Shown here one piece after another: positions 1 through 64,000 of a stretch of DNA of 64,000 nt (position 1 is its first letter; each line of letters begins with the position of its first letter). Source of the stretch: Candidatus Nitrospira allomarina (lineage in GTDB: Bacteria; Nitrospirota; Nitrospiria; Nitrospirales; UBA8639). Location: contig NZ_CP116967.1 in the NCBI RefSeq assembly GCF_032050975.1, positions 2,043,001 through 2,107,000 on the forward strand. Reading direction: 5' to 3'. The notes under the pieces are model-generated. The model had not been told where the DNA came from, did no database searches, and saw only the letters and a program-made list of their open reading frames with translations. The translations under genes and the position numbers were made by a program.

Positions 1-2
1 GT

Positions 3-3000
3 TTTGCGAGTTCGGAGTTCATGGCGCCATTCCCTGACTATAAGTTGCCAGCTTCAATCGTAAGTGAAAGCGGGTTTGTATGTGAGGGGTTTGATGCCAG
101 TGCTCTGGCCTGGCAAAGCGTGAAACGCGATCCACAGCTGCCGCCACTTCTGGCATTCTCACCTGAACTGGTTTGGCCGGTTCTCATGCAGAATGGAGTG
201 GCGTTGGACTTGGCAAATTCATTTCTCATCGTGGCGGGGACATCTCTCCAGCACGTGTTGGATCCGTTAATCCTGGCCTGGCATTTCACAAGTGAACGAT
301 CCAAAGAGTTCTGCAAGGAAACGCGGTTTTTATCAGTCGACAATGGCGCAATCGAGGTTCAGTACTATCCCCTTGTGTCGGGTTCAACCATGCATATTCA
401 CGGGCGACTATTGACGTTCAACATTCCAGAAAAAGCGGAATATGTGCACGGTAGACCATTGTCTGAAGAGCTCGTCCAGATTGTCACTCGGGATGGCTGG
501 TGTATAGAAGAAGTTGCCACATTTTTGAAGCGATACCTGCAAATACTGCTTTCGATGAACGTATCTGCCGAAATTTCTCTGCCAATCGATTCTCCGGACA
601 TACCGATACCAGGTGAACTTTTTGACGCTCTTCCGCAAAACATCATCGTTTGCCATGACGGAACATGGCAGGTCATAGATCAAGAATGGACATTGAACGA
701 TGACCTATCGGTCGGCAGGATGATTTTTCGATCTCTGCATTTGCTCATTCATTCGGTAACGCGCTTTGGCACAACTGACGATGATTCTCTTGACACGCCT
801 TTAGAACTTATTCTTGCTGTATTCAAAGCAATGGGCTTTGCCATAACCGATGATACGATCGAACGTTACGCCAAGCAGGAGATAGAGTTGCAAACCGAAG
901 TAGCCCGGCGGCCGTTGAACTATGATGAATTTCTTCAATGGCTGCGCACGACTCCTTTGCCTCGTCAAAATTTGAATCAAGCCCTGGTTGAGCGAGATGG
1001 TCAGATTGCCAATCTCAAACAGGCTGCGGCTGAACGCGAAATGCAGATCGCCAGTCTCAATAAGGCTGTGGCTGAGCACGAACGGATTGTTGGGGAATGG
1101 GATCAGCGTTTTGGCAATCTGTATGCCCGGCTGCTGACGAAAGAGGAAGAATTACGTCGAATGCATTCATCCTTGCTATGGCGAAATATCAGCAAAGTAA
1201 GGATTTTGAGGGAACGGCTGTGTCCAGAGGGTTCATGGCGTGGAAAGGTTTGCGCAAGTTTGGTGCATTGGTTGAAGGGCTCAGATCTTCCTGTGACTCA
1301 AAGTCGCCAATCCCCCGGTGGCGTGCTTGATCGAGTCCTAACGAGTGCAAAATCCCTATTGCCCGTTTCCCCTCACCGAAAACATCAATTGGTGTCGTTT
1401 GTCTTTGGACGGTTCGGCTCTTTCTTTCAACAGACGGAAAGTTATCGGCGGTGGAAAGACATGCAATTGCCTGTCCTTCATGAATCTGGAAATCCGCATT
1501 TCTCTCCTCAGAATCCTCTTCGTCAGCCGGTTTCTCTCATTCAGCTTGAACCGGGTGGGATGACCACGCTCATTCAGTCCTTCCACTTCACCGAAGTGGA
1601 GCAGCCTTTGGTGTCTATCGTGATCCCTGTCTACAATCACCTGGAATACACCGTTTGCTGTTTGGCTTCGATTTTGAGGTATGTGCCTCAATGTAGCTTT
1701 GAGGTGATCATCGTTGACGATGGGTCTCAGGATGAGACCCCCCAAATTCTCCCGGATGTTCAGAACATTCGTTATTGCAGGAATGAGACAAATATTGGAT
1801 TTCTCCATTCTTGCAATAGGGGTGCAACATTGGCTCGCGGCCAATATCTATTGTTACTGAATAATGACACGCAAGTGCTTGAGGGATGGCTTGATGAATT
1901 GGTGAACACTTTTCAAGAACAATCAGAAGTTGGCCTTGTGGGTTCAAAATTGCTGTATCCCAATGGTGTGCTCCAGGAGGCTGGGGCCATTATTAAACCG
2001 GATGGCTCAGCGGAACTGGTGGGGTTGAATGGTGATCCGGACAGGCCTGAATATAATGTGGTGCGGGAAGTCGATTATTGCTCCGGGGCCTGCTTGCTCA
2101 TCAAGGCTGAGTTATTTAAGACCTTGGGGGGCTTTGATGACATCTATGCACCCAGTTATTGCGAAGATTCGGATTTAGCCTTCCGTGTGAGAAAGTTGGG
2201 TAAACGGGTCTTCTATCAACCGCGTTCCGTGGTCGTTCACCATCTCAGCGTCAGCACCAATGATTCCAGGCACGCGAAGATGCCGCTCATTGCGAAAAAT
2301 AGTCGGATTTTCATGGAACGATGGAGCAATGAGCTGAAAAAGCTTCATGAGGTTCGTGCGATCGCGTTTTTTCTTCCACAATATCACCCTATTCCTGAAA
2401 ATGATCGATGGTGGGGCAAAGGTTTTACGGAATGGACGAATGTGACGAAAGCACGACCGAATTTCCAAGGTCATTATCAGCCCCATCTGCCGGCGGATTT
2501 GGGATTTTATGATTTGCGTATGCCTGAGGTACGAGAAGAGCAGGCGCGATTGGCTCGCCAGTATGGTATTTCGGCCTTCTGCTATTACTATTATTGGTTT
2601 GCCGGAAAAAAGCTGCTGAATCGCCCCCTTGACGAAGTGCTGCAATCCGGTTCCCCGGACTTTCCGTTCTGCCTCTGTTGGGCCAACGAGAACTGGACGA
2701 GACGATGGGACGGGTGTGAGGAGGATATTCTCATCGCACAGAGTCATACCCAGGCGGATCATGCGGGCTTTATTGCGGAGATTGCTCCCGCGCTTCTGGA
2801 TCCACGGTATGTCAGAATCCATGGAAAGCCTCTGGTGATTGTGTATCGCCTCGGCCAGTTCCCGGAGCCGAAACGGACTGCGGATTTGTGGCGGGAATAT
2901 TGTGTGAACGCGGGGATTGGAGAAATTTACTTAGCCTATGTTCAAAGCTTTGATCGGATGCCGATGGGAGATGACCCAAGTCTCTATGGATTTGATGCAG

Positions 3001-3398
3001 CGATTGAATTTCCCCCTCATCGGTATCCGGTGCAAGCTGAGCTCTCACAACCCTTGACTAATCCTGAGTATCAGGGCGTGTTGTTTGATTATGCCCAGAC
3101 ATCCGAAAACTTTATACGAAGACCTTGGCCATCCTACAAACTCTTTAAAGGCGTGATGCCTTCGTGGGACAATACTGCTCGCCGGCAAGATGTCTCTCAT
3201 GTCTTTGTGGGGGCAAATCCCGAACGATACGAATACTGGTTGCGACAGGTCGTTGAACAAACACGGCGATTCCATTTTGGCGATGAACGAGTGGTCTTTA
3301 TTAACGCGTGGAATGAATGGGCCGAAGGGAACCACTTAGAGCCTGATCGGGAATTTGGTCATCAATATCTGGTGGCTACCAAAAACGGCCTGGGATAA
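3..3398 (+). CDS. Glycosyltransferase fusion, GT2 plus WbsX-type domain (5' partial)
   Basis: A polysaccharide-building fusion protein. From the first ATG (21), residues about 1-315 resemble the segment that follows a class I SAM methyltransferase in known methyltransferase/glycosyltransferase fusions (opening PFPDYKLP). Residues 318-385 form a heptad-like coiled coil. A GT-A family 2 transferase lies at about 529-760 (SIVIPVYNH, acidic NNDT near 611, a CEDSD motif). A WbsX-type glycosyltransferase domain spans about 779-1120 (FFLPQYHPI, WANENW, NAWNEWAEG). The frame is open through codon 3 to the window edge and no ribosome site precedes ATG 21, so I think the real start and a methyltransferase domain lie upstream. 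It likely transfers sugars in the cytoplasm to a lipid-linked glycan. Domain calls are firm; donor and acceptor are unknown. Confidence 0.85.
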   Translation, partial: FASSEFMAPFPDYKLPASIVSESGFVCEGFDASALAWQSVKRDPQLPPLLAFSPELVWPVLMQNGVALDLANSFLIVAGTSLQHVLDPLILAWHFTSERSKEFCKETRFLSVDNGAIEVQYYPLVSGSTMHIHGRLLTFNIPEKAEYVHGRPLSEELVQIVTRDGWCIEEVATFLKRYLQILLSMNVSAEISLPIDSPDIPIPGELFDALPQNIIVCHDGTWQVIDQEWTLNDDLSVGRMIFRSLHLLIHSVTRFGTTDDDSLDTPLELILAVFKAMGFAITDDTIERYAKQEIELQTEVARRPLNYDEFLQWLRTTPLPRQNLNQALVERDGQIANLKQAAAEREMQIASLNKAVAEHERIVGEWDQRFGNLYARLLTKEEELRRMHSSLLWRNISKVRILRERLCPEGSWRGKVCASLVHWLKGSDLPVTQSRQSPGGVLDRVLTSAKSLLPVSPHRKHQLVSFVFGRFGSFFQQTESYRRWKDMQLPVLHESGNPHFSPQNPLRQPVSLIQLEPGGMTTLIQSFHFTEVEQPLVSIVIPVYNHLEYTVCCLASILRYVPQCSFEVIIVDDGSQDETPQILPDVQNIRYCRNETNIGFLHSCNRGATLARGQYLLLLNNDTQVLEGWLDELVNTFQEQSEVGLVGSKLLYPNGVLQEAGAIIKPDGSAELVGLNGDPDRPEYNVVREVDYCSGACLLIKAELFKTLGGFDDIYAPSYCEDSDLAFRVRKLGKRVFYQPRSVVVHHLSVSTNDSRHAKMPLIAKNSRIFMERWSNELKKLHEVRAIAFFLPQYHPIPENDRWWGKGFTEWTNVTKARPNFQGHYQPHLPADLGFYDLRMPEVREEQARLARQYGISAFCYYYYWFAGKKLLNRPLDEVLQSGSPDFPFCLCWANENWTRRWDGCEEDILIAQSHTQADHAGFIAEIAPALLDPRYVRIHGKPLVIVYRLGQFPEPKRTADLWREYCVNAGIGEIYLAYVQSFDRMPMGDDPSLYGFDAAIEFPPHRYPVQAELSQPLTNPEYQGVLFDYAQTSENFIRRPWPSYKLFKGVMPSWDNTARRQDVSHVFVGANPERYEYWLRQVVEQTRRFHFGDERVVFINAWNEWAEGNHLEPDREFGHQYLVATKNGLG

Positions 3399-3424
3399 CG
3401 GATCGTTCTCAATTTTCTATAAAA

Positions 3425-4285
3425 ATGATGATGTTTACGTGGTTTAATGGAAAGCATGATTTCCTTCAATATGTCACTCAGATTAAATCGTATCAACTCG
3501 AGGCCGAGCGCTATCTTTCTTCGCAAAGTGAGGTTTCCGGGTATTGTGCCGTATGTCGGGGGGTAAGGAAATTCACGGTAAATGCTGGTGTCTATTTCGG
3601 ACCTCTCCCTAATCTCCGGGAAGGATTAGTCTGTGAGTGCGGGTTGGGAAATCGCAACCGCCTGATCTATTCCGCCATTGCATTGGAGACGGAAAATTAT
3701 GCTGATGTGCAGATGGCGATTTTGGAGAGAACCTCTGTTTTATATCACCGTCTTCAGGAAATCTACCCAGGAATTATCGGATCTGAATTTATCGGAAAGG
3801 ATATCCCGGGTGGAACTATGCATACGGCGTGCGGAATCTCCGTCCGACACGAGTCTATCACGGGGTTGTCATTTTCATCATGTTCGCTTGACGTCATTGT
3901 TCATAATGACGTGCTTGAGCATGTCTTTGACTATAAAAAGGCCTTGGAAGAGCTTTATCGGGTTCTGAGGAAAGGTGGAACTCTCATTTTTACCTGCCCC
4001 TTTTTCTTCAGGCTTGACCGGGAGATTCAAAAGGCCCGGATCCTGGCTGATGGATCTCTCGAGTTGTTGATGGAGCCTGAATACCATGGTGATCCGATTA
4101 ACCCTCAGGGAGCATTGACGTTTTATCACTATGGCTGGGGATTGTTGGATGATTTAATCCGGTGCGGTTTTTGTGATGTCCGTGTCGGTGTCAATTACGA
4201 TGTGTTTTCTGGATTGGTCTCGAATAATCATCCCGAGTATGAATATGGCAATATGCTTCCCATTATTATTCGTGCGGTGAAGTAG
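3425..4285 (+). CDS. Class I SAM-dependent methyltransferase with zinc-ribbon-like N-terminus
   Basis: 286 residues. Four cysteines near the N-terminus (C41-x2-C44 and C70-x-C72) suggest a small metal-binding knuckle. The Methyltransf_11 signature follows: VIVHNDVLEHV, then the post-catalytic stretch LYRVLRKGGTLIFTCPF. Motif I is not typical. The start is one of three consecutive ATG codons at 3425, 27 bases after the fusion glycosyltransferase, so they are probably co-transcribed. By context it modifies a sugar or a sugar nucleotide of the polysaccharide. The substrate is not visible from sequence. The family call is safe; a role in glycan methylation is inference. Confidence 0.8.
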   Translation: MMMFTWFNGKHDFLQYVTQIKSYQLEAERYLSSQSEVSGYCAVCRGVRKFTVNAGVYFGPLPNLREGLVCECGLGNRNRLIYSAIALETENYADVQMAILERTSVLYHRLQEIYPGIIGSEFIGKDIPGGTMHTACGISVRHESITGLSFSSCSLDVIVHNDVLEHVFDYKKALEELYRVLRKGGTLIFTCPFFFRLDREIQKARILADGSLELLMEPEYHGDPINPQGALTFYHYGWGLLDDLIRCGFCDVRVGVNYDVFSGLVSNNHPEYEYGNMLPIIIRAVK

Positions 4286-4321
4286 TGGCTTTCCGAACTG
4301 ACAGATTGTGATGGGCGACTG

Positions 4322-5311
4322 ATGAGTCTTCCGGGATGGCAGAGGTTTCATCATTCCTTCAGGAGAATCCTGCGTATGGTCAATTTATCTGAACAACCGG
4401 TAAGCGCGAGAGGTGAGATGGGGGCCTTGTGGCTGGATCTGCCTGATGCGGAGCAGGAGGCTGTATCACGAGCCGCTCGGTATCCTTCGCACTATCCCAG
4501 GATGGCCAAGGAAATGATCACGGAGGGGTTTACCATTTTAAAGGGGGTGATTGAGCCCGGTCTTTGCGATGCGGTGGTCAATGATTATCAACGATACCTT
4601 GAAACCAATAAGGGATATGCCGATCAGTATATCGATGCCAAGGGGCGCCATCACAGACTGGTAAATTTCCATATGTCCTCCGAGAATGCCATGAAAATCG
4701 GATGTCACGATGAAATTATGAGGGCGTTAGATTATCTCTTCGGGTATAAAGCCGGCATTTATACGTCGTTAACCTTTGAATATGGCACCGAGCAGCCCAT
4801 CCATCGTGATGCCCCTTTTTTTCATACCTTTCCTGTCAACTATTTTGTTGGCGCCTGGTGTGCTTTGGAAGACATAGAGCCCGATGCCGGCCCATTGATG
4901 TATGTGCCTGGAGGTCATCGATTTCCCTGTGATCAGCATGCGATCTATAAACGGGTTCGTAATGAAAACCCTGGTCAGCCGGATGACTGGTTGGTGCGCC
5001 ATGCTCTCGAAGCCTATTATGGGGAAGTGATGGCCCGATCAGGAGCCATCGGAGCAACGAAGCAGGCTGTGTTGCAAAAGGGCGATGTCGCCATTTGGCA
5101 TCCTCAACTGCCTCACGGTGGTGCCCCTGCAGTCAATCCACAGAGGACTCGGCGAAGCGTGGTATTTCATTGCGCCCCGGAGACGTTGCAGGTCTATCAG
5201 CACGATGTCTTTTTTCAGTTTGAGGACCCCGGGTTTCCTCCACCACGTTATGCCTTCGGATCCTATCAGGGCCGGAATTATGCTCTCGCAGGGGAAACGG
5301 CATTTCAATAG
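4322..5311 (+). CDS. Phytanoyl-CoA dioxygenase (PhyH) family protein
   Basis: A non-haem Fe(II)/2-oxoglutarate oxygenase of 329 residues. The iron-binding facial triad is visible: H161 and D163 in the HRDAPFFHT stretch, and H265 in PHGGAPAVN, with a downstream arginine pair expected to bind 2-oxoglutarate. It starts 37 bases after the methyltransferase. An internal ATG at 4378 is an alternative start. PhyH proteins in polysaccharide clusters hydroxylate or otherwise oxidise small molecules or sugars; the substrate here is unknown. A second, decayed PhyH fragment lies at 12368-12778 in the same cluster, but it belongs to a different subgroup. Confidence 0.85.
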   Translation: MSLPGWQRFHHSFRRILRMVNLSEQPVSARGEMGALWLDLPDAEQEAVSRAARYPSHYPRMAKEMITEGFTILKGVIEPGLCDAVVNDYQRYLETNKGYADQYIDAKGRHHRLVNFHMSSENAMKIGCHDEIMRALDYLFGYKAGIYTSLTFEYGTEQPIHRDAPFFHTFPVNYFVGAWCALEDIEPDAGPLMYVPGGHRFPCDQHAIYKRVRNENPGQPDDWLVRHALEAYYGEVMARSGAIGATKQAVLQKGDVAIWHPQLPHGGAPAVNPQRTRRSVVFHCAPETLQVYQHDVFFQFEDPGFPPPRYAFGSYQGRNYALAGETAFQ

Positions 5312-5516
5312 CCGTTGGCCGCTATAGAACGCCAACGATGAGTATGTCGTAACACAGTAGAACAGTTTCTTCTCTCCTTCATGATTGTGAATGGACGGAA
5401 GGATTGGAGGTGGGTTTCTCTTCATGTTTTCTTTTGTTCATTCAAGTAGATCCTTCCGGATGCAACAGGAGGAATAGGTGTTCAGGACACATATGAAAAA
5501 GGTCGTAGGCTAATCA

Positions 5517-6887
5517 ATGGGTACTTTTGTGGATTTTGTGGGCGTGGCAAAACAGGCTGTCCGTCATCATGGAGGATTCACCATGGTATTTCGACGTCTG
5601 TGGCAGGTGTTAGCCTTTGAAGGATTTCCCGGGCTGAAGAAAAAAATAAGGCAATTGCTGGCTAATCGAAAGGCCTTTGCGTCCAGTGGCGAGTCAGATG
5701 AAATGACCCAATTAGAGACAGCCCCCATTATTGAAAAATATTCCGGTTCCCCGAGGGCTGTCCTTGCCCCTGGTGCCCTTCTACTGGGCCATCCCTATGA
5801 AGTGCTTGGTATGGGGGAGCATGTCCGATTGTCTGCCGCGGCATGTTCAGCGGCGGAAGTCCCCTTCGGTATTCGAAATGTTCAGGGAGAGTATGGCATC
5901 CATTTGGCCGACATCCACCAGGATTTCCCTTTCATGGATAAGATTTCCAGAACTGGAGCCTATCGGGCCAATGTATTTCACATCAATGCGGATGAGATGG
6001 GAAATGCTCAAATTCACCTGGGCAAGGACCTTTTTGTGGATCGGTATAATATTGGGTATTGGGCATGGGAGCTAAGCCATTTTCCCGAGGCGTGGTGTCC
6101 GTCGCTTCAACTGGTGGACGAAGTTTGGGCTCCTTCTCGATTTATTGAACAGGCCATTGCCGATAAAACCGCTTCCCCGGTCATCAGGATGCCCCTGGCC
6201 GTGGAATTTCCAGAGCCCCACGGCGTGCGCAGGGAAGCCTTTGGATTACCAGAGGATCGATTTTTGTTTCTCTTTTTCTTCGATTTTACCTCCTATGTCC
6301 ATCGAAAAAACCCGCATGCGGTCATTCGGGCTTTTTTGCAGGCGTTTCCCGATCTTTCGGATACGCGAGTCGGATTGGTTATTAAGATGAATGGCATGGG
6401 CTTGCGTCCGAAGGAATACCAGGCGTTTCTTGAATCCATTGATAATGAGGATCCTCGAATCATCCTGATGGATAAGGTATTGACTGACCGGGAAACCAAG
6501 TCTTTGGTCAAGCTGTGCGATTGTTTTTTGTCCCTGCACCGGTCCGAAGGCTTTGGCCGTGGGCTGGCGGAAGCTATGTATCTCGGGAAGCCGGTGATTG
6601 CGACCGGATATTCGGGAAATCTTGATTTTACCAACGCCCACAATTCGTGCCTGGTCGATTATCGACTTATTCCAGTCGGGGACCAGGAGTATCCGTTCGC
6701 AAAGGGGCAGAAGTGGGCGGACCCGGACATTGAGCATGCGGTGTGGTTTATGAAGCGAGTCGTCAATGAGCCGCATTATGCGCAAACAATTGGGCAACAT
6801 GCGGCGGACTTTATCAAAACCCACCATAGTCCCTTGGCAGTGGGAACCAAATATCGAGCTCGGCTTGCCGCCTTGAAGATCGTGTAA
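5517..6887 (+). CDS. GT4-family glycosyltransferase, first tandem copy
   Basis: 456 residues with a GT-B fold. The N-terminal half has a Rossmann-like opening near residues 78-100 (GHPYEVLGMGEH). The nucleotide-sugar domain carries the EX7E motif at E344 and E352 in HRSEGFGRGLAEAMYLG. No membrane segments, so it acts at the cytoplasmic face. The gene at 7036-8478 is a close tandem paralogue. From about 6102 to 6830 the two are almost identical in DNA while the first 100 codons and the intergenic bases differ. Both start at ATGGG preceded by ATCA. It probably adds one sugar to the cluster's repeat unit; the sugar is unknown. Confidence 0.85.
   Translation: MGTFVDFVGVAKQAVRHHGGFTMVFRRLWQVLAFEGFPGLKKKIRQLLANRKAFASSGESDEMTQLETAPIIEKYSGSPRAVLAPGALLLGHPYEVLGMGEHVRLSAAACSAAEVPFGIRNVQGEYGIHLADIHQDFPFMDKISRTGAYRANVFHINADEMGNAQIHLGKDLFVDRYNIGYWAWELSHFPEAWCPSLQLVDEVWAPSRFIEQAIADKTASPVIRMPLAVEFPEPHGVRREAFGLPEDRFLFLFFFDFTSYVHRKNPHAVIRAFLQAFPDLSDTRVGLVIKMNGMGLRPKEYQAFLESIDNEDPRIILMDKVLTDRETKSLVKLCDCFLSLHRSEGFGRGLAEAMYLGKPVIATGYSGNLDFTNAHNSCLVDYRLIPVGDQEYPFAKGQKWADPDIEHAVWFMKRVVNEPHYAQTIGQHAADFIKTHHSPLAVGTKYRARLAALKIV
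6102..6830 (+). repeat. Near-identical segment, copy A of a tandem duplication
   Basis: This segment matches 7684-8412 at a constant offset of 1582 bases, with only scattered substitutions and no indels that I can see. It covers the C-terminal two thirds of the GT4 coding region. Confidence 0.9.
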
Positions 6888-7035
6888 CGAGTCCCAAAGG
6901 AGTATAGATCATTTTTTATCTTGTGTTGTCCGTTCGATAAACTCCCCCTCAATGGAGGCTTCTCCCCCACAAGAAGCGAGGAAAATTACAGACCATAGAG
7001 TTGAGAGTGACATGGCCATAGTCCGGGTATAATCA

Positions 7036-8478
7036 ATGGGAACTTTCCTTAAATTTGTTGGTATGACGAAACAGACTGTTCGTTCCCATGGCGGGGTCAC
7101 GATAGTTTTGCGGAGTATGTGGCAGATCCTGGTTTTCGAAGGATTCCGCGGTCTGAAGCGACGACTCATATCTGTGATGGAAAGTTGGATAGCATCCCTC
7201 GATTTACATCGTGTGGGGCAAGGAGTCCAATCTAAAAGGGCAATTGTTGGGGAAAGGACGTCGCCTTGGCATGCGGCCATTGGGATAAGGCCCTCAATAG
7301 AGGCAATCGAGCCGGGAAACGGCCTTGGGTCCATTAGAACAGTGGTGTCGCCTGGCGTTTTATTAATCGGGCATCCCTATGGGGTGCTTGGTATAGGTGA
7401 GAATATACGATTGTCTGCGGCAGCATGTGCGGCGGCACAAGTCCCATTTGGTATTCGAAGTGTTTATGGAGAGCATGGGGTTCACGTTGCCGAGGTCCAT
7501 AAGGATTTCCCTTTCATGGATAAGATTTCCAGAGCTGGAGCCTATCGGACTAATGTATTTCATCTGAATGCAGATGAGATGGAGAATGCTCGAAAGCTCC
7601 TGGGCAAGCATCTCTTTGCGGATCGGTATAATATTGGATATTGGTCGTGGGAGTTAAGCCATTTTCCCGAGGCGTGGCATCCATCGCTTCAACTGGTGGA
7701 CGAAGTTTGGGCTCCTTCTCGATTTATTGAACAGGCCATTGCCGATAAAACCGCTTCCCCGGTCATCAGGATGCCCCTGGCCGTGGAATTTCCAGAGCCG
7801 CACGGGATGACCAGGGAAGCCTTTGGATTGCCAGAGGATCGATTTTTGTTTCTCTTTTTCTTCGATTTTACCTCCTATGTCCATCGAAAAAACCCGCATG
7901 CGGTCATTCGGGCTTTTTTGCAGGCGTTTCCCGATCTTTCGGATACGCGAGTCGGAGTGGTTATTAAGATGAATGGCATGGGCTTGCGTCCGAAGGAATA
8001 CCAGGCGTTTCTTGAATCCATTGATGGTGAGGATTCTCGAATCATCCTGATGGATAAGGTATTGACTGACCGGGAAACCAAGTCCCTGGTCAAGCTGTGC
8101 GATTGCTTTTTGTCCCTGCACCGGTCCGAAGGCTTTGGCCGGGGGCTGGCGGAAGCTATGTATCTCGGGAAGCCGGTGATTGCGACCGGATATTCGGGAA
8201 ATCTTGATTTTACCAACGCCCACAATTCGTGCCTGGTCGATTATCGGCTTATTCCGGTCAGAGAGGATGAATATCCATTTGGAAAGGGGCAGAAGTGGGC
8301 GGACCCGGACATTGAGCATGCGGTGTGGTTTATGAAGCGAGTCGTCAATGAGCCGCATTATGCGCAGACAATTGGGCAACATGCGGCGGACTTTATCAAA
8401 ACCCACCATAGCTCACAGGCGGTGGGTACAAAATATCGAAGGCGACTTGTGACTTTAAACCTGCTTGACGAACTGTGA
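7036..8478 (+). CDS. GT4-family glycosyltransferase, second tandem copy
   Basis: 480 residues, a paralogue of the gene just upstream. EX7E residues are at about E365 and E373. The N-terminus is 24 residues longer, because of an insert between the shared opening and the GHPYGVLGIGEN stretch, and it diverges clearly from copy 1, whereas codons after about 215 are nearly the same at DNA level. A perfect TATAAT (7029-7034) sits two bases before the ATG. As a promoter it would start transcription inside the gene, so it is probably chance. The conserved catalytic half with a different acceptor-side half suggests the same donor with different acceptors, or recent gene conversion. Confidence 0.85.
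   Translation: MGTFLKFVGMTKQTVRSHGGVTIVLRSMWQILVFEGFRGLKRRLISVMESWIASLDLHRVGQGVQSKRAIVGERTSPWHAAIGIRPSIEAIEPGNGLGSIRTVVSPGVLLIGHPYGVLGIGENIRLSAAACAAAQVPFGIRSVYGEHGVHVAEVHKDFPFMDKISRAGAYRTNVFHLNADEMENARKLLGKHLFADRYNIGYWSWELSHFPEAWHPSLQLVDEVWAPSRFIEQAIADKTASPVIRMPLAVEFPEPHGMTREAFGLPEDRFLFLFFFDFTSYVHRKNPHAVIRAFLQAFPDLSDTRVGVVIKMNGMGLRPKEYQAFLESIDGEDSRIILMDKVLTDRETKSLVKLCDCFLSLHRSEGFGRGLAEAMYLGKPVIATGYSGNLDFTNAHNSCLVDYRLIPVREDEYPFGKGQKWADPDIEHAVWFMKRVVNEPHYAQTIGQHAADFIKTHHSSQAVGTKYRRRLVTLNLLDEL
7684..8412 (+). repeat. Near-identical segment, copy B of a tandem duplication
   Basis: Partner of 6102-6830, offset 1582 bases. The identity drops sharply at both ends, at the boundary of the acceptor domain and in the last 20 codons. 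Confidence 0.9.
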
Positions 8479-8581
8479 AGGAGAAGACCCTTCCTCTTCA
8501 TAGGGTGAATGGTGAAAGGCTGTGCCTCATTGGTGTTGTGCAATAACTGTGAATGATGTGTGACCCAGGGATGATACAGTA

Positions 8582-9364
8582 ATGAAGCCTGATCTGAGAG
8601 AAGTGGAAATGGTCTTTGATTTGTTTGTCCCTCCCGTGGGAGGGGGGGGAGGCTACCCCGTTCGGAAGTCCCGGAATGTTCGCGATGGCTATGCCAGAGG
8701 ATGGGGATTGCAATGCGGCCAATTGCGCGAGTCGGTTCGGAAGGATGCGTTATATCAGGAGGCATACAGACTGGCTTCTGGCCGGACTGTAGTTTCTGAA
8801 GATAACCGGATGAATATTTTCCTGATCCTGAAATATTTTCTTCCCTACATTCCCTTTGGCCACATTGTCGAATTTGGATCGTATAAAGGGGGGAACGCGC
8901 TGTTTATGGCCTATGTGGTCGATCAACTGTATCCTGGCAGAAAAGTCTTTGCGCTGGATACTTTTGCAGGAATGCCGGCAACCGAATCGGCTATTGATGC
9001 CCACGGAGCAGGAGACTTCCAAGACGTCGATTTGCAGGAGTTGCGAGAATTTGCTAATCGGGAGGGTGTCAGAAATGTTGAATTTATCAAAGGGTTGTTC
9101 CAGGAAACCGGCCCCTCTGCTATCGACAAGATTGGAAGCATTGTCTTGGCCCATATCGACTGTGATATTTATTCGGCCGTGGCCTATTCGTATGATCTCG
9201 TGAAGCCCTTTATGGTTCCAGGTGGGTATGTGGTGTTTGATGATGCGGCCACCTCAAGCTGTTTAGGAGCGACCGAAGCGGTAGAAGAATTGGTGATTCG
9301 TCGGGACGGGTTGCATAGTGAGCAAATTTTCCCGCAGTTTGTCTTCCGGTCTCATGGAGTTTGA
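8582..9364 (+). CDS. TylF/macrocin O-methyltransferase-like protein
   Basis: 260 residues, class I SAM methyltransferase of the TylF type. The SAM loop is near residue 95 (IVEFGSYKGG). The metal-binding and catalytic acidic residues appear as D193 and D195 (HIDCDIYSAV) and D220-D221 (VFDDAA), as in metal-dependent sugar O-methyltransferases. The start is uncertain: ATG 8582 has no good ribosome site and the first 30 codons cross a palindrome and a run of eight G. Homology-like sequence begins only at about DGYARGWGLQ. It probably O-methylates a sugar of the polysaccharide and is followed at 34 bases by another methyltransferase gene. Confidence 0.8.
   Translation: MKPDLREVEMVFDLFVPPVGGGGGYPVRKSRNVRDGYARGWGLQCGQLRESVRKDALYQEAYRLASGRTVVSEDNRMNIFLILKYFLPYIPFGHIVEFGSYKGGNALFMAYVVDQLYPGRKVFALDTFAGMPATESAIDAHGAGDFQDVDLQELREFANREGVRNVEFIKGLFQETGPSAIDKIGSIVLAHIDCDIYSAVAYSYDLVKPFMVPGGYVVFDDAATSSCLGATEAVEELVIRRDGLHSEQIFPQFVFRSHGV
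8629..8649. repeat. GC-rich palindrome followed by a G8 run
   Basis: CCCTCCC (8629-8635), GT, GGGAGGG (8638-8644) is a perfect 7-2-7 palindrome merging into a run of eight G (8642-8649). It lies in the presumed 5' end of the TylF-like gene and makes the reading frame upstream of it doubtful. Confidence 0.7.
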
Positions 9365-9397
9365 TCCCTGTCCCTTCCATTATAAGTCAACGAGATT

Positions 9398-10135
9398 ATG
9401 AAAGAATGTAGCAAGTCAATTGCTCGGCGATTATCCGAGCCAAACTTCATTAACCGGTTTTTCGTCGGGAAGGGTCTGGATATCGGTGGCCATCCCGATC
9501 CCTTGGGATTATATCAGGAATTGTTTTGTCGGATGGAGGATGTGCGAACATGGGACCAGATTGATGGCAATGCGCAGTTTCTTGAGGGTGTGTCGGATGA
9601 GACATTCGACTTTGTGCATAGCAGTCATTGCCTGGAGCATCTGCATGATCCCGTCGTAGGACTCCGAAATTGGTTTAGGGTGTTGCGGCCAGGCGGCCAT
9701 CTCGTTATTACCGTCCCGGATGAAGATTTATATGAACAAGGCCAGTTTCCAAGCACATTTAATGCCGATCATAAATGGACGTTTACCATTTTCAAGATGC
9801 ATTCCTGGAGTCAACAGTCTCTGAATATTCTGGATTTGGTTCGTGACCTTGGTGCTGCTGCCGAGCCGGTCAAAATTGAACAACTTATTTCGACGTATCG
9901 GTTTAATCTTCCAAGATACGACCAGACTTTGAGTTCGGTTGGGGAATGCGGGATCGAGATTGTGATTCGCAAGCGTCCCATTGCGGAAGTGGAAGCAGGG
10001 GGGCGATGGTGTCGGTCCTCAGATCAACCTCGAGAGGAACTGCGGATTCACCTGAACCAGTACCGGGACGATCTGCGAACGCTCAAACATTTTAATCGGG
10101 AAAAACCACCGTTTCACAATGACCAACCGCTTTGA
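9398..10135 (+). CDS. Class I SAM-dependent methyltransferase
   Basis: 245 residues. The SAM-binding loop reads GLDIGGHPDPLG (about residues 28-39). Motif II/III follows as FDFVHSSHCLEHLHDP and WFRVLRPGGHLVITVPDE. The C-terminal 60 residues are charged and not typical of the core fold. It lies between the TylF-like gene and the heptose kinase gene, with 15 bases to the latter's ATG, so one transcript is likely. It probably methylates a sugar or a glycan end. The exact target cannot be told. Confidence 0.8.
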   Translation: MKECSKSIARRLSEPNFINRFFVGKGLDIGGHPDPLGLYQELFCRMEDVRTWDQIDGNAQFLEGVSDETFDFVHSSHCLEHLHDPVVGLRNWFRVLRPGGHLVITVPDEDLYEQGQFPSTFNADHKWTFTIFKMHSWSQQSLNILDLVRDLGAAAEPVKIEQLISTYRFNLPRYDQTLSSVGECGIEIVIRKRPIAEVEAGGRWCRSSDQPREELRIHLNQYRDDLRTLKHFNREKPPFHNDQPL

Positions 10136-10150
10136 TATGTGGAGGATTCG

Positions 10151-11179
10151 ATGATCATCCGCGCGCGGGCGCCTCTTCGGCTTGGCCTGGCGGGCGGTGG
10201 GACAGATGTGTCGCCCTATTGTGATTTGTATGGCGGTTGTGTGCTCAATGCCACGATTGATCGATATGCCTATGCGGTCCTGGAGGTGTTGACAGGCAAT
10301 AAGGTGCAGTTTTGTTCTGCTGATCGACAGCATTTTAGTGAGTATCAGTTGGGCGAATCCATTCCACGCAATGGATGTGTCGATTTACAGCGAGCCGTCT
10401 ATCTGTACATGGTCAAGCAGTTTAATGAAGGACGGCCGTTGCCTGTGAAAGTTACTACCTACTGCGATGCTCCTGTAGGGTCTGGGCTAGGATCCTCCTC
10501 AACTCTGGTCGTGGCGATGATTAAAGCCTTTGCGGAATTGCTGAACGTCCCGCTTGACGATTACGCGTTGGCTCATTTGGCGTTTAGGCTTGAGCGGGTT
10601 GATTGTGGTCTGCAAGGTGGGAGACAGGATCAATATGCCGCGACATTTGGGGGGTTTAATTTTATTGAGTTTTATGCAGACAATCGGGTGATCGTTAATC
10701 CCTTGCGTATCAAAAACTGGATCATCTGTGAGCTGGAGGCCTCATTAGTGCTTTTTTTTACTGGTGTGTCCAGATCTTCCGCAAAGATCATCAGTGATCA
10801 GAGTACTAATGTTGAGGCTGGCACTGACTTGGCGCTATCTGCCATGCATGCCATGAAGCGTGAGGCCTGTACGATGAAGGAAAGTCTGTTGAAAGGCGAT
10901 TTCACCGGACTCGTTGAGTCCATGCGTGAGGGATGGGTCAGCAAGAAGCGTTCAGCCAAGAGTGTGTCCAACGCACATATTGATGAAATCTATGAATCCG
11001 CTGTCAAGGCCGGAGCCTTGGCCGGGAAGGTATCCGGTGCTGGCGGAGGAGGATTTATGATGTTTTTTGTCCCACCGGAAAAACGCATGGAAGTAATTTT
11101 TGCGTTAAAAAAATTCTCCGGACAAGTCAGTAACTGTCATTTTACCAAATATGGTATGCAAGGTTGGAAGATAGATTGA
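10151..11179 (+). CDS. hddA: GHMP kinase, D-glycero-D-manno-heptose 7-phosphate kinase-like
   Basis: 342 residues from ATG 10151, which has GGAGG (10141-10145) five bases upstream; a GTG at 10139 is in frame but overlaps that site. The N-terminus PLRLGLAGGGTDV and the ATP loop PVGSGLGSSS (residues 108-117) are GHMP-kinase signatures, and GKVSGAGGGGFM is the C-terminal glycine loop. The overall pattern matches HddA, which makes heptose 1,7-bisphosphate on the way to GDP-heptose. An HddC-like nucleotidyltransferase gene lies at 11423, which supports this. No isomerase (gmhA) or phosphatase (gmhB) gene is in the window. Related GHMP sugar kinases remain possible. Confidence 0.75.
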   Translation: MIIRARAPLRLGLAGGGTDVSPYCDLYGGCVLNATIDRYAYAVLEVLTGNKVQFCSADRQHFSEYQLGESIPRNGCVDLQRAVYLYMVKQFNEGRPLPVKVTTYCDAPVGSGLGSSSTLVVAMIKAFAELLNVPLDDYALAHLAFRLERVDCGLQGGRQDQYAATFGGFNFIEFYADNRVIVNPLRIKNWIICELEASLVLFFTGVSRSSAKIISDQSTNVEAGTDLALSAMHAMKREACTMKESLLKGDFTGLVESMREGWVSKKRSAKSVSNAHIDEIYESAVKAGALAGKVSGAGGGGFMMFFVPPEKRMEVIFALKKFSGQVSNCHFTKYGMQGWKID

Positions 11180-11422
11180 ATTGAATGGTGTGGAGAACGG
11201 CAGATCGGGGTTGAACTCTTTCAATGGTTGTTTGAAAAAACCGAATGTGTTGGTGAGATAAATTGATGATGTACTTAGTCCGAACATCGACAGGCAGGGA
11301 TGGCGAGTGTTTGGGTTGATGCATATTCAACTGAATTATTCCGTGAGATGCTGAGTCGCTGATTTGTCTGCAACGGGGTTATCCTCCTCTGGCATGTATT
11401 TGATTTATGTGTAAGGACAGGA

Positions 11423-12148
11423 GTGATTTATTTGAATCAAGTGGGAATCAGAAAGGCCATTGTTCTGGCTGGGGGACGCGGCGAAAGACTTCAATCTGTC
11501 CTCCCCGATCTTCCTAAACCCATGGCGCCTGTTAAAGGCCGGCCATTTTTGGAGTATATTCTCGATAAACTTGTCGATGCTGGGCTGACCGAAGTCATTA
11601 TATCGGTTGGGTATAAGGCGGAAGTTATTAAAGCGCATTTTGGGCAGGCTTACCGCTCACTTCAAATCAAATATTCAAGTGAAAGCTATCCTTTGGGAAC
11701 AGGAGGAGCGATGGCTTTGGCGCTAAAAGGCGATGAGTCTTCTCCAGCTTTGGTCCTTAATGCCGACACGCTTGTTGACATCGATTATCCTGCCCTGATG
11801 GCCTGGTATGCCCAGACCCCAACTCGGGTCGCGATAGTCCTTCGGCATGTTCCGGATGTGAGTCGGTATGGTGCTGTCATGCTCCTGGGAGAACGGGTCG
11901 TAGAGTTTCAGGAAAAGGGTCAGGAGGGCCCAGGCTTAGTAAATGCCGGGGTGTACATTGTTGAATCTCAAATCTTTTCCCAATATGGAAGTGGAGATCA
12001 CTTTTCCTTTGAGACGGATATCCTCCAACCGTATTGTCGAGAGTTGCAGCCTCGCGCATTCATCACGACAGGATATTTTATTGATATCGGCACGCCAAGC
12101 GACTATGAACGCGCTCAGAGGGAAGTGATTTTTACTCGTGCGAACTGA
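11423..12148 (+). CDS. hddC: Sugar-1-phosphate nucleotidyltransferase, HddC-like
   Basis: About 241 residues. The nucleotidyltransferase signature IVLAGGRGERL is followed by the lysine-containing LPKPMAPVKGRPFLEY. Acidic metal ligands are near LVLNADTLVDID. This resembles D-glycero-alpha-D-manno-heptose 1-phosphate guanylyltransferase and the related RmlA/GlmU-like family. The start is uncertain: GTG 11423, TTG 11432 and GTG 11441 are all in frame, and the purine-rich ACAGGAG at 11416-11422 fits TTG 11432 best. The 243 bases after hddA hold no gene. The substrate is inferred from the neighbour. Confidence 0.7.
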   Translation: MIYLNQVGIRKAIVLAGGRGERLQSVLPDLPKPMAPVKGRPFLEYILDKLVDAGLTEVIISVGYKAEVIKAHFGQAYRSLQIKYSSESYPLGTGGAMALALKGDESSPALVLNADTLVDIDYPALMAWYAQTPTRVAIVLRHVPDVSRYGAVMLLGERVVEFQEKGQEGPGLVNAGVYIVESQIFSQYGSGDHFSFETDILQPYCRELQPRAFITTGYFIDIGTPSDYERAQREVIFTRAN

Positions 12149-12256
12149 ATGGCATTGGCTCGGCAATAGATCTGTAATAATGGAGAGTGGTATGGGGATT
12201 TGAGAAAGAGTTTTTATGTGGAATGATACCGTGGGGATGATGCCTGCGCCAAAGCC

Positions 12257-12274
12257 ACCCGACGTGCGTCGGGT
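12257..12274. terminator. Perfect hairpin, possible terminator after hddC
   Basis: ACCCGACG, TG, CGTCGGGT is an 8-bp perfect inverted repeat followed by TTTC. The short T-run makes it a weak terminator candidate. It lies 109 bases after hddC. Confidence 0.4.
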
Positions 12275-12367
12275 TTCAATTGATTGGAATATTTTTTTGC
12301 GATTCTATCTGCCTGCATCATAATGAAATTACCTTTTAAAAACGAACTTACTTTTTAAAATCCTGGT

Positions 12368-12778
12368 ATGGTCGGATTCCGTTTTCATCAGGGTTATGCT
12401 TATTGGTTTGGAATGGGGAATGTGTGTCCGGATATGGCTACGGCTCTCATTGCTGTTGATCCGACGATCAGGGAAAATGGGTGTTTGTTAATTCTCGAGG
12501 GGTCTCATAAGATGGGCAGGATTGACCCTGTGTTTCATGATGAGGTGCCTGACAGGGGTGTTTGTCAGAACCGCCTGGCTGTTTTTGAAAAGCGCTTACC
12601 AGATGTATGCGTGGATTGAATCGCGGAAAATGTCGTGATGGTTCTTTGTAATACCCTGCATGGTTCCAAGGATAAGGTGTCTCCCCATTCCAGAATCGCT
12701 TTAATTGGTTGGTATATTTCACATCAAATAAACCGTATAAGTCGGCAGGAGCGCAATCTCTTCTATCAGGTACAATAA
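12368..12778 (+). pseudogene. Decayed PhyH-family dioxygenase fragment
   Basis: Residues 1-83 read like the central part of a PhyH dioxygenase (FHQGYAYWFGMGN, DMATALIAVDP, ENGCLLILEGSHKMG). The iron motif HxD is HQG here, so the metal-binding aspartate is lost. A TGA at 12617-12619 stops the frame, yet the same frame goes on with the family's C-terminal pattern (VLCNTLHGSKDKVSPHSR, then IALIGWYI) to TAA 12776-12778. Upstream, TAA at 12356 closes the frame and the usual first 100 or so residues are missing. It is therefore truncated, point-mutated and interrupted. It probably cannot make an active enzyme. Confidence 0.75.
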
Positions 12779-12974
12779 CGGGTTGTAAAAAAATAACAGA
12801 ACAGGATTCTAGTAACCTTTCTGATTTTGATTTACAATTTTCCTGATTTCAATTCAGATTTTGTTTTGTTTGGAGGATAAGTGACCTGTTACTGTTTGAC
12901 GATAATTTTTCGACCAATAAGGATCGAACCTGAAATGACCAGGGTGTTGGAAAGACCAGAGAGGGAATAGCAAA
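12779..12974. other. AT-rich intergenic leader of the YLDPGTGS module
   Basis: AT-rich bases with no coding signal. GAGAGGGAAT just before 12975 provides the ribosome site of the next gene. A promoter for the module could lie here, but none is clear. Confidence 0.4.
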
Positions 12975-13211
12975 ATGAAACATTTAAGGAGTTTTCTCGC
13001 AATTAGTATCATTCTAATAGTGTTCGGATTTGAAAGTTCGGCACAGGCTTACCTTGATCCCGGTACCGGGAGTATGGTGTTGCAGCTCTTGTTGGGCGGC
13101 ATCGCCGGCGCCGTGGTGATTCTCAAATTGTACTGGAGACGATTTGTCGGATTATTTCGTGGAAATGCTCGAGAAGAATCCGAACATTCCTCTTCCGAAG
13201 ATCAGAAGTAA
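12975..13211 (+). CDS. Small YLDPGTGS-motif membrane protein
   Basis: 78 residues. A signal peptide (hydrophobic 8-22, AQA at 23-25) would leave a mature protein starting YLDPGTGSM at residue 26. A second hydrophobic stretch (about 33-52, rich in G, A, L, V) is followed by the basic KLYWRR and an acidic tail. Proteins with this motif often sit in polysaccharide clusters beside a methyltransferase and a sulfatase-like gene, as here; that association is from memory and the function is not known to me. Its stop TAA shares a base with the ATG of the next gene (13211), so translation is probably coupled. Confidence 0.7.
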   Translation: MKHLRSFLAISIILIVFGFESSAQAYLDPGTGSMVLQLLLGGIAGAVVILKLYWRRFVGLFRGNAREESEHSSSEDQK

Positions 13212-14068
13212 TGAATGGTGTCCAACCCCTTCCAGGATCCTTCCGTGATCCCAGCGGGAGCGTATATCAGTTTGAGGGGCGCATCCTTAGGACGGTGAAT
13301 GAATGTTTTTCTGAAGATTTCGATTTTGTCACTTCAACCGGATTATTTAAATCGCTTGCGACCGAAGGTCTGCTGCTTCCGTTTGAGGTCATGTCTTCAG
13401 ACGTTCTGGGGCTCTCAGATCCAAAGCCTCGGTATGTTTTGGAAACGCCCAGGCTCCCCTTTATCTCATATCCGTATGAATGGTCATTTCCGGCACTGAA
13501 GGCCGCCGCACTCCTGCATTTACGAATTCATTTGCAATCATTGGAAGTCGGTGTCACACTTTCCGATGCCTCGGCTTACAATATTCAATTTCAGGGAAAT
13601 CACCCCGTTTTTATTGATCATCTTTCCTTTAGGCGCTATCAATCTGGTGAAATGTGGGTTGGTCATCGTCAATTTTGCGAACAATTCCTGAACCCTCTGT
13701 TACTTCGTGCGTTTTTTGGCATATCTCATAACGCCTGGTATCGGGGAACCCAGGAAGGAATTGGAACTGGGGAGATCCGGAGATTACTGAAGTGGCGACA
13801 CTACTTGAAGTGGAATGTCTTGACTCATGTGGTTTTGCAAGATCTTTTCCAAAAAACCTCGACGCAAAACACCAAAAGCCTTCAGGATGATACGTTAGCC
13901 GGGGCTTCGTTTCCTCTTTCTTCTTTCAAAGGTATGCTGAAAAAAATGTTTGACTGGATTAGCCAGTTGAACCCTCTCAATAAAGGAGAAAGCACGTGGG
14001 GTGCCTATGATAGAACCTGTAGTTATTCCTCAATGGAAATCAAATCCAAAAAAGCAATTCATTCTTGA
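13211..14068 (+). CDS. Glycan-cluster methyltransferase, N-terminal half (frameshifted)
   Basis: 285 residues, the first part of what should be a protein of about 465 residues. It contains the family's LSDASAYNIQF and HPVFIDHLSF patterns. Near its end it reads STWGAYDRTCSYS, which normally leads directly into the SAM-binding domain. Instead, after the A6 tract at 14048-14053, the frame ends in TGA. Removing one A gives a smooth join (SKKQFILEF) to the frame of the next feature. It is coupled to the YLDPGTGS gene. On its own this half lacks the SAM site. Confidence 0.75.
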   Translation: MNGVQPLPGSFRDPSGSVYQFEGRILRTVNECFSEDFDFVTSTGLFKSLATEGLLLPFEVMSSDVLGLSDPKPRYVLETPRLPFISYPYEWSFPALKAAALLHLRIHLQSLEVGVTLSDASAYNIQFQGNHPVFIDHLSFRRYQSGEMWVGHRQFCEQFLNPLLLRAFFGISHNAWYRGTQEGIGTGEIRRLLKWRHYLKWNVLTHVVLQDLFQKTSTQNTKSLQDDTLAGASFPLSSFKGMLKKMFDWISQLNPLNKGESTWGAYDRTCSYSSMEIKSKKAIHS

Positions 14069-14612
14069 ATTTGCCCAAACGGTCCAGCCCACACTGTTAT
14101 GGGATTTTGGATGCAATACCGGTGAATATTCAGAAACGGCGTTGAATGGCGGGGCCAGAAACGTCGTAGGGTTTGACTTTGATCAAGGTGCGTTGGATGG
14201 TAGTTACCATCGAGCAATCGAGAGGGGTCTCTTCTTTCAGGCTCTGTTTATGGATGCCGCTAATCCGAGTCCAAATCAAGGGTGGAATGGTCACGAGCGG
14301 GAAAGTCTTCAGTCCCGGGCTTCAGCGGATGCCATCCTCGCCTTGGCTCTGGTTCATCACTTAGCTATTGCCAGGAATATTCCGTTGGGTCAGGTTGTCA
14401 ATTGGCTGATCACACTTGCCCCACAGGGGGTCATCGAATTTGTTCCGAAAAATGATCCTATGGTGCAAGAATTGTTAAGTCTACGCCAGGATATTTTCCC
14501 TGATTACACCGCCGACCATTTCATGGCCATTTTGGAAAAAAAGGCAGTGATCATTAAGAATGAAATTGTCTCAAAAAGCGGACGAGTGTTGGTGTGGTTT
14601 AAGCGAATATAA
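14001..14612 (+). CDS. Glycan-cluster methyltransferase, C-terminal SAM domain (frameshifted)
   Basis: Class I SAM methyltransferase domain: LLWDFGCNTGEYSE (motif I), VVGFDFDQGAL (motif II), then ADAILALALVHHLAIARN and APQGVIEFVPKNDPMVQ. This is the natural continuation of the 13211-14068 reading frame, displaced by +1 at the A6 tract. The homologous part begins at about 14054; the codons before that overlap the N-terminal half out of frame. It could start independently at ATG 14007, but there is no ribosome site at a normal distance. I read the two as one broken gene. Confidence 0.75.
   Translation: MPMIEPVVIPQWKSNPKKQFILEFAQTVQPTLLWDFGCNTGEYSETALNGGARNVVGFDFDQGALDGSYHRAIERGLFFQALFMDAANPSPNQGWNGHERESLQSRASADAILALALVHHLAIARNIPLGQVVNWLITLAPQGVIEFVPKNDPMVQELLSLRQDIFPDYTADHFMAILEKKAVIIKNEIVSKSGRVLVWFKRI
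14048..14053 (+). other. A6 tract at frameshift site 1
   Basis: Six A after TCC. Five A would join the 13211 and 14001 frames exactly at the expected place in the methyltransferase. The same arrangement occurs at 45051-45056. Confidence 0.75.
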
Positions 14613-14783
14613 TTCAGGGCTTTTTACCCTGGTTGAATGTACGTGAGCAATTAAACCATCATGAAAAATCTGAGATGTCGCTGCAAAAGGCCTTGAATAT
14701 TTCCGCACGCTTTCCTCAAAGACACTTTTCATCCTCACCATAAACATTTGAATTTGCGCTAATCTCTGTCATCAGGGACCGAA

Positions 14784-17393
14784 ATGACCACTTCGTCAGA
14801 TGAGCTAAATATAACTGGTATTCGTATGGTCCTTGTTGAATTTTTGCACCTGTTTGCTCTCGTTGGTTTTGCCGTTGCTCAGCCGCTCTATGATCTTCTT
14901 GGGCAGAATCCGGAGTTTTTTGTTTCTTATAAGGCCGGTCCAGAGCTTATCATCGGTATGGTTTTCGTACTTTCGTTGGGGATGGCATCAGGCCTCGTGC
15001 TGCTTGAACTTGCCGCCTTGTCGGTTGGCAGGCGAGTGTGGAATAGCCTGCATTTAGTCTTTGTCTTTGGCCTTGCGTTCCTCACAGTCCTACCTCCGGT
15101 GCAGCGATTGGAGGATGGATCTGATTTCTTGATTGTCGGATTTGCATTACTGATTGGTTTTCTCTTTTCGGTCCTTTATGTTCGCTGGCAGGCGGTCCGG
15201 CTGTTTCTCACGGTGCTTTCACCCGTCGTGGTGGCATTTCCACTGTGGTTTTTGTTGTTTACTCCCGTCGGTCGTCTTGTCATGCCGGAAGCCATTAAAG
15301 CACAGGCGGACATTGAGATTAACAATCCTGTCCCGGTTGTGCTCATTGTGCTGGATGAATTCAACATCACCGCGTTATTGGATGCCGAAGGTCGGATCGA
15401 TCCGGTGCGTTTTCCTAACTTTGCCGCTCTCGCCGCACAAAGCTATTGGTTTCCTAATGCGGTGGCGACGTATGTAGAAACCGCAGCTGCCGTGTCTGGA
15501 ATTTTGACAGGGCGGCAACCAAGAGCTGGTGTTCGACTCAACCCGACGGCAACAGATCATCCTCAAAATTTGTTCACACTGTTGGGGGACCGATATGCTC
15601 TTAATGTGGTGGAGTCCTTGACAAGTCTTTGTCCCCATACACTATGCAAGGAAGAAGATGGTGATGCGGGTTCGTCCATTCGTTACAAGTCCTTTTTTGC
15701 AGATCTGGCAGTGATATATTTACATATTATTGCCCCGCCACAAATAGGAAAACAATTACCACCGCTCCATGCTCAATGGACCGGTTTCGGCGAGGAATTG
15801 TTGAAAAATGGGATTCTTGGGCAGAATGAGAGTGATATCCATCTCGATCTTGTCACGGGGGGAAAAAAATCAAGAGAGTCGCAAATCACTTCTTTCCTTT
15901 CTCAAATCAAACAAACTTCAAGCCCTGTCCTTCATTTTCTCCACGTCATCCTGCCTCATACGAAGTATGAATATTTGGCGTCTGGTCAGCAATATTTAAA
16001 CAAGGAACGATTCATTCCTGTCGGGTGGATCGATGGCCCGGGTTGGGGGGGGAGGTGGATTGGAAAAGAATCCTTGATTCTCACGGCGTACCACCAATAC
16101 CTCCAGCAAATTGGATATGTTGATCAGTTCCTCGGGAAATTGCGAAGCTCACTTGAAAGGGCAGAGCTTTTCGATAAGGCGCTCATTATTGTTACCGCAG
16201 ATCATGGTGTTTCCTTTCAGCGTGGATTATCCATGCGTGAGGTACAAAAAGGAAATGAGAGCGACATTCTAAAAGTTCCCATGTTCGTCAAGCTTCCTGG
16301 GCAACGTGAGGGAACCATTCGTGAGCGGCTTGTCAGCGGAATTGATGTGTTGCCAACCATCGCCGATTTACTTGACTTTAAGATTCCCAGGGAAATAGAT
16401 GGGTATTCCATGTTGGACAATGAAATCCCACCGCGGGACGAGATAGATTTTCTTGGAGTAGGAAAAATTAAATCCCAGGATTTGAACGGATTTCCTCGTC
16501 TCAAGTGGCAGGTCGATCATTTTGGAGAGCACACGGCACTCGACCGACTTGTGCCAAAAGGACCGGCTTCAAAGTTGATTGGACAAGAACTTGGCGATTT
16601 GGATATTAGTCACTCAACTTCCCTAAAATATATAAATGAAAGTCCTCATCAATTCGGTCAGGGGAATCTTGAAAAAAGAGTAATCCCTGCCCTTTTTAGC
16701 GGACAAATTATTGGCACGAGTAGACGAAACATTCCGATTGCTATTTCCCTTAATGAACGAATATGGGCTACTACCCAGGCATCCTTATGGGCTGGAAAGC
16801 GGAATTATTTTTCTGTTTTATTTCCCCCTTCTGCTTTCCGGTCAGGCGAGAACCAAGTGAGGGTTTTTCTGATTGGAGATCATGATACACAATTAACTCC
16901 CATACCCTTGGCAAGCCAGGGGACTTTGAGCGATGAGCAGACAATTATCCGTTTGAAACATGAAGTTTCCGGGCAATCAAAACTAGTGTTTTCCGGTGAG
17001 CGGGAAATCTTCATCGATGTGGGTGAAAAACATCTCACTGGGAATCTGGATCGTGTTCTTCTTTCCGGGGAGTCAATTGTTGTGGAGGGATGGGCTGCTG
17101 ATCTTGAAAAGAATCAACCGGCTGAAGAAGTTTTCATTTTCACAAACGGAAAATTAACGGCTAGCACAGAAGTTGGAATCTCCAGACAAGATGTCGTGGA
17201 GGCTCATCAACAGAAGGCATTGTTCCACAGTGGTTTCCGGATTAAAATCCCGATAGACGTTCTCAAGCCTTATCCAAGTGATATAAAATTAATTGTTGCC
17301 TCATTAAGCAACCGAGCATGGGAATTTTCCTTTTCTCCAAAGCAAATGGATTTCATCCGCTCTACGCTGGAGCAAGAGGATTTTAGTCAATGA
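14784..17393 (+). CDS. Membrane sulfatase-like protein (alkaline phosphatase superfamily)
   Basis: 869 residues. About five membrane helices lie in residues 12-165. A periplasmic sulfatase-type domain follows: metal-binding VLDEFN near residue 189, the nucleophile region with VETAAAVSGILTG, and the metal-binding TADHG near 472. The last 200 residues form an extra domain of no family I recognise. There is no CxPxR sulfatase signature, so a phosphoglycerol-, phosphoethanolamine- or other group-transfer activity is as likely as sulfate ester cleavage. It lies downstream of the YLDPGTGS and methyltransferase genes and probably modifies the polysaccharide outside the cytoplasmic membrane. Confidence 0.8.
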   Translation: MTTSSDELNITGIRMVLVEFLHLFALVGFAVAQPLYDLLGQNPEFFVSYKAGPELIIGMVFVLSLGMASGLVLLELAALSVGRRVWNSLHLVFVFGLAFLTVLPPVQRLEDGSDFLIVGFALLIGFLFSVLYVRWQAVRLFLTVLSPVVVAFPLWFLLFTPVGRLVMPEAIKAQADIEINNPVPVVLIVLDEFNITALLDAEGRIDPVRFPNFAALAAQSYWFPNAVATYVETAAAVSGILTGRQPRAGVRLNPTATDHPQNLFTLLGDRYALNVVESLTSLCPHTLCKEEDGDAGSSIRYKSFFADLAVIYLHIIAPPQIGKQLPPLHAQWTGFGEELLKNGILGQNESDIHLDLVTGGKKSRESQITSFLSQIKQTSSPVLHFLHVILPHTKYEYLASGQQYLNKERFIPVGWIDGPGWGGRWIGKESLILTAYHQYLQQIGYVDQFLGKLRSSLERAELFDKALIIVTADHGVSFQRGLSMREVQKGNESDILKVPMFVKLPGQREGTIRERLVSGIDVLPTIADLLDFKIPREIDGYSMLDNEIPPRDEIDFLGVGKIKSQDLNGFPRLKWQVDHFGEHTALDRLVPKGPASKLIGQELGDLDISHSTSLKYINESPHQFGQGNLEKRVIPALFSGQIIGTSRRNIPIAISLNERIWATTQASLWAGKRNYFSVLFPPSAFRSGENQVRVFLIGDHDTQLTPIPLASQGTLSDEQTIIRLKHEVSGQSKLVFSGEREIFIDVGEKHLTGNLDRVLLSGESIVVEGWAADLEKNQPAEEVFIFTNGKLTASTEVGISRQDVVEAHQQKALFHSGFRIKIPIDVLKPYPSDIKLIVASLSNRAWEFSFSPKQMDFIRSTLEQEDFSQ

Positions 17394-17814
17394 CCAGGGC
17401 AATAGTGGCACATCCAGTCATTAGCCATAACAAAGCCAAGTTATAGCTAAACCGGTACTCCATAAACACATTTTATTACGTGAGGAACAGTCCCGCTTTT
17501 GATTGAGTGCGATGCTGGGCGCCTGACTAGTCGAGCCCCTTTCGGATTGTCAGAGAAGGGTCTTCACGCTGGAATGGGTGGGGCATGTTTTGTTAATTCG
17601 TCTGGTCTATATTTTATGGAAGATACATTTGGTTTGGTCCGTCTAGTTCTGGAAACCAAAAGCTTGTTTCCGCTGCGATGGGTGTTCATTAATCATGGTC
17701 AGGGGATTGGACCGATCTCCCCCACATACTTCCTGGAGTATTCTTTTGAGGATTATTAAATTGACCATGATTATCCGAAATTAATGCTAAGTTCTCCCTC
17801 CCGGGGGCGAGCTT
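17394..17814. other. 421-base gap with an unrecognised 86-codon frame
   Basis: An open frame at 17499-17759 (+, TTG start) has no ribosome site and I do not recognise it. Its middle (VRLVLETKSLFPLRW) could be a remnant of a membrane acyltransferase, since MBOAT genes often precede SGNH genes, but the match is too weak to call. Confidence 0.3.
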
Positions 17815-19047
17815 GTGGTGGAACCCTTGAAGCAAATAAAACAGAGCTTGGCCCTTGTTGTTGGATCGACAATTATTGCGATTTTCATAATGGAGGCCTT
17901 ACTGCGTGGTATTGGAATTCCATCTACCCTGAATTCAGGATGGGGGTGGGCAAATTCTGCGGGTAGAAAATTATCTAAATATGATGCGTTAACAACCAAT
18001 CAATTTGGATATCGAGGACAAAGCATTCACTATCAGACCGAGGACTATGTGGTGTTGCTTGTGGGCGACAGCCAGGTCGAAGCGTATGCTGGCCGGCCGG
18101 AACATATGCCTGAACAGTTTCTTCAGGAAATTCTAACTCGTCAGTTGCATCAACCAGTCAAAGTGTTTTCCCTTGCCTCTTCGGGGTGGGGTCAGGATCA
18201 ACAGCTACTGGCCATACGAGAATATTTCAAGTTGTATAGGGCAGACTTAGTTTTGGTGTGGGCAACCCCAGGAAATGATTTTTGGGAAAATGCCTTTCCT
18301 GATAGAAGTGCGACCCAGCAGGCAGGACACTTAAAGCCGACCTTTAGATTGGTCGATCAGAAGCTGTATGGCCCTTATTTCCCATCTGGATCCTATTTAC
18401 ATAATAGTGCCATTGCCCAATTAATAGAGATGGTGATCGCAAACTTACAAGATGAAACATTAGAGCAACGCATTCTTCGTCGTTGGCTTCAAGAAATGCC
18501 ATCTTCCCATAAAACCCACAAAGCCGAAAATGAACATGCCTGTGAGGGACTGACAGTTATAAATCAAGGAGAGTTTTTTAACACGATATTTGAACTCAAC
18601 GATAAGATTGGTTACACCATAAGATCCGGACAGGATCTCCTGAACAGCAGGAGTCTCTTTTCTGCCTATATGTTAGATCCATCCAGGCGAGATGAATATC
18701 TGGTTGCGATTACTAAAAGTTTATTGCGGCATGTAAAAGAGGAAGTCGAAAAGCATCATTCAAAATTCCTTGTTTTTTATCCTGTTCGAGAAGATTTTGA
18801 AAAGCGCGCAATGCAAATGGTTAAATGCGTGGCGGATTCTCAAGGGAATTTTTTTAGAGTATTCTTCGACTATAAAGGCGGGTTGCAAAGGGTGATTTCT
18901 TCTGATGACCTTGTGATCTTTGATTTGCCAGGTGGGAACGAAATTGTGGTTTCACCAAGTGATAGGCATTTAAATGATTTTGGAAATGAATTAGCTATGA
19001 AAAAACTGAGTCTGATTTTGATAGAGCGTTTCCTCGTCAATCGATGA
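17815..19047 (+). CDS. SGNH/GDSL-like protein with N-terminal membrane anchor
   Basis: 410 residues. An N-terminal helix (about 10-28) anchors it. The nucleophile block VVLLVGDSQVEAYAG is near residue 84, with a following SLASSGWGQDQQL stretch and LVLVWATPGNDFWEN as later blocks, which fits an SGNH hydrolase or O-acyltransferase partner. A DxxH near the C-terminus (SPSDRHLNDFGN) supplies a plausible catalytic pair. GTG 17815 is the likely start; the ribosome site is weak. The likely role is acetylation or deacylation of the polysaccharide in the periplasm. Direction and substrate are unknown. Confidence 0.7.
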   Translation: MVEPLKQIKQSLALVVGSTIIAIFIMEALLRGIGIPSTLNSGWGWANSAGRKLSKYDALTTNQFGYRGQSIHYQTEDYVVLLVGDSQVEAYAGRPEHMPEQFLQEILTRQLHQPVKVFSLASSGWGQDQQLLAIREYFKLYRADLVLVWATPGNDFWENAFPDRSATQQAGHLKPTFRLVDQKLYGPYFPSGSYLHNSAIAQLIEMVIANLQDETLEQRILRRWLQEMPSSHKTHKAENEHACEGLTVINQGEFFNTIFELNDKIGYTIRSGQDLLNSRSLFSAYMLDPSRRDEYLVAITKSLLRHVKEEVEKHHSKFLVFYPVREDFEKRAMQMVKCVADSQGNFFRVFFDYKGGLQRVISSDDLVIFDLPGGNEIVVSPSDRHLNDFGNELAMKKLSLILIERFLVNR

Positions 19048-19437
19048 CTATTTTTCCCCATTGAGGCTTTGGTGATCACTTGGTTCCGCAATCCTCCGAA
19101 CAATAATTGGGGTAATCGAGAATGACAAAACCTGTGGCATGCCGGTGCTCCTCCTTTGTGGAGCCAATGCCGACGGGATTTCCCTACATGACTCCCTGGT
19201 TTTACGCTCTTAGCTGCGAAAACCGTTTTTTACTTTCTGCTGAGTAATGGATGTTCACTGCAAGCTCACATTTTATCGGCGGCAAGTGCACCGGATGGGC
19301 AGGATAAGAAGAGAATCAACCCGCAGAAGCAAAAAGTGGTATTCATGTCTACAGTCTAGAGATTTCACCAACTGGGTGGGAAGGTTGTCAGGAAGCTTTG
19401 TGGAAAATTAGCCCTGGTTGTGACGTAGTAGGATGCC
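19048..19437. other. 390-base intergenic stretch
   Basis: No gene seen. It contains the imperfect hairpin at 19136-19171. A -24/-12-like pair was considered there and rejected because the spacing is 9, not 10. Confidence 0.4.
19136..19171. other. Imperfect hairpin
   Basis: GGCAT (19136-19140) pairs with ATGCC (19167-19171), and inside it GCTCC (19147-19151) with GGAGC (19160-19164). No T-run follows, so a terminator role is not supported. Confidence 0.35.
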
Positions 19438-20355
19438 ATGACGAATTCAGAATCAAATGAAAGTATGCTGAATACGCCGAAGCTATGCTCCATTATCATT
19501 GTGACCTATAATTCCAGCTCCTGCATCGGTACCTGTTTAAGTCCTTTACTCAACATTTCTGATGTTGAGCTGGTGGTTGTGGATAATGATTCGAAGGATG
19601 GAACTGCAGCTAAATTGGAGAGAGAATTTCCGCAGGTTACCCTTATTGCCCTTCACGATAATATTGGTTTTGGGCGTGCGTGTAATATCGGGTTGGCGGC
19701 TTCGAGCGGATCCTTTGCTCTTTTTTTGAACCCGGACACTATTGCGACGGAAAAGGCCATTCGAACCCTTATCCAATTTTATGAGAAGCATCCTCGAGTA
19801 GGAATTGTCGGGGGGCGTCTTGTTGATCCATCGGGCCGGCCTTTGCAATCAATGGGGGATACGCCTTCGTTGACTGGCCTTGTGTTGGATAAGCCGTTGG
19901 CCTGGGTGGCGAAGCGTGTAGGGGCTCGAGGGCTCTTTCGTCGAGTGGTAGGCTGGTGTTCGGCAAAATTTTGTCTCCCTCATGAAGCGGAGCCTGTGGC
20001 ATGGGTATCCGGCGCTTTTCTTTGTTGCCGGCGTTCAATCTGGAATGCCATTGGCGGCTTTGATGAAAAGTTTTTTTTGTATTATGAAGATGTTGATCTG
20101 TGCCTCAGGGCCACGCAGGCTGGTTGGGAGGTGTGGCACGTTCCTGAGGCAGTTGTAGAGCATCAGTCCGGAGCTTCCTTTGGGGGCGATCTTTCTAAAC
20201 AAAAAGAAATTTATTATGTTAATCAATATTATTTTTTCCGGAAACATTTTGGTCGTCCGGTTGCATGGGCCTTGTGGGTTTTTCAGAGTATCTATGCTCG
20301 ACTAGGTCTGTACCGTGGCCTTGGAACCGATCGAATAGGTCGTGCTCTGCTATAG
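19438..20355 (+). CDS. GT2-family glycosyltransferase, rhamnosyltransferase-like
   Basis: 305 residues, GT-A fold. Opening SIIIVTYNSSSCIGTCL, then VVVDNDSKDGT and the donor-metal segment LFLNPDT. A later YYEDVDLCLRA matches the ED motif of WbbL-type transferases. The last 40 residues include a hydrophobic patch (WALWVFQSIYARLGLY) that may sit on the membrane. The gene lies upstream of two GT4 genes and ends 50 bases before the next start. A rhamnosyl donor is plausible because the window encodes the whole dTDP-rhamnose pathway, but this is inference. Confidence 0.8.
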   Translation: MTNSESNESMLNTPKLCSIIIVTYNSSSCIGTCLSPLLNISDVELVVVDNDSKDGTAAKLEREFPQVTLIALHDNIGFGRACNIGLAASSGSFALFLNPDTIATEKAIRTLIQFYEKHPRVGIVGGRLVDPSGRPLQSMGDTPSLTGLVLDKPLAWVAKRVGARGLFRRVVGWCSAKFCLPHEAEPVAWVSGAFLCCRRSIWNAIGGFDEKFFLYYEDVDLCLRATQAGWEVWHVPEAVVEHQSGASFGGDLSKQKEIYYVNQYYFFRKHFGRPVAWALWVFQSIYARLGLYRGLGTDRIGRALL

Positions 20356-20404
20356 TGTCTATTCTAAGAATCACAGAAATTTTACTTGGGAAATTGGGGA
20401 CGTA

Positions 20405-21487
20405 ATGCGGGTCCTCCAAATTGTTGCCGATGGGAAACCAGGTGGAGGAACCACGCATGTTCTACAGATTCTCAAAGGCTTACGGCATGCCGTTTCCTTT
20501 CATCTCATTACGGAAGAACAATCATATTTAATGAAAAAAGCCGATGCTCTTGGCATTCCCTGTCAGGGGCTTCGGTTTTTCATGAGTCGGCTCAATCCTG
20601 TCATCCCTTTCCAGCTTCGAGCGTTGGTGATGGCCCTTCAACCTGATCTGGTTCATGTCCATGGTGGGCGTGCAGGGTTTTTCTTTACGGTATCTCTCTT
20701 GAAAGTCCCGATGGTCTATACCATCCATGGATTTCATTTTATTGAAAAGTCACCAGGAATTCGCTGGATGGCGTTAATGGCGGAACGTTGGAATTTGCGA
20801 CGTGCGTGTCATTCGATTTTTGTGTCGAAATATGATGTGGGTCTTGCAGAAAATTTTCAAGTATTATCAGCTTGTGCTAAAAGGTCAGTCATCTATCCCG
20901 GACTTTCTTTGGGAAACCTTCCACCGCCCTCGCCTCAGGGGCTCCTGCATATTGGATTTATCGGACGATTAGAATATCAGAAGGATCCTCTCCTGTTTGT
21001 AGAGATGATGGAGTTCTTGTCTGAGTATTCGGCCACGATTGTTGGTGATGGGGCCTTGGCTCCGATGATCAAACAGGAAATAGCCAGGCGGGGGTTAGGT
21101 GGACGGGTTCACATGATGGGGGAATTGTCTCATGGAGAGGCTCTGGAAATTCTCGCTACTTTCAGCGTGGTTATTTTAACCTCCAGGTGGGAAGGCCTGC
21201 CGGTTTTGGTCTTAGAATCTATGGGCATGGGAGTTCCGGTTGTGAGCATGAATGTGAGTGGATTGGAAGAAATCATTCATGACGAGGTAAACGGAATGTT
21301 GGTAGAGAAAAGGAGCGGAAAAGATCTTGCTGAAAAGGTCAAAATAATCACAAACAATGAGGATCTCAGGATCTCCCTCATCAAGAATGCCCAGGAGACT
21401 ATACAGGAAAAATTCTCCATCGAAACCATGATGGGTTCGATTCTGGAAATATATCAGGAAATGTCTGCCTCACATGCAGGTCATTGA
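20405..21487 (+). CDS. GT4-family glycosyltransferase
   Basis: 361 residues from ATG 20405 (VLQIVADGKPGGG). In-frame starts as far up as 20342 would overlap the GT2 gene and have no ribosome site. GT-B fold with the N-terminal VHVHGGRAGFF stretch and a C-terminal donor domain: IGFIGRLEYQKDP, then the EX7E segment SRWEGLPVLVLESMGMGVPVV. Its stop (21485-21487) abuts or overlaps the next gene, so they are translated together. It adds one sugar to the lipid-linked repeat unit. The donor is unknown. Confidence 0.85.
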   Translation: MRVLQIVADGKPGGGTTHVLQILKGLRHAVSFHLITEEQSYLMKKADALGIPCQGLRFFMSRLNPVIPFQLRALVMALQPDLVHVHGGRAGFFFTVSLLKVPMVYTIHGFHFIEKSPGIRWMALMAERWNLRRACHSIFVSKYDVGLAENFQVLSACAKRSVIYPGLSLGNLPPPSPQGLLHIGFIGRLEYQKDPLLFVEMMEFLSEYSATIVGDGALAPMIKQEIARRGLGGRVHMMGELSHGEALEILATFSVVILTSRWEGLPVLVLESMGMGVPVVSMNVSGLEEIIHDEVNGMLVEKRSGKDLAEKVKIITNNEDLRISLIKNAQETIQEKFSIETMMGSILEIYQEMSASHAGH

Positions 21488-21495
21488 AGGTCCAA

Positions 21496-22680
21496 GTGAA
21501 AGTTGCGCTGGTTCATGATTGGCTGACAGGTATGCGAGGGGGTGAGCGGTGTCTTGAAGCGTTGTGTGAATTGTTCCCTGATGCGCCAATTTATACACTG
21601 TTCCATGTGAAAGGCAGTGTGTCGCAGACGATTGAGCGGCATCCCATTATTTCCAGCTTTCTTAATCGAGTCCCATTTGCAAAGAGTCGATATCGGTATT
21701 TGCTCCCTTTCTTTCCTTCAGCCATCCAGCGATTGGAATTCCATCAGTATGATTTAGTGGTCAGTTCGAGCCATTGCGTGGCCAAGGGCATTCGAGTGCC
21801 TCGCGAGACCTGTCATATTTCCTACGTTCATACCCCCATGCGGTATATCTGGGATGGATTTGATACCTATTTTGGTAACACAGGAATTTGGGATTTTGGC
21901 AAGCTGGGCATGGGCCTTTTTCGAACGCGACTTCAGCGGTGGGATGTGGAATCGAATGCCGATGTGAGTTGTTTTATTGCCAATTCGCAAAACGTAGCAG
22001 GACGAATTGCACGCCAGTATGGAAGGGCGGCTTGTGTGGTCTACCCTCCTGTTGATTGGCAGACCTTTCACGTGTCGCATCACCATGAAGGGTTTTACTT
22101 GATGGTCACGGCCTTTGCGCCCTACAAAAAAGTCGAGCTGGCCATTGCTGCGGCCAATGAGCTAGGGCTTCCATTGAAAATTATTGGGCAGGGACAAGAT
22201 GAGAAACGCTTGAGGCGAATGGCCGGTCCAAGTATCGAATTTCTTGGCTGGCAGCCAGACCATCGTGTCAGAAAATTTTACAGCCGGTGCCTGGCCGTTC
22301 TCTTCCCCGGTGAAGAGGATTTTGGTATTGTGCCTTTGGAGGCCATGGCGGCTGGGAAACCGGTAATTGCCTATGGAAAGGGTGGAGCTCTTGAAACAAT
22401 CGTCCCTCTCAATCCTATGCATAAGCCAGGCGAAAATCATTTAGAACATGGTCTTCATGGAAGTGGATCTTCTCCTGTTCCAACGGGGGTCTTTCACTAT
22501 GAACAGTCGGTCCAAGCCATAATTGAAAGCATTCAGTTGTTCACGCAGCACCTCACAGATTTCAATCCGGATGCAATTCGGGCACATGTTGAACCGTTCG
22601 ATCGTTCTCATTTTAAGCAACGGATGCAGCAGGTGATCATGTCTCGTTATCGCGAATTCCGTCGTACCCCACCATGTTGA
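21496..22680 (+). CDS. GT4-family glycosyltransferase, WbaZ-like
   Basis: About 395 residues. VALVHDWLTGMRGGERCLE is the typical opening of mannosyl/rhamnosyl transferases of the WbaZ type; CHISYVHTPMRYIWD is also typical. The donor site has the segment FPGEEDFGIVPLEAMAAGKPV. The start is either TTG 21484, which overlaps the preceding stop, or GTG 21496; I chose the latter because the conserved part begins right after it. The 3' end overlaps the next gene by seven bases. Confidence 0.8.
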   Translation: MKVALVHDWLTGMRGGERCLEALCELFPDAPIYTLFHVKGSVSQTIERHPIISSFLNRVPFAKSRYRYLLPFFPSAIQRLEFHQYDLVVSSSHCVAKGIRVPRETCHISYVHTPMRYIWDGFDTYFGNTGIWDFGKLGMGLFRTRLQRWDVESNADVSCFIANSQNVAGRIARQYGRAACVVYPPVDWQTFHVSHHHEGFYLMVTAFAPYKKVELAIAAANELGLPLKIIGQGQDEKRLRRMAGPSIEFLGWQPDHRVRKFYSRCLAVLFPGEEDFGIVPLEAMAAGKPVIAYGKGGALETIVPLNPMHKPGENHLEHGLHGSGSSPVPTGVFHYEQSVQAIIESIQLFTQHLTDFNPDAIRAHVEPFDRSHFKQRMQQVIMSRYREFRRTPPC

Positions 22681-24074
22681 AACGCCACAGTGAATTCTTA
22701 AAAAATCTGCTCTTCCTTTCGGACTTGGTTGTGATATGCGTGTGTTGGGTGGTCGCCTACTTCATTCGTTTTTCAGTGCCCCTGTTTCCCATCACCAAAG
22801 GCATCCCTCCTATTGACCCGTATCTCTGGCTCCTTTTTCCAATTGTCGCCGTATGGGGAATTTGTTTCTATTCATTTAATCTGTATCGCCCTCGTAGAAT
22901 GGGCTCTCATCTGGCGGAATTTGTGGACATTGCCAAGGCCAATACGCTGAGTATTCTGATCCTGGTCGCATTGACCTTTTTCTCGAAGCCGTTTGAATTT
23001 TCCCGTTTGGTGATCATGTATTTTTGGTTATTGAATCTGGTGGTGTTGGGCTTTTCCCGTATGGTCTTTCGGGAAATTCTCAGGGTTTTCCGGCGAATGG
23101 GATACAACCAACGCCAGGTGGTTATTATCGGCGCAGGAAAACTTGGGCAGCGGGTTGGCGATACGCTCAAAATGCATCCCGAACTTGGCCTCCAGGTTCG
23201 CGGGTATTTGACCAGGAATGCCGAGAAGGTTGGTCAAGTATTGGACGGGACACCCGTTATCGGAACGTTTGACCAGGCGGCTGATATTTTAACCAGCCAG
23301 GTGGACATCGTATTTTTGTGTCTGCCTCCGGAAGTGGAATGTGAAGCTGAGGGACTGATGAAAATCCTGTCTGCCACCACAGCAGGAGTGAAGATCATTC
23401 CCTCCATTTATGAGTTTGTGACGTTGCGGGCAGAAGCTGAAATGTTTGAAGGCCTTCCTATTATTACTCTGCAAGGATCTCCTCTTTACGGGTGGAATCT
23501 GCTTCTGAAGCGAATGGTTGATATCTGTGGTGCCGCCGTGGCCCTGGTGGTGGCCTCACCAATCGCATTGATGATTGCGGTACTCATTAAGCTCACCTCT
23601 CCAGGTCCAGTTTTCTACCGCCAGACTCGTGTTGGCCTCGATGGGAAATCGTTCAATATTGTCAAAATCCGGACTATGCGTATGGATGCCGAAGAAAAGA
23701 CGGGTCCCGTCTGGGCCAAAGCCCATGACCCACGCAGGACGCCCATCGGGACGTTTCTGCGGCGGACCAGTTTGGATGAATTGCCGCAATTCTGGAATGT
23801 TTTAAAGGGAGAGATGAGTATTGTGGGGCCGCGTCCCGAGCGACCGGAGTTTATCGAGAAATTCCGGTCCCAGATTCCCCAATATAACCTGCGTCACACT
23901 ATGAAAGCCGGAATTACGGGTTGGGCCCAAATTAATGGATTGCGAGGGAATACCTCTTGGGAAAAACGTTTAGCCTACGACATGTATTACATCGAGCATT
24001 GGTCCTTATGGCTGGATGTAAAAATTATGATTATGACCCTTTGGAAGGGGTTGATCCATCGGGAGGCGTATTAG
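22674..24074 (+). CDS. Undecaprenyl-phosphate sugar-1-phosphate transferase (priming enzyme)
   Basis: 466 residues of the WcaJ/PssY kind. Four to five membrane helices (about residues 12-30, 46-66, 83-100, 108-125 and a re-entrant helix near 280-300). A nucleotide-binding CoA_binding_3-type region begins at QVVIIGAGKLGQRVG. The C-terminal catalytic domain carries VKIRTMRMDAE, LDELPQFWNVLKGEMS and GPRPERPEF, then GWAQINGLRGN. It moves a hexose-1-phosphate onto undecaprenyl phosphate to start repeat-unit assembly. It is the last gene of the cluster. Glucose or galactose is the usual sugar. Confidence 0.9.
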   Translation: MLKRHSEFLKNLLFLSDLVVICVCWVVAYFIRFSVPLFPITKGIPPIDPYLWLLFPIVAVWGICFYSFNLYRPRRMGSHLAEFVDIAKANTLSILILVALTFFSKPFEFSRLVIMYFWLLNLVVLGFSRMVFREILRVFRRMGYNQRQVVIIGAGKLGQRVGDTLKMHPELGLQVRGYLTRNAEKVGQVLDGTPVIGTFDQAADILTSQVDIVFLCLPPEVECEAEGLMKILSATTAGVKIIPSIYEFVTLRAEAEMFEGLPIITLQGSPLYGWNLLLKRMVDICGAAVALVVASPIALMIAVLIKLTSPGPVFYRQTRVGLDGKSFNIVKIRTMRMDAEEKTGPVWAKAHDPRRTPIGTFLRRTSLDELPQFWNVLKGEMSIVGPRPERPEFIEKFRSQIPQYNLRHTMKAGITGWAQINGLRGNTSWEKRLAYDMYYIEHWSLWLDVKIMIMTLWKGLIHREAY

Positions 24075-24281
24075 CCTTTTCCCTTCGTGTGGCAACGCGG
24101 CAGGTCTCCCATGTGCGTCCCTTTGCCAATGGGGTTGAATTTCCCTCCTCGTGATTATCCCTGACATTTCTTTGACCATGCATTTTCTTCATTACGTGCA
24201 AGGACGTCAGCGGGCCTTCTCAAGAAAGATTTTGGGCAGATGTCCATCATGACTTTTCGAGTGAAAGAAGCATGAAGGCCC

Positions 24282-26267
24282 TCATTTTATTCTTGTCCCG
24301 GCAGGGATCTCCTGCGGCATGTTAAGAAGTTCAAGGACCTCTTGATCTCCCGCAGCTAATACCATGCCTTGGGATTCAATCCCCATCAGTTTTGCCGGCT
24401 TGAGATTTGCCACGACAACAATGGTTCGGCCCACCATTTCTTCTGGGGCATACTTTTTCCCAATTCCAGCCACGATCTGACGCTGTTCTGTTCCGATATC
24501 CACCTGGAGCTTGAGCAATTTTTCAGACTTTGGAACACGTTCTGCCGTTAGGACTTTGGCCACCTTCAATTGAACTTTTTGGAAATCGGCAATGCCGATT
24601 TGTATCACGTCGGCGGGTGGGGATTGCGGTTGGGTGGATGAAACTGGCTGAGGTGTTTCCATGTGTGTCCTGTTTGGGTGAATAGGCATTTTCTGTTCGG
24701 GACTCTTCTGGGAGTCCGATGGACGGGAATCTTTTCTGGGAAATAGCGAAGCGCCTTTACTGGTTTGCCCCGTATAAAGGTATGCTCCCCACCGAGGGAA
24801 TTCTTGCAACACGGGCGTGGAAAAATCCATCGATAATCCCAGTCGGGTATTCATCGTTTCGGCGATCTGTGGCATAAACGGGTATACGGCCACCGTGAGG
24901 AACCGCAAGACCTCCGTGAGATGAAATAGGACCGTGTGCAGGCGAGGGGTATGATCAGGATCTTTGGCCAACATCCACGGAGCGGTCTTATCAATATATT
25001 GATTAGCTAACTGGACCAAACCCCACGTAGTTTCCAGTGCGCGATTAAATTCTAAGTGGCCAAGGTGCCTATCAATGGAGGGGAAAAGGGATGAAGCCGC
25101 ATGCTGGAGTTGACGATCCTGATCGGTTTCGTGTTTGGCGTTGGGTTGGGGAACGCTATTGTTGGAAAAATTGGCCAGCATCGTAAGAGTTCGGGACAGC
25201 AGATTGCCAAGATCGTTTGCTAATTCAGCGTTATACCGGCTACCGAATGCCGTGATGGAGAAATCTCCATCCTGGCCGAATGGGACTTCCCTCAACAGAA
25301 AATAGCGAAAGGCATCAGCGCCGAATTCTTTGACCACGGCATAGGGATCGACAACATTTCCTCGACTTTTTGACATCTTTTCCCCATTCACCGTCCACCA
25401 GCCATGCGCAAAGATGGATTGGGGGAGCGGCAGTTCCAAGCCCATTAACATGGTCGACCAGTACACGGCATGGGTGGTCAGGATATCCTTTCCGACCAGA
25501 TGGAGCGACGCGGGCCAGAATTTTGAGGTGCTGGGAGTTGCAGCGACGTACTCCAGGGCTGACAGGTAATTCACTAAAGCGTCGAACCATACATAGGCCA
25601 CGCACTCCCGATCAAATGGTAATTCGATGCCCCACGATAACCGTGACTTGGGTCGGGAAATTGACAGATCCTCAAGGGGCTTTTGCAGAAACCCTAGGAC
25701 CTCATTGCGACGGGTGTCCGGCTGAATGAAGTCGGGATTTGTCTGGATATGCTCCTTCAACCGGTTCTGAAAGCGACTCATGCGATAAAAATAATTTCGT
25801 TCACTGACCTGCTCTACTGGGCGCCGGCAATCCGGGCACAGGCCATTCTCCACATCCTTTTCTGTCCAAAATCGCTCGTCAAAGGTGCAATACCAGCCGG
25901 TGTATTCGGCCTGGTAAATCAAGTCTTTGTCATAAAGGACTTGAAGGTAGCGTTGGACGATTGCCTGATGTTGAAGATCGGTGGTGCGAATAAACCCATT
26001 GTTAGAAATATGCAATTGCGACCAGAGATTCTTGAACTTCGGCGTGAGGAGGTCACAGTGTGCCTGGGGGTCGATCCCGGCTTTGGCCGCAGACTGTTGG
26101 ACTTTTTGCCCATGTTCGTCTAATCCGGTGAGGAAAAAAACCTCATGGCCTCTTAGCCGATTAAACCGGGCTAGAACATCAGCCGCGATGGTGGTGTAGG
26201 CGTGGCCAATATGAGGCACATCGTTGACATAATAGATGGGAGTGGTGACATAAAACGTGTTGGACAT
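24282..26267 (-). CDS. metG: Methionyl-tRNA synthetase
   Basis: 661 residues, cytoplasmic. It charges tRNA(Met). HIGH is at residues 19-22 and KMSKS at 297-301. The zinc knuckle region lies near 125-147 (WYCTFDERFW, LCPDCRRP). A divergent, proline-rich linker (about 510-550) joins the C-terminal tRNA-binding OB-fold domain (about 552-661; KVAKVLTAERVP, KPAKLMGIESQGM). The start ATG is at 26265-26267, 86 bases after holB. It is the last gene of the tmk-holB-metG block. Confidence 0.97.
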   Translation of the reverse strand: MSNTFYVTTPIYYVNDVPHIGHAYTTIAADVLARFNRLRGHEVFFLTGLDEHGQKVQQSAAKAGIDPQAHCDLLTPKFKNLWSQLHISNNGFIRTTDLQHQAIVQRYLQVLYDKDLIYQAEYTGWYCTFDERFWTEKDVENGLCPDCRRPVEQVSERNYFYRMSRFQNRLKEHIQTNPDFIQPDTRRNEVLGFLQKPLEDLSISRPKSRLSWGIELPFDRECVAYVWFDALVNYLSALEYVAATPSTSKFWPASLHLVGKDILTTHAVYWSTMLMGLELPLPQSIFAHGWWTVNGEKMSKSRGNVVDPYAVVKEFGADAFRYFLLREVPFGQDGDFSITAFGSRYNAELANDLGNLLSRTLTMLANFSNNSVPQPNAKHETDQDRQLQHAASSLFPSIDRHLGHLEFNRALETTWGLVQLANQYIDKTAPWMLAKDPDHTPRLHTVLFHLTEVLRFLTVAVYPFMPQIAETMNTRLGLSMDFSTPVLQEFPRWGAYLYTGQTSKGASLFPRKDSRPSDSQKSPEQKMPIHPNRTHMETPQPVSSTQPQSPPADVIQIGIADFQKVQLKVAKVLTAERVPKSEKLLKLQVDIGTEQRQIVAGIGKKYAPEEMVGRTIVVVANLKPAKLMGIESQGMVLAAGDQEVLELLNMPQEIPAGTRIK

Positions 26268-26353
26268 GACAATACATCCTCTGTTAGTTCCGAACCCACA
26301 TGTGCCACACGACTCGGGTGGTCGCAGAACCGGGGTAAGCAGGTAATTGATAG

Positions 26354-27385
26354 TTAAGCGAGCCCTGGTGAATGCGAGAATTCCAATTGGTCGTGCAGAT
26401 GAAAGAAAAATTGTTCCAATCCGATTTGCACATTAAGGTTTCGTTGTTGCCCTCGCTCGAGTTGGTTGAGTTCATGAATTAAGTCCAGAAGTGAAGAAGG
26501 GGTGATCTGTAGCGACAACTCGCGAAGCGAGGATTCTTGATCCTGGTACAAAGTGGGAGACAAGGAATGATCCAGGGTCAGCAACAGCAAGTCCCTGAGG
26601 CCTGCCCAAAACCAATGAATCGCTTCCTGTACTTGGTTCGATTTGACCAGCCCTTCACTCATATCCATCACCCGTGAAGCCGACGCAGTATGTTCCCCAA
26701 ATAACAACGCCCAGTACTGACGGATTTTCACCTTTAACTCTGCGGGATCACAGGCCAAAGCTGAACCCAACCGGCCTTCGGCAAATGCTGCGATTAACCG
26801 GTTATCCTGGTCTTCCCTGTCCGTCCGTTCCTTCAGGAATTCATAAATGCTGGCAGAGGGCAGCGGGGAAAATCGCAACGTAATGCATCGAGACCGAATC
26901 GTTGCCAAAAGGTGCTCCGGGCGGCTGGTGATCAGGAGGAAGAGGCAATGATCTGGCGGATCCTCCAATGTCTTGAGCAAGGCGTTGGCTGCTTCCGTAG
27001 TCATTGAGTCGGCCTGATCAATGAGGCAAATCTTATGTGACCCCAGGAGAGGACGATAAATGACCAGATGTTCGATGTCCCGAATTTGATCAATGGTAAT
27101 TTTAGGATTCTGCTTTTGCATATCTTCAGGTTGAACCAACAAAAAGTCGGGATGGGTGGCTTGGGCGATTTGATAACATGATCGGCAGTGGCCGCAGGCA
27201 TCTGGTGTTGGTGCGATTTCCGGGACTTCGCAATGGAGATATTGTGCAAGCGCGATAGCGGTGAGTCGTTTCCCAATGGTCGGTTCTCCGTGAAAAAGGT
27301 AGGCATGACCCAGATGATTGGTGGAGACCGCTGTTTGGAGCCATTTAATTGGGCGTTGATGCCCGACGAGATCTCGAAACGCCAT
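26354..27385 (-). CDS. holB: DNA polymerase III subunit delta'
   Basis: 343 residues, clamp-loader subunit. The P-loop region is degenerate (HGEPTIGKR, residues 32-40), as is common in delta'. The zinc module C52, C64, C67, C70 is complete. DQADSMTTEAANALLKTLEDPP and the SRC motif (near 166) are visible. It opens the sliding clamp together with DnaX and delta. The start overlaps the end of tmk by 41 bases, so translation is probably coupled. Confidence 0.92.
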   Translation of the reverse strand: MAFRDLVGHQRPIKWLQTAVSTNHLGHAYLFHGEPTIGKRLTAIALAQYLHCEVPEIAPTPDACGHCRSCYQIAQATHPDFLLVQPEDMQKQNPKITIDQIRDIEHLVIYRPLLGSHKICLIDQADSMTTEAANALLKTLEDPPDHCLFLLITSRPEHLLATIRSRCITLRFSPLPSASIYEFLKERTDREDQDNRLIAAFAEGRLGSALACDPAELKVKIRQYWALLFGEHTASASRVMDMSEGLVKSNQVQEAIHWFWAGLRDLLLLTLDHSLSPTLYQDQESSLRELSLQITPSSLLDLIHELNQLERGQQRNLNVQIGLEQFFFHLHDQLEFSHSPGLA

Positions 27386-28142
27386 GCTGAGGGGTCCCTT
27401 TCTTCTGGACTCGCTTGATGATGCGTCTGGGTTGAGGAGTGACGTGAGCCAGGCATGTCGATGGCAATGACTGAATGAGGCGTGCCATCATGGATGTAAT
27501 GAGAGTGTTCAGGATCTCGGGGGATTGCCTGGCATCCAATTTTTGAATGCGTTGGGGGTGCTGTTTAGCGAGGGCGATGAAGCCTCGACGTACTCGTTGA
27601 TGGAAATCCAAGGATTCCTGGTCAAGCCGATTTTGGTGTCGGGCCTGTTGTCGCCTCGTTAACCCTTCCTGGGTCGGGAGATCGAGTAAAAACGTGAGGT
27701 GTGGAGTCAGTCCTTCCGTGGCGAATTGATGGAAATGCTTGAGAAAGGTGATATCACGGTGTCGTCCGTATCCCTGGTAGGCCAGAGTTGAGTCAAAAAA
27801 CCGGTCACACAGCACAATCATGCCTTTTAGCAGGGCTGGCCGAATCACATGAGCCACATGTTGGGACCGGGCAGCAAAAATTAGAGCTGTTTCGCATTCT
27901 GGAGTAATGATTTCCTTATTGGATTTCGTGTGTGAGTGGGAAAGCAGAAGGCGACGAATGGCCTCAGACAATGGAGTTCCTCCAGGCTCACGGGTTTCTA
28001 ATACCTGATAGCCCTGAGCTCGTAGTGCTCGTGCCAATCGGTGGCATTGTGTGGTCTTTCCAGAGCCTTCTGTGCCTTCGAAGGTGATAAATAACCCTGA
28101 AGACAGGCCCTGTTTTCCCGTTGCGTAGTTTCTCGGTTTCAT
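27345..28142 (-). CDS. tmk: Thymidylate kinase
   Basis: 265 residues. It phosphorylates dTMP to dTDP. The P-loop GTEGSGKT is at 23-30, ETREPGGTPLSEAIR follows, and the DRF motif (CDRFFDSTLAYQGYG) is near 113. The usual length is near 210, so this protein has about 45 extra C-terminal residues, rich in R, P and S, that overlap the start of holB out of frame. The extension may be dispensable. The gene is divergent from the DUF502 gene. Confidence 0.95.
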   Translation of the reverse strand: MKPRNYATGKQGLSSGLFITFEGTEGSGKTTQCHRLARALRAQGYQVLETREPGGTPLSEAIRRLLLSHSHTKSNKEIITPECETALIFAARSQHVAHVIRPALLKGMIVLCDRFFDSTLAYQGYGRHRDITFLKHFHQFATEGLTPHLTFLLDLPTQEGLTRRQQARHQNRLDQESLDFHQRVRRGFIALAKQHPQRIQKLDARQSPEILNTLITSMMARLIQSLPSTCLAHVTPQPRRIIKRVQKKGTPQHGVSRSRRASTPN

Positions 28143-28197
28143 GGAAATTTAACCTGAACGATCCTAGTCTAAGTCATTGAAATTCGCAAGAAAAGTC

Positions 28198-28226
28198 TTG
28201 CAGGAGTCCCATCCTGATTGTAAGAT
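28198..28226 (+). promoter_or_regulatory. Candidate sigma-70-type promoter
   Basis: TTGCAG (28198-28203), 17-base spacer, TAAGAT (28221-28226), about 80 bases before the DUF502 gene in the tmk/DUF502 divergent gap. It could drive DUF502-glmU-glmS. The match is partial. Confidence 0.35.
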
Positions 28227-28307
28227 GCGGTAGTATTACGGTGACTTCCTACCTCTCCCGTATAGACCGTGCCTGCTCTATAGGGCGGGTATAAGGCGGA
28301 TTTTCTC

Positions 28308-28985
28308 ATGAATACCCTGCGCGCCTCTCTCAGACGTTATTTTTTGACAGGCCTGTTGGTAATTACCCCAATTTGGGGAACGATCCTGATTTTAAAAACT
28401 CTGTTTGTGACAGTGGATAGTATCCTTGGGACGGCATTAGCGGACCTGGTGTTGCCGGATTATTACTTCCCCGGTCTGGGGATTTTGGCATTATTGCTGT
28501 TGATTTTTTCAGCCGGGGTCTTTGCCACAAATTTTTTGGGAAAACGATTGGTCGTCCGGTGGGAAGAAATTTTAGATCGCGTCCCGATTGTACGTGGTAT
28601 TTATGCCACATTGAAGTCGATGATGGACATCTTATCATTCAAACAACGGGAAAAATATAACAAAGTGGTGATGATTCAATTTCCAAAAGAGGGAAACTAT
28701 TGTTTGTCGTTTGTTACGGGGGAAACCAGAAAGGAAATTCAGAATCTGGCTCCGGAGCCTCTGGTCCATGTGTTTGTCCCCACATCTCCGAATCCAACCT
28801 CTGGCTATTTTCTCCTGGTTCCCGAGAGTGAAATTATTCCTGTGGATATGGGAGTTGAGGAAGCCATGAAGCTGATTGTTTCAGGAGGGTTCTATTCTCC
28901 TCCGGATAAATCCTCTAGCATTGAAATTGCAAAAAAACGGGATAGAATGACTCTCAAGGACTCACCAAAAGTACAAACCCCATGA
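28308..28985 (+). CDS. DUF502 family membrane protein
   Basis: 225 residues. Two membrane helices (about 12-32 and 55-78) are followed by a soluble domain with VPIVRGIYATLKSMMD and FVPTSPNPTSGYFLLVP, which are DUF502 hallmarks. The function of the family is unsettled. It sits 22 bases before glmU, so it probably belongs to the envelope-precursor operon. Confidence 0.9.
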   Translation: MNTLRASLRRYFLTGLLVITPIWGTILILKTLFVTVDSILGTALADLVLPDYYFPGLGILALLLLIFSAGVFATNFLGKRLVVRWEEILDRVPIVRGIYATLKSMMDILSFKQREKYNKVVMIQFPKEGNYCLSFVTGETRKEIQNLAPEPLVHVFVPTSPNPTSGYFLLVPESEIIPVDMGVEEAMKLIVSGGFYSPPDKSSSIEIAKKRDRMTLKDSPKVQTP

Positions 28986-29007
28986 GAAGAGACATTTAAC
29001 AAAGGGT

Positions 29008-30516
29008 ATGACAGGCATAATGAGTGGTAAAAATAGCACTGCCGCCATGATTCTGGCTGCGGGACAAGGAACCCGGATGAAATCGGCTTTGCCCAAAGTC
29101 TTGCATCGTGTGGCCGGTCGTCCCATGCTGTGGTATGCCGCGAACTTAGCTAGGCAAGTGACCACCCAGACCGTTGCCATTGTGGTTGGCCACGGATCGG
29201 AAAAGGTCCAGGCCTATCTCGAACAAGAAAAGGCTAATTTTGAGCCGTTTGAAGTGGTGATCCAGGAGAAACAATTGGGGACGGGGCATGCCGTTCAACA
29301 GGCGTATCCAGTCTGTACCAGGAACGACGCCAAGCAGGCCGACCAATTCTTAATTCTCAATGGCGATTCCCCCTTATTAACGCAGGCCACTTTGACTTCT
29401 CTGGTTGATTATCATCAATCTGAAAAAGCCGGCCTGACAATCTTAACGACGGTCATTCCGGAATCACATGGATACGGGCGGGTGGTTCGCGGGCCATCCG
29501 GCGAAATCCGACGTGTTGTCGAGGATCAAGATTGCTCAGCAGAAGAACGAAGTATTCCGGAAATTAATGTTGGAACGTATGTCGTGGATGGCAACTTCCT
29601 TGGAAAGGCACTGAGCCAATTGCGTCCGCAAAATGCCCAAGGGGAATATTACATCACCGATATTATTGGAATGGCTGTCCAGCAAGGCCTGAAAGTTGTG
29701 GCATGGATAACCAATGATCATTTGGAGACGACTGGGATTAACACAAGAGAACAACTGGCTTTAGCCGAAAAAGAAATGCGACGACGAATTTGCCAGCGTC
29801 TCATGTTGTCAGGTGTCACCATGCTGGATCCGGAGCGTGTGATCATTGACGATGGAGTCGAGGTCGGAAGGGACACCAGCCTGTATCCCGGAGTCATTCT
29901 TGAAGGCCGGACCGTCATTGGAGCCAATTGCGTTATTCACGGGAATTCGAGGCTGAACAATTGCCGGGTCGGCAATAATGTCCTCATTCAGGATTCGTGC
30001 GTCTTGCTGGAAGCCAAAATAGAAGAGGGTGCGGTCATCGGACCCTTTGCGCATTTGCGTCCGGGGAGCCATATTCATCGAAAAGGCAAGGTTGGTAATT
30101 TTGTGGAATTGAAACAGACGGAAGTGGGAGAAGGGTCTAAGGTCAATCATTTGAGTTATCTCGGAGATACCATGATTGGCAGGAATGTGAATATCGGCGC
30201 CGGGACCATTACCTGCAACTACGATGGATTTCGAAAGGCACGGACACAGATTGAGGACAATGTCTTTATTGGGAGTGATGTGCAATTAATTGCCCCGGTG
30301 ACGATAGGGGAAGGGGCGTTGATTGCGGCAGGGACCACCGTCACGAAAAATGTTCCGCCCAATGCATTGGGCATTTCTCGAGTCGCGCAAGTCAATAAAG
30401 AAGGTACGGCGGCGAAACGGCGAGAAATTCTGGCTTCTTCCTCAGAAAAGGAACATGGTGACCCGGCAGAGCCGTCATTCCGACCGAACCCTCAGGAACA
30501 AAAAGGCCCTGTCTAG
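29008..30516 (+). CDS. glmU: Bifunctional GlcN-1-P acetyltransferase / GlcNAc-1-P uridylyltransferase
   Basis: 502 residues. N-terminal uridylyltransferase with ILAAGQGTRMKS (about 14-25) and LPKVLHRVAGRPM; C-terminal left-handed beta helix with hexapeptide repeats (about 260-460; NFVELKQTEVGEGSKVNHL, GAGTITCNYDG). It makes UDP-GlcNAc for peptidoglycan and lipopolysaccharide. It is about 40 residues longer than usual because of a polar C-terminal tail. ATG 29008 or ATG 29020 could be the start. Confidence 0.96.
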   Translation: MTGIMSGKNSTAAMILAAGQGTRMKSALPKVLHRVAGRPMLWYAANLARQVTTQTVAIVVGHGSEKVQAYLEQEKANFEPFEVVIQEKQLGTGHAVQQAYPVCTRNDAKQADQFLILNGDSPLLTQATLTSLVDYHQSEKAGLTILTTVIPESHGYGRVVRGPSGEIRRVVEDQDCSAEERSIPEINVGTYVVDGNFLGKALSQLRPQNAQGEYYITDIIGMAVQQGLKVVAWITNDHLETTGINTREQLALAEKEMRRRICQRLMLSGVTMLDPERVIIDDGVEVGRDTSLYPGVILEGRTVIGANCVIHGNSRLNNCRVGNNVLIQDSCVLLEAKIEEGAVIGPFAHLRPGSHIHRKGKVGNFVELKQTEVGEGSKVNHLSYLGDTMIGRNVNIGAGTITCNYDGFRKARTQIEDNVFIGSDVQLIAPVTIGEGALIAAGTTVTKNVPPNALGISRVAQVNKEGTAAKRREILASSSEKEHGDPAEPSFRPNPQEQKGPV

Positions 30517-30647
30517 TGGCCAATTTGATGAACGAAGACGAGCGAAATCTGGCCTGGCTCATGTGTTTTCATCCAGGCTGATCGATACCATCCCGATCTT
30601 TCCAATACCATTTGGAAAAAATGATGCGGTGTAAGGAGCGTTAAAGT

Positions 30648-32477
30648 ATGTGTGGAATCATCGGATATGTTGGAGGTGAATCAGCGACCCCTATTTTAGT
30701 GGCCGGGCTACAACGGCTGGAATATCGAGGCTACGACTCCGCCGGGATTGCGATTCAACATAATGGAGAGTTGAAAATTCGAAGGACGGTGGGCAAGCTC
30801 ACCAATCTTCAGGCCGTTTTGCAAAACGGGGCTGTGGCTGGAACAATAGGAATCGGTCATACGCGTTGGGCCACGCATGGTCGGCCATCTGAACAAAATG
30901 CCCATCCTCACCGTTCGGGAGAGATTGTTCTCGTCCATAACGGAATCATTGAAAATTTTCTTGATCTTCGCCATCGATTGGAATTAGAAGGCTATCGGTT
31001 TGAGTCTGAAACCGACACCGAGGTGATTGCGCACCTCTTGTCCTCGCTCACGATAAAAGGGCATGGGCTTCAAGAGGCAGTCAGATTAATTGCCAATGAG
31101 CTCAATGGGAGTTATGCCATTGCCGTAATGTCGCTGGCTGAACCGGGACGCATCGTCGTCAGTCGTTCAGGGTGTCCCCTGGTGATTGGTCAGAATGGAA
31201 AAGGAGCCTTTTTGGCCTCTGATGTCACGCCTCTCCTAGCCCATATTCGGGAGGTGGTGTTTCTCGAAGACGGAGATGTGGGCATTTTAGAAGACTCCGG
31301 TATCACTATTTTTGATTCCGATGGCCAACCGAAAAGCTTCAACCCTGTTACCATTGATTGGGATGCTGAGGCGGCTGAAAAGGGGGGCTATCCGGATTTC
31401 ATGATGAAGGAAATTCACGAACAGCCACAAGTGATCATGGATACGCTTCGGGGCCGGTTTCAATATGAAACGGGCGAAGCGGATCTTCCGGATTTGGCCA
31501 TGACTGACGAGGAGTTGCTTAACGCCAGGCGAATCTGGATCGTGGCGTGTGGGACGTCTTGGCACTCAGGGCTCGTCGGGAAATATTTATTTGAAGAAAT
31601 GATTCGACGCCCCGTTCAGGTGGATATTGGTTCAGAGTTCCGGTACCGGGAGCCTATGATTCAAAAGGACGATTTGTTTATTGCCATTTCACAATCAGGC
31701 GAGACGGCGGACACATTGGCGGCTGCACGGGAAGCCAAGCACCGAGGAGCCCGAGTCCTGGCGATTGTGAATGTGGTGGGAAGTACGCTGGCTCGCGAAG
31801 CCGATGGGGTGATTTATACGAGATGTGGTCCTGAGATTAGTGTGGCTTCCACGAAAGCTTTTACCGGGCAGGTGATTGCCCTCTATCTCTTGGCCTTGCA
31901 TGTGGGACGAGTGCGTCGCACGTTAAGTCCGGAGGAAGGGCGATGGTGGTTGGATCATTTTCTCAAGCTTCCCGGCCAAGTCGAGCATATTCTCAAGCAG
32001 GAAGCGTCGATCCAAGCGATTGCCCAGCGGTATTATCAAAAACGAAATTTTTTGTATTTGGGACGGGGGATTAACTATCCCATTGCCCTGGAAGGTGCCT
32101 TGAAACTCAAAGAAATCTCTTATATCCATGCCGAGGGATATGCGGCGGGGGAGATGAAACATGGTCCCATTGCATTGATTGATGAGGACATGCCTGTGGT
32201 TGTACTATCGCCGAAAGATCGGCTCTACGAAAAGTCTGTCAGTAATCTGATGGAAGTGCGCGCCAGGAGTGCCCCCGTGATTGCATTTGTGACCGAAGGG
32301 GATCATGCCTTGGATCAGGTTGCCGATCACGTGTTCGCGATTCCTGCTGTCCATGCCCTCTTGACCCCGATTCTATTTACCGTCGGCCTTCAACTGCTGG
32401 CCTATCATATTGCGGTGTTGCGAGGGGTAGATATTGACCGTCCGAGGAATCTTGCCAAGAGTGTGACGGTTGAGTAA
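30648..32477 (+). CDS. glmS: Glutamine-fructose-6-phosphate aminotransferase (isomerizing)
   Basis: 609 residues. The N-terminal nucleophile is Cys2 (MCGIIGYVG). The glutaminase domain covers about 1-220. Two SIS domains (about 285-420 and 455-600) hold the sugar (CGTSWHSG, SQSGETADT, STKAFTGQ) and the C-terminus ends DRPRNLAKSVTVE, as usual. It makes glucosamine-6-phosphate, the entry step to UDP-GlcNAc, just upstream of the GlmU reaction. I found no clear glmS ribozyme in the 131-base gap before it. Confidence 0.97.
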   Translation: MCGIIGYVGGESATPILVAGLQRLEYRGYDSAGIAIQHNGELKIRRTVGKLTNLQAVLQNGAVAGTIGIGHTRWATHGRPSEQNAHPHRSGEIVLVHNGIIENFLDLRHRLELEGYRFESETDTEVIAHLLSSLTIKGHGLQEAVRLIANELNGSYAIAVMSLAEPGRIVVSRSGCPLVIGQNGKGAFLASDVTPLLAHIREVVFLEDGDVGILEDSGITIFDSDGQPKSFNPVTIDWDAEAAEKGGYPDFMMKEIHEQPQVIMDTLRGRFQYETGEADLPDLAMTDEELLNARRIWIVACGTSWHSGLVGKYLFEEMIRRPVQVDIGSEFRYREPMIQKDDLFIAISQSGETADTLAAAREAKHRGARVLAIVNVVGSTLAREADGVIYTRCGPEISVASTKAFTGQVIALYLLALHVGRVRRTLSPEEGRWWLDHFLKLPGQVEHILKQEASIQAIAQRYYQKRNFLYLGRGINYPIALEGALKLKEISYIHAEGYAAGEMKHGPIALIDEDMPVVVLSPKDRLYEKSVSNLMEVRARSAPVIAFVTEGDHALDQVADHVFAIPAVHALLTPILFTVGLQLLAYHIAVLRGVDIDRPRNLAKSVTVE

Positions 32478-32553
32478 GGCGTCCTTCAGACTTCCCACCA
32501 GAGTCTTTCCTGCTTGGTTCTCACGGCTTCTATCACGTGGAGAGTATTGAATC

Positions 32554-33648
32554 ATGGAGACCATGATTGTGACCGGAGGCGCTGGTTTTATTGGCGCCAA
32601 TTTTGTCCGGATGGCCCTTCAAAGGACCGAGGCACGAATTGTCGTTGTGGACAAATTGACGTATGCGGGTCATCGAGAAAATCTTGATGGATTGTGGGAC
32701 CATCCTCGTCTTGTGTTTATCCAGGCAGATATTGCCGATGCGGGTGAGATGACCAGGATTATGGGTTCATTTTCTCCCAGGTGGTTACTGAATTTTGCCG
32801 CTGAATCGCATGTGGACCGGTCTATTGACGACCCCTATCCCTTTATTCATACCAATGTCACGGGTACCCTGGTCTTATTAGACGTGGTCCGGCGATTTCT
32901 GAATCAGGGACATCCTGATCATCGCCAACGTTTTCGGTTCCTGCATGTTTCAACTGATGAAGTATATGGGACGTTGGGGCCGACAGGGTTGTTCTCCGAA
33001 GAGACCCCTTATGCCCCCAATTCACCCTATGCGGCGTCGAAAGCCAGCGCCGATCATTTGGTGCGGGCTTTTCATCACACGTATGGTCTTCCAATCCTGA
33101 TGACTAATTGTTCCAATAACTATGGGCCTTATCAATTTCCCGAAAAGCTTATTCCTCTCATGGTCCTGAATGCCTTGGAAGGGAAGCCTCTTCCGATTTA
33201 TGGGAACGGGCAGAATATACGGGACTGGTTGTTTGTGGAAGACCATTGTGAAGGCCTACTCCTGGTCCTTCAGGAAGGAACGCCTGGAGAAAAATATAAC
33301 CTGGGCGGGCGATCGGAACGATCGAACCTTGATGTCGTGGACGCCCTATGCCGGATCTTGGAAGAGGTCGCCCCGGGTGGTTCCAATCCTTTTCTGTCTC
33401 AACGGGGTATCACACGATACGCAGACCTGAAAGTATTTGTGGCTGACCGTCCCGGGCATGATTTTCGTTATGGCATTGATACCACCAAAGTTCACTCGCA
33501 ATTGGGGTGGAGCCCACGCCACTCTTTCGAGTCTGGGTTGCAGCAGACGATTGAATGGTATGCTGCCAATCGTCAATGGTGTCACGCTGTGACCACGAAC
33601 TCCTATCAACGGGAACGACTCGGGTTAGCCTCTGTCCCATCGATATAG
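32554..33648 (+). CDS. rfbB: dTDP-glucose 4,6-dehydratase
   Basis: 364 residues, extended SDR. The NAD loop TGGAGFIG is at 7-14, the active-site triad has STDEVYG and Y159-x3-K163 (SPYAASK). It makes dTDP-4-keto-6-deoxyglucose in dTDP-rhamnose synthesis. GTGGAGAG (32537-32544) is the ribosome site for ATG 32554. It is the first of four rfb genes, in the order B, A, C, D. Confidence 0.96.
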   Translation: METMIVTGGAGFIGANFVRMALQRTEARIVVVDKLTYAGHRENLDGLWDHPRLVFIQADIADAGEMTRIMGSFSPRWLLNFAAESHVDRSIDDPYPFIHTNVTGTLVLLDVVRRFLNQGHPDHRQRFRFLHVSTDEVYGTLGPTGLFSEETPYAPNSPYAASKASADHLVRAFHHTYGLPILMTNCSNNYGPYQFPEKLIPLMVLNALEGKPLPIYGNGQNIRDWLFVEDHCEGLLLVLQEGTPGEKYNLGGRSERSNLDVVDALCRILEEVAPGGSNPFLSQRGITRYADLKVFVADRPGHDFRYGIDTTKVHSQLGWSPRHSFESGLQQTIEWYAANRQWCHAVTTNSYQRERLGLASVPSI

Positions 33649-33720
33649 GTGTGGAAACGTTCTCTTTTTTTGGCAAGGTAACATGAGAATGATAAAGATA
33701 TTGGGATGCAAAGGGATACG

Positions 33721-34596
33721 ATGAAGGGAATCATCCTAGCGGGTGGGTCGGGAACCCGACTCTATCCCTTAACCCACGCCGTCAGCAAACAACTCATGCC
33801 GGTTTTTGATAAACCGATGATCTATTATCCATTGTCGACTCTCATGCTGGCTGGAATCCGGGATATTTTGGTGATCACCACTCCGCATGAGCAGGAAGGG
33901 TTCGTCCGGTTGTTAGGTGATGGCAGTCATCTCGGGTTAACGATCTGCTACCAAGTGCAACCCCGTCCCGAAGGCATTGCGCAAGCCTTTGTGATTGGGC
34001 GTGAGTTTATTGGAAAGGATCGGGTGGCGCTCATTCTTGGGGATAATATTTTCTATGGGCATGGGCTGTCTCGCTATCTTCAGGAAGCGGCCTCTCAGGT
34101 CACAGGGGCTCAAGTTTTTGCCTACCAGGTACGGGATCCCGAACGATACGGTGTGGTGACCTTTAATGATCACGGCCAAGCCACCAGCCTGGAGGAAAAG
34201 CCCTCCTGTCCCAAGTCGCCCTATGCCGTAACCGGGTTATATTTTTATGACAATCGGGTCGTGAGTATCGCCGATTCTCTCAAGCCTTCGGCAAGAAATG
34301 AACTAGAAATTACGGATGTGAATAGAACCTATTTAGAAGCCGGATCGCTACAGGTGGGGGTGCTTGGGCGTGGCATTGCCTGGCTGGATACGGGGACTCA
34401 CGAATCTCTCATGCAAGCCGCCCATTATATTCAAGTTTTACAAGAACGACAGGGCCTGATGGTTTCCTGTCCGGAAGAAATCGCATACAAAATGGGGTAC
34501 ATTCAGGCAGGTGACGTGTTCCGTTTAGCCACGAAAATGAAAGACAACGGGTACGGACAATACTTGTTGCATTTGGTCAATCAGCGGCAGGAGTAA
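33721..34596 (+). CDS. rfbA: Glucose-1-phosphate thymidylyltransferase
   Basis: 291 residues from ATG 33721, with AAAGGG five bases before it; an in-frame ATG at 33706 would add five residues and lacks a site. [16 protein letters not shown] and [15 protein letters not shown] are the family signatures; [10 protein letters not shown] supplies a metal-binding aspartate. It makes dTDP-glucose from glucose-1-phosphate and dTTP. The length matches the short RmlA type. Confidence 0.96.
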
Positions 34597-34602
34597 CCGG
34601 TT

Positions 34603-35157
34603 ATGAAATTTCTCCCAACCCGGCTCCCGGAGGTTCTGATTGTGGAGCCAGATGTGTACCGGGACCAACGCGGATGGTTTTTAGAAACGTATCATATACA
34701 CAAGTATCAGGAGGCAGGGATTCTGCCTCCATTTGTCCAGGATAATTGCTCATCGTCGGTTCTCGGGACCCTTCGTGGGCTCCATTTTCAAATGACTTCT
34801 CCACAAGGGAAGCTCATTCGAGTGATCCGTGGGGAAATTTTTGATGTCGCAGTCGACATTCGAAAGGGGTCTCCGACCTTTGCCTCATGGGTGGGGGTGA
34901 CCTTATCGGCAGAGGATTTCAGACAAATTTATGTTCCCATGGGGTTTGCCCATGGATTTTGTGTTCTCAGCGAAGTGGCGGAAGTCGAGTATAAATGTAC
35001 GGATGTCTACGCCCCTGGCGGTGAAGTGACCATTCGATGGAATGATCCCCGTATTGGCATTCAATGGCCGATCGAACAGCCACTTCTCTCTGCAAAGGAT
35101 GCTGCCGGGCAGGGACTTGACGAACTGTCCGACCAGCTTCCGGATTATCAACCATGA
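34603..35157 (+). CDS. rfbC: dTDP-4-dehydrorhamnose 3,5-epimerase
   Basis: 184 residues, cupin fold. The catalytic-base histidine is H61 in [26 protein letters not shown] and [15 protein letters not shown] are family signatures. CAGGAG near 34588 serves as the ribosome site. It inverts C3 and C5 of the keto sugar. The stop overlaps the rfbD start (ATGA at 35154-35157). Confidence 0.96.
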
Positions 35158-35990
35158 GGCAGAGTCGAATTTTAATCACAGGGGCTCAAGGGCAATTAGG
35201 GCAGGCGCTCCAACGGCAATATGCCGACCACGAGGTCACGGCCTGGGACCTCCAGGATTTGGATATCACACAGTTCGAGGAAGTCAGGAAAGCCCTTGAT
35301 CAACTCCGACCACACATCGTCATCAATGCGGCCGCATTTACGCAGGTGGACGAAGCAGAAGTTAAGCAGGATGCCGCATACCGGGGCAATGCCCTGGGCC
35401 CAAGAAATCTTGCCGTGGTGACGAATGACTTGGGAATGACTCTTATTCATTTTTCCACCGATTATGTGTTTGATGGTCGGCAGAATCGGCCCTATCATGA
35501 ATTTGATCGTACGAATCCTTTAGGCGTCTATGGGCATAGTAAATTAGCCGGTGAAGAGGCTGTGCGGGTCGCGAACCCACGACATTATATTGTGCGGACA
35601 GCTTGGCTATACCACACTGTAGGGAAGAACTTCCCCAGTACGATTTGTCGAATGGCGGGCCGAGAGGTCGTGAAAGTCGTCAGCGACCAGTATGGGTCAC
35701 CGACCTTTGCCCCTCATCTTGCCCAGGCGGTATTCCAATTGGGTGAGACCGATGCGTTTGGGACCTATCATATGGCCGGTACCGGCGGAACGAGTTGGTA
35801 TGAATTGGCCCAAACACTCTATCAGGCGTTGGATATTCAAACCTCGGTTGTGCCGATAGCGACTGCTCAATTTCCTCGCCCGGCCCGGCGGCCATCCTAT
35901 GCGGTGCTGACTTCTTTACAGGACCCTTTGATTAAGTTACCGCCCTGGGAAGAGGGCGTTCGCGATTTTGCCAGTCAGTGGAAAGGCTAG
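35154..35990 (+). CDS. rfbD: dTDP-4-dehydrorhamnose reductase
   Basis: 278 residues, SDR. The dinucleotide loop is [12 protein letters not shown] near residue 7, STDYVFDG is present and the catalytic pair is Y126-x3-K130 (YGHSK). It makes dTDP-L-rhamnose, the last step, and completes the rfb set. Translation is coupled to rfbC by a four-base overlap. Confidence 0.95.
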
Positions 35991-36058
35991 GGGTCGTCAT
36001 TCGTTCTGTGAATCATCTTTTCCCTGATCATCAGCTATCAGAAAGGCATTCCTAAACG

Positions 36059-36868
36059 ATGGGTTACATCGAGGCGGTGGTGCTTGCGGTCATTCAAGGA
36101 CTCACGGAATTCCTTCCGGTATCCTCATCCGGACATTTAGTTCTGGCTCAACACTGGTTTGGTCATTTTAGTGAGACCAATTTGTTGTATGACATCATGT
36201 TGCATCTCGCGACGGTGACTGCGATCCTGGTGTATTTCCGTCAGGATCTCCTCACCTTGGGTTTGGGTTATGTTGGATGGACAACAACCCAAGGCAGCCT
36301 GTTTCAAGGATTTGAGCGACGCACCATTCATTATGTTCTGATCGCGTCGATCCCTACGGCGATCATTGGATTAGGTATTCGATCGATCGGTCTTGAAACG
36401 CTGGTTCAGCCCTCCATCGTGGCTGTGATGTTGTTGGTTACCGGTGTGATTCTCTGGTTGGGGCACGGGAGAAGTCGTGCCAGGGGTATTCAGGACATGA
36501 GCATTCGGGATGCCCTGGCGATTGGCATGGTACAAGGTGTGGCGGTCTTTCCCGGGATTTCCCGGTCCGGATCAACCATAGCCAGCGGAGTGTTGTTGGG
36601 GTTGGATCGGGAATTATCGGCCCGGTTTTCTCTTCTGATTTCCATGCCTGCTATTGTGGGGGCAACGATCCTAGAAATTGGGAAAGGAATGGATCAGATT
36701 CATGACCCGATAGGCGTTTATCTCGTCGGAATGGTCGTCGCGGCTTTGGTGGGGTATGGATCTATTTCGTTGATTATTAAACTCGTTAGACAGGATCACT
36801 TCCATTTATTCGCTTATTATCTGTGGCCACTCGGAATAAGCATCCTTCTTTGGGATTCTTTGAAATAG
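36059..36868 (+). CDS. uppP: Undecaprenyl-diphosphatase
   Basis: 269 residues, seven or eight membrane helices. Both catalytic motifs are intact: GLTEFLPVSSSGH (about 14-26) and PGISRSGST (near 165). It dephosphorylates undecaprenyl diphosphate to recycle the lipid carrier used by peptidoglycan and by the polysaccharide cluster. It follows rfbD by 68 bases and probably shares the transcript. It converges on the malic enzyme gene. Confidence 0.96.
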   Translation: MGYIEAVVLAVIQGLTEFLPVSSSGHLVLAQHWFGHFSETNLLYDIMLHLATVTAILVYFRQDLLTLGLGYVGWTTTQGSLFQGFERRTIHYVLIASIPTAIIGLGIRSIGLETLVQPSIVAVMLLVTGVILWLGHGRSRARGIQDMSIRDALAIGMVQGVAVFPGISRSGSTIASGVLLGLDRELSARFSLLISMPAIVGATILEIGKGMDQIHDPIGVYLVGMVVAALVGYGSISLIIKLVRQDHFHLFAYYLWPLGISILLWDSLK

Positions 36869-36905
36869 ATCCTGCTGTCTCCTTACCCTCTGTCATTCGC
36901 TGTGC

Positions 36906-38387
36906 TTACATCTCCTCTTCCATGTCCTTCTTTGTTCGGCGTGCCACGCCGGAGTCGATAGCAGCCTGAGAGACCGCCTTAGCGACCTTGGGTACCACCT
37001 GTTTGTCGAACACGCTGGGAATGATATATTCCTCACTGAGTGCGGAGTCAGGAATCATCTTGGAGAGGGCATGAGCCGCAGCAATGAGCATCGGTTCATT
37101 AATCGTTTTGGATTGCACATCAAGGGCTCCACGAAAGATGCCGGGAAATGACAAGAGATTGTTGCATTGATTGGGATAATCCGATCGCCCGCTGGCATAG
37201 ACGCGACAGTGGGGAATGGCAGCCTCCGGCAGGATTTCAGGGTCAGGATTGGCTAAGGCAAACACAATGGGATCCTTGGCCATGAGTGCTAAGTCTTCGG
37301 GCTTTAAAATGTTGGCTGTGGAAAGACCAATCACCACATGGGCGTCTTTCAGGGCGTCCTGAAGGGTTCCGGTTGGCTGATCATACTGAATGATGCTGCG
37401 AAGCGTATGGCGATGTGGCAGAATTTCTTCCACCGGGCGATCCAACACCAGCCCCTGCTTGTCGCATCCCTTGATCCTGCTGACTCCGGCTCCTAAAAGT
37501 AATTCACAGCAGGCCGTGCCTGCGGCTCCCAATCCGAGCACCACAACGGTAATTTCATTGATGGTTCGGCGTGTGACTTTTAAGGCATTGAGAAGCGCAC
37601 CCAAAATGACCACAGCCGTTCCATGCTGGTCATCATGCATGACCGGAATATCCAGTTCGGCTTGCAGTCGTCGCTCAATGTCAAAGCATCGGGGGGCACT
37701 AATGTCTTCCAGGTTAATGCCCCCAAATGACGGAGAGATGGCGAGCACCGTCCGGATAATCTCTTCTGAGTCCTGGGTTTTGAGACAGAGAGGCCAGGCA
37801 TCAATACCGGCAAATTGATGGAACAACATGGCTTTGCCTTCCATGACCGGTAAGGCCGCGAGAGGGCCGAGATTTCCTAAGCCCAATATGGCCGATCCGT
37901 CTGTCACGACAGCAATGCTGTTACTTTTCGTCGTAAAGGAATAGGCTTTTTTTTCATCCGCGGCAATAGCTTTGACGACGCGCCCGACTCCAGGCGTATA
38001 GACCATGGACAGAGTATTTCGGGTTTTGACCGGGAACTTGCTTTCCACCCGGATTTTCCCGCCTAAATGCATGAGGAAAATCCGATCCGATGAGGCGATG
38101 ACCCGAACATCCGCTAACGAATTCAGGCGTTTCATGACCCGTTCGCCATGTTCTTCACTCTGGACATCCAGAGTAATATCCCGGATCACTTTGGTGCGAG
38201 TGGCCGAGACCATATCGTACGCGCCCAAGCTGGCACCCTCTTCTGCGATGGCGGTGGCTAATTGGGCAAAGACGCCGGTGCGTTGAGTCAATTCTAATCG
38301 CACGGCCATCCGGTAATTGGAATAGGGGCCGATATCTTGTGAGGAACTTTGCCCATTTTGCTGTCGCTTAAAAAAATTCCACACCAA
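36906..38387 (-). CDS. NAD(P)-dependent malic enzyme with N-terminal ACT domain
   Basis: 493 residues. An ACT-like regulatory domain lies at about 24-100 (VRLELTQRTGVFAQLATAI). The malic-enzyme core follows: VYTPGVGRV, VVTDGSAILGLGNLGP, IPVMHDDQHGTAVV and the cofactor loop VVVLGLGAAGTAC. It decarboxylates malate to pyruvate in the cytoplasm. There is no phosphotransacetylase tail. The ACT domain suggests control by an amino acid or another small ligand; the identity is unknown. It converges with uppP. Confidence 0.93.
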   Translation of the reverse strand: MVWNFFKRQQNGQSSSQDIGPYSNYRMAVRLELTQRTGVFAQLATAIAEEGASLGAYDMVSATRTKVIRDITLDVQSEEHGERVMKRLNSLADVRVIASSDRIFLMHLGGKIRVESKFPVKTRNTLSMVYTPGVGRVVKAIAADEKKAYSFTTKSNSIAVVTDGSAILGLGNLGPLAALPVMEGKAMLFHQFAGIDAWPLCLKTQDSEEIIRTVLAISPSFGGINLEDISAPRCFDIERRLQAELDIPVMHDDQHGTAVVILGALLNALKVTRRTINEITVVVLGLGAAGTACCELLLGAGVSRIKGCDKQGLVLDRPVEEILPHRHTLRSIIQYDQPTGTLQDALKDAHVVIGLSTANILKPEDLALMAKDPIVFALANPDPEILPEAAIPHCRVYASGRSDYPNQCNNLLSFPGIFRGALDVQSKTINEPMLIAAAHALSKMIPDSALSEEYIIPSVFDKQVVPKVAKAVSQAAIDSGVARRTKKDMEEEM

Positions 38388-38966
38388 GGAGTCCCTCCTC
38401 TTCAGTTGCGCAATGGATCAATTTTGATCGCGTTACCCATAAGCTCCAGACCTTTTTCTTATATTGTATCGGATTATTCAAGTTAGGGGTATGTGCGGGA
38501 GACTGAACAAGGCCATTACTATTGGTGGGAGCTCGTTTAAGGAATGAAGGAATAAGGACGGGGTTCCTCCGGGGAGGTGAGCCAAAATTACAGCGCGCGC
38601 TCCGTAGGGCGTGACCTTACATTCGGCAATAGGGCCCAAAAACGCGCAGCCCGGGGCGTGGTCCGTGCGAAACCTTTCGATGCGCGCCAAACCTAGCGGC
38701 GGCGCAACCCGGGTTGCTCAGACAACGCCCGCCATAATTCTGGATTGAGCTCCGCGTCTCGGCCATGCCAAAAGGCCGATATAATTGTGAATAACAATAG
38801 AGTAGGTCAGTGAGATAGCTAGTAGCCTATGTCATACTCCCAGGACGGGAGGTATGAAGTGTATCCGTGGCGGGTGCGGTATGGTTTGTTTTGGCAGGGT
38901 GCCGATCATGGTATCTTCTCTGGTAGTTAAAATAAGTAACTTTTTTGTATTTGTGAACCCTCTCTT
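38388..38966. other. 579-base intergenic region
   Basis: AT-rich flanks (probably promoters of the malic enzyme and the CPBP gene) around a GC-rich block, about 38560-38780, listed separately. No gene was found. Confidence 0.5.
38560..38780. repeat. GC-rich dispersed repeat, copy 1
   Basis: Its base composition is unlike the flanks. The core 38716-38732 matches 48601-48617 at 16 of 17 bases (GCTCAGACAA, C or G, GCCCGC). It is preceded by the palindrome AACCCGGGTT (38706-38715) and followed by a 6-bp hairpin, TCGGCC (38759-38764) with GGCCGA (38774-38779). Outside the core the two copies align only loosely. Confidence 0.5.
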
Positions 38967-40427
38967 ATGGAATCAGATAATACAGTCGAGCTCCTCCCAG
39001 ATACCCGCCCGGCCCTTCAAGAAGAAATTCAATTCTCCGGTTGGCTGACCGGCCTGTGTCTGTTGTTCTGCGCAGGGGGGCTGGGATTGCTCTTTTGGGC
39101 GGTGACGCTTTCCGATGATGTGCGCCTGGCATCACCTGCAAGCCGTGATCTTGAGCGGATCGCCAGTCGGATGTTGGGTTTTGAATCTCGCCTGCCTGAA
39201 CTCTCCTCGTTTGAACAGGTGATGTACCATTTGGGGGGACAGGACGGGGAGACGCTGGGGCAAATCCAACTTTGGTATGAAGAAAGGGTGGATGATCAAT
39301 CCTCACCATTGGATAAATTGTATTTGGGCATGCTCTATGGCGAAGCCGGGTTGACCGACCAATTCAAGCAGTTTGTGATGAGTTGGAGTATGGAGCACAA
39401 TTCGCCTGCTCTTTTTCGTCGATTGTTGGAAGTGGGATATGGGCAGAGCCAAACGTCACCTGCTGAGTATGTCTTCTTGCAGGCGCAGTTAGCCGAGGAG
39501 GTCCCCGCAAATTGGTTTTACTTTCATCTTGCGCGACGAATAGCCGTTCAGGCCGGTGATCAAGATTTACAGGAAAATCTGCAATTACAAGAGTATCAGT
39601 TGACCGACCCCCCATTATGGAGATGGCGCGTGTTATTGATGGGTGAGGTTGTGGTGATTGGGTTTGGGGTGGTGTTCTTTCTTCGTCTGGGTTTCGTTCG
39701 CTTGAAAGGCCGGAGTTCCCAGTCCCAAACCGACTTCGCTGCCTGGCGCATTCCCTGGACCTTCCGGGAGGGTATCGCGGTTTTAGCCCGTGGAGGTGCC
39801 CTGACGATTCTGTTGATGGGGCTGGTGGCGGTGATGCCTGATGGCATAGAAATTATTGAAGATTTCGGGATTGCTTTACTGTATCTTCCTCCCGTCGTCC
39901 TGACCGCTATGCTGTTGTGCCGAACCAGGAAACAATCGTTGCTACAGGTGGTGGGCTGTTCGAATGTGTGGCAACGTTTGAAATCCGGTCTGCCATTGAT
40001 CGTGATGTTGGTGACGCTTGGCCTTGTTGGGGACTGGCTGATTATGCTCGGGGGGGATGCGTTTCAATCTTCGGTCCATTGGACAGAATGGTTTGTCCCG
40101 CAGCTGATTTGGGGAACGAGGATGGAACTCATCAAAACCACAATCGACTTTGTTCTTCTGGCGCCCTTTTTCGAAGAACTCATTTTCCGGGGAATTCTCT
40201 ATACGACCCTTCGAACCAAATTCAGTTTTCCCCTCTCCATGGTCGCAAGTGGATTGATTTTCGCCTTGGCCCATGGCTATGGGCTGATCGCGTTTCTGAC
40301 GGTTTTCTGGAGTGGGTTGTTGTGGGCATGGGCCTACGAACGAACCGGGAGTGTGATTCCCGGCATGGTGGCGCATGCCGTCAATAACGGGGTGGTGGTG
40401 TATTCTCTGGTCTCATTTTTCCGCTAA
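38967..40427 (+). CDS. CPBP-family intramembrane glutamic protease
   Basis: 486 residues. The CAAX/CPBP signature EExxxR is E403, E404 and R408 (FFEELIFRG); later FALAHGYG and HAVNNG supply the other conserved residues. About eight membrane helices. Residues 40-190 between the first and second helices form a soluble, extracytoplasmic region that I do not recognise. CPBP proteins process prenylated proteins or act in peptide maturation and immunity; the target here is unknown. It stands alone between a repeat-bearing gap and a convergent SDR gene. Confidence 0.85.
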   Translation: MESDNTVELLPDTRPALQEEIQFSGWLTGLCLLFCAGGLGLLFWAVTLSDDVRLASPASRDLERIASRMLGFESRLPELSSFEQVMYHLGGQDGETLGQIQLWYEERVDDQSSPLDKLYLGMLYGEAGLTDQFKQFVMSWSMEHNSPALFRRLLEVGYGQSQTSPAEYVFLQAQLAEEVPANWFYFHLARRIAVQAGDQDLQENLQLQEYQLTDPPLWRWRVLLMGEVVVIGFGVVFFLRLGFVRLKGRSSQSQTDFAAWRIPWTFREGIAVLARGGALTILLMGLVAVMPDGIEIIEDFGIALLYLPPVVLTAMLLCRTRKQSLLQVVGCSNVWQRLKSGLPLIVMLVTLGLVGDWLIMLGGDAFQSSVHWTEWFVPQLIWGTRMELIKTTIDFVLLAPFFEELIFRGILYTTLRTKFSFPLSMVASGLIFALAHGYGLIAFLTVFWSGLLWAWAYERTGSVIPGMVAHAVNNGVVVYSLVSFFR

Positions 40428-40461
40428 CAATGATCAGGGAGCTGTTTGTTGTGAGGTGTTG

Positions 40462-41259
40462 TCATGATGATGGATGCCGTTCAATGTCGTCCAAGGCCTG
40501 ATAGAGATCAGGAAATCGAATGGTATAGTGAAGGGTAGTGAGGAGTTTGTGAATGGAGACCTGTTTGCCGCCTTCCCGAGGAGGCGTGAGTGGGGGAATG
40601 GGCATGCTCCACTTTTCTGACGCAATTGAGAAAATCTCCGACCAGGTCCGTGGGGTCCCATCGCTAGCCAGATACGTGGTCCCGTTCTGAGCCCGTTCCA
40701 GGGCTCGCAAACAGATGCCTGCCGCATCTTCTACATGGAGGAGATTGACCCATTTTGGAGTATTGCGAATCCTGCCTTTTCTCATCCAATCCAACACATG
40801 ACGGCCTGGCCCGTATAATCCTGCCAGTCGAATGACCACAGCGCCCAGTTGTGTCCGGAGATATTCTTCTCCTTGGACCCGAGGAAGGTCCATGTTGACC
40901 GGAGTCTGTTCCGTGACGGCTTCGCAGTTCGTGCCATAGGCGGATGTGCTTCCCATCACCAGAATTCTACCGGACTCCTTGGGACGGCTGCTGAAGAATT
41001 TCTGAACCACATTCAATGGCGTTGCAGGAAAACACCAGATGAGATGGGCCGGGCTGGGAATGGATCGCCAGGTTTCAGGCCGGGTCAGGTCAAAATGAAT
41101 TCGATGTGCAGGTGAAATATCCGAGAGATGGACATCCGGCATTCGGCTTGTCGCGAAAACGATCCATCCTGCTTCACAAGCCTGGTGATAGATTCGTCGA
41201 CCGGTATAGCCCGTGCCAAGAATGACGAGTGGATCATGGTAAAGGGAATTATGGCTCAA
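40462..41259 (-). CDS. NAD(P)-dependent SDR, epimerase/dehydratase-like
   Basis: 265 residues. Rossmann loop ILGTGYTGRRIYHQA near residue 12, then VMGSTSAYG and LAGLYGPGRHVLDW, LLHVEDAA. The active-site tyrosine-lysine pair is not clear, as in atypical SDR proteins of the YeeZ group. The C-terminal part, around LTPPREGGKQVSIHKLL, is proline-rich. The function is unknown. It converges with the CPBP gene, and a separate - strand gene follows it upstream. Confidence 0.8.
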   Translation of the reverse strand: MSHNSLYHDPLVILGTGYTGRRIYHQACEAGWIVFATSRMPDVHLSDISPAHRIHFDLTRPETWRSIPSPAHLIWCFPATPLNVVQKFFSSRPKESGRILVMGSTSAYGTNCEAVTEQTPVNMDLPRVQGEEYLRTQLGAVVIRLAGLYGPGRHVLDWMRKGRIRNTPKWVNLLHVEDAAGICLRALERAQNGTTYLASDGTPRTWSEIFSIASEKWSMPIPPLTPPREGGKQVSIHKLLTTLHYTIRFPDLYQALDDIERHPSS

Positions 41260-41349
41260 GGAAGAGGTCTTATCCGAATGTGTGATTGGGAAGAGAAATT
41301 TTTCAAAAGCCAGGGCTTACCCTGATTGGGGCTTGCTGGAATTCCGACA

Positions 41350-41868
41350 TTATTCATTCTGTTCTGAGACATATTGTTGGGCGTATCGGATGTAGTTTGC
41401 GGCAGATTCTTTGATCCACTGCACTTCAGCATCCGTCAACAGGCGTTTCACTTTAGCCGGAGACCCCATGACCAGGCTCCTCGAAGGGATGTGGATATTC
41501 CTCGTAATTAAGGCTCCAGCACCAATGACACAGTCTTCTTCGATCACGGCTCCATCCATGATAATAGTGCCCATACCAATCAGCACCCGATCATGTACCG
41601 TGCATCCATGGAGGACCACATGATGGCCCACGGTGATGTCATCGCCAAGAGTCAGGGGATGGGTGTCATGGGTGACGTGCAACAGGCAGAGGTCTTGAAT
41701 ATTGGTCCGATGGCCAATACGGATAGAATGCACGTCCCCGCGTACGACGGCATGAAACCAGACGCTCGATTCCGATCCGATGGCCACATCCCCGATGACG
41801 ACGGCCGTGTCTTCGATAAACGCGCTGGTTGCGACAGTTGGGGCAATCCCTCGATAGGTTCTTAACAT
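41350..41868 (-). CDS. Gamma-carbonic anhydrase family protein
   Basis: 172 residues from ATG at 41866-41868, with AAAGGA eight bases upstream. The frame is open for 77 further codons, but those are not homologous-looking and overlap the next gene. Left-handed beta helix with the zinc histidines H64 (CLLHVTH), H82 (VGHHV) and H87 (LHGC). Gamma-class members hydrate CO2 or lack activity; the YrdA/PaaY type fits by length. It may belong to one transcript with the upstream membrane protein, 55 bases away. Confidence 0.9.
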   Translation of the reverse strand: MLRTYRGIAPTVATSAFIEDTAVVIGDVAIGSESSVWFHAVVRGDVHSIRIGHRTNIQDLCLLHVTHDTHPLTLGDDITVGHHVVLHGCTVHDRVLIGMGTIIMDGAVIEEDCVIGAGALITRNIHIPSRSLVMGSPAKVKRLLTDAEVQWIKESAANYIRYAQQYVSEQNE

Positions 41869-41923
41869 GAGCGCGGTCCTTTCGCCGAATAGCGTATCTC
41901 CATGTGAGGACGTGAGGTGAAGG

Positions 41924-42400
41924 TTAGAGGCGAATGAGCATGGCGCCGATTGCCAGTCCGGTAAGAACAATGAGGATGGTGAGGTACGCCGCCACGCTTC
42001 GGTCTGAGAGCCAATCGGTTTGCCAATGTTTGGGATACGTGGTTTTTCCCGAAAACATCCCGTCCTCTTCGTACAGTCCCATTCCCCTCTCGAGTTCAAT
42101 TAATTGTTGTTTGGCCATTCGGTGTCGAGTGGCTTGTTGAAGGATCAGATAGATCACAAATCCTGACAAAATGACCACACCGGAAATCGTTAACCATCGC
42201 ATGGTGGAGTCGGGGTGTCCAGGGGACACCACCGCGATGATCATGATCAAGAACACTAATATGGTATTGTGGAATACCGACAACCGGCTCATGTATTCCC
42301 GCCGCCGGAGCACCTCGTTTTTAAATAACGGATAGAGCATACGAATGGTTTCGAGTTGCCCTTGGGATAATTCCCGGTTGGTGTGTGGCGGGTCAGGCAT
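41924..42400 (-). CDS. Membrane protein of unknown function
   Basis: 158 residues. Three hydrophobic stretches: about 45-62 (TILVFLIMIIAVV), 70-90 (TISGVVILSGFVIYLIL) and 138-157. The N-terminal 40 residues are soluble and polar. I do not recognise the family. It lies 18 bases downstream of the alpha/beta hydrolase and upstream of the carbonic anhydrase gene, so it is probably co-transcribed. Confidence 0.7.
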   Translation of the reverse strand: MPDPPHTNRELSQGQLETIRMLYPLFKNEVLRRREYMSRLSVFHNTILVFLIMIIAVVSPGHPDSTMRWLTISGVVILSGFVIYLILQQATRHRMAKQQLIELERGMGLYEEDGMFSGKTTYPKHWQTDWLSDRSVAAYLTILIVLTGLAIGAMLIRL

Positions 42401-42418
42401 GCATCGGGTCCGGCCACC

Positions 42419-43273
42419 TCACGAGAGAGGCAGATGAGCGATCATCCACTTGGCCAAATGGGTGGTCATGAGACGAAAATCTTCAGGCCGTCCGAATTGA
42501 TGGTTTGCACCGGGAATGAGGCGAAAATCCTTGGGCACGCTCAGAGACGTCAGTAATTGATCAATCTGATGGACGGGAATGATTTCGTCTTGATCCCCAT
42601 GCACAATCAGTGTGGGGGCTTGAATGCGCGAAGCTGAGTTGTAACCGTTATAGGTGAGACATTCCTCGAAAAAGGCATACGGCAAAGGTGTCGGAAGATC
42701 GCCACCGAAGACGTCGGGTATGTGGTCGGTGCGTTTCCATCGGTCCATGGCGTCTGCTCCCAATTCCAGGCGAAGCACTTCCGAAAAATCAACCACGGGG
42801 CACTTCAGGCCCAGGGCCTGGAGGAGAGGATACCGAGGGGCAGAAAGGATGGCCATGAATCCACCAAAGCTGGATCCAATGAGTCCGAGAGCCTTCATGG
42901 ATCTTTCTGTGAGAAAGCTGACGGCCGCATCCAGTTGCTCCTCACATTTTTGAATGCGGAGGTGTGACAGGGGCTCCGGTGAGTCACCCATGCCATACCA
43001 ATCGAATCGAAGCGTCGCGATGGATTGAGGAATGAGAAGGTCCGTCAGCCGCCGGTTGGTTCGACTGTTTTTATCGGAGGGAAATCCATGACAAAGGATT
43101 ACCGCTCGATTTGTGGAGGCTGCCGGTTGAGCGAAAATCCCTGTTGTCACGATGCCGGATGAGCCGGTAAAGCTGACAGGAGCTTCAGTCCTCCCATCCC
43201 AGCTGTCTGTGGGCGATGCGGTCTCCACGGGTTGGCTAAGCTTGCAGAAAGTAGAAGTGGTCGGTCGGGCCAT
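42419..43273 (-). CDS. Alpha/beta hydrolase
   Basis: About 285 residues. Serine-hydrolase signature GLIGSSFGGFM for the nucleophile elbow, aspartate in VHGDQDEIIP, histidine in PGANHQFG. The oxyanion stretch LCHGFPSDKNS is present. The ATG at 43273 overlaps the end of thiD by 38 bases; GTG 43225 would avoid the overlap. Neither has a strong ribosome site and the frame is open further upstream. The substrate is unknown. Confidence 0.8.
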   Translation of the reverse strand: MARPTTSTFCKLSQPVETASPTDSWDGRTEAPVSFTGSSGIVTTGIFAQPAASTNRAVILCHGFPSDKNSRTNRRLTDLLIPQSIATLRFDWYGMGDSPEPLSHLRIQKCEEQLDAAVSFLTERSMKALGLIGSSFGGFMAILSAPRYPLLQALGLKCPVVDFSEVLRLELGADAMDRWKRTDHIPDVFGGDLPTPLPYAFFEECLTYNGYNSASRIQAPTLIVHGDQDEIIPVHQIDQLLTSLSVPKDFRLIPGANHQFGRPEDFRLMTTHLAKWMIAHLPLS

Positions 43274-44027
43274 TTCCCCGGCCAAGAGGAAGGCCGTGAC
43301 GAATGGCCTCAGTCGTATAGTGTTTCGCGGCCTCAATCGCGTCGGAGATGGGTTTCCCCTTGGCCAGGTTGGCGGCAATGGCAGAGGCCAGGGTACAACC
43401 GGTTCCGTGAGTCGTATTCGTCTGAATAAATTCTCCCTTAAACATGCGGAAAAACCTGCCGTCGAAGAGTAAGTCGGTTCCCGGCTGTTCCAGCAGGTGC
43501 CCGCCCTTGATCAGGACATGTTGGCAGCCGAATTGATGAATGACTTTCGCAGCCTCTCTGGCATGGGCCAGAGTCTTAATGGAGAGGCCGGATAACATCT
43601 CGGCTTCGGCAATATTTGGGGTCAGAAGGGAAGCCTGAGGAAGCAATTCGGTTTTCAGTGTGGCCATCGCTTCTTGTTCCAGGAGTGGAAATCCTCCTTT
43701 CGCCACCATAACCGGATCAACAACCAGGTGCTCGAGAGGTTGTTTGGCCAGATGCCGACTGACGGTTGTGATGATGTCGGAGGTCGCCAACATCCCGGTT
43801 TTAATCACGGTGACAGGAATATCGGAAAAGAGCGCATCGAGTTGTGCGGTAATAATCGAGATAGGCAAATGAAAAACATCAGAAACGCCGCACGTATTTT
43901 GTGCGGTAATGGACGTCACCACCGACATCCCGAACACTCCGTTCGCGGACATGGCTTTGAGATCGGCTTGTATACCGGCCCCTCCACTACAATCAGAGCC
44001 GGCGATGGTGCAAACAGCGTTTTTCAT
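43236..44027 (-). CDS. thiD: Hydroxymethylpyrimidine/phosphomethylpyrimidine kinase
   Basis: 263 residues, ribokinase-like. [18 protein letters not shown] at the N-terminus and the anion-hole [12 protein letters not shown] near the C-terminus are diagnostic. It phosphorylates HMP and HMP-P in thiamine synthesis. No thiamine riboswitch is seen in the 248-base gap upstream. No other thi gene is near. Confidence 0.95.
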
Positions 44028-44274
44028 GAGTGTCAGCGAATGAAGAGTGTGCGGACGAACGGTGAGTTTAGCATGTCATATTCTGATGATCCAGGGATGC
44101 CGCATTCCAGTGATTGGTGAGCATGGAAATCCTGCTGTTCCAGCTTACGTCTGAGGATCAGGTGTCTTTGCGTAATTTTTCTTGACATTATAGGAAAAAT
44201 ATTTCATGGTGTTTGATTATAGAGTCACTCCTTGAGGAGCTGGGCATTCCGGGCTGTTCAAGGATAGATGCTGT

Positions 44275-45063
44275 ATGGAATCTCCACATCCTTCAAAGTC
44301 TTCTCCTCCTTCCGATGAAGAAATTCATCGAAAGCGCCTGGGAGATCTGACGCTTTCCCTTGGATCTTCCCAAGGGTCACCCGGACAATTATCTTCGAAA
44401 TCGGAAGCGTCGAGCCATAATACCCGATTGCCCGAGACTCGCCAATCCAAGATATCCCCAGGTACCCCACAACCTGATCTGCAAGAGGAATTGCATGCTC
44501 TCCGACAGCAAGTGGAGCGGTTCATTCTGGCCTCCCAGGGGTCTCGTGAGGGATTGTGGGTCGCTGAAATTCGTCCGGATATTCCCTGGTACTCTCCAGA
44601 GTGTCCGGTGTGGTACTCCCCTCAGTTTATCGCGATGTTGGGGTATGAGGAATCCGAGTTCCCTGGAGTAATGGGGAGTTGGGAGCAACGGTTACACCCT
44701 GACGATCGGGAGCGAGTGTTCGAGGCCTTAACCAATCATATTGAAAAAAGGATTCCCTATCATGTGGAGTCCCGGTTACGCACTAAATCAAAAGGTTATC
44801 GTTGGTTTGAGGCCACCGGAGAGGGAACCTTTGATGCCGATGGCCGGTTACTTCGAGGAGGAGGAACCATACGCGATATCACGGAGCGCAAGTTGGCGGA
44901 TGACATATCAAGGCGGAACCACGCTCTGTTGGATGCGGTCCTCGAAGAAATGAGTGATGTGGTCTACGTCAAGGACCAGGATGGTCGTTACCTCCTGGTG
45001 AATCCCTCGGGCGCGGAGATTATGGGAAAGGCCATCCATGAGGTCATCGGAAAAAACCGATGA
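44275..45063 (+). CDS. Multi-PAS hybrid histidine kinase, N-terminal part (frameshifted)
   Basis: 262 residues: a polar N-terminus, a short coiled coil (about 64-84), a PAS/PAC domain (about 88-210, ending GGTIRDITERK) and the start of a second PAS domain (ALLDAVLEEMSDVVYVKDQDGRY would be its first strand, shown here only up to 45050). The frame ends in TGA after an A6 tract (45051-45056). With five A it would continue IGKTDEEIFG, a textbook PAS sequence, into the 45038 frame. Confidence 0.8.
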   Translation: MESPHPSKSSPPSDEEIHRKRLGDLTLSLGSSQGSPGQLSSKSEASSHNTRLPETRQSKISPGTPQPDLQEELHALRQQVERFILASQGSREGLWVAEIRPDIPWYSPECPVWYSPQFIAMLGYEESEFPGVMGSWEQRLHPDDRERVFEALTNHIEKRIPYHVESRLRTKSKGYRWFEATGEGTFDADGRLLRGGGTIRDITERKLADDISRRNHALLDAVLEEMSDVVYVKDQDGRYLLVNPSGAEIMGKAIHEVIGKNR

Positions 45064-47692
45064 GGAAATATTTGGCACCCAGCCGCATGCGTTGTTTGTC
45101 GAGGGGGATGACCATGTGATGCAATCTGCGGGAACTCAGACATTTGAGGTCGAAGTTCAGGAGCAGCATCCTGTGTCCCGAACGTTTTTAGTGACCAAAG
45201 ACTCGTTTGGATCGTTACCGGATGGTCAGAACGGGGTCTTGGGTTTTGCTCGCGATATTACGTTCCGAAAAGCCGCTGAGCTCATCATTCAGGAACGAGA
45301 AAAACGCTTCCGGGCCATTATGGAAAATGCCTATGATCTGATCACGGAAACCGATGCAGAAGGACGGTTCCTCTATGTGAGTCCAAATTTCAAAGAATCT
45401 CTCGGGTACAGCTCCCAAGATCTACTTGGTACGAGTGTCTTTGCCCCGGTTCATCCTGAGGATCGAGACAGGGTGGTGGGGGAGTTTTGTCAAGGCATGA
45501 AGACCCATGGTTCCGGCCGTTCGGTCTACCGCTATCGGCATCAGAATGGGGAGTACCACTGGTTTGAAAGCACCGGGCGAGCCTTTCAAACGGCACTTGG
45601 GGAACTGCGTGCTGTCGTCATCTCGCGAGATATTACACAGAGAAAACAATGGGAAGATGCGCTGGAGGCAATTGTTAAAGGCAATGTGATCCCCGGCTCT
45701 CCAGATTTCTTCGAAGTCCTTGTCGGTGAATTGGCGAAAGCGCTTCAGGTGCCTATGGTGTTTTTGTCAGAGCGGATTGAGGCAAATGCCAGCAAAGCCC
45801 GGACATTGGCTTTTTGGAACCACGACCATTTTGAGCCCTCAACGGTGTATGATTGTCTGGGGGGACCTTGCGAACTCGTACTTGGGGGTACCTCTGTGGA
45901 CCAGCCTTCCGGTGTTCAACAACTCTTTCCTGGCAGTGAAGCGATTCAAACTTTGAGAGTTGAGGCGTATTATGGAACGCCTCTGTTTAATTCCAAGAAT
46001 GAGGTCGTGGGAAATCTAGCGCTTTTGGATACGAATCCGCATGTTCTTTCCTCTCAAGGGCAAAATCTTTTGAAGATTTTTGCCGCACGCGCAGGAGCGG
46101 AACTGGAGCGCAAGCGGGCACAGGAAGAAGTCCAAAACAGCCAGGACAAGTATCGTGAGCTCTACGATCAGACTCCCTTAATTTATTTTACGGTGAATAG
46201 TCAGGGGATCATTCTCTCCGTCAATCAATATGGGGCTCAAGTGTTGGGGTATCGGGTTGAGGAATTGCTGGGCACCTCTGCATTCTCCGTGGTCTATGAG
46301 GAGGATCGTGGACTGTTTCAATCAGGTCTGGAGAAGGGGTTGCGTGAATCCACCAAAGGGATTCTTCCTGACTTTCGGAAAGTGAAAAAGGATGGGACCA
46401 TCATTTGGGTGAAAGAGACGATTCAGGCCATTGAGAAGCAGTCAGGGCCTCGGGTGTGGTTACTGTCTTGTGAGGATATTACAGAGCGGAAACGGACTGA
46501 AGAGGCTTTATTATTGAGTGAGATGCAATTGCGGCATACCCAAAAAATGGAGGCAATTGGCACATTGGCCGGGGGCATTGCCCATGACTTTAATAATATT
46601 TTGGGTGCGATCCTGGGATATTCCGAATTGGCGATGGCCTATGCCACACAGGATGAACGCTTAAAATCATATTTAAACGAAGTGGTGGCCGCCGGGAATC
46701 GGGCCCGTGATCTTGTGAAACAGATTTTAGCCTTTAGCCGGCGCTCGGAAAAGGATAAAGAGGCCGTTGATCTGCGATTGGTCATTCGGGATGTTCTGAA
46801 AATGGTCCGTGCCAGCTTTCCTTCCTCGATTGAAATTCGAACGTCGTTGGATCTCGAATCCACGGTGATTTATGGTGACCGGACGCAAATGCAACAAGTA
46901 ATTATGAATCTGTGTGCCAATGCAGAATATGCCATGCGGGAAGAGGGCGGTCTGTTGGAAATAGCCTTAGGCCAGGAGTGTATTCCTGAGGAAGGCATGC
47001 CGGGCCTGGGCCTATGCAAAGCCGGGTCCTACCTTCAGGTGGTGATTCGTGACTCAGGAAAGGGCATTCCGCTCGAAATGGTCGAGAGAATTTTTGAGCC
47101 ATTTTTTACCACAAAACCGGCCGGGGAGGGCACGGGACTCGGGCTGGCGGTTGTCCATGGGATTGTCCATAACCATGGGGGTGGGATTGCGGTGTCCAGT
47201 TGTCCGGGAGAGGGGACGACCTTCACGGTACTCCTGCCGCGTTTGGATGTGATTGCACCCGAAAAACCTGAGGAAGTCACTGCCTGGCCGACCGGTTCCG
47301 GAAGGGTCTTATTTGTGGATGATGAGGAAATGCTGACGCGCTGGGGGACACAATTTCTCAGCCATTTAGGCTATGCCGTTGTGGCAAGGGTCAATCCGTA
47401 TGAAGCATTAGATCTGTTTCGGGCACATCCCTCGGATTTTGATGTGGTCGTGACGGATCAAACCATGCCGACGATGAGCGGGGAGGCCTTATCTCGTGCG
47501 TTGTTAGGTATTCGAGCGGATATTCCCATTCTGTTGTGCACGGGGTTTAGCCACACCATGACTCAAGAAAAAGCCAAGCAACTCGGCATTCGGGCCTTCT
47601 TGATGAAGCCGGTCAACGGACTGTCTCTGGCTCTTGCGCTCCGGGACATCCTGGGGGAAGGTACTACTCCGGATCCCACGGTTCATTCCTGA
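45038..47692 (+). CDS. Multi-PAS hybrid histidine kinase, C-terminal part (frameshifted)
   Basis: From about codon 7 it continues the kinase: rest of PAS2, PAS3 (about 90-205), a GAF domain (about 208-365), PAS4 (about 370-490), HisKA with phospho-acceptor H516 (GGIAHDFNN), a HATPase domain (GTGLGLAVVHGIVHNHGG), and a C-terminal receiver domain with FVDDEE and D807 (VVTDQTMP). Cytoplasmic throughout. The first few codons, before the A6 tract, overlap the other frame. The intact protein would have about 1140 residues. Signals are unknown. The receiver makes it a hybrid kinase that needs a phosphorelay partner, or acts on its own receiver. Confidence 0.9.
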   Translation: MRSSEKTDEEIFGTQPHALFVEGDDHVMQSAGTQTFEVEVQEQHPVSRTFLVTKDSFGSLPDGQNGVLGFARDITFRKAAELIIQEREKRFRAIMENAYDLITETDAEGRFLYVSPNFKESLGYSSQDLLGTSVFAPVHPEDRDRVVGEFCQGMKTHGSGRSVYRYRHQNGEYHWFESTGRAFQTALGELRAVVISRDITQRKQWEDALEAIVKGNVIPGSPDFFEVLVGELAKALQVPMVFLSERIEANASKARTLAFWNHDHFEPSTVYDCLGGPCELVLGGTSVDQPSGVQQLFPGSEAIQTLRVEAYYGTPLFNSKNEVVGNLALLDTNPHVLSSQGQNLLKIFAARAGAELERKRAQEEVQNSQDKYRELYDQTPLIYFTVNSQGIILSVNQYGAQVLGYRVEELLGTSAFSVVYEEDRGLFQSGLEKGLRESTKGILPDFRKVKKDGTIIWVKETIQAIEKQSGPRVWLLSCEDITERKRTEEALLLSEMQLRHTQKMEAIGTLAGGIAHDFNNILGAILGYSELAMAYATQDERLKSYLNEVVAAGNRARDLVKQILAFSRRSEKDKEAVDLRLVIRDVLKMVRASFPSSIEIRTSLDLESTVIYGDRTQMQQVIMNLCANAEYAMREEGGLLEIALGQECIPEEGMPGLGLCKAGSYLQVVIRDSGKGIPLEMVERIFEPFFTTKPAGEGTGLGLAVVHGIVHNHGGGIAVSSCPGEGTTFTVLLPRLDVIAPEKPEEVTAWPTGSGRVLFVDDEEMLTRWGTQFLSHLGYAVVARVNPYEALDLFRAHPSDFDVVVTDQTMPTMSGEALSRALLGIRADIPILLCTGFSHTMTQEKAKQLGIRAFLMKPVNGLSLALALRDILGEGTTPDPTVHS
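45051..45056 (+). other. A6 tract at frameshift site 2
   Basis: Six A after ATCGG. Five A would restore the PAS2 reading frame. Same direction of shift (+1) as at 14048-14053. Confidence 0.8.
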
Positions 47693-47815
47693 CGGGTCAT
47701 CTGACATTAATCCACCATTATGGTCGTTGTTCCGCGCTCTTGAATGGTTTGTGAGAGATCGGCCGACCTTTCAGCCACGTGCCACCGCAGGCGATTCTCC
47801 TCAGCAGGTGTGTGG

Positions 47816-48151
47816 TTATTTCACTTCAACCTCGATTGAATCAGTCGTGTCAAGAAGTTCATGGTCATGATCGGCCACCTTGACCGTGATCAGATGCTTG
47901 CCCGGAGGCAGTCCTTTGAGGGTGCCTTTGAATCCTTTTTGGTATTGGCCATCAACATAGGCATGTATATGGTCGCCTTTGGTGCCCTTTTGTAACGTAT
48001 ACGTGAGTTCAACGGTCGATCCGACGATTTCGCCATTGCGCGGGGAGGTAATCGTCAGTTGAGATCCTTCCTTTTCCCCGGCAGAAGCCGACAACCCACC
48101 CATAGCGATAACGCTTCCCACGATTGCCACTTGGAAAATCCAGGATTTCAT
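47816..48151 (-). CDS. Small secreted Ig-like-fold protein
   Basis: 111 residues. A signal peptide ends near ASAGE (residues 22-26). The remainder looks like a beta sandwich with ITSPRNGEIV and a histidine-bearing DHIHAYVDGQYQKGF, then a HDHELLDTTDS turn. Three to four histidines could bind a metal, which is only a suggestion. It converges with the kinase gene. I do not recognise a named family. Confidence 0.65.
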   Translation of the reverse strand: MKSWIFQVAIVGSVIAMGGLSASAGEKEGSQLTITSPRNGEIVGSTVELTYTLQKGTKGDHIHAYVDGQYQKGFKGTLKGLPPGKHLITVKVADHDHELLDTTDSIEVEVK

Positions 48152-48942
48152 ACGTCTCTCCTTGGTCTTCGAAAGTTTTATTGAATGAAGTTTTCTATGA
48201 GGGTGACAACCGGGGAATTATTGCCGAAAAAATTCTGGAGGGCAAGATTTCATGAAGCTCGAAATGCGAATAGACCAGAAGGTTGGGTTCATCAATAAAA
48301 AATGACATAAGTCTGGTGGAAAACAGAAAGAGACAAGGCTTTGTCAAATTGTTTTAAGTCAATGAATTTGCGTGAACAGGTGCTCCCATTGCGAAATGGT
48401 AGCCATACTGGGTTGCTCACCGGGGTTCGCGTGGCTCTATTTGAGCCGGGTTTCGTCCCGGTGGCCGAGGTCCTTTTGTTTCGGGAAAAGGACCCAAACA
48501 GCGGTCGCGCTCCTCGAGACGCACTATGCAAACGGACGCCCCGTCCGGCCGCATTGGAGGGGACGGACGCGAGCCACGGAAGAGCGGGCCAACTCGCGGG
48601 GCTCAGACAAGGCCCGCGGGAAGATTAAGAGCGTCCGTCCCGAGGGCCGGATGGCAGGCGTCAAAAGCTAAGAGGAAAGGGATGGAATTATAATCAATGC
48701 GCAACTGTTTTCCGAAATCAGCAACATCATGTTGAAGGTGGCCGACGAGTCGGTGACGAATGGGAAGATTGAACAGGGTTTCTCAAGCTTTGAAAAGTGG
48801 GGGTGCGATTTTTTAAAAAAAGCTGCGCCAAGGGCATTCTATGAGGAATAATCTGAACAGTGCATTTTGGGGCCCGAAAAGAGTCCTTGATCCTTCTGGT
48901 GGAACTCAGACGGTGCGACTACATCTCGAAGGGGAAAAAGCC
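48152..48942. other. 791-base gap with GC-rich repeat
   Basis: 48152-48360 is AT-rich, 48400-48672 is GC-rich (see the repeat entry), and the last 270 bases hold no recognisable gene. Frames in the GC-rich part look like by-products of composition. Confidence 0.5.
48400..48672. repeat. GC-rich dispersed repeat, copy 2
   Basis: It shares a 16-of-17 core with the first copy (48601-48617). A perfect 9-bp hairpin is formed by GGTCCTTTT (48469-48477) and AAAAGGACC (48486-48494), and a 5-bp one by CCGGG and CCCGG at 48446-48461. CCCGCGGG (48613-48620) is palindromic. Such stacks of hairpins are typical of repetitive extragenic elements. Confidence 0.5.
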
Positions 48943-49416
48943 TTAGAGGTATCTTGCGGAGGAGTATTTGTTGGTCGTTGATTGATGGATGTCAAATTTC
49001 GTGACCCAGTCTACGGCATTACAGAGTTCTTGGAAATCCAGGGGCTTTTCAAAGACCCGATTAACTCCGTTTTTAAATGCGCGAAGACGGACAATGTGGG
49101 ATAATTCGGCAGTTATCAGAAAAATGGAGAGAATTTCCTGTGAATATTTATGATTGACTTGCTCAATGAAATCAAGTCCATCCATCTGGGGCATGTTGTT
49201 GTCGGTAATGATGATGGAGACGGACTCATTCCGCAAAATTTCAAGCCCTTCCATACCATTTCCTGCTTCTGAACACATATACCCCCGAAGCTCTAAAAAT
49301 TCTTTCAGGCAGGTTCGATGATGTCGATCATCATCAACTAACAGGATTCGGTCTTTGATGGGAACCTTGGGAGGGCCGGATTTTGGTGAATGCTGATACA
49401 CGCCTAAAATTTTCAT
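48943..49416 (-). CDS. Single-domain response regulator
   Basis: 157 residues. Receiver domain at about 22-145 with VDDDRHH acidic pair, phospho-acceptor aspartate in IIITDNNMP, threonine in FLITAEL and lysine in FEKPLD. No output domain, so it signals by protein contact, for instance in a phosphorelay. The hybrid kinase at 44275 is the nearest candidate partner, though that is only proximity. Confidence 0.85.
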   Translation of the reverse strand: MKILGVYQHSPKSGPPKVPIKDRILLVDDDRHHRTCLKEFLELRGYMCSEAGNGMEGLEILRNESVSIIITDNNMPQMDGLDFIEQVNHKYSQEILSIFLITAELSHIVRLRAFKNGVNRVFEKPLDFQELCNAVDWVTKFDIHQSTTNKYSSARYL

Positions 49417-50814
49417 GATGTTTTACAATTATTGGTGTCGAAATGATCTCTCTCAAAGGGTGGCGGAGGGACTTTTGAGAAGGTGGCTGATGAGGAGACC
49501 AGACTTCGGGTGCGGTCGAAATCGTAGTTCCCCTGAAACCAGTCCCTCCGCCGAGGCTCATAAAGTGGCGCTCAATTCCAGTTTTGCCATGTTTCAAATT
49601 AATTAATAGGACATCCGAACCACGCTGGTCTCCATATCATTGAGCTAGTTAATGAAACGGCAAATTCAAAAATTTACTTGCCCCATATTATTGGCGAGTT
49701 GCCATAGTCGAGGAATTTAAATGCAAAGGGTGTTCCATGTAATTTTTTTTATAAAAATTCAGTATTTTCAAATGGTTGCAAATTGCCTTGGTATAGGATT
49801 TGTTAAAAGTCATGCAGGTGAAACCCTACAGGACGCAGTCGACTTCCTTCAGAAATACCGGGGCGTACGGGTAAGAACCAGTCATGGACTTTACGATCGT
49901 TTAATTTATCAATCAATGGATGACATTCATCCGTCGCCTCACTGAAGGGAAGCATTTAGTAGGCCTGCTGGAGCTTGGGAAAAGCATACTATGAACGCCA
50001 GAAGTAGAGGAGTTCCGGCACTCATATATTGAAAAGGGAAAAATATGAGAAAAAATTTCACAGTTCTGGAAATGGATGAATGAGTGACCGACGAGCGGTG
50101 AGTCATGAACATGAATCAAAAAGTTCCGTTCTTACATTAGGATTGAGCTGGCTCAAAATAGTCTCGAATTTGGGCTGACAGTCTACCTCATTATGAACTC
50201 AGGCGTTTTGCTTGGAGTGCTGTTTCGACGTTGCACTGAAAATTCGATAGAGGCTCGCCCTTCGGGGAACCTTCTTTGGTGGCCATCTTGGAGAAATTTA
50301 AAGCTCTACAAACGCTTTGGTATTCCGGTCTCATGTTGCCAATAGTTGGTAAATGCCATTCTCTGAAAAAATCCTGACGAAATGGATACGGAATATTTGA
50401 TAGATGTTCCGGATAAACAAAACAGTATTCATAGTTGGGGAAGCCACCAAGCTATCGTGATGCAGCATAAAGAAATGTTCGACAGGGCAAGGCTTGATTC
50501 ATTGAAGGTGAAAAAGATCAGGTAAAAAGGTTGTTTTACGAAGGATTTTCAGGTAGCTTTCCACGCAGGATCCTTGACCCTGATCCTACCCAAAGACCTT
50601 CTTAAGTGAGGAGACTGGAGTAGTGGTCAGGAATGCCACATTTGAGTTCTTGACACAATTCGAAGGGACTGCATACAGTTTTGAAATAAGATTATTATGA
50701 GGAAAGACAGAGTCCTTACTTACAGTAATTCTTGAAGGGCATGGGGAATCAAATTGAATGGGATGTAGCCGAAGCATCCGTCAGTCAAGAAAGGGAAATG
50801 GTGGAGGTAAAAAC
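49417..50814. other. 1.4-kb gene-poor region
   Basis: AT-rich with no recognisable gene on either strand. Small frames exist at 49721-49945 (+) and 50382-50525 (+, 47 codons beginning MDTEYLIDVPDKQN); neither has a ribosome site and neither is recognised. GGTGGAGG at the end serves pal. It may be decayed coding DNA or hold an unrecognised RNA gene. Confidence 0.4.
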
Positions 50815-51756
50815 ATGATCGAAGTATTGTCTTTTTCGAATGTAAGGAGAGTAGGGAAATTTGGCCTATTGGGCGGATGCCTGATTGCGATAATGGCGGG
50901 GTGTAGTTCCAAACTACAAACGACCGTTGTTAGTGTGACTGAACCTCCTGCTAAGCCCCAGGTGGCAAAGGTTGAACCTGAGGCACCACCTGTTGAGGCG
51001 GCTGTTCAGTCACCCGTGCAAGCTGAAACGTTCATTGGGGTTCCGCCTATGGACATTCCTGTTGAAGAGCCTGCCCGCGCGGTTATTCGGCCTTCGGCTA
51101 CTGCTGATATTTTTGCCACTCCTCGAACGACAGTCGTCGAACCTGCTGCCTCTTCGCCTCTTGAAGCTCCTCTGATCGCTGAACCCGTGATTCCTCCGTC
51201 TCCTATACCAACCACGCCAGGCCAGGCTTTTCCTCAAGAATCACAAGAGGTTGGGATCCCGCCGATTGCGCTTGAACCGGAAATGCCGGCAAGACCGGTA
51301 ATTCGGGAAGACGCGGCTCCGCCGGAACAAATGATCGCTCGGGTGGAACCCGAGGCGGACAAATCGGCCCAGCAATCCCCAGCGCTGCCCGAAGTGATTG
51401 AAAAGAAGACGGAAGCTCTGCTCAAATCTTTAGGAGATATTTATTTCGATTATGACCGATTTTCTATTCGGGCGGATGCGATCTCCGTTCTGAAAGAAAA
51501 TGCCCAAGCACTGGCTTCCGGCTTGGCGAATAACAAGATTGTGATCGAAGGACATTGTGATCAGCGTGGCACGGAAAGTTATAATATGGTGCTTGGTGAG
51601 CGACGAGCCAATGCAGTGAGGGAATATTTAGTGGATTTGGGCGTCCCCAGTGAAAATCTGCAGGTTGTGAGTTACGGAAAAGAGAAGCCGTTTTGCACCG
51701 ATCAGAATGAAGAGTGCTGGCAGGAAAACCGACGTGGGCATTTTGTCGTGCAGTAA
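50815..51756 (+). CDS. pal: Pal-type OmpA-family lipoprotein
   Basis: 313 residues from ATG 50815, preceded by GGTGGAGG. The signal peptide ends in a lipobox (IMAGC), so it is an acylated lipoprotein. A proline-rich region (about 40-210) makes it much longer than classic Pal. The OmpA domain is at about 205-313 (IYFDYDRFSIRADA, VIEGHCDQRGTESYN, ERRANAVREYL), which binds peptidoglycan. It tethers the outer membrane. No tol genes are near. Confidence 0.9.
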   Translation: MIEVLSFSNVRRVGKFGLLGGCLIAIMAGCSSKLQTTVVSVTEPPAKPQVAKVEPEAPPVEAAVQSPVQAETFIGVPPMDIPVEEPARAVIRPSATADIFATPRTTVVEPAASSPLEAPLIAEPVIPPSPIPTTPGQAFPQESQEVGIPPIALEPEMPARPVIREDAAPPEQMIARVEPEADKSAQQSPALPEVIEKKTEALLKSLGDIYFDYDRFSIRADAISVLKENAQALASGLANNKIVIEGHCDQRGTESYNMVLGERRANAVREYLVDLGVPSENLQVVSYGKEKPFCTDQNEECWQENRRGHFVVQ

Positions 51757-52114
51757 GAGTTTTAAGTCAATTTGGCTAGAAAGGTGTCTTGGGGGGGCGT
51801 CTGGAATGGAGAACTGAGGAGTCAATTCTTCATAGGGAGCCTGTCTTGTCCATTGTTTATACTCCCCCATTTAGAATTATCGGAAGTCTGCTGATTCTTC
51901 TGTTTGAGCCTTATATCTTCCGTATCCAGCCGCTGATTCATCCTTCGGTCTATCCCCATTACAGATAACTGACTCCAGATTTTTCCCCATGAACAGAGCT
52001 CGCCTCAATGCACTTATGGCAGTCAGCCAGGCCTAAAAAAGAGAATGCCATAAGGCCGGGACCTTTCTATGGGCTTCATTTTATATGACCGGTTTGTCAA
52101 GAAAGGTGCAGGGA
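51757..52114. other. 358-base intergenic stretch
   Basis: No convincing gene. A 40-codon hydrophobic frame at 51847-51969 (TTG start) is unsupported by a ribosome site. Confidence 0.4.
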
Positions 52115-52441
52115 ATGGAACTATGTCAAAATCTGTTCGCCAATATTCCGGAACACTTTGATCACGAATTGACGAGTGAGGTATTGAGGAGTCGTTCCGT
52201 ACGAATTGAACGGATAGTGTCACGGGGCCAGGCGTCTCCACCAGACTTTTGGTATGACCAGGCCGAGCATGAATGTGTTGTGGTACTGGCAGGAAAAGCT
52301 ACACTCAAAATTGAGGGACAACCTGAAATGATGCTTGGTCCCGGGGATACGCTTTATCTTTCCGCCCATACCAGGCATCGTGTGGAATGGACCGATCCCC
52401 AACAAGATACGATCTGGCTTGCAGTGTATTGGAGGGACTGA
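52115..52441 (+). CDS. Cupin-domain protein
   Basis: 108 residues from ATG 52115, with AAAGG upstream; an in-frame ATG at 52085 is possible. The cupin barrel is visible: EHECVVVLAGKATLKIEG, GDTLYLSAHTRHRVEW. Residues E, H and H could hold a metal. The function is unknown. Confidence 0.8.
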   Translation: MELCQNLFANIPEHFDHELTSEVLRSRSVRIERIVSRGQASPPDFWYDQAEHECVVVLAGKATLKIEGQPEMMLGPGDTLYLSAHTRHRVEWTDPQQDTIWLAVYWRD

Positions 52442-52548
52442 GCCTTTTGCCGGAGCGCAAGCTTAGTCCCCGGGCATACGTTCCTCTGTGTCAGGTTCAA
52501 TGTTCAGCGTGCTCATGAGTCGGTGCCCCGGTAAATGGGCGAGAATAT

Positions 52549-52695
52549 TCAGTTGAATGCAAGAATAATGAAAGGGGCGATAAGCCAGAATGCTCCTTTG
52601 ACCAAGAAAAAGACCACTCCATACCATCCAAACTTTTTTATCCAGATAGGTTCCTGTAAAGATTTCTGGAATATCCCGGTTTTCAATGTGCGCAT
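52549..52695 (-). CDS. Small membrane protein downstream of MddA-like gene
   Basis: 48 residues, below the usual gene-calling size. ATG at 52693-52695, with GAAGGGAA upstream. One hydrophobic helix (about residues 25-47; GWYGVVFFLVKGAFWLIAPF) follows a basic N-terminus. It sits 82 bases after the MddA-like gene and the 14-bp hairpin lies between. A possible partner of MddA in the membrane, but this is inference. Confidence 0.55.
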   Translation of the reverse strand: MRTLKTGIFQKSLQEPIWIKKFGWYGVVFFLVKGAFWLIAPFIILAFN

Positions 52696-52728
52696 GGTTG
52701 TCTTCCCTTCACCGGTAAAGAGATGAAG

Positions 52729-52763
52729 CCCTCCGCTGCGTGGGTTTTTCACGCAGCGGAGGG
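52729..52763. terminator. 14-bp perfect hairpin
   Basis: CCCTCCGCTGCGTG (52729-52742), 7-base loop, CACGCAGCGGAGGG (52750-52763). On the - strand it lies just past the MddA-like gene and before the small membrane protein. No long T-run follows, so it may be a partial terminator or an mRNA-stabilising structure. Confidence 0.6.
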
Positions 52764-52777
52764 TGTGCTTTTGGCCT

Positions 52778-53551
52778 TCATGTAGCCATCGTCCCTGAGG
52801 TTTGAGGTTTCCCCACGATGCTCCCTCCGAATAGCCGTGGAATAAGTTTGGGTACTCGTTCTTGATAATCTGTATACGCCTCTCCATGGAAAGCCACCAA
52901 ATCCTTCTCTTCCCATTGAATGGCCATCAGGATATAGATGGTTGTCGTCACCGAAAAGACCAGATGGGCAACCGTCATTGTGGGAGTGGCCCAGAAGGCC
53001 AAGAGCCAACCGACATAGAGAGGATGGCGTACCTGCCGATACAGGGCCGGGGTTTTAAACGGTAATGGTGTGTACTCTTGTTTTCGCAGATAGAGCCAGA
53101 CCTGCCGCATACCGAACAAATCAAAATGATTGATGAGGAATGTGGCGATGAGAATTAATCCCCAACCCGCCGCAAACAGGCCATACAGCAGACCCTGCCC
53201 GACTGGGTCTTGAATATGCCAAATCCAGCCTCCCATGGGTTGCCAGGCATAAAACAAGAGAGCCAGTGCAATGTTGGTACAGAACACATAGGTGCTACGT
53301 TCAATGGGTTTGGGAATATATTGTGTCCACCATTGTTTAAAGGTCTGCCGGGCCATGACGCTATGCTGGACCGCAAAAATCCCCAACAGAAACGAATTGA
53401 TGGCCAGAGCCTGCCAGACTGGAACCCCGGGTTGGCCATCAATGGTATTGGAGACGCCAAAATTTCCCAGAAAGCCTACGGTATATAAAAAGATGCCTAG
53501 AAAAGATAGGTAGCACAGGGTGCCATAGATAAAAAATGCTAGACGTTTCAT
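52778..53551 (-). CDS. mddA: MddA-like thiol S-methyltransferase (membrane)
   Basis: 257 residues, five or six membrane helices. The sequence has the MddA layout: GFLGNFGVSNTID, LLGIFAVQHSVMAR, IERSTYV, and the RHPLYVGWLLAFWATP block that binds SAM in this superfamily. MddA converts methanethiol to dimethyl sulfide. AAGGAG precedes the ATG. It lies 80 bases after the OsmC gene and is probably in the same operon, under the sigma-54 promoter at 54399-54414. Confidence 0.8.
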   Translation of the reverse strand: MKRLAFFIYGTLCYLSFLGIFLYTVGFLGNFGVSNTIDGQPGVPVWQALAINSFLLGIFAVQHSVMARQTFKQWWTQYIPKPIERSTYVFCTNIALALLFYAWQPMGGWIWHIQDPVGQGLLYGLFAAGWGLILIATFLINHFDLFGMRQVWLYLRKQEYTPLPFKTPALYRQVRHPLYVGWLLAFWATPTMTVAHLVFSVTTTIYILMAIQWEEKDLVAFHGEAYTDYQERVPKLIPRLFGGSIVGKPQTSGTMAT

Positions 53552-53631
53552 GATCGTAGCTCCTTTTTGATTCGGACATGTAGGGGCCGGCTGCTTCAGG
53601 TTGGGCTTGAGGCAATCAGCTATGTCTCTTG

Positions 53632-54201
53632 TCAGTTAGTCCCTTTCGTATTCACTGAAATGGCCACCGGAACGGGATTGGATACAATGTCGAATACCGG
53701 TGAATAATTCGTCAATTCCCGAAGTGTCTCGGCTGGGGCGTCACTTTTGACGGTGAAATGAACCCGGAGATTTTGATAGCCCGGTCGAACGTCTTTGGAC
53801 AACCCCAGAAACCCGCGAAAATCCAGGTCGCCCTCTAACCTGGATTCCACTGAGTCGATTTTGATGCCTTGAGCGGCCGCATGATAGACCATCGACGTGG
53901 TTAAGCAGGACGCCAGGGCATGCAACACACACTCCACCGGGTTGGCTCCCTGATCTTCTCCTAACAAGACGGGCGGTTCATCGGCATCAAGCACAAACGG
54001 TTCGGTTCGGGTCGTATCTTCCTTGCCCACTCCGTAAAACTCCTTGATCGTGGTGCGATTGTGCCCCCCATTGACCCAGTTGTTGGTGGCCCGGAACTGA
54101 AATTTGGCCAGACCAGGTTCGCCTTGAATGGCATGGATATTGGCCCCTAATTGTTCGACGTTGACCCCATTGATGGTTGATGTTGTAGCGATTGATGACA
54201 T
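53632..54201 (-). CDS. OsmC-family peroxiredoxin-like protein
   Basis: 189 residues from ATG at 54199-54201, with AGGAGG seven bases upstream. A longer version from ATG 54331-54333 (44 more residues) also has a site (AGGA). OsmC fold: NPVECVLHALASCLTTSM carries the two redox cysteines. OsmC reduces organic peroxides, and some members handle sulfur compounds. It is the first gene after the sigma-54 promoter and precedes mddA. Confidence 0.88.
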   Translation of the reverse strand: MSSIATTSTINGVNVEQLGANIHAIQGEPGLAKFQFRATNNWVNGGHNRTTIKEFYGVGKEDTTRTEPFVLDADEPPVLLGEDQGANPVECVLHALASCLTTSMVYHAAAQGIKIDSVESRLEGDLDFRGFLGLSKDVRPGYQNLRVHFTVKSDAPAETLRELTNYSPVFDIVSNPVPVAISVNTKGTN

Positions 54202-54398
54202 GGCACATCCTCCTGGTTGAGTGTGAAACAGCATATGAAAAAAAAGTTGATCCGCCTGACGGCACATCTCCTGAAGGTTCCGCTTTTCAGCTGGCGTCTG
54301 AGAGTTTAATTCTCGCTCATCCTGACTCGTCATGATGTTCCTGCCTGCTCCGTTAAGAACCTGCTTGATATGTGATGTCTTTCATGTCGTAGATATTT

Positions 54399-54414
54399 TG
54401 CAGGGGAGGTGCCA
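54399..54414 (-). promoter_or_regulatory. Sigma-54 (-24/-12) promoter for OsmC-mddA
   Basis: Reading the - strand: TGGCACCTCCCCTGCA from 54414 to 54399. The GG (-24) and GC (-12) doublets are 10 bases apart, as sigma-54 needs. It matches the consensus TGGCACR-N4-TTGCW at all but two positions. Transcription would start near 54388, before both possible OsmC starts. Confidence 0.75.
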
Positions 54415-54473
54415 GCCTGAAAAATTTTGATAAAATACATAAAAACAATGTTTTGTAATGTCAGGAGGGGAAA

Positions 54474-54537
54474 AATTCGCTCACGAAATTTGCTGAATTT
54501 CGAAATTTCATAAAACAAATTTGCGAAAATTCGCAAA
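54474..54537. promoter_or_regulatory. Palindromic activator-binding sites (UAS)
   Basis: A perfect 8-2-8 palindrome TTTGCGAA-AA-TTCGCAAA lies at 54520-54537. A looser inverted repeat GAAATTT/AAATTTC spans 54485-54509, and TTCG-CTCA-CGAA lies at 54476-54487. They are 75-130 bases upstream of the -12 element, the usual place for enhancer sites of sigma-54 activators. Confidence 0.65.
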
Positions 54538-54620
54538 GACAACAGAGCACTGAGTATGAAGAAATCCTGAAGGGGGAAGGGAGAAGATTTGAAAAATGAC
54601 GGGAAGAAATCGAACAGGAA

Positions 54621-56570
54621 TTATTTCGCGCGGATAATCCCGAGGGCTCGTATACGAGATGCGAGCGTTGAAGCATTCATGCCCAGCAGCTTAGCGGCTC
54701 CTTTTTCTCCGGATACTTTCCACCCGCGTTGTTCAAGGGCCAGTAAAATGTTTTGACGCTCAAAATCTTGAATTTCCTGAATGGTTCGAATGCAAGTGGG
54801 AGACTCTTGTTTAAGGCTTTCATGAGTCGAATTGGAATTTCCTTTAGCCTCGGGGAGGGCACGGTCAAGATTCAATTGGCCATTTTGCGAAGTGATAACT
54901 GCCCGTTCAATCACGTTTTGCAATTCTCGAACATTTCCCGGCCAATGGTAGGCCCTGAGGCGTCCCAGCGCATCCGGAGATAGTGGAGCCACCGTACGAC
55001 CCATCCGGTGGGCAAAGTGCTGAACAAATGAGGCAGCCAGCAGGACCACATCCTCGCCTCGGGTTCGAAGTGGTGGGAGATGAATGGGAAAGACATTGAG
55101 TCGATAGTAGAGATCTTCACGAAATCTTCCTTCCTGGGCTTCCTTCTGTAAGTCGCGGTTTGTGGCCGCCAGGATCCGAACCTTCACTTTTTTGGTGTGG
55201 GAACTCCCGACCGGTTCGAACTCCCCTTCCTGAAGTACGCGCAACAGTTTTCCTTGAAGATCCAAAGGTAGTTCGCCGATTTCATCCAGAAAAATGGTCC
55301 CCCCGTCGGCTAGTGAAAATCGCCCCTCCCGTTTTTTTGTAGCTCCGGTAAAGGCACCCTGTTCATGTCCAAAAAATTCACTTTCAATTAGGGTCGCAGG
55401 AATTGCGGCGCAGTTCACTTTGATAAATGGATGATCCCGCCGCCGGCTGTTAGCATGGATGGCGCGAGCCATCACTTCCTTGCCTGTTCCGGTTTCGCCC
55501 GTAATGAGCACGGTGGCTTCGGTATCTGCCACCTGTTGGATGTCTCGAATGACGTGCACCAAGGCGGGGCTATTCCCCAAAATTTCCCCAAAATGTTGGA
55601 GCTCATGTAATTCTTCTTTGAGAAATTCTTTTTCAATCGTGAGGGCCCGGATTTTTTGTTCCGCTTCCAGGCGTTCATTCACATTACGAAGAATCAGGGT
55701 GTAGTAGACCCTTCCCTCTATATGAAATTGGGAAAGCGTGGCTTCTGCGGGAAATTCCGAGCCGTCCGGGCGGAGGGCCTTGAAGCCACCGGTAATCCAG
55801 AGAGATCGCTGGCCTGCAGGTTTCGTGTTGAGATCTTGGATAAGAAGCCGTAATTTTTCAGAGTCCTTTTGGGCAAGGGAGTGGGAAAAATGCTTACCAA
55901 ACAACTGGGCGGCTTTACATTGAAATACCTTCTCGGCAGCCGGATTGATTCGGGTGACTCGAAGATCTTCATCCAATTCAATAATGGCATCCATGGCACT
56001 GTCGACCAATCGCCGCAACTTTTGTTCACGTTCACGTGTCGCGGATTCTGCTTGGATGCGCTGGAGTTCGGCGCTCGCTCTTGATGCAAAAATTCGAACA
56101 ATCGTCTGCACCCGCGGTTCCGCCGGCATGGGTCTGGTATCCATCACTGCCAGATGCCCAAGGATAGTTCCGATCGAGTCGACAAGCGGGAGACCCATAT
56201 AGCTGGCTGCCTTCATGCCGATGATCTCCGGATCAATCGGAAAGAGATTCAATAAGTTGTCTGGAAAATGAATGAGTCGGGCTTGCTCGATAACGTGCTC
56301 GCAGGGAGTTCCGGTAATATTCATTTCCCAATTTTTGAGGAACGAGCCATCTAAATAAAACGCCAGAGCTTTCATTCGTCGGGAATCAGGAAAATATTCT
56401 GTGACCCAGGCGGCATGGGTGTGCAGGGCTTTGGCCAGGTTTTCCACCAGGGCTTCAAAAAATCGTTCCCCCGTGACGGTGGCGGTACCCTCCAGGATAG
56501 TTCGGAGTGCAGTCTCTTCGTTGAGGTTCGCTAACGGATTGTGATGGGATCCTGGCATAGCGTTTCCCAA
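54621..56570 (-). CDS. Sigma-54-dependent transcriptional activator (GAF-PAS-AAA-HTH)
   Basis: 649 residues. GAF domain at about 25-190, PAS at about 195-310, AAA+ domain with Walker A G358-E365 (GETGTGKE), sigma-54-contacting GAFTGA at 405-410, arginine fingers downstream ([14 protein letters not shown]), and a Fis-type helix-turn-helix at about 608-647. No receiver domain, so the GAF and PAS domains probably sense the signal. It is transcribed toward OsmC-mddA. The promoter and palindromes sit between them. Confidence 0.93.
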
Positions 56571-56860
56571 ATAAGAACCCTATTATGATCCATTAGTTTT
56601 TAAGGTGTAAAGATTGGGCTATTATAGGTTTGAGGATGCTGGATTTTTACAGCATACAAAGGTAGGGCGGTTGATGAGGGTCGGAAGGGAATAGAGTTCC
56701 CAGGTGTTGTTTCAGACACACATAAACCTACATGAAATTTAAAAGACACCTTGAGGGAAAATTGATAAGTTCCATCTATCCGGTGTGGTAAAGTAGGTTG
56801 ATTTTATTTGTAGGGTATTGCCTTGTCGGGTATGTCTGGGCAGGTCACCGAGGAAGCCAG
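56571..56860. other. Divergent intergenic region
   Basis: 290 bases between the divergent activator and DsbA-like genes. It is AT-rich and probably holds both promoters, but no clear element was found. Confidence 0.4.
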
Positions 56861-57526
56861 ATGGTAGACATGATGGTGCAATCGCTTATCTATGTGGTTG
56901 ATCCCATGTGTTCGTGGTGCTGGGGATTTTCACCAGTCATTGATGAGATCGTTCGGCGATATCGAGATCGGGTCACGATCGAGATATTGTTAGGTGGTTT
57001 GCGCCCTGGCAATACTGAACGGTTTGATGAGCGACGGCGTGCCTACATTCTCAGTCATTGGCATGCGGTCCATGAACGAACCGGCCAGCCATTTAACTTT
57101 GATTTTCATCCTGAGCCTTCGTTCATGTATGACACCGAACCGTCATCGCGAGCAATGATGGTGATCCGGCAATTGGCTCCGGATAAGGAATTCATGTTTT
57201 TGAATGTTGTGCAGGAAGCATTTTATGTGAAGAACCAGGATGTCACCCATCCGGAGATATTGGCGGATCTTGCCGGCACGCAAGGTATTGACCAGGACAG
57301 GTTTCTGGAATGGTTTCATGATTCTGCGATGAAACAATCGGTCTGGCAGGAGTTTGATCGGGCTCGCCAATTGGGAGTGAGTGGTTTTCCAGCCCTGCTA
57401 GGTCAAAATGGTCATGCCTACATCAGATTGACGCAGGGGTATCAACCAATAGGTGTGATGGTTTCACTCATTGGCCAATGGCTGGATGGTCCAGCTTCTG
57501 GCAACGGCAGCCCGTCGGTCGGATAG
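56861..57526 (+). CDS. DsbA-family oxidoreductase (FrnE-like)
   Basis: 221 residues from ATG 56861, preceded by GAGGAA; a TTG at 56798 in frame has no site. The active site CSWC is C17-x2-C20 close to the N-terminus and the cis-proline is in GVSGFPALL. No signal peptide, so cytoplasmic, as for FrnE-type proteins. It is followed by a YceI gene. Confidence 0.85.
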   Translation: MVDMMVQSLIYVVDPMCSWCWGFSPVIDEIVRRYRDRVTIEILLGGLRPGNTERFDERRRAYILSHWHAVHERTGQPFNFDFHPEPSFMYDTEPSSRAMMVIRQLAPDKEFMFLNVVQEAFYVKNQDVTHPEILADLAGTQGIDQDRFLEWFHDSAMKQSVWQEFDRARQLGVSGFPALLGQNGHAYIRLTQGYQPIGVMVSLIGQWLDGPASGNGSPSVG

Positions 57527-57638
57527 ATCATTATCTCGGTATAGGATGAGGGATGATTCGGAAATCATGTGCTGTTGTTTATTCATGAACGAAGACCATA
57601 CAACCAGTATGCCTTCAAATTTCACGGGAGGTTATGTG

Positions 57639-58277
57639 ATGCGGAAGGTTTCCAAAGTGTGTTTTGGGATTGGAACGGTTCTGATCGTTGGTTTTGGGTT
57701 TGTCACGGCTTCGGTTGCAGAAATGGCTAAATGGAAACTGGATCATGATCATTCCAGGGTTGGATTTCAAGTTGCCCATATGGTGGTGTCCAAAACCAAT
57801 GGCAGGTTTACAGAGTATTCAGGAGTTGTGGAGATGGACGCAGAGGAGAAGGAATTTAAAACCATTGAAGCGGTCATTCAGACCGCCTCGGTCACGACTG
57901 ATCATCAGAAACGGGATGAGCATTTACGAAGCCCGGATTTTTTTGACGTTCAGAAGTTTCCGACCATGACCTATACCATGAAAAGTTATAAGAAAACCGG
58001 AGACGATTACACTGCTGTTGGAGATTTGACCTTGTTGGGAGTCACCAGAGAGATTACATTAGTCGGAACGTTTAATGGGGTCGCTCAGGATCCTTGGGGC
58101 AATACACGGGGTGGCTTTACCGCTTCCGGCACGCTGAACCGAAAGGATTTCGGCATGAAATTCAGCAAATTATTAGATAGTGGCGGAATGCTCGTGGGTG
58201 ATGAGGTCAACATCATTCTGGAAATTGAAGTAATCAAAGAAAAGACAGTCGAAAAAGTCAAACAAGAAAAAGAATAA
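57639..58277 (+). CDS. YceI-family periplasmic protein
   Basis: 212 residues from ATG 57639, with GGGAGG seven bases upstream. A signal peptide (hydrophobic about 8-23) precedes a lipocalin-like YceI fold: WKLDHDHSRVGFQVAHM, RSPDFFDVQKFPTM, LTLLGVTREITL. YceI proteins bind isoprenoids such as polyprenols. A charged C-terminal tail (about 195-212) is unusual. Confidence 0.9.
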   Translation: MRKVSKVCFGIGTVLIVGFGFVTASVAEMAKWKLDHDHSRVGFQVAHMVVSKTNGRFTEYSGVVEMDAEEKEFKTIEAVIQTASVTTDHQKRDEHLRSPDFFDVQKFPTMTYTMKSYKKTGDDYTAVGDLTLLGVTREITLVGTFNGVAQDPWGNTRGGFTASGTLNRKDFGMKFSKLLDSGGMLVGDEVNIILEIEVIKEKTVEKVKQEKE

Positions 58278-58433
58278 AGTGAGAGGGGGGAATGTGTGGT
58301 AACCGTCTGCATGTTCCCTTTGAAAATTCACGAGGAAATCTGAGCAGTGAAGTTTTGGTGAGGTTATATCATGATAATTCAATCGGTGAGCTCAGAACAT
58401 TTTCCTCAAATGATTCTGCAATACCAGATATCT

Positions 58434-59975
58434 TCACCCTGGGCACAGATCCTTCGCGGTAAGCTGAGGGTGACAGGCTGCTTGAGGCTTGTCAGCTAAC
58501 AGGGTAATCAGTGAGAACAGAAATTTGGTAGCAATGGCCAAATTTGCAGGTTGAATGGACTCCAGGGTATCGGATGGTTGATGAAAATGGGGGTGCCTGC
58601 CGTTGCTGACCACTGTCACGGTCGGCACCCCGGCCTCAAAAAATGGGACATGATCGCCCCCGGGGAAATAACCATACGTTTGAATATGGTCGCCTAATCC
58701 AGCCCGGTCGGCTGCTTGCTGAGCCAGCATCTTATCCATTCGAGTGATTCCAACTGTCAGTGTTCCATCCCCCGCTCCTAGATGATCAAGATTGATCATG
58801 GCAACCGTTCGATCCAATGGAAAGGCGGGATGGCTGACATAGAGCATCGATCCCAGTAGGCCTCGTTCTTCTCCGTCAAAAGAGACGAAGAGCACGGTCC
58901 GTTTTGGTGAGGTGGTACTTTGGGAGAGCATTCTGGTCAGTTCCAACATCACTGATGTTCCGGATGCATTGTCATCGGCTCCAGGAAAAAGCAAGCCGGC
59001 TTGCTGGCCAAAGTGGTCGCGATGCGCACCGATGAGAATGAGTTCTTTGCGTAGCTCCTGATCGCGACCCGGTAACATGGCGATGACATTGGTCAGCGTT
59101 CCTAGCTGACTGTGGCTATCCCAATGGAATTGGACCAGAAGCGGAAGGGGTCTGCTATGAAATGTTCCGATATCGTTGGCGGCCTGTTGCAGGGCTTCGA
59201 GCGAGTCATTGGCTGTATTCAAGGCCCGGTCAAGAAGTTTCCCGTGTATCCATGCCCCAGGGATGGGGCGGTTTTCGGGTGTTTCCCCATAAATGGCCAA
59301 AGGACCCTGCCCCAGACCTTTGCGGGCCTCATAACGACCAAGTAGCGGACCGGTTACCGTCAAATAGCCTACCGCGCCTCTTTCTTTGGCGATGGCCGTT
59401 TTTTCCTCATGCGTGATCCATCCCGGGTAGGATGGAGGTTTCCCCCGGAGAAATAGGACGATGCGATTGTCGACATTCATGCCGCCATATTCATCTATAC
59501 CTCTGGCAGGGTCGACAATGCCGTATCCCACAAAGATGACTTTGGCTGTGGTTCTGGTGGAAGGAGAATCCAAGATCGGAAGAAACTCCTGACCTGGAAC
59601 TAGTGACATCGTCATTGAGGTCTGGTTCGCGCCGATCAGGGAAAGGGTGAGGGTCGATGGCTCCAGCAATTGAACCGCGGTCATGAACCGTTGTTGCAAC
59701 CAATGAAAATCCTGTTCGTGTTCTGAAACGTGGTTGGCCGGTTGTAAGCCGAGAGATCGGAATCGATCAACCAGATAGTCGGCCGATTGCAAGCTACCAT
59801 CCGTGCCGGCCTGCCGACCTTGATACGATGGATGACTCAGTTCGCGAATGTCCTGGATGATATTTCCCAAAACCAGGGGTATGTATGAAGAAGAGGAGGG
59901 CTGGTGGTCAAAGCCCAAAACAGGAGTCGTGAGAACGAGCCCTATCAAAAATAGGACAATGGGAAGGCGTAACAA
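58434..59975 (-). CDS. Secreted M28-family aminopeptidase with PA-like insert
   Basis: 513 residues. Signal peptide 1-21. A PA-like insert (about 130-260) precedes the peptidase core: metal ligands in LIGAHRDHFGQ (histidine), FPGADDNASG (aspartate), DGEERGLLGS (glutamates), and LDHLGAGDG, NGRHPHFHQPSDT near the end. It cuts peptides or amino sugars in the periplasm or outside the cell. It is 110 bases downstream of the haem protein gene. Confidence 0.9.
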   Translation of the reverse strand: MLRLPIVLFLIGLVLTTPVLGFDHQPSSSSYIPLVLGNIIQDIRELSHPSYQGRQAGTDGSLQSADYLVDRFRSLGLQPANHVSEHEQDFHWLQQRFMTAVQLLEPSTLTLSLIGANQTSMTMSLVPGQEFLPILDSPSTRTTAKVIFVGYGIVDPARGIDEYGGMNVDNRIVLFLRGKPPSYPGWITHEEKTAIAKERGAVGYLTVTGPLLGRYEARKGLGQGPLAIYGETPENRPIPGAWIHGKLLDRALNTANDSLEALQQAANDIGTFHSRPLPLLVQFHWDSHSQLGTLTNVIAMLPGRDQELRKELILIGAHRDHFGQQAGLLFPGADDNASGTSVMLELTRMLSQSTTSPKRTVLFVSFDGEERGLLGSMLYVSHPAFPLDRTVAMINLDHLGAGDGTLTVGITRMDKMLAQQAADRAGLGDHIQTYGYFPGGDHVPFFEAGVPTVTVVSNGRHPHFHQPSDTLESIQPANLAIATKFLFSLITLLADKPQAACHPQLTAKDLCPG

Positions 59976-60085
59976 GTTTCTTACCTATTCCTTATCAAAA
60001 CGCAGATTGAACTTATATGTGCTACAGGGGAAGGGTATACTCGAATGCGTGAAAAATGGAGCCTGTGGCGGATCCGTGCCGGAAG

Positions 60086-60688
60086 TTAGTCCTCCAAAGG
60101 AATGGTGATGACAATGGCCCCCATGAGGTCGCCCTTTTTGAAGTCACGCTTGGGGCTTAAGGGGTGAGCATTATGGCAAGTAGTGCAAGTATCGTTAATC
60201 GCTGTATCGGCATAAATGGCCTGGAACAAGCGTTTTTTTCCGGTGGATACAATTCCACGTTGAGGCGTATCGGAATTGAGCGAAAGTTGCTCCAAGGCTT
60301 TCCGTTCGAAATCTGTTGCAGGCCCATTCCTTCGATAAATTGGCCAGAGACTAATTAAACGGAATCGAATGCCGTGCCCTGATTCCGCAACCAATTTGCT
60401 GGAGATATGGAGAAACTGTGCAGGAAGGGGAATGGCATTTTTGTTTTCCCAATCTTCTCGAGCCATGACGACGCCTTGCTCCTGCATCCTTTTCACGATA
60501 TGCGTTGTGTAGACGTGACGGTCCGCCTCAACGATAGCATGAATAAAATCTGCAACTTTCTCCGGTGATAGATTTTTCATGGCGTTGGATTCACCTGCTT
60601 GAAGAGATGAAGAAACACCTGTTCCTATGAGGAGAGTGGCAAGAAAAACCATAGATAAGCCGGTCCTACTACCCCGTAGGCTTGTCAT
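60086..60688 (-). CDS. Secreted c-type haem protein with Tll0287-like (DUF3365) domain
   Basis: 200 residues. The signal peptide ends near QAGE (about 31-34). The Tll0287-like domain is at about 45-195 (FIHAIVEADRHVYTTHIV). The haem motif CTTCH is C168-H172. It is likely a periplasmic redox or gas sensor. Its start overlaps the stop of the sensor kinase upstream (ATGA at 60685-60688), so they are coupled. Confidence 0.85.
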   Translation of the reverse strand: MTSLRGSRTGLSMVFLATLLIGTGVSSSLQAGESNAMKNLSPEKVADFIHAIVEADRHVYTTHIVKRMQEQGVVMAREDWENKNAIPLPAQFLHISSKLVAESGHGIRFRLISLWPIYRRNGPATDFERKALEQLSLNSDTPQRGIVSTGKKRLFQAIYADTAINDTCTTCHNAHPLSPKRDFKKGDLMGAIVITIPLED

Positions 60689-63156
60689 GACGTCGTACTC
60701 CTTTCCTTCGTCAGGTGGGCATTCGAGACGGGTAAGGTGATCAAACAGGTCGTTCCCCGGTTTTCTTCACTTTCCATTCGAATGTGTCCGCCTAATTTAT
60801 TGATGATTCGATAGGCCACGGTGAGTCCAAGGCCCGATCCTTCTCCCTGCCCCCTCGTGGTAAAAAAAGGGTCAAAGACTCTGGGCAGATGTGTTGGGGC
60901 GATGCCGCGCCCTGTGTCTTTTATGCGGATTTCCAGATCGTGCCCTGACGCTTCTGTTGAAATAACAAGCTTCCCACCTTCTTTCATCGCTTGAAAAGCA
61001 TTGGTGATGATGTTGGTAAAGGCCTGTCCAAGTTCCAAGGCTTTTCCCTGAATGGAAGGGATGGGTCCAAGGTGAGTTTGGATTTCGACCGGGGCTGATG
61101 GAAAGAGATCCTTGACCGTCGTCACGGATTGTTCCAACAGTTCATTGAGGTTAATGAGCGTTTGCCCTTCAGTCAAATTTTTTCCGGATTGACCGGTAAA
61201 ATCCCGCACGACGGAAGCCATACGTTTTCCATGTTGAACGATGCCTCTGGCATATTCTTTAATTTGTTCGGGGTTGGTTTCCTCCTGTATCGCTTCACCT
61301 AATCCAATAACTCCGACTAAAGGATTATTGAGCTCATGCCCAATCCCGGCACTGAGAACGCCCAAGCTTGCCAATTTCTCCCCTTGGATAACCCGGTCCT
61401 GGAGGATACTTTCTTCCGTCGTATCTCGTAATACCAATCCGGCACTTGGCCCCCTTCCGGGGCGTGCCTGGACACCAAACCAACGGTACCGGAACGTTCG
61501 CTGATTGATCCGAATTTCCTGGCGATTGGTGCCCGATTGAGCCCAATTTGTGGGAACCAGGGGATCTTGCAATGAGGCGGTGGACGGATTGGCCTTGGCA
61601 TTGTCTGAAAATGGAGGTTCCAAAACCTGAACCGCGTGCATTTCCTGTTTCAGGCGGTCTCGTGTCGCAGGATCCAAGGAGAAAATTTGGAACAATGGGG
61701 TGCCGATGATCTCGCCGTTAGTGACGGCGAAGGCTTCTTTCGAAGCCTTATTCACATATTCGATGTGTTCGTCTGGGCCAATCATCAGGACCGGGTCAGG
61801 CACATTATCCAGAATTTTAATGGTTGACTCTTCAAGGTATTTCACTTCCTGGGTTTTCAACTCAACTTGGCTTTCCAATCCGGCGAACTGTGAAGCCAGT
61901 TGTTGGTTCATGCGATTGACTTCATCGGCCAATTCCTCAATTTCATCGCCGGTAGATAATGTTATGGGCTCCCGATATTCCCCTCTGCCGATTTGCCGGG
62001 CAGCTTCCTGAAGGCGACGAATGGGTGCGGCAATTCGATTGGCCGCTATATATCCCAATGTGACGAGCAGCGCCACTCCAAGTAATCCAAAAGCTGCCGT
62101 CCATTTAAAAAAATGCTCTATGGGGGCAAAGACCTCACCGGATGACTGCCAGACAAACATATGCCAGGTCTGGCCGGTGGAGAATTTAGTAATCTGATTG
62201 GTATTACTCAGGGGGGCAAATCCAATGATGGAGGCTGCAGTGCCCCCATGGCCATCACTTGGGGCTGGAGTCCATCCGGCCTTCAGGGGGGTGACGAGGG
62301 GAATAAGTCGGATGTCACTCATTGAGGTGCCCGTGGGAAGGATCGGGCAACTCAAGACGACGCCGCGGCTGTCAATGAGCATGACATGACCGGTTTTGCC
62401 AAATCGAATAATGTCGATGGAAGGGGCAAAAAACTCCTTGGCGTCATAAATCCGGTGCAGGACGCCGATGGCTTCATACCGCAAACTATCCATGATGGGT
62501 AGGGCGATAGTAAACGTATAGACTCCCAGTCGTGAATCAAACGCCAGTTGGCCTATATACGGTTGACCGACTCCATTGTGGAATGCACCTTGCCACCATA
62601 CTTCTTCCCGATGAAGGTAGGGAATGTCGGAATCCAGACTCGCAATGACCCGTCCTGCACGATCGGTGATAAATAAGGCACGTGTGGCAGATCGGGTAAT
62701 CAGCGGAATGGGATGGCCAGGGTCCATAAAGGTTCCCCCGACATGTTGTTGCAGAATCTCGGCAAATGGTCCTTTCAGAATTCGTTGAAGCATGTCGGCA
62801 TCCTTGGCGTTCCAGGCTTCTTGTTCTAGGTTTAGGGTGCGAGCCAGCTCTTGGGGATTCAACTCACTGAGGGCATCGCGGATGTGTTCCAGGCGTGCAA
62901 TGATTTTGACATCGGTTGTCAGTAAGGCCGTGCGAGCCAGTTCATCTGCCATGACCAGATCAAGCTTTCTGGCCGTCTCTGTTGCGAGAGCTTCAAAGCT
63001 GGATCCATTGACCTCGCGAATTTCCTGTGTGCCCTGGTAGAAAGCCAGGAGGAGTCCAATGATCAAAGGCAGTGCGCCGACCAATAGCATGGAGAGAACC
63101 AGTTTTTTGGTCAATCCTTTTTTTCTTTTGGCGGTTTTGGGTTCAGGGTTGTCCAC
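60685..63156 (-). CDS. Membrane-bound sensor histidine kinase (dCACHE-HAMP-PAS-HisKA-HATPase)
   Basis: 823 residues. TM1 about 20-40, an extracytoplasmic double-Cache domain about 45-340 (VGQPYIGQLAFDSRLGVYTF), TM2 about 350-372, HAMP about 373-430, PAS about 445-560, HisKA with histidine in GIGHELNNP near 610 and HATPase (GTGLGLTV-like GSGLGLTVAYRI) near 770. It probably senses a small organic ligand. Coupled to the haem protein gene. Confidence 0.92.
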   Translation of the reverse strand: MDNPEPKTAKRKKGLTKKLVLSMLLVGALPLIIGLLLAFYQGTQEIREVNGSSFEALATETARKLDLVMADELARTALLTTDVKIIARLEHIRDALSELNPQELARTLNLEQEAWNAKDADMLQRILKGPFAEILQQHVGGTFMDPGHPIPLITRSATRALFITDRAGRVIASLDSDIPYLHREEVWWQGAFHNGVGQPYIGQLAFDSRLGVYTFTIALPIMDSLRYEAIGVLHRIYDAKEFFAPSIDIIRFGKTGHVMLIDSRGVVLSCPILPTGTSMSDIRLIPLVTPLKAGWTPAPSDGHGGTAASIIGFAPLSNTNQITKFSTGQTWHMFVWQSSGEVFAPIEHFFKWTAAFGLLGVALLVTLGYIAANRIAAPIRRLQEAARQIGRGEYREPITLSTGDEIEELADEVNRMNQQLASQFAGLESQVELKTQEVKYLEESTIKILDNVPDPVLMIGPDEHIEYVNKASKEAFAVTNGEIIGTPLFQIFSLDPATRDRLKQEMHAVQVLEPPFSDNAKANPSTASLQDPLVPTNWAQSGTNRQEIRINQRTFRYRWFGVQARPGRGPSAGLVLRDTTEESILQDRVIQGEKLASLGVLSAGIGHELNNPLVGVIGLGEAIQEETNPEQIKEYARGIVQHGKRMASVVRDFTGQSGKNLTEGQTLINLNELLEQSVTTVKDLFPSAPVEIQTHLGPIPSIQGKALELGQAFTNIITNAFQAMKEGGKLVISTEASGHDLEIRIKDTGRGIAPTHLPRVFDPFFTTRGQGEGSGLGLTVAYRIINKLGGHIRMESEENRGTTCLITLPVSNAHLTKERSTTS

Positions 63157-64000
63157 CGGACACCGTGCCTTCTACAGGAGGGATGGCGGGGAAGGACAAT
63201 CGGAAGGTGGTCCCTTTCCCCAATTCGCTTTCGACTTGAAGATCCCCATGATATTTTTTGACAATGGTTTTGACGTTATAGAGTCCGAGGCCCGTCCCCT
63301 GGCCTTTCGGTTTCGTTGAAAAGAAGGGATTGAAAATCTTTTGGAGGTGTTCCGGGGAAATGCCACAGCCGGTATCGCTGATAGCAACCTGAACGGTTCC
63401 ATTGCGGTGTGAGGTGGTAATGGTGAGGCTGCCTTTTTCCTCCATGGCATGAATGGCGTTGGTAATCAGATTGATGAATACCTGGAGGATTTCTTCGGGT
63501 TTCGCCTGGACGGTCAGGCCGTTTTGGTAATGTTTCTGAACTGTGATCTCCCGAAATTTTGTCGCAAATCTGGAAATGCTTAAGGCTTCATCCAATCTGG
63601 CATGGAGGTCGATTCTTTCGAGTTCCTGATGGCTGGAGGTGCGAACATAATCCGTGATATTTCGTGAAATGGCTTGTATGCGTTGAGCCGCTTCATGGAT
63701 GCTGGCGGCATGGAGCCGAATGCGATCAAGATTGTCTTCCTCTTGAATTTCCTCGGCCATCGCCAAAATGACATACAACGGGTTATTGATGTCATGGGCA
63801 ATCCCTGATGCAAAGGTTCCCATGCTGGCTAATTTTTCGGATTGAAACAGTTGTGTTTGGATAAATGTTTGATGTTGGATCAACTCTGAGAGAACTTTGG
63901 CAGCGGTTCCTCCAAGCACTTCAGCCCCGCTGTGTTTGTGCTCCGTAATGTATGAAGGAAGAATGGGATCCCCGGTCACGTCAATAATTAGATTCAGCTT
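63143..64000 (-). CDS. Sensor histidine kinase, C-terminal part (5' partial)
   Basis: At least 285 residues. HisKA with GIAHDINNPLYV, then HATPase (NLITNAIHAMEE, DTGCGISPEHL, GTGLGLYNVKTIVKKYHG). The frame is open to the window edge, through a GTG at 63977-63979, so the N-terminal sensor part lies outside. It overlaps the next kinase by 14 bases. Confidence 0.85.
   Translation of the reverse strand, partial: KLNLIIDVTGDPILPSYITEHKHSGAEVLGGTAAKVLSELIQHQTFIQTQLFQSEKLASMGTFASGIAHDINNPLYVILAMAEEIQEEDNLDRIRLHAASIHEAAQRIQAISRNITDYVRTSSHQELERIDLHARLDEALSISRFATKFREITVQKHYQNGLTVQAKPEEILQVFINLITNAIHAMEEKGSLTITTSHRNGTVQVAISDTGCGISPEHLQKIFNPFFSTKPKGQGTGLGLYNVKTIVKKYHGDLQVESELGKGTTFRLSFPAIPPVEGTVSGGQP

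Follow-up and report, generated by a model that had tools for sequence, protein, structure and literature searches.

The group of genes at positions 12,975 to 19,047 of the window (the whole 64,000-nucleotide stretch of Candidatus Nitrospira allomarina DNA analyzed here) raises the question of what a small exported membrane protein, a methyltransferase, and a sulfatase-like enzyme might be doing together. A first-pass annotation had grouped these genes with a downstream SGNH-like gene as a system that decorates exported polysaccharide. Our comparative analysis alters the identity of the central enzyme and the extent of the module, and links it to a known set of nodulation genes.

The methyltransferase is encoded by two ORFs on the forward strand. 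The first (13211..14068) covers a kinase-fold domain (residues 1-250) and a linker, and the second (14001..14612) carries a class I SAM-dependent methyltransferase domain whose true coding sequence begins at about 14055. In a DNA alignment with the congeners G010, G002, and G014, the A-run at 14048..14053 (forward strand) contains six bases in the window and five in the intact congeners. Six congeners have a single uninterrupted frame, and the intact protein of locus L002 comprises 466 amino acids. Comparison with G010 gave dN/dS values of 0.19 before and 0.084 after the shift, revealing purifying selection on both halves. Because the congeners are intact with five As and selection continues past the shift, we rejected a two-gene methyltransferase and set aside a programmed frameshift. 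Thus, the window contains one gene split by one extra A, which is either a recent mutation or an assembly error. The methyltransferase sequence annotated downstream of the small gene (13211-14612) is therefore real, but it is a frameshifted single gene rather than a two-part enzyme, and its first 250 residues have a different predicted fold.

This N-terminal half, previously without annotation, is predicted to adopt a protein-kinase fold. As fold searches with the whole protein were swamped by methyltransferases, the domain was folded alone, yielding an AlphaFold model with a pLDDT of 93.5. Its best Foldseek match is RioK1 (E 1.3e-5, prob 1.00), and all 50 VIA structural matches listed are protein-kinase folds with Z 9.3-10.2, values near 10 being evidence for fold and not for function; WbdD is absent from these 50. 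No convincing Pfam family was found for the domain among 81 homologues. Its profile matched no PDB sequence, so the evidence for a kinase consists of the model together with invariant residues. R27, D119, N124, and D136 (forward-strand codons at 13289, 13565, 13580, and 13616) are conserved in 80/80 homologues, including the D119-x4-N124 spacing. Based on the kinase fold and these four residues, we consider the protein a kinase-methyltransferase. The domain may nevertheless be atypical or inactive, because arginine replaces the usual kinase lysine in all 80 homologues and the ion-pair glutamate could not be identified in the kinase domain of this family (PMC9758233). Both features would fit a pseudokinase or scaffold, in which case the methyltransferase alone would be active and would O-methylate a sugar or a lipid; the phosphatase-fold protein would then be an unrelated hydrolase or an eraser of phospho groups. 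However, a scaffold would not need D119, N124, and D136, which are invariant in homologues from several phyla, and we regard this explanation as unlikely.

The methyltransferase half of the window copy shows a weak match to Pfam Methyltransf_12, and the intact congener model matches methyltransferase structures, including WbdD, MePCE, and BCDIN3D, with Z of about 16-18. WbdD is among its best sequence and structure matches, tied with other methyltransferases, and the domain resembles sugar-, N-, and small-molecule methyltransferases as well as phosphate methylators.

Directly upstream of the kinase-methyltransferase lies the gene for the small protein (12975..13211, forward strand; an ORF of 78 amino acids). 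It features a hydrophobic signal-like segment, the residues AQA followed by YLDPGTGS, one more transmembrane helix, and a C-terminal tail. No Pfam or NCBIfam family matched, and a literature search with the literal motif YLDPGTGS found no paper. Of the 83 loci fetched, 76 have a similar ORF, which usually lies immediately before the kinase-methyltransferase gene. An alignment of 29 small proteins has just four invariant residues, namely Y, D, P, and a Q further on, and positions -3 and -1 are small or aliphatic in 29/29. The ORF and its membrane segments thus agree with the first-pass annotation, but the motif is less strict than it proposed. Judged by its sequence, the small protein is a signal-peptide-like transmembrane peptide that is co-inherited with the kinase.

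The third gene (14784..17393, forward strand) encodes an 869-residue membrane protein of the alkaline-phosphatase superfamily (Pfam Sulfatase 5.7e-23; Phosphodiest 3.2e-8). It lacks CxPxR, as noted initially. Its candidate nucleophile is Thr233 (codon at 15480), which aligns with the cysteine of an S1_8A sulfatase. Together with D191, H387, H392, D473, and H474, Thr233 provides the Thr/Ser nucleophile and Asp/His ligands expected of a transferase or hydrolase of this superfamily. In the superfamily alignment, D191, T/S233, and H387 are each conserved in 65/65 and D473 in 63/65 sequences. LtaS, phosphonate monoester hydrolase, and S1 sulfatases share the superfamily (by Pfam/HMMER) and the metal-site residues. 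S1 sulfatases, however, carry a formylglycine nucleophile within CxPxR or SxPxR; the occupation of this position by threonine or serine in the window protein (Thr) and all 65 relatives (Thr/Ser) argues against a classical S1 formylglycine sulfatase. The protein shares superfamily and motifs with NoeB, including a predicted threonine nucleophile and conserved metal-ligand residues, but belongs to another subfamily (about 840-870 amino acids, compared to 553 in NoeB). An alkaline-phosphatase-superfamily membrane protein is found at 61/83 loci, with rare exceptions encoded on the same strand and no more than 600 bp away. Clustering detected no such neighbor at the other 22 loci, some of which are contig ends; at least L098 (and weakly L071) of these match Sulfatase.

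Comparison across genomes showed that the small protein and the kinase-methyltransferase co-occur beyond chance, a test that the first-pass annotation had itself set. They are found together and adjoining in 18/19 kinase-encoding genomes of Nitrospiria (Fisher 3e-18) and in 11/13 of Alphaproteobacteria (Fisher 4e-12). Free-living carriers of the kinase-methyltransferase are widespread and include Nitrospirota, Pelagibacteraceae, and Acidobacteria. Annotated phage records yielded no relative; one is present on each of three IMG/VR contigs. By sequence comparison, the small protein, the kinase-methyltransferase, and the membrane phosphatase-fold enzyme constitute a widespread three-gene operon that includes noeA/noeB.

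The ORF that follows (17815..19047, forward strand) has GDS, PGND, and DRH motifs, read by eye, which make it SGNH/GDSL-like; it gave no SGNH Pfam match. A homologue adjoins the module at only one fetched locus (L019) and in congener G010, and none was seen at G023, G051, G170, or G029. We therefore kept the SGNH-like ORF as a genus-specific neighbor and rejected it as a fourth module member.

In the window, the module is flanked by HddA-like and HddC-like heptose-nucleotide genes (10139..12148, forward strand; NCBIfam NF049969 and NF049965, both below the curated cut-off) and by three glycosyltransferases and a WcaJ-type undecaprenyl-phosphate glucose phosphotransferase (19438..24074, forward strand). 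This placement within a glycosyltransferase/WcaJ cluster also occurs in G010. A census of 120 neighbor genes from 45 loci, a small sample of mechanically called ORFs, contained few polysaccharide genes, and in three Nitrospiria (G023, G051, and G170) the module lies amid unrelated genes. A strict tie to polysaccharide clusters is thus rejected outside the genus: the three genes do recur together, as first proposed, but usually away from such clusters. The operon is mostly autonomous, and its substrate therefore does not have to be the polysaccharide whose genes lie next to the window copy. Glycan decoration remains plausible, although the system differs from the one initially envisaged in its membership, its key enzyme, and its autonomy.

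A natural point of comparison is WbdD of E. coli O9a, a proven kinase-methyltransferase that makes a methyl phosphate on the O antigen (PMC3482155). Similar to the window type, WbdD combines a kinase and a class I methyltransferase in one protein, and it acts at the membrane on an exported polysaccharide. The module might accordingly be read as a chain terminator of the window exopolysaccharide, in which polymerization would end once the non-reducing end has been phosphorylated and methylated; its location in the glycosyltransferase/WcaJ clusters of the window and G010 would fit. However, WbdD has the order methyltransferase-kinase-coiled-coil, whereas the window type begins with the kinase, ends with the methyltransferase, and lacks the coiled-coil region, and thus does not have the domain order of the WbdD family. 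Sequence similarity to WbdD was not detectable in the kinase half. The published description of WbdD includes neither a small nor a phosphatase-fold partner, both constant in the NoeA-type module, and most loci lie away from polysaccharide genes. We consider a chain terminator distinctly improbable.

The closest relatives with a phenotype are encoded by the S. meliloti operon nodL-noeA-noeB (nod box n5). Sinorhizobium NoeA is 44% identical to the intact congener protein at 98% coverage, the kinase residues are identical in NoeA, and the nucleophile and D/H positions are identical in NoeB. A YLDPGTGS gene encoding 71 amino acids, annotated "hypothetical protein," directly precedes noeA, giving the same order of small gene, noeA, and noeB. 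Based on this identity and gene order, we interpret the module as a chromosomal, non-symbiotic noeA-noeB counterpart with an overlooked small gene; combined with the phospho-group mechanism proposed below, this reading has, in our estimate, about an even chance of being correct. Unlike the plasmid-borne nodulation genes of S. meliloti, the window copy is chromosomal, lies inside an EPS cluster, and is frameshifted. Contrary to the initial statement that no described function was known, noeA and noeB belong to the host-range class of nodulation genes (Ardourel 1995, as cited in PMC4053727, PMC9048898, and PMC10945364). As a correlation, failure on many genotypes of Medicago truncatula has been seen in a strain whose noeA is truncated (PMC4053727). 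Our literature search found no activity for any module member, noeA/noeB biochemistry included.

The NoeA/Lani_1194 family itself was already described in 2022 as part of the Legionella pan-kinome (PMC9758233). Like its members, the window type shows full-length similarity to NoeA, a kinase domain followed by a methyltransferase, arginine in place of Lys72, conserved catalytic Asp/Asn/Asp, and conserved neighbors that include an alkaline-phosphatase-fold protein (assigned in the window by sequence family); the same-protein C-terminal methyltransferase is seen in the intact congeners, the window copy being split. Neither the small YLDPGTGS protein nor a glycerophosphotransferase partner appears in the main text of that study, and Lani_1193 may be such a small protein. 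What our analysis adds is the partnership with the small protein and the swap of partners. The kinase fold and the prediction of Lani_1193, Lani_1194, and Lani_1195 as effectors (PMC9758233) could suggest a protein-kinase/methyltransferase signaling or secreted-effector system, as weighed there for the Legionella copies. This appears very improbable, given the broad occurrence in free-living bacteria and the operon shared with membrane enzymes.

Where the kinase is missing, several genomes have the small protein either fused to a TarL/TagF-like glycerophosphotransferase (PF04464) or encoded beside one, together with NoeB-like or YidC-fused phosphatase-fold proteins. No such transferase lies beside the module in the window. 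The theme common to both types of loci would be phosphate transfer at the membrane. That the alternative partner is a phosphotransferase family also speaks against a pseudokinase, which finds some further support in the fact that methylated Nod factors of other rhizobia are made by other enzymes (PMC4053727).

We favor a phospho-group mechanism in which the operon probably modifies an exported glycan or lipid with a (methyl-)phosphate-type group, by a putative chemistry. At the cytosolic face, a glycolipid or lipid-linked glycan would receive a phosphate on one of its hydroxyls from the kinase domain. The methyltransferase domain would then methylate this product, the simplest target being the phosphate just added, as in WbdD. 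The small protein, whose YLDPGTGS would be exposed on the periplasmic surface of the inner membrane, might dock the soluble enzyme at the membrane and link it to the periplasmic side, which is pure inference. In the periplasm, the phosphatase-fold enzyme would act on the exported molecule through its threonine, either transferring the phospho group or removing it.

More tentatively, and with some doubt, AY[LV][DG]PG-x-G peptides may mark a general trans-membrane group-transfer relay. In it, a membrane carrier would be charged with a group by a swappable cytosolic enzyme, which could be a NoeA-type kinase-methyltransferase, a TarL/TagF-like glycerophosphotransferase, or, for the AYVGPG variant, a sulfotransferase that has an arylsulfotransferase as its counterpart. 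The small peptide would connect this charging step with the outer face, and a periplasmic enzyme would hand the group over to its acceptor. On this view, NoeA/NoeB would work by a phospho-group relay, not through direct Nod-factor methylation.

These results tie noeA/noeB, reported as host-range genes in 1995, to an operon found in many phyla, and single out as their closest partner a third S. meliloti operon gene that has no annotation beyond hypothetical. They also lead to a specific prediction, namely that an exported glycan or lipid bears a phospho or methyl-phospho mark. Should a common relay underlie the partner swap, it would represent a general bacterial route for moving charged groups over the inner membrane.

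In the complete 4.55 Mb genome that contains the window, the module and an SGNH-like ORF (17815-19047) lie between heptose-nucleotide genes on one side and a glycosyltransferase/WcaJ block on the other. The module comprises a small protein of 78 aa (12975-13211), two overlapping ORFs (13211-14068 and 14001-14612), and an 869-aa membrane protein (14784-17393). The two ORFs had been taken for a two-part methyltransferase in the first-pass annotation. However, congeners carry a single open frame spanning the sequence of both, the window has one additional A in a run of six (14048-14053), and dN/dS against the congener G010 is 0.19 upstream of the shift and 0.084 downstream. They are thus one kinase-methyltransferase gene, broken recently or misassembled. 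Among the collected contigs, the window's nearest relative with a name is a Nitrospirota MAG, at 88% identity in the kinase-methyltransferase. Separately, a phytanoyl-CoA dioxygenase gene fragment (PF05721, E 2.4e-6; 12368-12722) sits in the gap that separates the HddC-like gene from the small gene, where G010 has just ~240 bp; a complete PhyH gene occurs at 4322-5311.

The C-terminal half of the kinase-methyltransferase is a class I methyltransferase, while the N-terminal half (81 homologues) had no convincing Pfam family match. An AlphaFold2 model of this half, computed from an alignment of 81 sequences, reached a pLDDT of 93.5. Its top Foldseek match was RioK1 (E 1.3e-5, prob 1.00). The 50 matches listed by VIA-align were without exception protein-kinase folds (Z 9.3-10.2; 187-205 residues superposed at rmsd 3.7-4.9 A). 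R27, D119-x4-N124, and D136 are invariant in 80/80 sequences. The N-terminal half is accordingly modeled as a kinase-fold domain.

A tblastn search against plasmids returned 65 records, mostly Sinorhizobium plasmids (~44% identity over 98%), several of them annotated as 'nodulation protein NoeA', and the window protein almost certainly belongs to the NoeA family. In S. meliloti, the gene order is nodL, a 71-aa 'hypothetical protein' (MPIIMSVVGFLILSIVPAHAYLDPGTGS...), noeA, and noeB; this hypothetical-protein gene, flanked by nodL and noeA on pSymA (L109, 5754-5969), encodes the YLDPGTGS peptide and has no other annotation. The family of the Legionella protein Lani_1194 was already described as a NoeA-homologous kinase-methyltransferase in which Arg replaces Lys72, with Lani_1193 (65% of neighbourhoods) and the NoeB-like Lani_1195 (38%) as neighbours (PMC9758233). 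A strain with truncated noeA fails on many Medicago truncatula genotypes, a correlation (PMC4053727).

Small-protein-like ORFs occur at 76/83 loci, typically no more than tens of bases from the enzyme start. Among 29 aligned small proteins, the invariant Y is preceded by A (28) or S (1), position -3 is A, V, or S, and a hydrophobic helix follows YLDPGTGS. This sequence pattern fits a predicted signal-peptidase cleavage that would leave a single helix with YLDPGTGS at its periplasmic end.

Alkaline-phosphatase-superfamily proteins of three subfamilies occur in the module neighbourhood at 61/83 loci; among 63 such genes, 58 lie at <600 bp and 58 on the same strand. In 65 aligned sequences, D191, H387, H392, and D473 are near-invariant, and the nucleophile position (T233) holds Thr (62) or Ser (3), opposite the catalytic Cys of one S1_8A sulfatase. 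The proposed sulfatase-superfamily membership holds, but the nucleophile residue sets the enzyme apart from formylglycine sulfatases. NoeB, which belongs to a different subfamily, shares these conserved residues.

The small and kinase-methyltransferase genes lie side by side, divergently in a single genome (G399), and co-occur above chance, as anticipated: in the window's class (146 genomes), a strong kinase-methyltransferase match is present in 19, the small protein in 22, and both in 18 (2.9 expected; p 3e-18), and in that of Rhizobium (240 genomes) the counts are 13, 20, and 11 (1.1 expected; p 4e-12), although these p-values overstate independence because genomes within a class are related. 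The suggested link to polysaccharide clusters was borne out only in part. Placement inside an EPS cluster is a trait of this genus; 120 neighbours outside the module (45 loci) are heterogeneous, each polysaccharide-type family being matched by only two or three, and unrelated genes surround the module in G023, G051, and G170. Pelagibacteraceae genomes (L081, L083, L089, L091) carry the kinase-methyltransferase, mostly with the small protein, and three IMG/VR contigs (L016-L018) encode homologues of this enzyme. In a Legionellales locus (L050, 6588-13389), the kinase-methyltransferase gene adjoins those for an acyltransferase-SGNH protein and an ATP-sulfurylase/APS-kinase.

We also surveyed genomes that have the small protein and lack the kinase. 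In four (G040, G150, G287, G371), the YLDPG[ST]G peptide forms a fusion with a member of the PF04464 glycerophosphotransferase family, whose profile matches TarL in PDB (E 1e-7); in three others (G204, G368, G377), the PF04464-family enzyme is a neighbour. Among 240 alphaproteobacterial genomes, this enzyme occurs in 8, including 7 of the 9 that have the small protein but lack the kinase; it is adjacent in only 5. Phosphatase-fold proteins beside it are NoeB-like (L113, L114) or YidC-linked (L099, L100, L111); those checked at kinase-less loci keep the D and T positions, while the H positions vary somewhat. At the YidC-linked loci, YidC-family (PF02096) sequence beside or fused to an alkaline-phosphatase-like domain adjoins the YLDPG[ST]GS-glycerophosphotransferase fusion. 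Small exported proteins of an AYVGPG type (L102, L103, L116, L118, L120-L125) resemble the YLDPGTGS family in layout, and in several genomes their genes adjoin sulfotransferase and arylsulfotransferase-like genes.

The best-supported reading, which has about an even chance of being right, is that the NoeA-type kinase-methyltransferase would start a phospho-group modification in the cytosol, which the phosphatase-fold enzyme would complete or edit outside. The analysis establishes folds (by model for the former enzyme, by sequence for the latter), residues, gene order, and co-occurrence, whereas activity and substrate are inferred. The product may be a methyl phosphate, and the small protein may serve for docking. 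The window module is of a known NoeA-type kind; the partner pattern around it is new.
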